DNA from: an uncultured Acidobacteriota bacterium
Lineage (GTDB): Bacteria > Acidobacteriota > UBA6911 > CAINFC01
Direction: 5' to 3'
DNA length: 32,737 nucleotides
Assembly (NCBI GenBank): GCA_903847975.1
Contig: CAINFC010000072.1
Location: 1-32,737, forward strand
Below the pieces are notes generated by a model, which did not search any database, was not told the DNA's origin, and saw only the letters and a list, made by a program, of their open reading frames with translations. This document shows, in pieces, positions 1 to 32,737 of the stretch. The position numbers were made by a program, and so were the translations under genes. Numbering within the stretch: position 1 is the stretch's first letter; the number at the start of each line of letters is the position of its first letter.

Positions 1-168
1 CAGGTTGAATGTCCCCTGGCCTCCCGTTCCGATGCAACCCATTACGATCCGGTTGCTGGGGGCCACCGCCCCGTCCCGCCCCAGTGCCGAAGCGGGAAGA
101 ACCATCGGGGCGCCCGCCGCAGCCGCGGTCCGGCTCAGAAAGCGTCTACGGCTCCATGCTTTTTTCAT
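1..168 (-). CDS. Gfo/Idh/MocA-family oxidoreductase, Tat-exported, N-terminal fragment
   Basis: The first 56 codons are visible; the gene runs off the left edge of the window. The N-terminus has a twin-arginine signal (WSRRRFLSRTAAAAG) followed by an Ala-rich stretch, then the start of a Rossmann fold, IVMGCIGTGGQGTFNL, with the GxGxxG nucleotide-binding loop at about residues 45-52. A GGAGAG ribosome binding site lies 6-12 bases before the ATG at 168. Members of this family are NAD(P)-dependent sugar or inositol oxidoreductases; those with Tat signals carry their cofactor folded into the periplasm. It is the third gene of a minus-strand operon, 50 bp after the SUMF1-domain gene. The substrate cannot be told from this fragment. 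Confidence 0.85.
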   Translation of the reverse strand, partial: MKKAWSRRRFLSRTAAAAGAPMVLPASALGRDGAVAPSNRIVMGCIGTGGQGTFNL

Positions 169-218
169 ATTATCTCTCCTCTGCTCCATGACACCAATTT
201 TTCCGAACCGGGGCCCGG

Positions 219-995
219 CTACGGTGCCGCTGCCATCATCACCCGGAATCCCAGGTGCGGATACTGATAGGACTCCGGGGAACTGCTGCGTGCCGCCGGA
301 CGCAGCATGGGGCGGAAATGCCGCCAGGAGCCGCCCCGAACCACCCGCGCCGTTCCCTCCGCCGGACCGCCCGGGTCCTCGGCCGGTGCCGCCGGGTAAG
401 GGGCGTACCAGTCGGAACACCATTCGGCGAGGTTGCCGAGCATGTCCAGCAGGCCCCAGGCGTTCGGTTTCCGGGTTCCCGCCGGGTGCGCCGCCTCGTC
501 GCTGTTGTCGGCAAACCACGCCAGGTCCTGGAGCGGATCGACCGGCTCCCAGGGCCCTTGGGCGCCGGCCCGGCAGGCATATTCCCATTCCGCCTCGGTG
601 GGCAGGCGATAGCTCTTTCCTTCGCGCTGCGACAGGCGCCGGCAGAATTCCGAGGCTTCTTTCCAGGAAACATTCTGGACCGGCAGGCGATCGCCTTTGT
701 CGCGGCTGCGGTTCACTTCCATCAGGGAGGACCACTGCGCCTGGGTCACCTCCGTCCGGCCCAGATAAAAGCCCCGGGTGATCCGTACCCGGTGCACCCG
801 CTCTTCCTCCTGGCGCATTTTTTCCTCCGGAGGGCTTCCCATCGCAAACTCTCCGGCCGGGCAGTAAACCAGCTCCATTCCGAGCGAATTCGTCTGCCGG
901 GCCCCGACTTCCGGCCGGGCGGTCTGCGCGAAGGGCGCGACCCAAACCCAAAACAGGAAGAGCGTACCGGATGCCAGCGCATGAAATCGGATCAT
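219..995 (-). CDS. Secreted SUMF1/FGE-sulfatase-domain protein lacking the catalytic cysteines
   Basis: 258 aa with a Sec-type signal peptide (residues 1 to about 24). It has the SUMF1 (formylglycine-generating enzyme, C-type-lectin-like) fold markers: GEFAMGS, FYLGRTEVTQAQW, LPTEAEWEYACRAG, NAWGLLDMLGNLAEWCSDWY, and the terminal RGGSW...LGFRV block. In true FGE the RGGS block is followed by two catalytic Cys (CxxxxC). Here the matching positions read RGGSWRHFRPML, so both are replaced. It is therefore unlikely to convert sulfatase Cys to formylglycine, and is more likely a binding or structural protein, or a SUMF1-family enzyme of unknown chemistry. It lies 13 bp after the upstream oxidoreductase and 50 bp before the next, so is co-transcribed with both. 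The family call is firm; the function is unknown. Confidence 0.88.
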   Translation of the reverse strand: MIRFHALASGTLFLFWVWVAPFAQTARPEVGARQTNSLGMELVYCPAGEFAMGSPPEEKMRQEEERVHRVRITRGFYLGRTEVTQAQWSSLMEVNRSRDKGDRLPVQNVSWKEASEFCRRLSQREGKSYRLPTEAEWEYACRAGAQGPWEPVDPLQDLAWFADNSDEAAHPAGTRKPNAWGLLDMLGNLAEWCSDWYAPYPAAPAEDPGGPAEGTARVVRGGSWRHFRPMLRPAARSSSPESYQYPHLGFRVMMAAAP

Positions 996-1008
996 ACGTC
1001 TTTCCCGG

Positions 1009-2238
1009 TCAGGCCTTCAGACCTTCCAGCCTGGGATCGAAGGTTTCCCCCCGGCTCATCATTTCTTCCCAGGTTACCGTGCTGTGGCGGTAAGCCGCCT
1101 GGCGCCCCAGGATCGTAGTTCGGTTGCTGCGGACGCTCGGGGCGACCGTGCTGTTGGCGCACTGGCCCTGCAGGACATCCTGGTGGAAGGCGGCAATGTT
1201 TTCGGCGGCCCCTCTCTGGAAAAGGTTTTCCATCCTGCCTCCTTTGTAAGGCATCTTGCCGCGAATCGACACTTCCCCGAAATAATGGGTGTCGACCGTT
1301 CCGTCCGTACCGTACATCCGGCAGCAGATGTCGTCCCAGCCCTGTCCCAGTTGCTTGGAGCAGAAAGTCACCAGCAGGTCGCCGGGGAAGCGATATATCA
1401 CCGAAAAATGATCCCAGCAGGTCCCGGCTTTTCTGGCCTTGCGCCCGCCGGTGCCTGTGGCGGAAACCGGCTCGGCATCCAGGATCCAGCAGGCGACATC
1501 CAGGGCGTGGATGTTCTGCTCGGTAATCACGTCGCCCGACAGAATCTGATCGAGGCCCCAGGCGCGCAGCCGGGCCTCCGGATTTCCGGGATCGGCCAGC
1601 AGAAACTCCGCCTGGCGGTCCCAGGTAGGGCCGCAGCTGTAGGTCGCCTCGCCGCACACGATTCGGCCGATGTCGCCCACCTGCGACCTCTTGACCGCTT
1701 CCTGGTACATGGGGTCCATGCGGGTTTGGAAGTCGACCCGAAAACAAAGTTTCTTTTCCGTAGCGTTTTTGCCGGCCTGCAGCACCCGCTGACACCCGTC
1801 CAGGTCCACGGAGACCGGCTTGGCCAGAAAGACGTGCTTTCCCGCAGCCACGGCGGCTTCGGCCTGCGTGGGATGAAAGTAGGGCGGACTTTCGATGGCC
1901 ACCGCATCCACTTTGCCCGCCACAAGCTGCTGATACCCGGAAAGACCGGAGTGAAGCCGGTCTTTGGGTACCTGAAACTTTTCCGAGAAGGGGCCCAGAC
2001 GTTCCGGAAAGTAATCGGCGGCGGCGACAATCTGGTATCCGCCATGCTTCTGAAACAGATCGGCAATCCAGGTGCCGCGTCCCCCGCAGCCGATCATTCC
2101 CAGCGTGATGCGGGAGTTGGCCTGGGATCCCCGCACCGTGGCCGCGTCCAGCAGGAAAGGTGCGGAGGTGCCCAAGAAAAGACGGCGGTCCAGGAGTTTG
2201 GTTTGTTGACGGGTTTGGCTCGATTTCTCCGGTTCCAT
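1009..2238 (-). CDS. Gfo/Idh/MocA-family oxidoreductase with Tat-like signal
   Basis: 409 aa from ATG 2238, chosen because AGGGGGAAACGA precedes it and the twin-arginine region (DRRLFLGTSAPFLL) then sits near the N-terminus; longer in-frame starts give an unlikely leader. The NAD(P)-binding motif GMIGCGGRG follows. The usual EKP lysine motif reads AKPVSVD, and the conserved His helix reads EQNIHALDVACWIL. Later segments (WDDICCRMYGTDGTVDTHYFG) fit the C-terminal alpha/beta domain. It is the first gene of a three-gene operon with the SUMF1-domain protein and a second oxidoreductase, divergent from a sulfatase. This suggests periplasmic oxidation of a sugar or glycan, possibly sulfated. The substrate is not predictable from sequence. 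Confidence 0.88.
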   Translation of the reverse strand: MEPEKSSQTRQQTKLLDRRLFLGTSAPFLLDAATVRGSQANSRITLGMIGCGGRGTWIADLFQKHGGYQIVAAADYFPERLGPFSEKFQVPKDRLHSGLSGYQQLVAGKVDAVAIESPPYFHPTQAEAAVAAGKHVFLAKPVSVDLDGCQRVLQAGKNATEKKLCFRVDFQTRMDPMYQEAVKRSQVGDIGRIVCGEATYSCGPTWDRQAEFLLADPGNPEARLRAWGLDQILSGDVITEQNIHALDVACWILDAEPVSATGTGGRKARKAGTCWDHFSVIYRFPGDLLVTFCSKQLGQGWDDICCRMYGTDGTVDTHYFGEVSIRGKMPYKGGRMENLFQRGAAENIAAFHQDVLQGQCANSTVAPSVRSNRTTILGRQAAYRHSTVTWEEMMSRGETFDPRLEGLKA

Positions 2239-2334
2239 TTCGTTTCCCCCTATTCCATCACCCGCTGCCGGGTGGTTGACAATTGCTGCCGCGCCGGCAA
2301 AAGCGCAGGGCGGCGTCGATTCCCAGGATGATGG

Positions 2335-2362
2335 ATTATATCGGACCTTGCTGCGATACAAT
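2335..2362. promoter_or_regulatory. Face-to-face overlapping divergent promoters (oxidoreductase operon and sulfatase)
   Basis: On the minus strand a perfect TATAAT (2335-2340) has TTGTAT 15 bp upstream (2356-2361), pointing at the oxidoreductase operon. On the plus strand TACAAT (2357-2362) points at the sulfatase and overlaps that minus-strand -35. The plus-strand -35 would fall on 2334-2339, over the minus-strand -10, and is poor. The two promoters would compete for polymerase. The minus -10 is convincing; the rest is weak. Confidence 0.4.
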
Positions 2363-2393
2363 AGAGCGGAAAGAATCTTTCCAGGGAGGGATG

Positions 2394-3914
2394 ATGAACC
2401 GAAGAAATTTTATTGCCGGGGCCGCCGGAGCGGTCCTGGGAACCGAGGGCCGCTTCCAGCCGGCGGGGCCCGCGACCGCCGGGCGCCGTCCGAATTTGCT
2501 GCTGATTATGGCCGACCAGTTTCGCCCGGACTGCCTGGGTGCCGACGGGAACCGCATGATCCGGACCCCCAACCTGGACCGCCTGGCGGCACGGGGGATC
2601 CGGTTCCGGCGCGCCTACTCCGCCACCCCGACCTGCACGCCGGCGAGAGCGGCGCTGCTGACCGGCCTGTCTCCCTGGAATCACGGGATGCTCGGCTACG
2701 GAAAAATCGCCGAAAGCTATCCGATCGAAATGCCGCGCCTCCTGGCAAAGGCGGGATATTACACCGCGATGATCGGCAAGGGGCACTATTCCCCGCAGCG
2801 CAGCCTGCACGGCTTCCATTTCGGGCTCCTGGACGAAGCCAGCCGGGTGGAGTCCGTTGACTTTCGCAACGACTACCGGTGCTGGTTTTACAGCATGGCG
2901 CCCAACCGCGACCCGGAAGAGACCGGGCTGGGCTCCAACGACTACCGCGCCGCTCCCTACGCGCTGCCGGAACAGCTGCACCCGACTCACTGGACGGGGC
3001 AGACGGCGGCGGAGTTCCTGAAAACCTACACCCGCCCGGAGCCTTTCTTTCTGAAGGTATCCTTCAACCGCCCCCACAGTCCTTACGATCCGCCGGAAAG
3101 GTGGTGGAAGCGGTATGAGGATGCGGACCTTCCCCAGGCGCAGGTGGGGGCCTGGGCCGGCCGTTATGCGGCCTGCGACCCCACCGATTACAACCTCTGG
3201 CACGGGGATCTGGGGGAAAGGCAGGTCCGGAAATCGCGGCAGGGGTATTACGGCTCGATTTCCCATGTCGATGAGCAGATCGGGCGGATCCTGGAAGCGC
3301 TGGACCACCGGGGCTGGACGGAGCAGACTTTAATCGTCTTTACCGCCGACCACGGCGACATGACCGGCGACCACCATCTCTGGCGCAAATCCTACGCCTA
3401 TGAGTCTTCCGCGCGCATTCCCATGCTGGTCGCCTGGCCGGAGAGCCTGGTGGAAGCGCAGCGGGGCCAGGTCAGCTCCCGCCCGGTGGAGCTGCGCGAC
3501 GTGCTGCCCACGCTGCTGGATGCGGCCGGCGCAACTTCTCCCCTGCCGATGGATGGCCGCAGCCTGCTGGCCCTGGCCCGGGGCCGGGAAGAGGGGTGGC
3601 GGGAGTGGATCGATCTGGAGCACGATATCTGCTACAGCCCGGAAAACCATTGGAACGCGCTGACGGACGGAACCTGGAAGTACATTTATCACGCCCGGGA
3701 CGGGGTGGAGCAGCTGTTCCATCTCGACCGCGATCCTTGGGAAAAAGAAGATCTGGCAGGGTCCGAAGCCCACTCCGCCCCATTGCGGAACTGGCGGGAA
3801 CGCCTGATCCGGCACCTGGCACCCCGGGGCGAGGAGTTTGTCGCCGGCGGCCGGCTGGCTTTGCGGCCCGGCTCGCGGCTGTATTCGCCCCACTACCCCA
3901 AAAAGACCGTCTGA
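2394..3914 (+). CDS. Tat-exported Cys-type sulfatase (alkaline phosphatase superfamily)
   Basis: 506 aa from ATG 2394. A second ATG lies at 2391, but AGGGAGGG at 2383-2390 is better spaced for 2394. The N-terminus MNRRNFIAGAAGAVLG is a Tat signal. Metal ligand D41 is in LLLIMADQ. The sulfatase signature TCTPARAALLTG (C81-x-P-x-R85) marks a Cys that must be converted to formylglycine. Later FTADHGDMTGDH (D319, H320) supplies metal ligands, and WRKS (K332) matches the conserved lysine. It hydrolyses a sulfate ester in the periplasm, probably on a polysaccharide or choline-like substrate. It diverges from an operon holding a SUMF1-domain protein, but that protein lacks FGE cysteines, so the maturase must be encoded elsewhere. 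Family certain, substrate unknown. Confidence 0.93.
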   Translation: MNRRNFIAGAAGAVLGTEGRFQPAGPATAGRRPNLLLIMADQFRPDCLGADGNRMIRTPNLDRLAARGIRFRRAYSATPTCTPARAALLTGLSPWNHGMLGYGKIAESYPIEMPRLLAKAGYYTAMIGKGHYSPQRSLHGFHFGLLDEASRVESVDFRNDYRCWFYSMAPNRDPEETGLGSNDYRAAPYALPEQLHPTHWTGQTAAEFLKTYTRPEPFFLKVSFNRPHSPYDPPERWWKRYEDADLPQAQVGAWAGRYAACDPTDYNLWHGDLGERQVRKSRQGYYGSISHVDEQIGRILEALDHRGWTEQTLIVFTADHGDMTGDHHLWRKSYAYESSARIPMLVAWPESLVEAQRGQVSSRPVELRDVLPTLLDAAGATSPLPMDGRSLLALARGREEGWREWIDLEHDICYSPENHWNALTDGTWKYIYHARDGVEQLFHLDRDPWEKEDLAGSEAHSAPLRNWRERLIRHLAPRGEEFVAGGRLALRPGSRLYSPHYPKKTV

Positions 3915-3964
3915 TCCCGCAGCGGAGCCGCCACCGGATACCCCGCAGGCGATGGCCGGCAGGC

Positions 3965-4324
3965 TTACTCGGCCGGCGTTTCCCCGGGCTTTTCCGGCGG
4001 AGCGCGGTGCAGCTGGGCAAGCATCAGGCGGCTTTCCGCGGATAAGCCGCATCCGCGGTTCAGATCCTCAAGGCATTGCCGGACCAGGTACAGGATCCGT
4101 TCCGCCAGGACTTCGGGGCCCGGCCAGAAAACCGGGGCGGACGGATTCCCGGCGCGCTGGTCGGCGATTCCCAGGGCTTCCTCGATCCATCCGTCCAGAT
4201 CGCCCAGCATCTGCTGCTGTTCGGCAAAGAGACAGCTGCGGCCTGCGGCGCGGAGGATCGACAGCCAGGCCCGACAGTTCTGTACTTTCAAATGAAGAAG
4301 TTTGTTTTCGTTTTTTCCGGCCAT
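3965..4324 (-). CDS. Small hypothetical protein, helical
   Basis: 119 aa, not recognised. The sequence is rich in Leu, Ala, Glu and Arg and looks largely alpha-helical, with no signal peptide or membrane segment; the C-terminus is Pro-rich (APPEKPGETPAE). Five Cys are scattered with no metal-site spacing. The ATG at 4324 has AGGA about 11 bases upstream. It converges on the sulfatase (50 bp between stops) and diverges from the sigma factor gene. It is probably real because the composition is protein-like and the flanking space would otherwise be empty, but an overlapping plus-strand frame is also open, so confidence is moderate. Confidence 0.55.
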   Translation of the reverse strand: MAGKNENKLLHLKVQNCRAWLSILRAAGRSCLFAEQQQMLGDLDGWIEEALGIADQRAGNPSAPVFWPGPEVLAERILYLVRQCLEDLNRGCGLSAESRLMLAQLHRAPPEKPGETPAE

Positions 4325-4452
4325 AAGGTTCGATTCCTGGAAAGCGAAAGGTCCGCCGGAATAAAAAAGGAGAAGAGGGGGAAGAAACGACCCCCTTGCC
4401 TGCCGGCGGCTCTTTTCGGCTTCCTGTTCACCAAACGCCGTCCGGCCCCGTT

Positions 4453-4482
4453 TTGCGAGGGGATATTTTAATTAGGTATAAA
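4453..4482 (+). promoter_or_regulatory. Candidate sigma70 promoter of the ECF sigma operon
   Basis: TTGCGA (4453-4458), an 18 bp spacer and TATAAA (4477-4482) lie in a locally AT-rich stretch about 75 bp before the sigma-factor start. There is no second matching motif to suggest autoregulation by the ECF factor. Confidence 0.45.
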
Positions 4483-4555
4483 ATAAATGGAAGCATACCC
4501 TTTGCAGGCGCCCCGGAATCATTTAGAATTGGGAGGATAGTATCGCGGGGCCGCC

Positions 4556-5098
4556 ATGAACAGACATCGCTTTGCAGAACAACTTTTCGTGCAACACCAG
4601 TCTTTGTGGCAGCGCATCGTTTTTCCCTACGTCGGCAATGCAGCCGATGCCCAGGATATCGTTCAGGAGTCTTACCGCAAGTTTTTATCCGTGGAGCGGG
4701 ACTGGGCTTCCTTCGAAGACGCCAAGCGATATTTCAGCACCATTCTGGTTCATACCGCCGTGGATTTTTACAAGATTGCCCGTAAAAAGCATGAAGGCCT
4801 GACGCCGGAGGCCGAAGCCACCCTGCCGGAGCGGGCCGCTTTTTTCCCCTGGCGGCGATCCCTGGATGCCACGCAGCAGGAGCGGGAGGAGGCGGTTCTG
4901 GCCCGTGCCCTGGAGCTGCTGTCCGGTTTGCCGGAAGAGCAGAAGGTGCCCATCGTAAGGCTGATCCTGGCGGAAAAGCCGTGCACGCTCCGGGAACTGG
5001 GCCAGGAGCTGCAGCTGCCCCTTTCCACCTTGAAAAGCCGGGCCCTGCTGGGCATCGAAAAAATAAAAAAATCGCTTCGCAAAAACCAGCTTCTTTGA
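4556..5098 (+). CDS. ECF-type RNA polymerase sigma factor
   Basis: 180 aa. Sigma region 2 (residues about 8-75) includes DAQDIVQESYRKFL, the -10-recognition and core-binding helix, and FEDAKRYFSTILVHTAVDFYK. Region 4 (about 115-178) has a helix-turn-helix, CTLRELGQELQLPLSTLKSRALLGIEKIKKSL. The linker between them is short, as expected of an extracytoplasmic-function factor with no regions 1 or 3. It is followed 26 bp later by a zinc-finger one-TM protein, the usual sigma/anti-sigma pairing, so it probably answers an envelope signal. The GGGAGG at about 4530 is far from the ATG, and GGGG at 4547-4550 is the nearer ribosome site. The regulon is unknown. Confidence 0.88.
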   Translation: MNRHRFAEQLFVQHQSLWQRIVFPYVGNAADAQDIVQESYRKFLSVERDWASFEDAKRYFSTILVHTAVDFYKIARKKHEGLTPEAEATLPERAAFFPWRRSLDATQQEREEAVLARALELLSGLPEEQKVPIVRLILAEKPCTLRELGQELQLPLSTLKSRALLGIEKIKKSLRKNQLL

Positions 5099-5124
5099 GT
5101 TAGAAAAGACAGGAGAAGCTTTTC

Positions 5125-5832
5125 ATGAAATGTGACCGCTACGGGTTGATTCGCTATATAAGGGGAGAGCTGGACCTTCAGGAGATCGAGGTTCTGACCG
5201 CTCACCTGGAGCAGTGTGCGGAATGTACCGCGGAGCTGCGGCTGCTAGCCCGTTTACGCGCCAACCGGGAGGAGTGGCAACGCGCGGTACGGCCGCAGGA
5301 CCGGACAAGGGGGAACTGGCCCCGCCGGTACCTCTGGGCGGCAGCGGCCATGATCCTGCTTGCTCTGGGGCTGCTGCTGGTGCGCCGGACGGTATCTCCC
5401 CAAGCGGAAGATATCGCTCTGCTGGCAACAGCCGGGCTGCCTGGCTACGAGCCCATGGTTCTTCGCCAGGGGAAGCTGCCGGAAAGATCGGTTTTCGAGG
5501 CCGCCATGGAATCCTACCGGGCGGGGGATCTTTCCGCGGCGGAGGCGGGCCTCCGAAAGCGCCTGCAGCAGGTTCCGCTTGATTCGGACGCGCTTTTCTA
5601 TCTCGGTGCCATATACCATTACCGCCGGGACTACGCCGAAGCCGGCCGGCTGATTCAGGAAGGGCTGCGCGGCTGCACTCTCTGCCCCCGGGAGCGCTAT
5701 CACTGGTATCTGGCCCAGATCGCCATGAAGAAAAGAAATGGGGCGGAAGCCCGACGGCAGCTGGGCCTGGTTGCGGAGTTGAAGGGGCAGTACGCAGAGG
5801 AGGCGCAACGGATCCTCTCCCTGATTCCCTAG
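5125..5832 (+). CDS. Zinc-finger anti-sigma factor with TPR-like C-terminal domain
   Basis: 235 aa. The N-terminus has the zf-HC2/ZAS pattern: C3, then H27-x3-C31-x2-C34 (HLEQCAEC), which in anti-sigma factors binds Zn and clamps the sigma factor. One membrane helix follows (about 69-86). The rest should be extracytoplasmic and contains TPR-like helix pairs, SVFEAAMESYRAGDLSAAEAGLRKRL, DSDALFYLGAIYHYRRDYAEAGRLI and RYHWYLAQIAMKKRNGAEARRQL. AGGAGA sits 8-14 bases before the ATG. It is co-transcribed with the sigma gene. By position and domain order it should hold that sigma factor inactive at the membrane and release it when the outer domain senses a partner; the signal is not deducible. Confidence 0.82.
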   Translation: MKCDRYGLIRYIRGELDLQEIEVLTAHLEQCAECTAELRLLARLRANREEWQRAVRPQDRTRGNWPRRYLWAAAAMILLALGLLLVRRTVSPQAEDIALLATAGLPGYEPMVLRQGKLPERSVFEAAMESYRAGDLSAAEAGLRKRLQQVPLDSDALFYLGAIYHYRRDYAEAGRLIQEGLRGCTLCPRERYHWYLAQIAMKKRNGAEARRQLGLVAELKGQYAEEAQRILSLIP

Positions 5833-6117
5833 CCCCAAGCCGTTTCCTCTGCTTCTTTCCGCGAGGTTTTTTCCGGATGAAGGTGCAAATAGTGGCGGAT
5901 GGGTCCGGTTCTGCCGTCCCTTACGGGACTTTGCCTCGGAATGACAGTCCTGTGCCGGTTTGCGCGGGGCCTCACCACGCCATGGCCGAGCACAACGGTA
6001 ACCGACGGCCTGGTGGCACAAAAGAGAACTGCCTGTGCGTCGGAATCTTTTCCCCCAGAAAAACCGGAATGAAAAGATTCCTTCACTTTATCCGGGGTCC
6101 AGGACGGTTGTCCGAAT
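5833..6117. other. Intergenic region without a gene, holding decayed repeat fragments
   Basis: I see no credible coding frame here. It holds a small hairpin (GTCCC-TTAC-GGGAC, 5916-5929) beside CGGAATGACAG, which resembles the common GTCATTCC-type dispersed intergenic repeats; a perfect 11-bp inverted repeat (see 6042-6081); and a 14-bp word GATGAAGGTGCAAA (5876-5889) that recurs in opposite orientation at 20839-20852. It looks like a landing zone for short repeats that have partly decayed. Confidence 0.5.
6042..6081. repeat. Perfect 11-bp inverted repeat (hairpin)
   Basis: GGAATCTTTTC (6042-6052) and GAAAAGATTCC (6071-6081) are perfect inverted copies around an 18-base loop. No T-run follows, so it is a poor intrinsic terminator. 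It may end the sigma/anti-sigma transcript or be the remnant of a short palindromic repeat. Confidence 0.6.
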
Positions 6118-6146
6118 TTGACAGCACGGCCCGGATTCCGTAAAAT
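6118..6146 (+). promoter_or_regulatory. Strong sigma70-type promoter of the membrane glycosyltransferase gene
   Basis: Consensus TTGACA (6118-6123), a 17 bp spacer and TAAAAT (6141-6146; 5 of 6). Transcription would start near 6153, giving an untranslated leader of about 78 bases. Confidence 0.72.
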
Positions 6147-6200
6147 CCCCTTCAGCCGAGGGACCTATTAATAATAAACAGCCGCCATTCGATCCGCTAT

Positions 6201-6220
6201 TGCTTTAGCGCTGTAAAGCA
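6201..6220 (+). promoter_or_regulatory. Leader hairpin just before the glycosyltransferase start
   Basis: TGCTTTA (6201-6207) pairs with TAAAGCA (6214-6220) around a 6-base loop, 10 bases before the ATG at 6231. No good Shine-Dalgarno sequence lies between hairpin and ATG, so folding could limit translation. Confidence 0.4.
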
Positions 6221-6230
6221 AAGACTTTTC

Positions 6231-7700
6231 ATGGATATCCACTCCGAGAGCCTTTTAAGAAAATGGAGTCCGGGGGCTTTTATCGGGATTTTTTTATTGG
6301 CAGCCTTCCTGCGCCTGCAAGGACTGCGCACCGATTTCTGGCTGGACGAGATCTGGGCTTTGCAGATCGTTGCCGAGTTCGTGAGAAACCCCATTGACAT
6401 CCTCACCCGGTTGCACCTGGATACCAATCACTGGCTTTATACCTACTACCTATTCCTTTGCGGCGAAGGCCGCGCATGGTGGATATACCGGGTTCCTTCG
6501 ATGATAGCCGGCATCATGACCGTTCCTCTTTTCGGCTTGATTTGCGGAGGAAGGGATCCGGGGAAATCGCTGACCGCCATGGTGATTTCCGGGTTTTCCT
6601 ACCTTCTGATCCTCTATTCGTCCGAGGCTCGCGGATACGCATTGATGATCCTGCTGGGCCTCATTGCATACTTTCTTCTCGATCGGTACTTTCTGGAAAA
6701 ACCGAAAGGATATGCGGCGGCTTTCTGGGCGGTGTCCATCCTGGGAATACTTGCGCATATCACCTTCCTTTACATTACCGCCGGCTTCATCTTATGGACA
6801 TGGTGTGATTCGGGGAAATCCGGATCCGGCCTGCTCCACAGAACCAAAGCGGTGGTCGCCCTTCATGGGCCGCCGCTGGTTTTTTTATCGCTGCTTTATC
6901 TGGTTGACCTCCGCAGGATGATCCTGGGCGGAGCGGAGGTGGGTACGTTCCCTGATGTGCTCCGGCAGCTGATTGGTTTTGCCGTTGGGTGTCCGGAAAT
7001 CGGCATCCTGCCCATAATAGTCACGGTGATGGGTATCGCCCTGATCTGCTTTGAGATTCTCCTGCTTTGGTTTCAGGACCGCGGGAAAGCGCTTTTTTTC
7101 ACCATGGTTTTGTTCCTGGTTCCTTTAACGGTGGCCACAGGAGCCTTTTTCGCCGATTTCAGGGGCTGGCAGGTGAGATATCTCCTGGCCTGCCTGCCTT
7201 TCCTGTTGATGCTGATCGTGAATTCATTTTGGCGAGCGTGGCAATCGGGTCGAGGGGGTCGAGCCTTGTATTTATGCTGCCTGGGGCTCTACCTGGCCGG
7301 GAACGGGTATTACCTCCGGAGTTTTTTAAAAGACGGAAGAGGGGCCTACCTTACCGCCATCCGATACGTAATGGATCATTCTGCCGGCCGCGAGATAACC
7401 ATTGCCAGCGATCACGATTTTCGCAACAAAATGGTGCTGGATTATTATGTCAGGCAGCTGGGCAGGGAAAGACCCTTCACCTACTACGATGGCGGCAAAT
7501 GGCCTCCGGCAGGGCCGGCATGGTATATCAGCCATAGCATCAAGAGGGAGGCCAGCGTGCCCCAAAGCCGAACAGCCTATAACGGAGCCGTGTACGACTT
7601 AGTCGGCCAATTTCGATTTTCCGGCCTTTCCGGATTTCATTGGTTCCTTTATCGCAAAAAAGAATCGAAACCGACACCGGATGCCGCCCCGATTCGCTAA
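6231..7700 (+). CDS. Polytopic membrane glycosyltransferase, GT39/PMT-like (GT-C fold)
   Basis: 489 aa with about ten hydrophobic helices. The first extracytoplasmic loop carries the acidic pair in TDFWLDEIW (D39, E40), which in GT-C enzymes of the PMT/ArnT type is the catalytic or metal-binding site. Further family-like segments are LDTNHWLYTYYLFL, YRVPSMIAGIMTVPLFG and YSSEARGYALMILLGL. The C-terminal quarter (after about residue 380) is soluble and includes ITIASDHDFRNKMVLDYYV. Such enzymes move a sugar from a polyprenyl-phosphate carrier to lipid, glycan or protein on the outer side of the membrane. It stands alone behind its own strong promoter, convergent with the adenosine deaminase gene. 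Acceptor and donor are unknown. Confidence 0.82.
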   Translation: MDIHSESLLRKWSPGAFIGIFLLAAFLRLQGLRTDFWLDEIWALQIVAEFVRNPIDILTRLHLDTNHWLYTYYLFLCGEGRAWWIYRVPSMIAGIMTVPLFGLICGGRDPGKSLTAMVISGFSYLLILYSSEARGYALMILLGLIAYFLLDRYFLEKPKGYAAAFWAVSILGILAHITFLYITAGFILWTWCDSGKSGSGLLHRTKAVVALHGPPLVFLSLLYLVDLRRMILGGAEVGTFPDVLRQLIGFAVGCPEIGILPIIVTVMGIALICFEILLLWFQDRGKALFFTMVLFLVPLTVATGAFFADFRGWQVRYLLACLPFLLMLIVNSFWRAWQSGRGGRALYLCCLGLYLAGNGYYLRSFLKDGRGAYLTAIRYVMDHSAGREITIASDHDFRNKMVLDYYVRQLGRERPFTYYDGGKWPPAGPAWYISHSIKREASVPQSRTAYNGAVYDLVGQFRFSGLSGFHWFLYRKKESKPTPDAAPIR

Positions 7701-7721
7701 GGGGCGGGTTGTCGGATAATC

Positions 7722-7765
7722 AAAAAGGGCCGGAACGGAACCGCAGCGAGGAATGCGGCCGGCCC
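7722..7765 (-). terminator. Rho-independent terminator for the serS-deaminase operon
   Basis: Read on the minus strand: GGGCCGG, then CCGC, a 10-base loop, GCGG, a 7-base bulge, CCGGCCC and TTTTTG. The outer stem is 7727-7733 with 7759-7765, the inner stem 7741-7744 with 7755-7758. It lies about 80 bases past the deaminase stop. The asymmetric bulge lowers confidence. Confidence 0.5.
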
Positions 7766-7843
7766 AGTGTCTCCAAAGAGTTCCAAGAATACAAAGGTTG
7801 CGACTCCCCGGGCCCCGCAGTTTGCATCCCGATACGTCCCCTC

Positions 7844-8875
7844 TTATCCCGGGCCGACCCCGGTCATCGACAGAAGTGCTGACTTCTGGTCCGGGGGAAG
7901 GAAGGCGGCCTCCGCCGAGCGCCGCATGATTTTTTGGACAGCCGGAAGGTCGAGCGAAAGCAGGTCGGCAGCCAGGGCGATTTCACGGCCCAGGGAAGTA
8001 CCGAAAATTCCCGGGTCGTCGGTGTTCAGGGAGAAGGGGACCCCCGCCTGGTAAAAACGATGAACGGGATGGCTCGGCAGGTCCGTCCAGACCCCGGTTC
8101 TGAGGTTGCTGGTCAGGCAGACATCCACCAGGATTCCCTTTTGCTTCAGCTCCTCGAGCAGGGCGGGATCGGCGGCAGCTCCCAGCCCATGGCCGATCCG
8201 CCTCGGATGCAGGTATTGCAGCGCCTCGCGCACATTCTCCGGACCGCCGGTTTCGCCGGCATGCACCGCCGCCAGGAGCTGCCGGCCGCTCGCCCAGTCG
8301 AAAATATCCTCGAAATCCCGGGCCGGCACGGAGTCTTCCTGGCCTCCCAGGCCGATGCCCGCCACGCCCCAGCAACGGCACTCCTCCGCCAGGGCTGCCG
8401 TATCTTCCATGGCTTTTCTTCCCCACTGGCGCACGCTGTCAAAAAGAAACCGGCAGACCAGCCCGGACCTTTTTTCCGCGGCCAGGGCTGCGGCATGAAT
8501 GGCGGGCATGGCCTCCCGGACGCTCCATCCCAGGGTCGGATAAATCACGGGGGAAAGGAAAATTTCGGCGTAGATCACCTTTTGCCGGATGAGCTCCGCA
8601 AAGAGATTTTCGGCAACCAGGACCAGGTCTTCCGGGCTGCGCAGGACCTGGCATACGCGGCGAAAGCAGTCCAGGAAGCCCGGAAAATCCCGGAAACGGT
8701 AAAAGTTTTCCGCACTGCCGGAAGGGCCCAAGGGCAAATCCACACGGTTTTTCCGGGCCAGCGTCTCCAGGAGGTCCGGGCCGACGGACCCCTCGAGATG
8801 GAGGTGGAGCTCGATTTTGGGCAGAGTCCGGATCCAGGTCCGGACCGGCTGATCTTCTAAGCTTCCGGGTACCAC
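7844..8875 (-). CDS. add: Adenosine deaminase family protein (adenosine or related 6-aminopurine nucleoside deaminase)
   Basis: 343 aa, a usual length. Zinc and catalytic residues of the family are all visible: [11 protein letters not shown] (H24, H26), VHAGE (H205, E208), RIGHG (H229) and SLNTDDP (D286, D287). SNLRTG matches the conserved purine-pocket region. It removes the 6-amino group of adenosine or an adenine-like nucleoside, in the cytoplasm, for purine salvage. The same fold includes adenine deaminase and 6-aminodeoxyfutalosine deaminase of menaquinone synthesis; no futalosine genes are nearby, so I cannot choose. The start is GTG at 8875, overlapping the end of serS by 19 bases, with only weak GCGGAAAA upstream, which points to translational coupling. 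Confidence 0.87.
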
Positions 8876-10152
8876 TTTTCCGCTTTGATTTCCTTCATTC
8901 CATGCATGTAGGGCTGCAGCGCGTCCGGTATGCGCACCGAACCGTCTTCCTGCTGGTAATTTTCAACGATGGCCACCCAGGTGCGGCCGATCGCCAGGCC
9001 GGAGCCGTTCAGGGTGTGGGCCAGGCGCGGTTTTTCCTTGGCTTTGGGCCGGAAGCGTATGTTGGCCCGCCGGGCCTGGAAATCCTCGAAGTTGCTGCAG
9101 GAGGAAATTTCCCGGTAGCGGCTCTGACCCGGAAGCCAGACTTCGAGATCGTATGTCTTGGCGGAGGAAAAGCCCATATCGCCGGTACAGAGGGTCACCC
9201 GGCGGTAGGGAAGCTCCAGGCGCTGCAGCACCTGCTCGGCATGGCCCGTCAGGATTTCCAGCTGGTTGTAGGAATCCTCCGGGTGGGAAAAGCGCACCAG
9301 TTCCACTTTGTTGAACTGGTGCTGGCGGATGAGCCCGCGGGTGTCTTTGCCATAGGAGCCGGCTTCGCTGCGGAAGCAGGGCGTGTAGGCCACGAAGGCA
9401 ATCGGCAGCTCTTCGGCGTCGAGGATCTCCTCCCGGAAAATGTTGGTGACCGGCACCTCGGCGGTGGGAATCAGATAGTAATCGAATCCCTCCAGCTTGA
9501 ACAGATCTCCGGCGAACTTGGGCAGGTTGCCGGTGCCGTAAAGGCTGGCGGAGTTCACCATGAAGGGGGGAAGGATCTCGCGGTATCCGTGCTCGCGGGT
9601 GTGCAGGTCCAGCATGAACTGGATCAGGGCGCGCTCCAGCAGCGCCCCCGCGCCGGCGTAAACGACGAAGCGGGCCCCGGTGATTTTTCCAGCCCGGCCG
9701 GTGTCCAGGATGCCCAGCTTCTGGCCGAGCTCGACGTGCTCCCTGGGCGGGAAAGCAAAAGCTCTCGGCTGACCCCAGGAGTGGACCACGCCGTTGGCGT
9801 TTTCGTCCGATCCCACCGGCACGCTCTCATGGGGCAGATTGGGGATATAGGCCAGAAGTCCGTTCAGCTTCTCTTCGACTTCGGCCAGCTGCTGCTCCCG
9901 CGCCTTGATTTCCTCCCCCAGCTTGCGAACCGCTTCCTGCTCCGCGGAGGTGTCGGCCCCCTCTTTTTTCCGGCGGCCGATGGCCTGCGAGGCCGCATTG
10001 CGCTCCCCGCGAAGGCGGTCCACTTCGGCGACCGTTTCGCGCCGGGCTCGGTCCAGCTCCGAGAATTCGTTCAGGTCATATCCCGGTCCCCGGGTGGCCA
10101 GTCTCTCGCGGACCAGCGTTAGGTTGTTGCGAACATATCCAAGATCCAGCAT
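8857..10152 (-). CDS. serS: Seryl-tRNA synthetase
   Basis: 431 aa from ATG 10152. A TTG at 10173 is in frame, but ATG 10152 has GAGG 6 bases upstream and gives the standard N-terminus [10 protein letters not shown]. The N-terminal tRNA-binding coiled coil spans about residues 20-105. The class II core shows motif 2 ([24 protein letters not shown]) and motif 3 ([19 protein letters not shown]), with the serine pocket TAEVP. It charges tRNA-Ser (and tRNA-Sec where present) with serine in the cytoplasm. It is the first gene of a two-gene minus-strand operon with the deaminase. A palindromic repeat element lies just 45 bp upstream of its start, so its promoter is close to or within that element's end. 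Confidence 0.97.
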
Positions 10153-10196
10153 GCCGTACCTCGATTCTTCCAAAAAGAATAATCCGTAATAGAACG

Positions 10197-10473
10197 TGGC
10201 TTCGCAAAAAGTCGAGTTCCCGCGAAAGCCCTAATAGTTGGCTTCGGAACACAGCCCGGGGTTGGCGCGCTTCGCGCCTACCCCGGGTAGAGATGTACGG
10301 AGACGACAACCCTGAAAGGGTTGCGCAAAATCCAGCCATACCAGGTGTTTGCGCAGCCCCTACAGGGCTGGTTTTGAAAATAACCGCCTACCCGGGGTCG
10401 CGCCTTTGCGGCGCAACCCCGGGCTGTGTTCCGGAACCCCTTTGGGGTTCCTGCTATTTTTTGCGAAGCCATC
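10197..10473. mobile_element. Palindromic MITE-like repeat with terminal inverted repeats and flanking direct repeats
   Basis: A 277-bp non-coding element between serS and galU. Its ends are perfect 14-bp inverted repeats, TGGCTTCGCAAAAA (10197-10210) and TTTTTGCGAAGCCA (10458-10471). It is flanked by a direct repeat ATAGAACGT (10189-10197 and 10474-10482), as expected of target-site duplication. The interior is two head-to-head, partly diverged copies of a hairpin-rich unit with CAGCCCGGGGTT, TACCCCGGGT and AACCCCAAAGGGGTT motifs. The right unit (10355-10451) closely matches the reverse complement of 32523-32620. There is no transposase, so movement would be in trans. Short ORFs inside are artefacts of the palindromes. 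Confidence 0.7.
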
Positions 10474-10566
10474 ATAGAACGTTCTCCTGCATTTTAGCCC
10501 TCCCGCCGCGCCAAATCAATCAGGATAAGGATGAGCGGAAAGAGAAACGAGAGGCGGGCGGATTTC

Positions 10567-10595
10567 TTGGCGGAGCCGGGCCTTTGCGTTAGAAT
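10567..10595 (+). promoter_or_regulatory. Candidate sigma70 promoter of galU-purD-mtaB
   Basis: TTGGCG (10567-10572), a 17 bp spacer and TAGAAT (10590-10595; 5 of 6) lie about 60 bases before the galU start, outside the repeat element. Confidence 0.5.
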
Positions 10596-10655
10596 CATTC
10601 GCATCGCAGGGAAGAGCTCGCATTTATACAGGGAACGGGAAAAAGGAGAAATGAC

Positions 10656-11549
10656 GTGACGCAGGAAAAGCAAAAGGTTCGAAAAGCGGTTTTTCCGGCC
10701 GCCGGACTGGGGACGCGGTTCCTTCCGGCCACCAAGGCGCAGCCCAAGGAGATGCTGCCGGTGGTGGACAAGCCGATCATTCAGTATGCCATGGAGGAAG
10801 CCCTGCAGTCCGGGGTGGAAACCATGATCATTGTCACCGGCCGCGGGAAAGTGGCCATCGAGGATCATTTCGATGTTTCCTTCGAACTGGAGCAGCTCCT
10901 TCGGGATCGGGGCAAGACGGAGCTGCTGCGGCAGGTCCGGTCGCTCACCGAGAGGGTGCAGGTGGCTTACGTGCGCCAGAAGGAGGCCCTGGGCCTGGGG
11001 CACGCCATCTATACCGCCCGCCCGCTCATCGAAAACGAACCCTTTGCGGTGCTTTTGAGCGACGACCTGATGCAGACCGAGCGGCCCTGCATCGGCCAGC
11101 TGATCGACGTCTATGACACCTACCAGAGCTCCGTGGTAGCCATCCAGCAGGTGCCGCACGAAGATACTTCGCGCTACGGGATCATCCGGGCGGAGCGCGT
11201 GGTCGATGACCGGTTTCCCGGCGAGCTCTACCGCATCCTGGACATGGTGGAAAAGCCGGCGGTCGACAAGGCTCCATCCGATCTGGCGATTCTGGGCCGG
11301 TACGTTCTGACCCCGCAGATCTGGGATAAAATCGGGAAGACCACGCCCGGCTCTATCGGCGAGATTCAGATCACCGATGCCATGCGGGCCCTGCTGGCCG
11401 AACAGCCGATATACGGCTACCGGTTCGAGGGGAAGCGCCACGACGCCGGGGAAAAGCTCGGCTACCTGAAGGCCACCGTCGAAATGGGCCTCAGCCACCC
11501 GGAAGTGGGAGCCGCATTCCGGGAGTACCTGAAGTCGCAGCAATTTTAA
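10656..11549 (+). CDS. galU: UTP--glucose-1-phosphate uridylyltransferase
   Basis: 297 aa, typical of bacterial GalU. The nucleotide-binding loop AAGLGTRFLPATKAQPKE (about 15-32) with catalytic Arg and Lys, the MLPVVDKPIIQYAMEEA segment and VEKP (about 203-206) identify it. It makes UDP-glucose from UTP and glucose-1-phosphate for cell-surface polysaccharide and glycolipid synthesis. The start is GTG at 10656 with AGGAG 7 bases upstream; a nearby ATG at 10651 meets a stop after two codons. It is the first gene of galU-purD-mtaB, 12 bp before purD. It could supply sugar donors for the surface glycosylation genes elsewhere in the window, but that is inference. Confidence 0.95.
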   Translation: MTQEKQKVRKAVFPAAGLGTRFLPATKAQPKEMLPVVDKPIIQYAMEEALQSGVETMIIVTGRGKVAIEDHFDVSFELEQLLRDRGKTELLRQVRSLTERVQVAYVRQKEALGLGHAIYTARPLIENEPFAVLLSDDLMQTERPCIGQLIDVYDTYQSSVVAIQQVPHEDTSRYGIIRAERVVDDRFPGELYRILDMVEKPAVDKAPSDLAILGRYVLTPQIWDKIGKTTPGSIGEIQITDAMRALLAEQPIYGYRFEGKRHDAGEKLGYLKATVEMGLSHPEVGAAFREYLKSQQF

Positions 11550-11561
11550 GGGAAATACCAT

Positions 11562-12866
11562 ATGAAAATCCTGGTGATCGGCTCCGGAGGGCGGGAACAC
11601 GCCCTGCTTTGGGCTATGTCGCAATCCGACAAGGATTCGACCGCCGCCGATGCCCCCGCGCTCTACTGCCATCCCGGCAGCGCGGCAACCTCTCTCCTCA
11701 CCCTCCCTTCCGGCCTGGAGAAAAGGGCATCGTGGGAAGAGCTCGCCGGCTTCGCGGCCCGTCAAAAAATAGACCTGACCGTCTGCGGCCCCGAAGCTCC
11801 CCTGGCCGATGGGGTGGCCGACCTGTTCCGGCAGCGCGGACTGGCATTTCTGGGGCCCGGGCAGGCCGCCGCCCAGCTGGAGTCGAGCAAGGTTTTCGCC
11901 AAGGAGTTCATGGCGCGCCACGGGATTCCCACCGCCCGGTTTGAGGTATTTGATGACTTCGCCGGTGCGGAGCGGTTCCTGGCAAAACCCCCTTTCGGCT
12001 ACCCCCTGGTGGTCAAGGCGGACGGCCTGGCCGCGGGAAAAGGGGTCGCCGTTTGCCCGGACCGCCCGACGGCCCGGGAGTTCCTGGAAAAGGTCATGGG
12101 GCAGCGGATCTTCGGAGAGTCCGGCGGCCGGGTGGTAATCGAAGAGTGCCTGCAGGGGGAGGAGCTGAGCTGCATTGCGCTCTGCGACGGGCTGGACTTC
12201 CTGTGCCTGCCGCCGGCGCAGGATCACAAGCGGCTGCGGGACGGCGACCTGGGCCCGAACACCGGCGGCATGGGAGCCTATTCCTGGGACGGTATTTTCC
12301 CGGGAGAGCTGCTGCGGGAGGTGGAAAGCCGCATTCTCCTTCCGACCCTGTCCGGCATGGCCGAAGAAGGGAATCGCTACAACGGGTTTCTTTATGCCGG
12401 AATCATGGTTACCGCCGGCGGCCCGATGGTCCTGGAATATAACGTGAGGCTGGGGGATCCGGAAACCCAGCCGATCCTGATGCGGCTGCGCGGCTCCCCG
12501 GTGGAGGCCCTGGCCCGGGCGGCGGGCGGCGGCCTGCGCGGCGCCCGGCTCGACTGGCGCCCGGATCCGGCGGTCTGCGTGGTGGCGGCGGCGGAAGGGT
12601 ATCCGGAGCAGCCGGCGAAGGGGGATCGGATCACCGGGCTCGAGGAAGCAGGGGAATTCGCGGACGTGCAGGTGTTTCACTCCGGAACCGGCCGCGGGCC
12701 GCGCGGCTGGGAGACCGCGGGCGGCAGAGTTCTGGGCGTAACCGCCCGGGGCGGTTCGCTGCGCCTGGCCAGCCGTCAGGCCTACCAGGCCCTGGAGCGC
12801 ATCCGCTTTCGAGGGATGCACTTCCGGCGGGATATCGCCGCGCGCGGCCTGGCGCGGGAAGCCTAG
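11562..12866 (+). CDS. purD: Phosphoribosylamine--glycine ligase (GARS)
   Basis: 434 aa, standard length. ATP-grasp enzyme of step 2 of purine synthesis: 5-phosphoribosylamine + glycine + ATP gives GAR. Motifs are VIGSGGREHALLWA at the N-terminus, GPEAPLADGVADLFR, VVKADGLAAGKGV (ATP loop), GPNTGGMGAYS and NVRLGDPETQPIL (Mg and ATP site). AAGGG lies 9 bases before ATG 11562. It sits between galU and mtaB with gaps of 12 and 2 bases, so is clearly co-transcribed; no other pur genes are in the window. No purine riboswitch is seen upstream. Confidence 0.96.
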   Translation: MKILVIGSGGREHALLWAMSQSDKDSTAADAPALYCHPGSAATSLLTLPSGLEKRASWEELAGFAARQKIDLTVCGPEAPLADGVADLFRQRGLAFLGPGQAAAQLESSKVFAKEFMARHGIPTARFEVFDDFAGAERFLAKPPFGYPLVVKADGLAAGKGVAVCPDRPTAREFLEKVMGQRIFGESGGRVVIEECLQGEELSCIALCDGLDFLCLPPAQDHKRLRDGDLGPNTGGMGAYSWDGIFPGELLREVESRILLPTLSGMAEEGNRYNGFLYAGIMVTAGGPMVLEYNVRLGDPETQPILMRLRGSPVEALARAAGGGLRGARLDWRPDPAVCVVAAAEGYPEQPAKGDRITGLEEAGEFADVQVFHSGTGRGPRGWETAGGRVLGVTARGGSLRLASRQAYQALERIRFRGMHFRRDIAARGLAREA

Positions 12867-12868
12867 GC

Positions 12869-14182
12869 ATGGTGCCGCCCTGCCACGGACCGCAGCCCGG
12901 GACCTACCATATCGTAACGCTCGGATGCCGCACCAACCAGGCGGACAGCGGAGCGCTGCAGCGGCTGCTGCTCGAAGCCGGCTACCGGCCGGCCGGTGCC
13001 GAGGAGGCCGGGCTGATCATACTCAATACCTGCACGGTGACGCACCGCGCCGACCAGGATAGCCGGCGCCTGGCACGGCAGCTGGCCCGGCGCAATCCCG
13101 GGGCGCGGCTGATTGTCACCGGATGCTATGCGGAGAGGGAGCCGGAGCTCCTGGCCCGGATCCAGGGCGTCAGCCAGGTTGCCACCCATGAAGAGCTGTT
13201 TCATTCCCCCGGCTTCGGGAAGGCCGCCGAGGGCGGCTCCGATCCGGAGGCTGACTTCCCGCCGGCCGGGCCGGACCGCGATCATACCCGGCCTTTCCTG
13301 AAAATCCAGGACGGTTGCGATTCCTGCTGCTCCTACTGCATTGTTCCGTCGGTCCGTGGGGCGGCGCGCAGCGTGCCGCCGGATATCGTTCTGGAGCAGG
13401 TTGCCCGGCTGATCCGGGAAGGATTCCAGGAAATTGTCCTGACCGGCATTCACCTCGGCAGCTACGGCAGGAAGCTGCCGGTACGGTGTTCGCTGCCGGT
13501 ACTGATCCGCCGGGCGCTCGAGCTTCCCGGGCTGGGCCGGCTGCGTCTCAGCGGAATCGAACCCATGGAATTCAGCGAGGAACTCATCGCCCTGGCGGGG
13601 CAATCGCCCCGGCTGGCCCCGCACTTTCACCTGCCCCTGCAGAGCGGCTCCGCGGAGGTTCTGCGGCGGATGAGGCGCCCCTACACGCCGCACGAATACC
13701 TGCAGACGGTTGAGGCCATCCGCCGGACGGTTCCCGATGCCGGCATCGGGGCCGATATCCTCACCGGCTTTCCGGGCGAGACCGAGGCGCAGCACGAGGA
13801 ATCGATCGGCCTGGTGCGGGAGGCCCCGATCGACTTCCTGCATGTCTTTTCCTATTCTAGGCGGCCCGGAACTCCTGCGGCCCGGTACGAGCCCCTGCCC
13901 TATGACACCGTTCGCCGCCGCAGCCGGGAGTTCCATCAGCTGGCGGAGGAAAAGCGGCAGCAGTTCGGAATGCGGTTTCTGGGCCGGTCGCTACGGGCGC
14001 TGGCCCTTTCGCCGCCCGGCGAAGGCTCCGGGACGGAAGTCCTGACCGGGAACTACCTGACGGTCCGGATCCCGGATGTCTCTCTGCCGGCCAACGGCTG
14101 GGTGGAGGTGGAGATCGAGGAAATCCGGGCCGGGGAGATCCGGGGCCGGGCCGTCGAGGTCAGTCCTCCACCCAGGTCATGA
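12869..14182 (+). CDS. mtaB: tRNA t6A37 methylthiotransferase (MiaB-like radical SAM enzyme)
   Basis: 437 aa. The N-terminal UPF0004 domain has its three cluster-binding Cys, TLGCRTNQ (C20), NTCTV (C55) and TGCYAE (C86). The radical-SAM motif is [12 protein letters not shown] (C150, C154, C157), with an extra Cys at 153. Other family marks are [15 protein letters not shown] and [15 protein letters not shown]-like tail follows (about 370-430). MtaB converts t6A to ms2t6A at position 37 of ANN-decoding tRNAs; the NQADSGAL version of the N-terminus and the overall layout favour MtaB over MiaB or RimO. It starts 2 bases after the purD stop. Its last 23 bases overlap the end of the convergent tdh gene. 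Confidence 0.88.
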
Positions 14183-15200
14183 CCACTTTGCCCGAGTTCC
14201 CGGAGCGCATGGCGGCGAAGGCCTCTTCGTAGTCCGCGTAGGGAAAGCGGTGGGTTATGATCGGGGATATGTCCAGGCCGCTCTGGATCATCACCGTCAT
14301 CTTGTACCAGGTTTCGTACATTTCCCGGCCGTAGATTCCCTTGATGGTCAGGGAGTTGAAAACCACCAGGTTCCAGTCGATGACGGTATGGGCCTCGGGA
14401 ATGCCCAGCATGGCAATCCGGCCGCCATGAGCCATGTTCTCCAGCATGGTCCGCAGAGCGGAAGCGTTGCCGGACATTTCCAGACCGACGTCGAATCCCT
14501 CCTTCATGCCCAGGCGCGCCTGGGCATCCCGGACGCTTTCGGTGCGCACGTCCAGGGCCAGGGTGGCTCCCATGCGGCGCGCCAGTTCCAGCCGGCGCGG
14601 GTTGATGTCGGTGACCACCACATAGCGAGCCCCGGCATGCTTGGCCACGGCGGTGGCCATGCAGCCGATCGGGCCGGCCCCGGTGATCAGCACATCTTCC
14701 CCCAGGACGTCGAAGGACAATGCCGTATGAACCGCATTGCCCAGGGGATCGAAGCAGGCCAGGATCTCCATGGGGATATGCGGATCGGCGTACCACACGT
14801 TGCTCATGGGAATGCACAGGTATTCGGCGAAAGCCCCGTTGCGGTTGACTCCTACTCCGCTGGTGTGCGGGCAAAGGTGGCGCCGTCCGGCCAGGCAGTT
14901 GCGGCACAGGCCGCAAACCAGGTGCCCCTCGCCGCTGACCAGATCTCCGATTTTGAAGCCGGTGACATTGCTTCCGGTGGCGGCAACGCGGCCGACGAAT
15001 TCGTGGCCGATGATCATCGGCGCCGGAATGGTTTTTTGCGCCCAGGCATCCCAGTTATAAATATGAATATCCGTCCCGCAGATGGCCGTTTTATGGATGC
15101 GAATCAGAACATCGTTGATTCCCACGGCGGGAACCGGCACATCCTGCAGCCACAGGCCGGGCTCGGACTTTTGTTTCACCAGCGCTTTCATCGTTTCCAT
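14160..15200 (-). CDS. tdh: L-threonine 3-dehydrogenase
   Basis: 346 aa medium-chain zinc dehydrogenase. Catalytic zinc ligands C41 ([12 protein letters not shown]) and H66-E67 (GHEFVG), the four structural-zinc Cys (C95, C98, C101, C109) and the NAD loop [18 protein letters not shown] are all present. The [11 protein letters not shown] and [16 protein letters not shown] segments are typical of Tdh rather than other alcohol dehydrogenases. It oxidises L-threonine to 2-amino-3-ketobutyrate. The usual partner kbl is not adjacent. The start ATG 15200 has AAGGG 10 bases upstream; an alternative ATG lies three codons in. It diverges from a Gfo/Idh/MocA gene and overlaps mtaB tail-to-tail by 23 bases. 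Confidence 0.93.
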
Positions 15201-15261
15201 GGCGTTACCCTTTCGGTTTCAGTTGTTTCATACTATATTTACCGGAAACAAGGAGGAGTCC

Positions 15262-16290
15262 ATGGCATTTTATATTGGAATCGTCGGAACCGGCAATATC
15301 AGCCGGACCCACCTGCGCGCCGCCGCGGAACTGGAGGATGTGAAAACAGCGGCCATTTATGGTCCGCGCACCGAGGAGGCCGAGGAGCTGGCCCGGGAAT
15401 TCGGGGCCACCGCCTATGCCGACTGGAATTCGTTTTTGGACCACCGCCCCATGGACTTTGTGGCTCTCGGCAGCCCGTCGGGTCTTCACGCCCGGCAGGG
15501 GATCGATGCCGCCGGCCGCGGCCTGCATGTGCTCACCGAAAAGCCGATCGATATTACCGTGGAGCGTGCCGGCGCTCTGGTCCAGGCCTGCCGGCAGCAG
15601 GACAGGAAACTGGGAGTCTTTTTTCAGGACCGGGTAAAGACCGACACCCTCCGGCTGCGGAGCTGGATTCAAAAAGGGCTGCTGGGGAATATCTCCCTGG
15701 TGTCGGCGCAGGTCCGCTGGTACCGGCCTCCGGAGTACTATGCCCAGTCCGACTGGAGAGGCACGGTGGCCATGGACGGGGGCGGGGCCCTGATGAATCA
15801 GGGAGTTCACACCGTGGACCTGATGCTGTGGCTGCTGGGCCCGGTGCGCCGGGTCATGGCGCTGACCGCCACGCAGCTGCACCGGATCGAAGTGGAGGAT
15901 ACCGTGGCTGCGCTTCTGGAATTCGAGAGCGGTGCCCTGGGCACCCTGGAGGCATCGACAGCTGCCTTTCCCGGCTACCCGCGGAGGCTGGCGATCAGCG
16001 GCAGCGAGGGCACGGTGATTCTGGAGCATGACCGGCTCACCTCCGTCGACTTGCGCACTCTGCCCGAAGACGGCCGGCTGGAAGGGAAAGGAGACAGCAA
16101 CCAGAGCGCCTCCTCGGCAGTGGTTTCCGACACCAGCGGGCACCGATTGCTCCTGGAGAACTTCGTGCAGGCCATGCAGGGAAAAGCGGCCCTTTGCTGC
16201 AGCGGCCAGGAAGCGCTTTCCAGCGTGGCCCTGGTTCGGGCGGTATACGAATCGGCCCGCTCCGGAGGCTGGGTCCAGCCCGCCGGTTAG
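15262..16290 (+). CDS. Cytoplasmic Gfo/Idh/MocA-family oxidoreductase
   Basis: 342 aa from ATG 15262, set by a strong AAGGAGGAG 3-5 bases upstream; longer frames read through the promoter of tdh. The NAD(P) motif is IGIVGTGNISRTHL, the lysine motif is LTEKPIDIT, and the catalytic His helix is NQGVHTVDLMLWLLG. Unlike the other three members in this window it has no export signal, so should act in the cytoplasm on a sugar, sugar acid or inositol. The 61 bp shared with tdh contains TATATT (15234-15239) as a possible -10, with no good -35. A perfect 10-bp hairpin follows the gene. The substrate is unknown. Confidence 0.88.
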   Translation: MAFYIGIVGTGNISRTHLRAAAELEDVKTAAIYGPRTEEAEELAREFGATAYADWNSFLDHRPMDFVALGSPSGLHARQGIDAAGRGLHVLTEKPIDITVERAGALVQACRQQDRKLGVFFQDRVKTDTLRLRSWIQKGLLGNISLVSAQVRWYRPPEYYAQSDWRGTVAMDGGGALMNQGVHTVDLMLWLLGPVRRVMALTATQLHRIEVEDTVAALLEFESGALGTLEASTAAFPGYPRRLAISGSEGTVILEHDRLTSVDLRTLPEDGRLEGKGDSNQSASSAVVSDTSGHRLLLENFVQAMQGKAALCCSGQEALSSVALVRAVYESARSGGWVQPAG

Positions 16291-16312
16291 CTTTTCCTTC
16301 CGGATCTTCCGT

Positions 16313-16345
16313 TCTTCCTGTGGAAAAGAGAGAATCACAGGAAGA
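16313..16345 (+). other. 3' stem-loop after the Gfo/Idh/MocA gene
   Basis: TCTTCCTGTG (16313-16322) and CACAGGAAGA (16336-16345) form a perfect 10-bp stem with a 13-base purine-rich loop. No T-run follows, so it could stabilise a 3' end or mark a factor-dependent stop, rather than being a classical terminator. Confidence 0.45.
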
Positions 16346-16395
16346 CAAGGAAGGGCGGGGAGGAGAGCGGGAATGACTCTGGGCGCGTTCCTTCC

Positions 16396-16424
16396 TTGAC
16401 AGATTTCGCCCCAGTCTGTATATT
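16396..16424 (+). promoter_or_regulatory. Sigma70 promoter of argR-argG-argH
   Basis: Consensus TTGACA (16396-16401), an exact 17 bp spacer and TATATT (16419-16424; 5 of 6), 41 bases before the argR start. The -10 lies inside the ARG box, so a bound arginine repressor would block it. Confidence 0.75.
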
Positions 16425-16452
16425 TATTCCTTTTATTGCATAGATTTACAGG
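16415..16452. promoter_or_regulatory. Arginine-repressor operator (ARG boxes)
   Basis: TCTGTATATTTATTCCTT (16415-16432) matches the 18-bp ARG box pattern (wnTGAATwwwwATTCAnw) at 16 of 18 positions. A weaker second box (16435-16452; about 13 of 18) follows after 2 bases, close to the paired-box layout of known ArgR operators. It overlaps the -10 of the argR promoter, implying arginine-dependent autoregulation of the whole operon. Confidence 0.7.
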
Positions 16453-16465
16453 TGCGGGCTAGGGC

Positions 16466-16909
16466 ATGGTTCCAAAGAAACTGAGGCAGGGAAAGATCCT
16501 GGAGGTGATCCGCAAGGGTGCGGTGCACAACCAGCAGGAGCTGCTGGTTCATCTGCGGCGGGCCGGAATCCACGTCACCCAGGCGACCCTTTCCCGGGAT
16601 ATCAAGGAACTCGGGCTGGTTAAAGGAGCCGAAGGGTATCGGGAATTCGGGCCGCGGGTCTATTTTGCCAGTGAAGAAACCCTGCGCCACCTGCTCCGGG
16701 AGTTCCTCTCCGATACGAAAGCGTCCGGAAACCTGGTAATATTGAAGACCAATCCGGGATGCGCCCAGACGGTGGCGGTCGCTCTGGATCGGGCCGGCTG
16801 GCCGGAGCTGGCCGGCACTCTGGCCGGGGACGATACGATCCTGACGGTGGTCGCCGAGGGGTACCGGTCGCAGGACATACAGCAGAAAATTCAGAGACTG
16901 ATTGGATAA
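16466..16909 (+). CDS. argR: Arginine repressor
   Basis: 147 aa, family-typical length. The N-terminal winged helix contains the recognition segment [16 protein letters not shown] (about 38-53). The C-terminal oligomerisation and arginine-binding domain ends with the GDDTILTVV motif. With arginine bound, ArgR forms a hexamer that occupies paired ARG boxes and represses arginine synthesis. It is the first gene of argR-argG-argH, and an ARG box overlaps its own promoter, so the operon is probably autoregulated. The ribosome site is modest (AGGTG or TAGGG before ATG 16466). argG starts 56 bp downstream. Confidence 0.94.
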
Positions 16910-16965
16910 ATCCTTATTTATTTAACGCGTGTCGGCATAAACCGCCACGAGCAGGGAGTTTTGAA

Positions 16966-18183
16966 ATGAAGACCGATTTGGGGAAGGTAGTTCTCGCTTA
17001 TTCCGGAGGTCTCGATACCTCCATCATTATTCCGTGGCTGAAGGAAAATTACCAATGCGAAATCATTGCCATGGTCGCCGATGTCGGCCAGGGAGACGAC
17101 ATGGAAGCCGTCTGCCGTAAAGCGGTGAGCAGCGGGGCCGACCAGGTGTTTGTAGAGGACCTCAAGGAAGTATTTCTCACCGACTACATCTACCCGATGC
17201 TGCAGGCCGGGGCGGTTTATGAGCGCAAATACCTTTTGGGAACCTCCATTGCCCGACCGGTGATTGCCAAGCGGCAGGTGGAAATCGCTTTGCGGGAGGG
17301 CGCGGGAGCGCTGGCCCACGGATGCACCGGGAAAGGAAACGACCAGGTTCGCTTCGAGCTGACTTACAAAGCGTTTGCTCCGCACCTGAAAGTGGTGGCT
17401 CCCTGGCGGATATGGACGATCCAGTCGCGGGAGGACGCCATTGAATATGCCGATTCCAAAGGAATCGATGTTTCCGTGAGCAAGGCCAAGATTTTCAGCC
17501 GGGACCGCAACCTGTGGCATTTGAGCCACGAAGGCGGGCTTCTGGAGGATCCCGCCAATGAGCCTCCGGAGGATCTGTTCCAGTGGACGGTTTCGCCCGA
17601 AAAAGCCCCCGATACACCGGAAAAAGTGGAAATCGCGTTTTCTTGCGGCGTTCCGGTTTCGGTCAACGGCCGGAGCCTGCCGCCGGCGGAACAGATGGAT
17701 CTGCTGAACGCCATCGGTGCCCGCAACGGAGTCGGACGGGTGGATCTGGTGGAGAACCGGCTGGTGGGGATGAAGTCCCGCGGGGTATACGAAACCCCCG
17801 GAGGAACTCTGATGACCCTGGCCCACCGCGAGCTGGAATCGCTGGTTCTGGACCGGGAAACGGCTCATTACAAAGAGCAGCTTTCGGTCCGCTATGCCGA
17901 GCTGGTCTATTACGGGCAGTGGTTCACTCCGCTGCGGGAAGCGCTGGATGCCTTTGTGGCCAGCACCCAGCAGGTGGTCAACGGGACGGTGCAGCTGAAG
18001 CTGTACAAGGGGAACGTGGACGTGGTTTCCCGCACCAGCCCGAATTCCCTCTACCGCGAAGATCTGGCCATGTTCAACATGCGCAGCAAATATGACCAGA
18101 AGGATGCCAACGGCTTCATCAACCTGCTGGGATTGCCCATCACTCTGCAGTCCCCTCGCTATCAGAAGCTGATCAAGAGGTAG
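16966..18183 (+). CDS. argG: Argininosuccinate synthase
   Basis: 405 aa from ATG 16966, with GGGAG 8-12 bases upstream; an upstream frame continuing into argR is an artefact. The PP-loop [17 protein letters not shown] (about 8-24) binds [19 protein letters not shown] and the citrulline/aspartate-binding segments ([33 protein letters not shown]) are typical. It joins citrulline and aspartate into argininosuccinate, the penultimate step to arginine. argH follows after 8 bases. The class I length of about 400 aa matches most bacteria. Confidence 0.97.
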
Positions 18184-18191
18184 CTTCGCCG

Positions 18192-19628
18192 ATGAGCCGC
18201 ACGGACGAATCCACTCCCAAGCCGCCCTCCAAAATGTGGGGCGGCCGGTTCCGGCAGCCGCCGGATGCCGACTTCGAGCAGCTCAACGAGTCGCTGAGCT
18301 GCGACGGGAGGATGCTCCCCGAGGACCTGCGGCTGAACCGGGCCTGGGCGGATGCCCTCCGGGAAGCAGGCCTGCTGACCGAGGAGGAAAAATCCGCCCT
18401 GGTTCAGGCACTGGAGGAGCTCGAAGTCGAATGGAGCGGCAAAAAACCGCCGCCTCTTTCGGCCGAGGACGTTCACAGTTTTGTCGAGGCCCGGCTGGTG
18501 GAAAAAGTGGGCAGCGCGGGGTACCGGATCCACACCGGCCGGAGCCGCAATGACCAGGTGGCCACCGACACCAGGCTGCACCTCAAGGGGGCCATCGCCG
18601 GTCTGAAAAGTCTGCTGGCCGGGCTGGTGGCAGAGCTTCTGGACCTGGCCGATTCCGCCTTCGGCCTTCCCATGCCCGGATTCACTCACATGCAGCGGGC
18701 CCAGCCGATTCTGTTCAGCCACTACCTGCTTTCGTTTGAAGTCATGCTGGATCGTGACTGGACCCGCCTGCAGCAATCAGCCGCCGCCGCCGACTGCATG
18801 CCTCTCGGATCCGGAGCCCTGGCCGGGTGCGCTTTTCCGGTCGGGCGCCTCCGCCTGGCGGCGGCCCTAGGCTTTGGCGAAGTATCCCGCAACAGCCTGG
18901 ACGCGGTATCCGATCGCGACTTCCTCTGCGATTTTCTGTATGCCGCGGCCATGCTAATGATGCACCTGAGCCGCCTGGCAACCGACTTTATCCTGTTTTC
19001 CTCCCGGGAATTCCATTTCCTGCAAATGGGCGATTCGGTCACCACCGGCAGCAGCCTCATGCCGCAGAAAAGAAACCCGGACGCCATGGAGCTGGTACGG
19101 GGCAAGGCCGCCGGCATGGAGGCGCGCCTCCTCGGAATGATGAGCCTGCTGCGCGGATTGCCGTCGGGGTACAACAAGGATCTGCAGGAGGACAAGGCGC
19201 CGGTCTTCGCCGCCATCGACGAGCTCGGCATGATCCTGCGGGTGACCCGGCGGGCCTTGTCCGATACCCGGTTGAACGAGGAGGCGATTCGCCTGGCCGC
19301 GGCGGATTCCTTCCTTCTGGCGACCGACCTGGCCGATTACCTGGTCGAAAAAGGGATCCCCTTCCGCCAGGCACACCATGTTGTCGGCGAGGTGGTGAGC
19401 TATGCCCTGGAGCGGGAAAAGGAGCTGACCGCACTGACCATGGAAGAATACCGGAAGTTCAGTGAAGTTTTCCGGGACGACGTATGGTCCTGGCTGTCGC
19501 TGGAAATGTGCCTGGAGCGCCGCTCCCGGGAAGGCGGCACCGCGCCGGAACGTGTGCGCCAGGAGCTGGCGGAAGCCAGGCTCCGCTGGGCCCCGCGCCT
19601 TGCCGGTACGGCTCCGGCAGATCGGTAA
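18192..19628 (+). CDS. argH: Argininosuccinate lyase
   Basis: 478 aa. Fumarase/aspartase-superfamily signature GSSLMPQKRNPD (286-297) with the catalytic Ser loop, HTGRSRNDQVATD (about 114-126) and FTHMQRAQP (H166). It splits argininosuccinate into arginine and fumarate. It begins 8 bases after argG, with AAGAGGT upstream, and completes the argR-argG-argH operon; the earlier arginine genes are not in this window. The N-terminal extension of about 14 residues before KMWGGRF is slightly long; there is no alternative start close to KMWGG. Confidence 0.97.
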   Translation: MSRTDESTPKPPSKMWGGRFRQPPDADFEQLNESLSCDGRMLPEDLRLNRAWADALREAGLLTEEEKSALVQALEELEVEWSGKKPPPLSAEDVHSFVEARLVEKVGSAGYRIHTGRSRNDQVATDTRLHLKGAIAGLKSLLAGLVAELLDLADSAFGLPMPGFTHMQRAQPILFSHYLLSFEVMLDRDWTRLQQSAAAADCMPLGSGALAGCAFPVGRLRLAAALGFGEVSRNSLDAVSDRDFLCDFLYAAAMLMMHLSRLATDFILFSSREFHFLQMGDSVTTGSSLMPQKRNPDAMELVRGKAAGMEARLLGMMSLLRGLPSGYNKDLQEDKAPVFAAIDELGMILRVTRRALSDTRLNEEAIRLAAADSFLLATDLADYLVEKGIPFRQAHHVVGEVVSYALEREKELTALTMEEYRKFSEVFRDDVWSWLSLEMCLERRSREGGTAPERVRQELAEARLRWAPRLAGTAPADR

Positions 19629-19724
19629 TTTTTTAGAACCCGATTCTTCCCGGCCGGCATACCTTCCCTTCCTGCCCGTATTCCTCTATTCTTATAGACA
19701 GGAACATCTGTCCGGAGGTGAAGT

Positions 19725-20525
19725 ATGCGCACGAGAATTCTGCTTTGCTTTTTGATTTCTGCGGGCTTGCTGGTGTCGGTGGCTGCGATTGACCAGCCGG
19801 TCAATCTGAGCGGGACCTGGATCCTGGATCCGGCCAAAAGCGATATGGGCACTCCGCCCTCCAGCCGGCGAGGATTCCCCCATGGAACGATTGGCATTGG
19901 GGGAGGATACCCAGGGGGGATGGGTGGCAGTTATCCCGGAGGCAGTTATCCCGGAGGTGGCTATCCTGGAGGCGGGTACCCCGGGGGTGGCTATCCGGGC
20001 GGCACTTATCCGGGAGGAGGCTATCCCGGCGGAACGAATCCAACCGGCGGTTACCCGGGTGGCGGTTATCCGGGCGGGAACTATCCGGGCGGTCGCAGCG
20101 GCGGGGGGCCGGATGAGCTGCCTGGCGGGAAAAGGCCCGGCGGCCAAAGGGATTTCGATCCTTTGTCGATAACCACGCTGACCATTCTTCAGTCGGACCA
20201 GACCATTGAAATCAAGCACAGGCTGCAGGGAGAAGGGAAGGAAGAGGAAGAAATCGTCCAGAATTTCACCTGGGACGGCAGCACAAACTCCACGCCGGAC
20301 TGGATGACCGGCGGAACCTTTACCTGCCGGACCTCCTGGGAAAAAAAGAAGCTCACCAATCTGGGAACCGTAAAAATGTCCGCCTTCGAGGGGGAGCAGG
20401 AAATGGTGCTGCGCGAGGAGTACTCCCTGGAAGACAAGGGAAAAACGCTTATTATCAAAACCCGGCGGCAGTCGCCGCTCGGAGATATCAGCACCAAGCG
20501 CGTGTTTACCCGCGGCCAGTCCTGA
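19725..20525 (+). CDS. Secreted protein with YPGG tandem repeats and a lipocalin-like SGTW segment
   Basis: 266 aa. Sec signal peptide (1 to about 21), then NLSGTWILDPAKSDMG, a segment I associate with many secreted acidobacterial proteins of unknown function. Residues 61-123 are a low-complexity array with eleven YPGG units, mostly of 5-residue period. A beta-rich C-terminal domain follows (about 150-266: TLTILQSDQTIEIKHRL, FTCRTSWEKKKLTNLG). GGAGGTGA precedes ATG 19725. The array should be flexible and could bind surfaces or form fibrous contacts; similar Gly/Tyr/Pro repeats occur in adhesive and structural proteins. It stands alone after argH. The function is unknown. Confidence 0.83.
   Translation: MRTRILLCFLISAGLLVSVAAIDQPVNLSGTWILDPAKSDMGTPPSSRRGFPHGTIGIGGGYPGGMGGSYPGGSYPGGGYPGGGYPGGGYPGGTYPGGGYPGGTNPTGGYPGGGYPGGNYPGGRSGGGPDELPGGKRPGGQRDFDPLSITTLTILQSDQTIEIKHRLQGEGKEEEEIVQNFTWDGSTNSTPDWMTGGTFTCRTSWEKKKLTNLGTVKMSAFEGEQEMVLREEYSLEDKGKTLIIKTRRQSPLGDISTKRVFTRGQS
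19905..20093 (+). repeat. Coding tandem repeat (15-bp unit, YPGG-x)
   Basis: Eleven YPGG units encoded by imperfect 15-bp repeats. Synonymous changes differ between units (tatcccgga, tatccgggc, tacccgggt), so the array is held as protein sequence and is not a fresh DNA expansion. The x position is mostly Gly, with Ser, Thr or Asn. Confidence 0.85.
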
Positions 20526-20692
20526 TGGCTTCGCAAGAAGAAATCCTTTAAACTGTCATCCTGTACGAAGCGCAGAGTAGTGAAGGATCTCGTTCGTAAT
20601 GGCTTCTTTTCAAAAGGATACAGGTTTCCCAAGGAGGAGATCCTTCGCTGCGCTCAGGATGACGGAGAGGGATGTGGGACTTTTTGCGAGAT
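20524..20692. repeat. Nested inverted-repeat element after the YPGG gene
   Basis: Inner arms 20555-20590 and 20638-20663 are imperfect inverted copies (GTCATCCTG...AGGATCT against AGATCCTTCG...CAGGATGAC), the common GTCATCCTGAGCGAAG type of dispersed bacterial repeat. The outer ends, GATGGCTTCGCAAGAAG (20524-20540) and GTGGGACTTTTTGCGAG (20674-20690), are degenerate versions of the terminal repeat of the 10197-10473 element. It starts at the stop codon of the preceding gene and could also act as that gene's 3' hairpin. Confidence 0.6.
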
Positions 20693-20731
20693 TATCAGTC
20701 CTGATCAAGCTGTAAAAAGTCCGTTTTGGAA

Positions 20732-20820
20732 GTCAGAATCCAGAAGATAGAATTCAGAATAGGGGTAACCTGTAGAAAAAATGTCTTTTATATTCTGGAT
20801 TCTGGCACCTGCATTCTGAT
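20732..20820. repeat. CAGAATCCAGA-type inverted repeat
   Basis: Left arm at about 20734-20760 (CAGAATCCAGAAG, then AATTCAGAA) and right arm at about 20793-20819 (TTCTGGATTCTGG, then GCATTCTG) are inverted copies with a loop of about 32 bp. This is a widespread type of simple dispersed repeat with no coding capacity. Confidence 0.55.
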
Positions 20821-20983
20821 TTCCTGTTTTTCGGATTTTTTGCACCTTCATCAGTCCTGACAATTTCGTAAAAAGTATTGAAAGCCCTTTCGGGGTTCTC
20901 CGGACTTATTGCAGCGCCATCATCCCTGATGGCTTCACAGGGGAATCTCTCTTTCTGCCTTCCCTGAAAAAAAACAGGCAACA

Positions 20984-21022
20984 TGACAAAATCTGTCAAC
21001 TTTCATGTGACATAATCTGTCA
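20984..21022. promoter_or_regulatory. Two tandem TGACA-N5-TGTCA palindromes: candidate enhancer (UAS) for the pilin promoter
   Basis: TGACAAAATCTGTCA (20984-20998) and TGACATAATCTGTCA (21008-21022) are two palindromes repeated with a 24-bp period inside a longer direct repeat. They end about 130 bp before the -24/-12 promoter of the pilin gene, a usual distance for an NtrC-family activator. Both carry ATCTGTC, which fits the C/G-TGTC core I recall for PilR. Alternative: subterminal repeats of a lost insertion sequence, since some IS families have similar multiple end repeats. Confidence 0.55.
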
Positions 21023-21150
21023 ACCCGCGGCTTGCTCAACCTCCTGCTTGTTTTGGGGAAATGGGTACAGAAAATAAACGGTTCATTTAAATATATATAA
21101 ATAAATGGGATGCATGATGGTTTTCCAAATTAGTTCTGAATTCCATCCTT

Positions 21151-21166
21151 TGGCACATTAAATGCT
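21151..21166 (+). promoter_or_regulatory. Sigma54 (-24/-12) promoter of the first pilin gene
   Basis: TGGCACATTAAATGCT fits the RpoN pattern TGGCACR-N4-TTGCW at all positions but one (A for the first T of TTGC), with the GG and GC exactly spaced. Transcription would begin near 21177, leaving a leader of about 70 bases. Pilin genes of several bacteria are known to use sigma54 with PilR. Confidence 0.7.
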
Positions 21167-21248
21167 AAGGGAGAGGTGGACAAAAAAAGAACAAATAAAA
21201 AGTAACCAAACAAAAATTTAAATTAACCATTTCAAAGGAGACAGTCTC

Positions 21249-21695
21249 ATGAGACAAAAAGGTTTTTCCCTGGTTGAGCTTCTGATCGTGGTTGCGATCA
21301 TCGCCATCATCGTGGCGATCGCGGTCCCGAACCTGCTCACTTCCCGTCAGGCCGCCCAATCGGCTGCCGCCGCCGGTGACCTGCGCACCATCAACTCGGC
21401 AATGATTGCCTATGCTTCCGGTTCGGGCAATGGGCAGTTCGCGGCCACTTTTGATGCCCTGCAGACCAACAACTACCTGCCAGCCAATTTTGGTGCTGGT
21501 ACCAACTATAATCGTGGAGGATATGTTGGCCTTCTTACCCCCGGTGCAGGAAATGCCACCTATAATGTGGTAGCCAATCCAATCGCCGGTGCCACCAATA
21601 CCGTTTTTTCCTATTACACGGATGAATCCGGTACGATCCGTTACAAGAACAGCAATGGTGCCAGCAATACCGACAAGCCGATGGGCACGCAATAA
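21249..21695 (+). CDS. Type IV pilin (major-pilin-like)
   Basis: 148 aa. Class III signal: a 5-residue leader MRQKG ending in Gly, then FSLVELLIVVAIIAIIV with Glu at mature position 5, the mark for prepilin peptidase cleavage and N-methylation. The hydrophobic helix ends at about residue 27 (AVPN). The rest is a Ser, Thr, Asn and Gly-rich globular domain with no Cys, so no disulfide loop. The C-terminus is YYTDESGTIRYKN...PMGTQ. It should polymerise into a surface pilus or pseudopilus. AAAGGAGA is 7-14 bases before the ATG. A sigma54 promoter lies upstream and a strong terminator downstream, which suggests high, regulated expression. No assembly genes (pilB, pilC, pilQ) are in the window. Confidence 0.92.
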   Translation: MRQKGFSLVELLIVVAIIAIIVAIAVPNLLTSRQAAQSAAAAGDLRTINSAMIAYASGSGNGQFAATFDALQTNNYLPANFGAGTNYNRGGYVGLLTPGAGNATYNVVANPIAGATNTVFSYYTDESGTIRYKNSNGASNTDKPMGTQ

Positions 21696-21717
21696 AAAAC
21701 CGCTACGGAATAAAGAT

Positions 21718-21745
21718 AAAGGGGGGGCTTCAAGCCCCCCCTTTT
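21718..21745 (+). terminator. Strong rho-independent terminator between the two pilin genes
   Basis: AAAGGGGGGGC (21718-21728), loop TTCAA, GCCCCCCCTTT (21734-21744): a perfect 11-bp stem followed by a short T-run. It lies 23 bases past the first pilin stop. Partial readthrough would give much more of the first pilin than of the second. Confidence 0.88.
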
Positions 21746-21813
21746 ACTTAGTAACCTGGTAAGAAAAACGAAAGATGATTCCAACCCTAATCCTGGAAGA
21801 TCGGGCTAAGGCT

Positions 21814-22320
21814 ATGAAAAGCAAAGAAGATCATCAAAGAAAAGAAAAGGCCGCAAAAGGGCTTGGTCAAGCCTGGCGCAATGCCGGAGGGTTTTCCCTG
21901 ATTGAGTTGCTGATCGTCGTAGCCATTATTGCCATTATTGTTGCCATAGCGGTGCCCAACTTCATGTCCGCCCGAAGGTCGGCACAGTCCTCTTCCATGA
22001 TCGGTGACCTGCGCGTGATCCACACTGCGGAAACAGCCTACTACACCGGACCCGGAAAATCCTCCTACGGCGATTTTAACGAACTGGAAGGAAACCGCTT
22101 TCTGCCGACCAATTTTTCCATCGGGTCTACCTCCTACCGCCGCCACGGCTACAACGGAAACCTGAACCTCGGAAACAGCAAAGCCACCTTCTTTGTTCAA
22201 ACCCAGCACAGTTCCTTTTCCGCATTGTCGCCTTCCTATTACATCAACGAAACCGGGACCATTCGATTTAATATCAACGGACTGGCGACTGCCTCCGACC
22301 TGCCGATCGGCACCAGGTAA
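21814..22320 (+). CDS. Second type IV pilin-like protein with a long charged leader
   Basis: 168 aa from ATG 21814 (an ATG at 21775 would add 13 residues; both ribosome sites are weak). The leader is about 26 residues, highly charged (MKSKEDHQRKEKAAKG...NAGG), before the cleavage site GG|FSLIELLIVV with Glu at +5. The hydrophobic helix differs from that of the first pilin by only V to I over 23 residues, and both proteins end in a YY-x-N/D-E-x-GTIR block and a P-x-GT tail, so they are paralogues. The central domain has diverged (TYYTGPGKSSYGDFNELEG region). It may be a minor pilin or an alternative subunit. It is read through the terminator or from a promoter I cannot see. Confidence 0.85.
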   Translation: MKSKEDHQRKEKAAKGLGQAWRNAGGFSLIELLIVVAIIAIIVAIAVPNFMSARRSAQSSSMIGDLRVIHTAETAYYTGPGKSSYGDFNELEGNRFLPTNFSIGSTSYRRHGYNGNLNLGNSKATFFVQTQHSSFSALSPSYYINETGTIRFNINGLATASDLPIGTR

Positions 22321-22321
22321 T

Positions 22322-23929
22322 TTACCCGGGTTTCTCTTTCGACGGCACCTTGGGCTGTCCTGTCCCATCCTGCCCTTTTCCAGGGACGGTTGGAGACACA
22401 GAATCTTTTACTTCCGGTTGTGGTTTATTTCCTCCCGCCTCTTTTTTCTCCTTCGGCAGACGACCCACCCATGTCCCGTGCACCACGTAGGACCATTCCA
22501 GCGAAGGAATGCTGGGCACCACTCCCGAAACGCCGCGAATAAACAGTCGGTCTTCCGGACGCATCTTCTTCACCCAGGGATCATAGGCTGCGTCCAGGTA
22601 CCTCCACTGAACCGTGCGATAAACCTTCAGGTCTTCTTCCGGCATCAGGCCGGGTTCAAAACCCAGAATGTATTTCCAGGGGGCATGAGGGTTTTTATAA
22701 AAGGTATTATAAAAAATTCCCATATCCGCGGCATAAATGATGCCGCCCTTGCCGGGAAGCCAATCGGCGATTTTTTTATCGCCCGCGTCGATAAATACGA
22801 CGCTCAGATTGTCCGTCCAGCGCCCATGGGTATCGCCCGTGGAAGCCAGAAAGAGCGCGAGGCATCCGAAGGCGGTGATGGACAGGCGCTTGAGGGACTC
22901 ATAGCCCAGGTTCCAGACCAGGAGGATCTGAATCTGCATGGTCATCCAGACAAGAAAGGCCGGATATCCCCAATCCAGCCAGAACCGGACCACCTTGAAA
23001 CCCAGAATCCACCCGAGAAGGCCAAGGTAAAAAATCGGATTCTTGAAGCTTTCCGGATCCCACTTTCCGTGCAGCAGCTTTTGGGCCAGGATCAGGCAGG
23101 CGATGGCCAGGACAAGTCCAAAAGAGCCGTCGGCGGGCTGGAATTCGGTCACCAGCATACGGGTCAAAGGCTGTCCGCTGAACGCCAGGCTCATATGAAT
23201 CAGCTGTTCGCGGAGAAAGGTAATCGGGTGGCCGGTCAGCAGAGCACCACCCAGGCAGCCGGCCGCCCAGCAACCGAATAGCGCCAGGCCCTGGACGATA
23301 TAGCCGGAAAGAAAAAAGGCGGCAACCGGCAGCAGGAACAGATACCAGCACGCACCGTGAATCCAGACGGCGGCTGCCAGTGCAAGGATGGTGACCGCGC
23401 AGCGGGTCCAGCGGATGCGGTTTTTATTGGACCAGAGCAGGAGAATCAGAATCAGGACCGACATGGAAAAAATGTAAGGACGACCCAGCATCTGGCGGTA
23501 AAGGATTCCCGGGTGAGTTACCACGCAGAGGAGCATGGCCAATATGACCGATTCGCTTCTTCGAAAGCCGAAAAAAAACGTCAAGGAAAAAATAATACAA
23601 AGGGAGACCACGGAAAAAATGACTAGGGAGTCGTTGTCCAGGAAGAAGGTCTTGTAAGTAAGCTGCAGCAGGGTATGCCAGCCGAGATGCTGATCCAGGG
23701 TGATATCCGGGCGCATCACCAGGATTTCAGACCAGGGCTTGCCGGAAATCGCCTTGGCGACATGCCGGGAGGCATCGTCGGGCGGGATATAACCCAGACT
23801 CACCACTTTGAGGGGGATCAGAACAAGGGTTAAAAAAACCAGGGCTCCGACGATCAGCGGCACATAATGGGCCAGATGTTTTTCTGCCAGCGCGAGGCGG
23901 GAATCAAGCCAATTTTGAAAATCTTTCAT
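22322..23929 (-). CDS. Polytopic membrane protein, probable GT-C-type glycosyltransferase
   Basis: 535 aa with about ten to twelve membrane helices in the first 350 residues, then a soluble domain and a Pro/Lys/Gly-rich tail (last 45 residues). Just after the first helix comes SLGYIPPDDASRHVAKAISG, with D51-D52 in the first extracytoplasmic loop, where GT-C enzymes carry their catalytic acidic pair. GRPYIFSMSVLIL and WIHGACWYLFLLP resemble GT-C membrane proteins of unassigned family. I do not recognise a named enzyme. Its stop is 1 base past the second pilin's stop (convergent), and it is divergent from the TMTC-like gene. That location suggests a part in pilin or surface-protein glycosylation, but this is inference. 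Confidence 0.75.
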   Translation of the reverse strand: MKDFQNWLDSRLALAEKHLAHYVPLIVGALVFLTLVLIPLKVVSLGYIPPDDASRHVAKAISGKPWSEILVMRPDITLDQHLGWHTLLQLTYKTFFLDNDSLVIFSVVSLCIIFSLTFFFGFRRSESVILAMLLCVVTHPGILYRQMLGRPYIFSMSVLILILLLWSNKNRIRWTRCAVTILALAAAVWIHGACWYLFLLPVAAFFLSGYIVQGLALFGCWAAGCLGGALLTGHPITFLREQLIHMSLAFSGQPLTRMLVTEFQPADGSFGLVLAIACLILAQKLLHGKWDPESFKNPIFYLGLLGWILGFKVVRFWLDWGYPAFLVWMTMQIQILLVWNLGYESLKRLSITAFGCLALFLASTGDTHGRWTDNLSVVFIDAGDKKIADWLPGKGGIIYAADMGIFYNTFYKNPHAPWKYILGFEPGLMPEEDLKVYRTVQWRYLDAAYDPWVKKMRPEDRLFIRGVSGVVPSIPSLEWSYVVHGTWVGRLPKEKKEAGGNKPQPEVKDSVSPTVPGKGQDGTGQPKVPSKEKPG

Positions 23930-23993
23930 GGTGCGGACCTTGGTTAATATGGGCTTTCGTTATAGGATTCGGAAAGGAAAAAGGGCAGATGCC

Positions 23994-25931
23994 ATGAAGG
24001 AAGCGAATATTTCTCCCCGGATTGGCCCCCATGGGCTGATTGGCATAATTTTGTGTCTGCTGGCGCTTCTCCCTTATGCTCAGGTATGGAATCATTCATT
24101 CATAAACTGTGATGACACCCAATATATCACAGAAAATCCACACGTTTTTTCCGGTCTGTCCCTAAAAAATATCGTCTGGGCCTTTTCCACAGGTTACGCC
24201 AGCAACTGGCATCCTCTGACCTGGCTGTCTCATATGCTGGATGTCTCTCTGTTCGGCCAAGGTCCTCGCGCCTCCCACGCTGTGAATCTGATGTTCCACC
24301 TGGCCAACACGCTGCTGCTTTACCGATTTCTTTCCGGCATCACCGGCTGTCTGTTCCGCAGCGCCCTGGTCGCGGCATTGTTCGCGGTTCATCCCCTTCA
24401 TGTAGAATCGGTGGCCTGGGCGGCGGAGCGCAAAGACCTGCTGAGCACGTTCTGGGGCCTCCTGGCCATGATCGCTTATGTCCGGTATGTACGCCAGCGC
24501 CGTGCAGACCGGTATGCTCTGGTCTGCATTTTTTTTCTGCTGAGCCTCGCCTCCAAGCCGATGCTGGTGACGCTGCCTTTCGTGCTGCTCCTGATCGATT
24601 ACTGGCCCTTACAGAGAACGGAGGCCGTAACCATGGAAACCGGGCCTGCGGGGCGCAAATTCCGGGCGCTGCTGTTGGAAAAGTCGCCGCTGCTGGCTTT
24701 GAGTCTGGCTTCCAGCGGGATCACCTGGCTGGTTCAGCAGGCGGGTGGGGCCATGGAAACGCTCGAATTCACCCCGCTTTCGCTCCGGATGGCCAACGCC
24801 GTTATTTCCTATGGCGCCTATCTGCGGAAAACAGTTCTGCCGCTCGATCTGGCCATTCTTTATCCCTATCCAAGCTTCATTCCGTGGTTCCCCCTGGCGG
24901 CATCGGCGACGCTGCTGGCAGCCGTTTCTCTTTTCTGCCTATTCCATTTTAAGAGAAGGCCCTATCTGTTCGTCGGCTGGTTCTGGTATCTCGGAACTCT
25001 GGTTCCGGTGATCGGGCTGGTTCAGGTCGGCGCTCAGTCCATGGCGGACCGCTACACCTATTTCCCGCTCATCGGAATTTTTTTAATGGCAACCTGGGGC
25101 GGCGCGGAATTCGGCTCCTGGAATTCCCACAGACGTATCCGGCCTCTTTACTTCGCTTTGTTTGCGGTGGCCGTTTTTGCCGCTCTTGCTTACCGGCAGA
25201 CCGGATTCTGGAAAAATAGCGTTTCCGTCTGGGAGAGAGCCGTGGCGGTCACCTCAGGCAACTTCATTGCCTACAACCGATTGGGATTGGCCTATATCGA
25301 ACAGGGCCGTCCGGAGGAGGCGATTGAATCTTACCGCCAGGCCATAAAGATCCGGCCGGATTATACGGACGGGCACAATCATCTCGGGACAGCGCTGGCT
25401 TCACTTGGCCGGCTGGAGGAAGCAATCCTGCATTATCGTAAAGCGCTACAAATCAACCCGAATCACAGCCAGGCGCATGGCAACCTGGGCGTGGCCCTGG
25501 CAGCCCGGGACCAAATGGAAGAAGCGGTTCATCACTTCCAGGAATCTCTCCGGCTCAAGCCGGATTCGGAGGAAGTCCGCTGCAATTACGGATATGCCCT
25601 GGAAAGCCATGGGAAAGTAGAGGAGGCGGTCCGGCAGTATGAAGAATCGCTGAAACTTAACCCGAACAGCAAAAAAGTACATAATCACCTGGCTCTTATA
25701 TGGGCCGGGCGAGGTCAGCCCGACCGGGCGGAAAACCATTTCCGCGAGCTTTTGCGGATCGATCCTTCCAATGCCGAAGCCTGGAACAATTGGGGAACCA
25801 TGCTCGCCCGTCTCGGAAACCTGACCAAAGCGGAACACTGCTACCGCGAGGCGGTTCGCGTGAAGCCGGATTTCACGCCTGCCAGGAGAAACCTGGAAAA
25901 GCTGCAAACTCTTCGGCAGCAGGAAAGATAA
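23994..25931 (+). CDS. TMTC-like GT-C membrane protein with six C-terminal TPRs
   Basis: 645 aa from ATG 23994, preceded by AAAGGG; an in-frame ATG at 23928 overlaps the neighbour's start codon. The N-terminal 410 residues are a polytopic domain with hallmarks of the TMTC/PMT-like family: NHSFINCDDTQYI (D40-D41 acidic pair), SNWHPLTWLSHMLD, HPLHVESVAWAAERKD and DYWPLQR. Residues about 422-635 are six 34-residue TPRs. Animal TMTC1-4 are O-mannosyltransferases with this same order. Bacterial relatives are often seen near pilin genes, as here, with two pilins 1.7 kb away. A likely role is transfer of a sugar from a lipid carrier to Ser or Thr of exported proteins. Reaction and substrate are inferred. 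Confidence 0.82.
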   Translation: MKEANISPRIGPHGLIGIILCLLALLPYAQVWNHSFINCDDTQYITENPHVFSGLSLKNIVWAFSTGYASNWHPLTWLSHMLDVSLFGQGPRASHAVNLMFHLANTLLLYRFLSGITGCLFRSALVAALFAVHPLHVESVAWAAERKDLLSTFWGLLAMIAYVRYVRQRRADRYALVCIFFLLSLASKPMLVTLPFVLLLIDYWPLQRTEAVTMETGPAGRKFRALLLEKSPLLALSLASSGITWLVQQAGGAMETLEFTPLSLRMANAVISYGAYLRKTVLPLDLAILYPYPSFIPWFPLAASATLLAAVSLFCLFHFKRRPYLFVGWFWYLGTLVPVIGLVQVGAQSMADRYTYFPLIGIFLMATWGGAEFGSWNSHRRIRPLYFALFAVAVFAALAYRQTGFWKNSVSVWERAVAVTSGNFIAYNRLGLAYIEQGRPEEAIESYRQAIKIRPDYTDGHNHLGTALASLGRLEEAILHYRKALQINPNHSQAHGNLGVALAARDQMEEAVHHFQESLRLKPDSEEVRCNYGYALESHGKVEEAVRQYEESLKLNPNSKKVHNHLALIWAGRGQPDRAENHFRELLRIDPSNAEAWNNWGTMLARLGNLTKAEHCYREAVRVKPDFTPARRNLEKLQTLRQQER

Positions 25932-26159
25932 AAGCCCACCAGCTTTACCCGGAGATTTGCTGGATGAACTCATTTTTAAACGCCTCGCCTCCCCTTTGTT
26001 TGACAGGAAGAGGGGAAGATCGGGAAGCCGGAAGCGGAATTGCTATTTCCTCCCGATTCGTTTAACATTGTTTCGCCGCGAAGCTCTTCTTTAACAACAA
26101 AAATACAAGGAAACGATCTCCGGTTCTGTACAGGACCGGGAGTGGCTAGGGGAATGGTT

Positions 26160-27425
26160 ATGAAATGGAATTCGTCACGCCGTACATTTTTAAAAACCGC
26201 CGTCTGCTCTGCCTCGGGCATCCTGATCGTCCCCAGGCATGTTCTTGGCGGCACGGGCTACACAGCCCCGAGCGACACGCTGACCAAGGCGATTATCGGC
26301 GTGGGCGGAATGGGCCAGGGACACATCGAATACGAGGGGACGAAGCTGCTGGCCATCTGCGATGTGGATCGCGACCATTTGAAGGGGGTTCTGGCCAAGG
26401 TCGGCAAGGACGTGAAAGGGTACAGCGACTACCGCGAGGTTCTTCAGCGGCCGGATATTGACGTTGTGCACATCGCCACGCCGCCGCACTGGCATGGGCT
26501 CATTTCCGTGGAAGCGGCCCGCGCCGGCAAGGATATCTGGTGCGAAAAGCCGATGACCCGCACCATCGGGGAGGGAATCCGGGTGGTGGAAGAGGTCGGC
26601 AAATACGGGCGCATGTTCCGCCTGAACACCTGGTTCCGGTTCAAGGACCCCTTCTACGGGCTGGGAACCGAGGTCAAGCCCCTGAAAAAGATCATTCAGA
26701 GCGGCGTGCTGGGCTGGCCCCTCAAAGTCACCGTCAGCGGGGTAACCGGGTACAACTGGAAATTCTTCTGGAGCGGCAAGCCCAACCTTGCTCCTGCGCC
26801 GGTTCCTCCGGAGCTGGACTACGACATGTGGCTGGGCCCGGCGCCCTACAAGCCTTACAATCCCGATCGGGTCCACGCGCGGTTCCGCTGCTACTGGGAC
26901 TACGACGGAGGCGGGCTGGGCGACATGGGCCAGCACTACCTGGATCCGGTGCAATATATGCTGGACAAGGACCACACCAGCCCGATCCGCGTGGAGGTGG
27001 ACGCACCGCAGCAGCACTACGATGCCGCGGGAACCTGGCGGCGGATCGAATACACCTATGCGGACGGGTGCCGCATCATCCTGGACGGGGAAAACCGGGA
27101 CACCGAAGCGGCCTACATCGAAGGACCGTTCGGCAAGATATACCGTGGATTCCGGTCCGATATCCCCAACCTGGCGGGGCTGCTCGAAACCCTGCCGGAT
27201 CCCGAGCCGCAGATCGGCATCTTTTCCGATTCGGTGCGCACCCGGAAGAAGTTCGCCCTGAATGAAGCCAACGGCCACCGTTCCTCGACCATCGTCAACC
27301 TGGGAGTGATCGCGCTGCGGCTGGGACGGACGATACATTATGATCCGGTGGCGCAGCGCTGCATCGACGATGAAGCCGCCAACCGCCTCGTTCACCAGCC
27401 GATGCGCGCTCCGTGGAGCTGCTGA
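26160..27425 (+). CDS. Tat-exported Gfo/Idh/MocA-family oxidoreductase
   Basis: 421 aa from ATG 26160; AGGGGA 7 bases upstream favours it over ATG 26154. Tat signal SSRRTFLKTAVCSASG; then the nucleotide loop IIGVGGMGQGH, the lysine motif WCEKPMTRT and the His helix GDMGQHYLDPVQYML. The segment YNPDRVHARFRCYWDYDGGG is typical of the large exported subgroup. It lies 37 bp before a secreted double-DUF1080 protein and is surely co-transcribed. In characterised pairs of this kind the oxidoreductase makes a 3-keto sugar that a DUF1080 hydrolase then cleaves, so a periplasmic C3-oxidising glycoside dehydrogenase is the best guess. The weak box TTGCTA-17-TAACAT (26040-26068) could be its promoter. 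Confidence 0.9.
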   Translation: MKWNSSRRTFLKTAVCSASGILIVPRHVLGGTGYTAPSDTLTKAIIGVGGMGQGHIEYEGTKLLAICDVDRDHLKGVLAKVGKDVKGYSDYREVLQRPDIDVVHIATPPHWHGLISVEAARAGKDIWCEKPMTRTIGEGIRVVEEVGKYGRMFRLNTWFRFKDPFYGLGTEVKPLKKIIQSGVLGWPLKVTVSGVTGYNWKFFWSGKPNLAPAPVPPELDYDMWLGPAPYKPYNPDRVHARFRCYWDYDGGGLGDMGQHYLDPVQYMLDKDHTSPIRVEVDAPQQHYDAAGTWRRIEYTYADGCRIILDGENRDTEAAYIEGPFGKIYRGFRSDIPNLAGLLETLPDPEPQIGIFSDSVRTRKKFALNEANGHRSSTIVNLGVIALRLGRTIHYDPVAQRCIDDEAANRLVHQPMRAPWSC

Positions 27426-27462
27426 ACCGCCTCGAATACCAAAAAGGAACGGATGAAAACAT

Positions 27463-30400
27463 ATGAAAAAACAAATCGCCCTCACCCTGCTGCTGTTATC
27501 GCTTCTGGCTTCCCTGGGAGCCGCACAGGATAACCGAACCCTTCCGACCAAGGTGGCCGACCTTCTGGCCCGGTATCCGGCCGAAGATCTCCTGTCGCGC
27601 GACCGCCTGGCAGCGGAGCTTTTGTCTTGGGGGGAAAGCGGCATCCAGGCCGTCACCCGGCAGCTGGTGCCGGCCGGGACGGGAAACGACACGGCGGTCC
27701 GATTTGCCGTGAACAGCCTGGCGTCTTTTGCCGGGCGCTTCGCCGCGGAATCCCAGCGGGCCCTGGCGGAAAAGGCCCTGCTGCAGGCGATGGCAGCGGC
27801 CCCGGACGTCGAGGTGAAAACCTTTCTGATGAGCCAGCTGCGCCTCGTGGGGCGCGAGGAAACCGTGAAGGCTGCGGCGCCGCTGCTTTCCGATGCCTCC
27901 CTGGGGGAGCCCGCCACGCAGCTTCTCCTCTCGGTAGGTGGCGCAGCGGCGCACCAGGCGGTGCTGCAGGCTCTGTCAAAATCAAGCGGCCCGGCGCAGG
28001 TGACCCTGGTCAAGGCTCTGGGGGAATTCAAAGTGGCGGAGGCCAACCGCGCGATTCTCGGCCTGGCCGGCAGCAGCAACCTGAATCTGCGTAAAGTCTG
28101 CCTGGCGGCCCTGGCCGGCATTGCGGACCCCTCTTCCCTTAAAACCCTTTCGGATGCAGCCCAGAAAATCAAGTACCAGTATGATGCCGCCAACACGGTC
28201 GGCGCCCTCCTGGATTACGCCCGAAACCTGGGACAAAAAGGAGACCTTGCCACCTGCGCCAAGGTGTGCCGGCTGGTGATGAAGTCGTGCGCCAGCGACC
28301 GGCTGCTGCCCAACAGCTCCGCTGCCCTGGCCATCCTGGTGGAACACTACGGCTTCGAGGCGCTGCCGGACCTGCTCAAGGCGACCGACAGTGCCCATAA
28401 GGCCTACCGCACCGCTGCCTTGCGCCTGGCGGAAAAGAACCTGGACGTGTCCTCGGTCCGCCGCTGGGCCGCCAAAGCGCAGCAGGCCAGGCCGGAGCAG
28501 CGCGGCGAAGTCATCGGCATGCTCGGCCGCGGAGGGCACCCCGCGGCTTTGCCCCTGATCCGCTCTTCTCTTGGCTCCCCGGACGGCGTGGTCAGCCTGG
28601 AGGCGGCCGGCGCCCTGGCCCGGCTGAAAAAATCGGAAGCCCTTCCGGATCTTCTCCCCCTCCTCAAAACCAAGCAGGGCGGCGATCTGAAGGCCCTGAC
28701 CGAAATCCTGCTCTGGACCATGGATGAAAAGCACCTCGATCCGCTGGCGGAAATGATGGACGCCCTGCCCTCCCCGGCCAAAGCCTGCGCCATCCAGGTG
28801 ATTGCCGCCAAAAGCGGAAAGCGCTATTTCGGAAAGATCTTCCCGCTCACCTCCGATTCCGATCCGGAATTGAAAAGCGCCGCCTATGCCGCCATGAAGC
28901 GGCTGGCCGGGGCGTCAGACGTCGCGGCTCTCCTGCCGCTGCTGGATTCCGCCGGCGATCCGGTCAGGATCAAGGATATCCAGGAGGCGCTGGTTGCCGC
29001 CAGCCGCCAGGTCGAGCCGGCCGGAAATCGGGCCAGGCCGCTGCTCGATGCCATGGGGAATTCCTCGCGGCGCGAGCCGATTCTGGAAATCCTTCCCCAG
29101 GTGGGCGGAGCGGAGGCCCTCGGCGCCGTCATCCAGGCCTTCGATCAGGGAGGCGACCGGCAGAAAGACATCGCCTTCCGCGCCCTGGTGCAGTGGCGGG
29201 ATCCGGCCGCCGCTCAGAAGCTTTATGAAATCTGTTCCCGCGGGGAAGCCAAATACAAGGCGGAAGCCTTTACCGGATTCCTTCGACAGATTTCTTCTTC
29301 CTCTTTGCCTGCAGATCAGAAACTGCTCCAGCTCCGCAAAATCATGGCGCAGGCCGCCGATGCCAGAGGGCGCCGGGCGGTCCTGCGGGCCCTGGAAAAC
29401 GTGAAAACCTTCTCCAGCTTCATGGTTCTGGCGCGATTTATGGATGACCCGGAGGTGGGCAATGAAGCCGCCTGGGCCGCCATGCGGGTGGCCCTGCCGT
29501 CCTCCGGCGGCAAGGACGGGCTTACCGGCAGGTTGGTACGCCAGACCCTGGAAAAGATCCTGCAGGTTCTGAGCGGGCCGGAAAGCCAGTACTCCAAGGA
29601 GGACATTCGCAGCTACCTGGCATCCCTGTCCCCAAACGATGGATTTCTTCCTCTTTTCAACGGCAAGGACCTGAGCGGATGGAAAGGACTGGTGGAGAAT
29701 CCCGTTGCACGGGCCAAAATGGCCCGGGAGGAGCTGGCCGCCAGGCAGAAGGAAGCGGACCGGAAAATGCTCGATAACTGGAGTGTCCGCGACGGAATGA
29801 TCGTTTTCAGCGGCAAGGGAGACAACATTTGCACCGTCAGGGATTACGGCGACTTCGAGATGCTGGTGGACTGGCGGATCACCGCCAGGGGGGACAGCGG
29901 CATCTACCTCCGGGGGACTCCTCAGGTGCAGATCTGGGACACCTCCCGCACCGACGTGGGTGCGCAGGTCGGATCCGGAGGGCTCTACAACAATCAGAAA
30001 AATCCGAGCAAGCCTCTGGTGGTGGCCGATAATCCGGTCGGTGAATGGAACCACCTGCGGATTCTTATGGTTGGCGAAAAAGTGACCGTCATCCTGAACG
30101 GGCAAAAGGTCGTAGACCAGGTGCCCCTTGAAAATTACTGGGATCGGTCCCAGCCGATCTTTCCGACCGGAGCGATCGAGCTGCAGGCGCATGGAACCGA
30201 TCTGGCTTTCCGGGATATTTATGTCCGCGAGATTTCCGAGAAGGAGTTCAGCCTGTCGGAGTCCGAGCAGGCGGAAGGGTTTGTGGCCCTGTTCAACGGA
30301 AGGAATCTGGATGGCTGGGTCGGGAACAAAGTGGAATACACCGCGGAGGACGGCATCCTGGTCATCAAGCCGCAGGCCAAGAGCCACGGCAACCTTTTCA

Positions 30401-30861
30401 CCGAGAAGGAATACGCCGATTTCATCTTCCGCTTCGAATTCCTGCTGACCCCCGGGGCCAATAACGGCATCGGAATCCGCGCCCCCCTGGAAGGGGATGC
30501 CGCCTATGTCGGCTCCGAAATCCAGGTTCTCGACGATACGGCACCGGTGTATGCCGAGCTGCAGCCCTATCAGTACCACGGTTCGGTCTACGGAGTCATT
30601 CCCGCCAAACGCGGCTTTTTAAAGCCGTTGGGCCAGTGGAACCAGGAAGAGATCATGGTCAAGGGGAGTCGTATCCGGGTGACCCTCAACGGAACGGTGA
30701 TTGTGGATGGGGACCTCCAGGAAGCCTCCCGGAATGGAACCCTGGATAAAAAGCAGCACAGCGGCCTGCAGCGCACGAGCGGTCATATCGGCTTCCTGGG
30801 GCACGGATCGGTGCTGAGCTTCCGGAACATCCGCATCCGGGACCTGTCCGCTTCCCGCTGA
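27463..30861 (+). CDS. Giant secreted HEAT-repeat protein with two DUF1080 (3-keto-disaccharide hydrolase) domains
   Basis: 1132 aa. Sec signal peptide (about 1-21). Residues about 40-700 are helical HEAT/PBS-type repeats (units such as [20 protein letters not shown]). Two DUF1080 (PF06439-type) domains follow: one from about 725 ([37 protein letters not shown]) and one from about 941 ([42 protein letters not shown]). DUF1080 members include 3-keto-glycoside hydrolases with a concanavalin-like beta-sandwich. The two copies differ clearly, so may have different substrates, or one may only bind sugar. The HEAT part could be a scaffold. It follows a Tat oxidoreductase by 37 bp. The start ATG 27463 gives the signal peptide; ATG 27452 is out of frame. 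Confidence 0.92.
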
Positions 30862-30896
30862 TTGCAATCGGTGTGCCGGTAGGTTATAGTAAAGGA

Positions 30897-31505
30897 GTGC
30901 GTTGTGGTATCGGTAGTCTGAAAGGCAAAATCGCCGGGGCGCTTCTGGTCTCCCTTCTGGGGAGTGCAGGGTGCGCCCGCAGGACGATTACCCTGGAAGA
31001 AGCTCGCAACGCGATTGTTCGGATCCCCGGAGTTCCGCTGCCCAAAGACAGTCCTCTGGTCCAGGACATCCGCTCGGTCGATTCCCGGCATGCCGTGGTC
31101 GAAGCGGACGTACGGACCGTTTTCCATCTGGAAAAGCGAGGATCCCGATGGGCAGTGGTCGAGGTGCGCCTTGCAGATGGAAAATGGCTAAAGGTAGAGG
31201 AGTTCCAGGAGGACCTCCTGCAATACCGCATCCAGAGAGCTGAAACCGAACTGAACCTTATCGCTCTGGGCTTGGCAAGATACCGGTTGGAAAAGAACAG
31301 CTACCCGGAGGCGGAGAATATGCTTTCTCTGTCCAACCAGCTGTTTCCAAGATATATGAATAAAATGATTTCAGCAGACCCGTGGGGGAATGATTACCTG
31401 TTTCGACGTGAAGGCCAGACCTCCTTCCTCGTTTTTTCCCGGGGACCAGACGGCAAAGCGGAAACCAAGGATGACCTGCGTGTCAAAGACGGGCCGTTGA
31501 ATTAG
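30897..31505 (+). CDS. Probable lipoprotein with a GspG-like (T2SS pseudopilin) C-terminal domain
   Basis: 202 aa from GTG 30897 (GTG 30873 is also in frame; the start is uncertain). The N-terminus is a hydrophobic signal ending LLGSAGC, a permissive lipobox with C26, not a prepilin signal. The middle (30-115) is beta-rich and unrecognised. The C-terminal part, LARYRLEKNSYPEA, ISADPWGNDYLF and FSRGPDGKAETKDD, matches the globular Ca-binding end of GspG-type pseudopilins. It may therefore be an anchored relative that contacts a pilus or secretion system without entering the filament. TTGCAA-16-TATAGT (30863-30890) lies directly upstream and would start transcription at about the GTG. The thioredoxin-TPR gene follows after 2 bases. 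Confidence 0.75.
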   Translation: MRCGIGSLKGKIAGALLVSLLGSAGCARRTITLEEARNAIVRIPGVPLPKDSPLVQDIRSVDSRHAVVEADVRTVFHLEKRGSRWAVVEVRLADGKWLKVEEFQEDLLQYRIQRAETELNLIALGLARYRLEKNSYPEAENMLSLSNQLFPRYMNKMISADPWGNDYLFRREGQTSFLVFSRGPDGKAETKDDLRVKDGPLN

Positions 31506-31507
31506 TC

Positions 31508-32419
31508 ATGATAAATCGATACCTTCATAAGGTTTTTTTGTTTCGCTTTCTGGCGGTGCCGCTGCTTCTGGCCGGGGCGGTAGCCTGCAGCGGCGGCGAG
31601 AGCGGGGCGGCTACTAAAAGCACCGGCGGGGATGCCGATGTGGCCGAAATCAAGTCCATCCCTTGGGTTACCAGTTATAAGGAGGCCCTGGAGCAGGCTA
31701 AAAAGGAAAAGAAGCCGATCCTTCTGGATCTGTTTACCGATTGGTGTGGCTGGTGCAAGAAGATGGATGCCAGCACGTATACCGACCCGGATGTGATTGC
31801 CATCAGCCGAAAGATGGTCTTCCTGAAGCTGAATGCCGAAAAGGATCCGGATGGCATCGAGCTGCAGAACCGGATGAGTGTCTTTTCCTTTCCGACCACT
31901 ATGGTCCTCGATGCCGGCGGCGAGGAAGTCGACCGAATTCCGGGTTACCTGACCGCGGAGGCATTCGTAAAGTCGGTGGACCGGATCTTGAACGACAAGG
32001 AATCGATCCCCCAGCTGAAAAAAATGGAAGCGGAAAACAACAAGGATGCCGACATTCTTTACAAGCTCGGACGCCGCTATTATGAAAAAGACATGTTCGA
32101 GCAGGCCAAGGTCCGCTTTGACCGGATCATCGAGCTGGATCCCCAGAACAAGGCCAAGCGAACGGACGAGTCCTACTTTCTGAAAGCTTTGTGCAGCGCC
32201 AACCTGGGGCAGATGAACGAGGCCCTGGCCCTCCTGGAGCGATTCCGGACCTCCTTCCCGGACAGCCAGTTTGTCCCGGAATCGGAGCTGGTTTACGGGG
32301 AGATCCTGATGAAAACCCGCCGTGACGGCGAAGCCAAAAAGGTATTCCAGCAGTTTCTGCGCAAATATCCCAAGCACCGGATGGCGGACGAAGTCCGCCA
32401 GATGATCGAAGAGTTGTAG
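31508..32419 (+). CDS. Lipoprotein with thioredoxin-like domain and TPR-like C-terminus
   Basis: 303 aa. Lipoprotein signal with LLAGAVAC (C27). A thioredoxin-like domain (about 55-165) of the thioredoxin_7/DsbD-gamma type has the active site DWCGWCKKM (C80, C83) and cis-proline SFPTTMVLD (P129). TPR-like helices follow (about 185-300: DILYKLGRRYYEKDMFEQAKVRFDRIIELDP, ALALLERFRTSFPDS). Both Cys are present, so it can act as a disulfide reductase or isomerase in the envelope; the TPRs would pick its partner. No separate Shine-Dalgarno is seen, and it starts 2 bases after the previous stop, which suggests translational coupling with the GspG-like lipoprotein. Confidence 0.88.
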   Translation: MINRYLHKVFLFRFLAVPLLLAGAVACSGGESGAATKSTGGDADVAEIKSIPWVTSYKEALEQAKKEKKPILLDLFTDWCGWCKKMDASTYTDPDVIAISRKMVFLKLNAEKDPDGIELQNRMSVFSFPTTMVLDAGGEEVDRIPGYLTAEAFVKSVDRILNDKESIPQLKKMEAENNKDADILYKLGRRYYEKDMFEQAKVRFDRIIELDPQNKAKRTDESYFLKALCSANLGQMNEALALLERFRTSFPDSQFVPESELVYGEILMKTRRDGEAKKVFQQFLRKYPKHRMADEVRQMIEEL

Positions 32420-32522
32420 CGCGAGGTCCCGCCCCAAAGCCCGGAAGCCATCCGGCGTTTCCGGCGATCGGTGTTCCTGCCTTTTAAAGGTTCGCCTTTC
32501 CTGACAAACCGGTGAAAAGTCT

Positions 32523-32620
32523 GGAACCCCAAAGGGGTTCCGGTACACAGCCCGGGGTTGCGCCGCATAGGCGCTACCCCGGGTAGGCGGATTTGTTTGA
32601 AAATCAGCCCTGTACGGGCT
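32523..32620. repeat. Second copy of the palindromic hairpin unit
   Basis: A 98-bp unit, GGAACCCCAAAGGGGTTCC at the left end, then CACAGCCCGGGGTTGCGCC, TACCCCGGGTAGGCGG and CAGCCCTGTACGGGCT. By eye it is nearly identical to the reverse complement of 10355-10451. It comprises three hairpins in a row, so any transcript would be strongly folded. Confidence 0.75.
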
Positions 32621-32644
32621 TTCCCCAACGGAAATCCAAAGGTG

Positions 32645-32694
32645 TGGAACTTTTTGCCGGGCCGATAAAAAGGATAGCTTCGCAAAAAGTCCCA
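32645..32694. repeat. Inverted pair of the TGGGACTTTTTGC terminal motif
   Basis: TGGAACTTTTTGC (32645-32657) and GCAAAAAGTCCCA (32682-32694) are inverted copies with one mismatch. The second continues leftwards as GCTTC (32677-32681), giving the same GCTTCGCAAAAAGTC motif that bounds the elements at 10197 and 20524. Confidence 0.6.
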
Positions 32695-32737
32695 CTTCTT
32701 CATTCCGGAAAAAGCCAAGGGCCTTCCGCCCGCACGG

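Follow-up and report, generated by a model that had tools for sequence, protein, structure and literature searches.

The 275-bp non-coding element at 10197-10471 of the 32,737-nt window (the whole stretch of DNA that was analysed) is, judging from sequence comparisons and with a probability of roughly three in four, a non-autonomous transposon (MITE) carrying the ends of an IS1182-like DDE insertion sequence. A wider reading is put forward more tentatively: an IS1182-kind DDE transposase may build integron-like arrays of unrelated hairpin cassettes, including a captured resident repeat, by exact insertion at the 10-bp target copy beside a resident element, in a system that crosses phyla. The hairpin-rich dispersed repeats of bacteria are mostly without a known means of moving, and for one kind of hairpin repeat the ends, a target duplication and a candidate family of enzymes can now be named. 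The stacking suggests that a DDE element comes back to its own target copies, which would produce cassette-like stacks without a site-specific recombinase; a resident repeat carried by foreign ends is suggested as well.

The element between serS and galU and its family

The element lies between serS (minus strand, start at 10152) and galU (plus strand, start at 10656), both named from a reading of their translations. Between the serS start codon and the element there are 44 bases; a first-pass annotation of this DNA gave 45 bp. The ends, TGGCTTCGCAAAAA (10197-10210) and TTTTTGCGAAGCCA (10458-10471), are inverted arms complementary at 14/14 positions and 247 nt apart, and an exact 9-bp repeat, ATAGAACGT, flanks the element at 10189-10197 and 10474-10482. 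Both the perfect inverted ends and the flanking duplication had been claimed in that annotation and were confirmed, as was the palindromic hairpin core, a large imperfect inverted repeat with 51-nt arms that are 76% complementary. The interior of the element, whose body we call A and which was aligned with 24 relatives, is an inverted dimer of hairpins, and the predicted RNA fold reaches -161.4 kcal/mol (z = -11.4 against dinucleotide shuffles). No ORF of at least 100 aa occurs within 10197-10471, and an Rfam search with E-values up to 1 returned only microRNA families, far under their cut-offs. A terminator-like hairpin with a T run inside the element (10433-10461, plus strand) is weak, two such sites being found in the region and 1.4 expected.

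A DNA search of the same genome (8.13 Mb, 326 contigs), with 40 of the 310 candidates scored and a palindromic copy counting once per strand, returned at least 83 pieces matching the element. Many of these matches sit at contig ends; therefore, these repeats seem to be where the assembly breaks, and the family would account for many contig breaks in this draft genome. The exact end pattern GAYRNNNNNGYAAAAAGT is found 362 times in the genome, compared with 3 for the reversed pattern. In a sample of 1.09 Mb, composed of the window and 60 stretches fetched around matches and therefore enriched for elements, a weight matrix at 15 bits detected 243 ends (16 in the reversed control) and the exact pattern 100. 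Scaling the 362 occurrences by 243/100 suggests about 800-900 ends in the whole genome, that is, roughly 400 elements.

The elements are 55-330 bp long and their ends have the general form T-N6-GCAAAAAGT. Bases 8 and 10-14, within the conserved part GCAAAAAGT, carry 1.5-1.8 bits each, compared with only 0.3-0.9 for bases 2-7. The six outer variable bases are identical on both sides in 4/77 elements, as in random pairs, and left and right outer bases match on average at 2.65 of 6 positions (2.41 at random; p = 0.09). Since the two sides match no better than random, the perfect inverted ends of the serS-galU element are an exception. Outer bases that are unconserved and freely different between the sides are unusual for a DDE element, and this counts against our reading. 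Among the full-length copies of body A in this genome, 40/41 have at least one end motif and 31/41 have both. Such ends also enclose other bodies, at least five unrelated groups being found (44, 9, 9, 4, and 3 members) together with eight singletons; the largest group was built by single linkage and holds more than body A. These unrelated bodies, the arrays and the further element loci in the window go beyond the first-pass annotation. One of these loci is a shortened body A element near the contig end (32505-32664), with another end starting at 32675.

Target duplication and stacked arrays

Direct repeats at other copies, which the earlier annotation had proposed to look for, are frequent. 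In 37/77 of the elements scored (78 were paired in the 1.09-Mb sample, one of them without a flank), five or six of the six core bases match between the flanking 10-mers, compared with 2.45% of 5746 mismatched left/right pairs and at most 10 elements in a control of 5000 permutations. Similarly, 11/41 full-length copies of body A have a duplication of at least 8 bp, compared with 15/1640 mismatched pairs. By class, a clear duplication was observed in 10/27 elements with no neighbour, 18/38 with one neighbour, and 9/12 with two, bearing in mind that some of the seemingly isolated elements may have undetected degraded neighbours or sit at contig ends. Copies lacking duplications had been named beforehand as evidence against transposition. 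Indeed, 40/77 elements are without a clear duplication, about half having lost a recognisable one or never had it, but such copies are far fewer than expected by chance. Together with the IS1182-like transposases found inside the same ends (see below), these statistics bear out the earlier proposal of a MITE that has transposed.

The usual spacer is 10 bp, TC-N6-GA. The two flanks agree strongly at positions 3-8, and at the constant TC and GA their agreement is weak or unmeasurable. Relative to other copies, the serS-galU element is T...A ended. Its flanking 10-mers, the left target copy TAATAGAACG (10187-10196) and the right target copy TCATAGAACG (10472-10481), match at 9/10 positions, and the duplication at this site spans at least 8 bp, as shown by the unusual CG in both flanks. 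The length of the duplication, about 9-10 bp with TC-N6-GA preferred, can be stated only to within 1-2 bases. At 37 such ends, TC was present on 19 host sides and 31 element sides; therefore, TC/GA would be partly a target preference and partly, perhaps, element sequence. None of the 77 pairs of spacers has an inverted match of five or more of six. The idea of the host target as a hairpin was rejected, as the arms at 11 sites match at 1.7 of 8 positions compared with 2.1 for mismatched arms.

Elements also stand back to back, 92 of the 243 ends in the 1.09-Mb sample forming 46 junctions. The gap is exactly 10 bp in 42/46 (about 0.1 expected by chance), 11 bp in three, and 6 bp in one, and a gap of 15-50 bp was found in 0/46. 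Successive junctions of one array have an identical or near-identical spacer, and the bodies of adjacent elements are without BLAST similarity in 13/13 pairs; the same spacer between dissimilar neighbours fits repeated insertion at one target copy and not duplication. The window contains an array of this kind (20526-20919), whose spacers are, in order, CCAGTCCTGA, TCAGTCCTGA, TCAGTCCTGA, and TCATCCCTGA. The first is the target copy to the left of element 1 (20526-20694, 169 bp, another body), the next two stand on both sides of element 2 (20705-20850, 146 bp, body B), and the last follows element 3 (20861-20919, 59 bp). Inside element 1 there is an inverted repeat of the type GTCATCCTG..GAAGGATC. 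The arms of junctions are less alike than random, with a mean identity of 1.96 versus 2.50 of 6 (p = 0.003 at the 4-mismatch cut; 0.011 and 0.021 at neighbouring cuts), and perfect palindromes are, if anything, disfavoured there. Separately, the spacers at junctions in the window and the stretches L069-L128 are purine- or pyrimidine-rich in 42/58 (about 13 expected). We found no description of such arrays in the open-licence literature that was searched.

Candidate transposases and the origin of body A

DDE_Tnp_1 is found at five places in this genome, of which only one, L130, has outward-facing ends on both sides (at 1299 and 3178). This copy is itself part of an array and its neighbouring spacers differ (TCATCCTTGA and TCAGAGAAGA). 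Its transposase gene, the only DUF772 gene found in the genome, is interrupted; the parts match Pfam DUF772, and the best NCBIfam match is IS1182. The other DDE_Tnp_1 genes were rejected as the mover, those at L131-L133 having no such ends and the one at L129 (IS4 family) having an end on one side only. In this genome, the element family probably now has little or no activity.

When species genomes were scanned for the exact junction, 21 stretches from 14 assemblies were returned. Eighteen of them are titled Deltaproteobacteria or Desulfo- kinds, and the other three belong to Syntrophomonas, Babeliales, and Verrucomicrobia, some of which may be chance. Stacking was also observed in stretches from other genomes (L136, L148, L150, and L152), and a transposase-half search of 11 of these assemblies gave a match in five. 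Intact IS1182-like relatives with such ends are present in Desulfobulbaceae, Desulfofustis, and Microvirga. The search for a transposase with matching ends, suggested in the first-pass annotation, thus yielded the degraded IS1182-like L130 here and intact relatives in other genomes. At L159, the ends enclose a transposase of 575 aa. The three Desulfofustis IS copies (L160, L164, and L167), whose boundaries were fixed by alignment, have the ends TGAAGTCGTAAAAAGTC (TGAAACCG... in one copy) and TTTTTACGAGCTCA, and the IS copy on a Microvirga plasmid (L180) has CGGGGCGGTAAAAAGT at both ends. No such ends were found at L161, L168, and L172 (Gx485_bin53), and one weak end at L169, in an inspection that left out L162, L165, L166, L170, L171, and L173.

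The transposases of both intact relatives contain DUF772 and DDE_Tnp_1 / DDE_Tnp_1_6 over the Pfam cut-offs. NCBIfam IS1182 (NF033551) is their best-scoring family, with scores of 165 and 136 bits that are nevertheless under its cut-off of 270, and they are therefore named IS1182-like. The flanking 10-mers of IS copies with these ends agree at eight or more of ten positions in only 2/6 (by eye); therefore, insertion of the IS may be less clean, or may take place at inverted repeats, as with IS1272. The likeness between the MITEs and the IS was seen at the ends only, the interiors having been compared unsystematically and the bodies being of several unrelated kinds. As to their surroundings, the IS1182-like element of L159 (1027-3114) stands between two inverted 97-bp elements and its left and right spacers differ, and that of Microvirga (L180, 1429-3246) is set within a host inverted repeat, AGCTATGACGGA / TCCGTCATAGCT, where the plasmid record is unannotated.

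The serS-galU element was matched in 5/39 relatives, and the classmates with body A are G002, G004, G025, G027, and G028 (L061-L068). By reading, the eight classmate loci contain the same kind of hairpins, most of them with the same order and mirror symmetry, and ends of at least 14 bits were found at 0/8 of these loci in the five classmates. Since the bodies of the classmates are without ends and nearly all full-length copies here carry one or both, the body is most likely older than the ends, and incoming IS ends apparently captured a hairpin repeat that was already resident. Allowing two mismatches, the junction occurs at 159 places in this genome and at none in the 37 classmates, from which arrays are thus absent; these counts point to an acquired, lineage-specific expansion. 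In the remaining 358 genomes of the phylum, it occurs once each in five, about the level of the reversed control (three genomes). One weak relative of the transposase is present in the 37 classmates.

In the mechanism that we infer, an IS1182-like transposase would bind the conserved part of the ends, cut beside the terminal T and insert any segment bounded by two such ends. By re-using the target copy beside a resident element, it would make different elements pile up with the same 10-bp spacing. Body A would have started as a hairpin repeat, an inverted dimer, resident in the class, and would have spread with incoming IS ends after these came to enclose it.

Alternative explanations, known systems, and serS

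The regularity of the arrays could also be produced by a site-specific cassette system, in which an Xer- or integron-type tyrosine recombinase acts on a palindromic two-arm site with a central overlap. Such a system would give exact 10-bp spacers identical along an array, and the junctions are symmetric (arms TTTTTGC-N6-ATC / GAT-N6-GCAAAAA), constant in spacer length (42/46), and share the spacer at successive positions while the arms vary. Nevertheless, we consider it unlikely, because isolated elements in host DNA are flanked by copied host sequence and, in four genomes, DDE transposases are enclosed by ends of this kind. The growth of arrays by tandem duplication of one inserted element with its target copy is still less probable; it predicts the same spacer at every junction, as observed, but neighbouring bodies are dissimilar in all pairs compared, although a draft assembly may collapse identical neighbours.

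A REPIN-like element moved by a Y1 (RAYT) transposase is already unlikely for the end-bearing form, and we regard it as very improbable for the serS-galU element, although it may apply to the origin of the body in classmates. In its favour, body A consists of hairpins in an inverted dimer and is present in classmates without these ends, and Y1_Tnp matches were found in 29/37 classmates. The sole Y1_Tnp match in this genome is a truncated gene (93-aa frame) with no such ends in view, the body-bearing classmate G004 is without a Y1 match, and no Y1 enzyme is known to leave target duplications. By reading, the truncated gene (L134, 1471-1716) resembles IS200/IS605 TnpA. A structured regulatory RNA or leader, kept for its fold, would agree with the strong predicted fold but is scarcely credible, given the little covariation (6/66 pairs with any double change; covariation term +0.73), the lack of any Rfam match near the gathering score, and the dispersal of copies with target duplications.

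The MITE with IS1182-like ends, our preferred reading, shares features with several known systems. REPINs with their RAYTs are inverted hairpin pairs, dispersed and non-autonomous; the elements studied here differ in their ends, in the target duplication and in that no RAYT was found, apart from the one truncated Y1_Tnp. Integron cassette arrays and pdif modules stack different units at one site with constant junctions, whereas here there are no genes inside, the host target is duplicated and a candidate DDE transposase stands in place of a recombinase. The MITEs derived from ISMac2 in Methanosarcina acetivorans (IS1182 family, 160 and 169 bp) are, like ours, short and multicopy, with inverted ends and an IS1182-family partner (PMC3852290). 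The last column of the table in that paper, as read, gives direct repeats of 4 and 0 bp for them, and the parts of the paper used here describe neither arrays nor multiple unrelated bodies, in contrast to our elements (PMC3852290). In the corresponding parts of the IS1272 paper, this IS1182-family element transposes by replacing inverted repeats, the target being removed without duplication, and a loop-duplicating route appears only as a hypothetical side branch (PMC5678879). The related transposase family and the attraction to inverted repeats are common to both systems (PMC5678879): here, the Microvirga and L159 IS lie between inverted sequences, and the array junctions are palindromic. In contrast to IS1272 as described there, a target copy of 9-10 bp is left at the MITEs (PMC5678879).

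With respect to serS, the first-pass annotation had suggested that TTTGCGA could serve as a -35 and that the element might affect serS expression. The promoter suggestion is not supported, as the promoter scan listed none at the serS-proximal end. A promoter-like site (9 of 12) was found outside the element, at 10519-10491 on the minus strand (two found in the region, 0.3 expected). If this predicted promoter is genuine, the element would form part of the serS leader.

Follow-up and report, generated by a model that had tools for sequence, protein, structure and literature searches.

The window, a stretch of 32,737 nucleotides from an uncultured Acidobacteriota bacterium, carries two pilin genes on its forward strand. 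The first, the type IV pilin gene pilA (21249–21695), starts with an ATG at 21249 and encodes 148 aa with the prepilin motif KGFSLVELL (Pfam N_methyl, TIGR02532). A ribosome-binding site, AAAGGAG, was read from the sequence at 21234–21240 on the same strand. Downstream of pilA there was a probable intrinsic terminator (21721–21740, forward strand; a pattern match only), and beyond it a second pilin (prepilin) gene (21775–22320, forward strand), 49% identical to the first. This second gene had neither a -24/-12 element nor an operator of its own and is possibly expressed by read-through. Upstream of pilA, the window contained an imperfect palindromic repeat, interspersed and REP-like, at 20677–20722 and 20833–20876 (GGACTTTTTGC...TCAGTCCTGA...GTAAAAAGTCC), which has 42 genomic matches when both strands are counted. 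An inverted repeat, GTCATCCTG...CTTCGCTGCGCTCAGGATGAC around 67 nt, at 20555–20663, resembles widespread interspersed hairpin elements.

Nearer to pilA, the initial annotation had described TGACA-N5-TGTCA palindromes with a 24-bp period, ending about 130 bp before a promoter that fits the RpoN consensus at all but one position, with AT-rich DNA in between. All these features were recovered. The two dyads, which we regard as putative PilR-type operators, are exact and have no assigned strand: the distal one, TGACAAAATCTGTCA, lies at 20984–20998, and the proximal one, TGACATAATCTGTCA, at 21008–21022. They are spaced 24 bp start to start and form a 17-bp direct repeat with 94% identity. From the proximal palindrome, an unstranded spacer of 128 bp (21023–21150) leads to the predicted sigma-54 -24/-12 promoter, TGGCACATTAAATGCT, at 21151–21166 on the forward strand. 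The promoter has one mismatch to TGGCAC-N5-TTGCW; its GG and GC are intact and 10 bp apart, the single mismatch falling outside this core. The spacer, which may loop, has an A+T content of 63%, versus 40% in the window (60% G+C). It contained no good match to an IHF-type site, the best having one mismatch to WATCARNNNNTTR. At sigma-54 promoters, transcription is RpoN-dependent and starts ~12 bp past the -12 element; for the pilin promoter the start is predicted at ~21177.

A genome-wide scan found exactly two copies of TGACA-N5-TGTCA in the 8.13 Mb genome, both at this locus, where base composition would give roughly five per genome. Two copies within 39 bp have an expectation of ~1e-4 or less. 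The scan for palindrome pairs proposed in the initial annotation returned a single pair, the one described here. The promoter pattern TGGCAC-N5-WTGCW occurred 18 times genome-wide on both strands, or ~2e-4 per 150-bp upstream region. Its reversed control occurred 13 times, so that the true pattern is scarcely enriched, and the -24/-12 match counts by its position and not alone.

The proteins needed to read such a promoter, rpoN and a PilR/NtrC homologue, had been named in the initial annotation as genes to look for, and both are present. There was one rpoN match in the genome, a 493-aa open frame (G000:C148). The sigma-54 activation domain (PF00158) gave 24 matches, 19 of them strong. The PilR orthologue (G000:C149:39165-40523) was the best match of the PilRs adjoining pilA in related genomes, with 51–54% identity to most of these, and has a receiver domain, an AAA+ sigma-54 activation domain with the GAFTGA loop and a Fis-type HTH. 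It is preceded by a PilS kinase with a 6TM_PilS domain. Both genes belong to a pilB-pilT-pilC-pilS-pilR locus on contig C149, and not on the contig of the window. In this locus, pilB and a pilT-like frame were recognized, and a pilC reading frame presumably occupies the gap, judging from the gene order in relatives. No pilin was found at the C149 locus; pilA is encoded in trans, on the contig of the window. Another genome, G007 (L129, L146), had three PilR paralogues (on C4, C89 and C66), only one of which was seen beside a pilin.

The order of the host is represented by this genome alone, and the comparisons were made at the class and phylum level. In class relatives the pilin gene order was pilB/pilT-pilC-pilS-pilR-pilA-rpoC, with pilR often divergent from pilA and with gene names assigned by homology and order. 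A -24/-12 element, defined as TGGCAC-N5-TTGCW with ≤2 mismatches within 200 nt of the pilin, preceded 16 of 17 pilins in PilR-bearing genomes of the class, the window being one of the 17, versus 1 of 14 pilins in genomes without PilR (Fisher p = 9e-7; the sequences are akin to each other, and p-values from them overstate independence). The effect sizes are close to all-or-none despite this kinship. G003 had a PilR and tandem operators without a good -24/-12 element, its best match having three mismatches. In the f29 pilins (L209, L218, L219, L225 and L226; G106, G214, G254 and G172), mostly with a TGACA dyad, the promoter read TGGCAC/T-N5-TTG with T or A as the next base, in place of TTGC at -12.

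The operator was recovered independently of the window. Upstream of 23 PilR-linked pilins, the window excluded, an unbiased tally of 5-mer dyads at all gaps of 2–9 ranked TGACA-N5-TGTCA first, with 17 of the 23 regions. The highest count that any dyad reached in 40 shuffles was 5. With at least 9 of 10 positions matching, the dyad was found at 23 of 31 PilR-linked pilins, and at none of the 14 pilins of PilR-less genomes or the eight of family f11. Most of the relatives' operators were doubled, 22–24 or 33 bp apart, and lay 72–134 bp before the -24 element; the 128-bp spacer here is at the long end of this range, the proximal site being at 72–112 bp in most. The PilR-linked pilins of the class and phylum share dyad and -24/-12 promoter, as the comparison of orthologous upstream regions suggested in the initial annotation now shows. 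A class-wide scan for degenerate tandem operators returned, as intergenic matches, this locus, three PilR-linked pilins (G010, G011 and G012) and one more site in G012; the three remaining matches look like chance. The additional G012 site (TGACCTTTTACGTCA / TGACAGATTGCGTCG, L245:1678-1909, on G012:C36) is followed by TGGCACCACTTTTGCA and, downstream, by an ORF cut by the contig end, MSSKKKVSLADLAIFV; it is a possible second PilR target.

Operator and recognition helix covary. PilRs with [YFV]-R-S-[LF]-R at the recognition helix go with TGACA-N5-TGTCA. In family f11 the PilR helix reads [ST]-K-[GP]-S-L-R-H, and TGCTG-N5-CAGCA was found at the same position in 8/8 f11 pilins (L084, L138, L149, L157, L160, L086, L141 and L145) versus 0/31 others (p = 2e-8; the f11 genomes are all related, and the covariation may be one evolutionary event). 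Compared with the TGACA type, the geometry is the same and the half-site altered. This covariation is the strongest argument that sequence alone offers for PilR as the likely reader of the dyads. We consider it likely that the PilR of this phylum reads a 15-bp dyad whose geometry is fixed, with TGACA half-sites for S[YFV]RSLRH helices, and that the half-site changed in f11 as regulator and operator co-evolved; an orthologous activator would thereby have switched its specificity in nature.

Because PilR co-occurs with the promoter, the dyad came out on top of the unbiased search, and helix and operator match, we interpret the stretch, with high confidence, as the sigma-54 promoter of the major pilin gene, preceded by a PilR-type upstream activating sequence, PilR probably acting in trans. 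Comparative evidence independent of the window also supports the NtrC/PilR-type enhancer and the sigma-54 control of the pilin that had been proposed from the window. Since pilA is not adjacent to pilSR here, the pairing of PilR with the operator rests on homology and on operator identity. This lack of linkage, together with the 19 strong PF00158 proteins in the genome, leaves a small probability that the promoter is sigma-54 dependent, but that another of the ~19 NtrC-family activators binds the tandem dyads. However, among the activators of this genome with readable C-termini, only PilR has the helix S-Y-R-S-L-R-H (SYRSLRHK), and in relatives with an adjacent pilR the dyad tracks the PilR orthologues.

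Dyads of the TGACA/TGTCA kind are common, and by themselves they need not indicate an activator. They could be the site of a repressor or other regulator, pilA being transcribed from a sigma-70-type promoter and the likeness to a -24/-12 element, a pattern without global enrichment, being incidental. This is very unlikely: a pattern scan gave no sigma-70-type match between the dyads and the pilin gene, and PilR-linked pilins throughout the class and phylum have the -24/-12 element in the same upstream position. An origin of the dyads by chance or from a mobile or interspersed repeat, insertion-sequence ends included, is effectively refuted: although the 500 bp upstream hold the interspersed palindromic repeat with its ~40 relatives in the genome, the dyads fall outside it, are present just twice, and recur independently in other genomes.

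Bound to the -24/-12 element, sigma-54 polymerase stays in a closed complex that melts only after contact with an upstream activator and ATP hydrolysis by the latter. In the PilR-dependent mechanism that we infer for pilA, phosphorylated PilR, supplied in trans from C149, would bind the two dyads, one dimer each. At 24 bp, about two helical turns, the dimers would sit on nearly the same helix face. Bound PilR would assemble into an AAA+ ring, the AT-rich DNA would bend, and PilR would reach the RNA polymerase-sigma-54 waiting at 21151–21166, where its ATP hydrolysis would drive open-complex formation. PilS would set the phosphorylation of PilR and may, by analogy with Pseudomonas, respond to the membrane pilin pool.

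The half-sites of the dyads are of the TGTC type, like those of the Pseudomonas PilR, for which a C/G-TGTC consensus is reported. Control of pilA by sigma-54 and PilR has been described in Proteobacteria and Myxococcus (PMC6058289, PMC6211767), GTCT elements and TGT-N11-AGA being hallmarks of PilR sites (PMC6058289). As in Pseudomonas aeruginosa, whose PilS is reported to sense pilin itself (PMC6058289), an NtrC-type PilR and a PilS-like 6TM domain are found here together with a predicted sigma-54 promoter of the major pilin gene and putative activator sites well upstream of it. Unlike in P. aeruginosa, with its loosely described half-sites, the sites here form a tandem of clean 15-bp dyads spaced by 22–24 bp, the phylum is another one, and there is no linkage between pilA and pilSR. 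Myxococcus xanthus and Geobacter sulfurreducens likewise have a sigma-54 pilA promoter, which an NtrC-like PilR activates (PMC6211767, PMC6058289), but for the PilR of Geobacter many targets are predicted (PMC6211767, PMC6058289), whereas this genome has one tandem operator. The arrangement also resembles NtrC/NifA-type enhancers, with paired dyads roughly 100–150 bp upstream of a -24/-12 promoter, and differs from them in operator sequence and cognate regulator. A literature search under the assumed name Acidobacteria turned up no paper that describes a PilR operator from this phylum.

A predicted operator for pilus control is now defined phylum-wide in a little-studied phylum, and the PilR regulon becomes predictable from sequence. 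In family f11, where helix and operator change together, there is a tractable case for learning how the Fis-type helices of enhancer-binding proteins read DNA.
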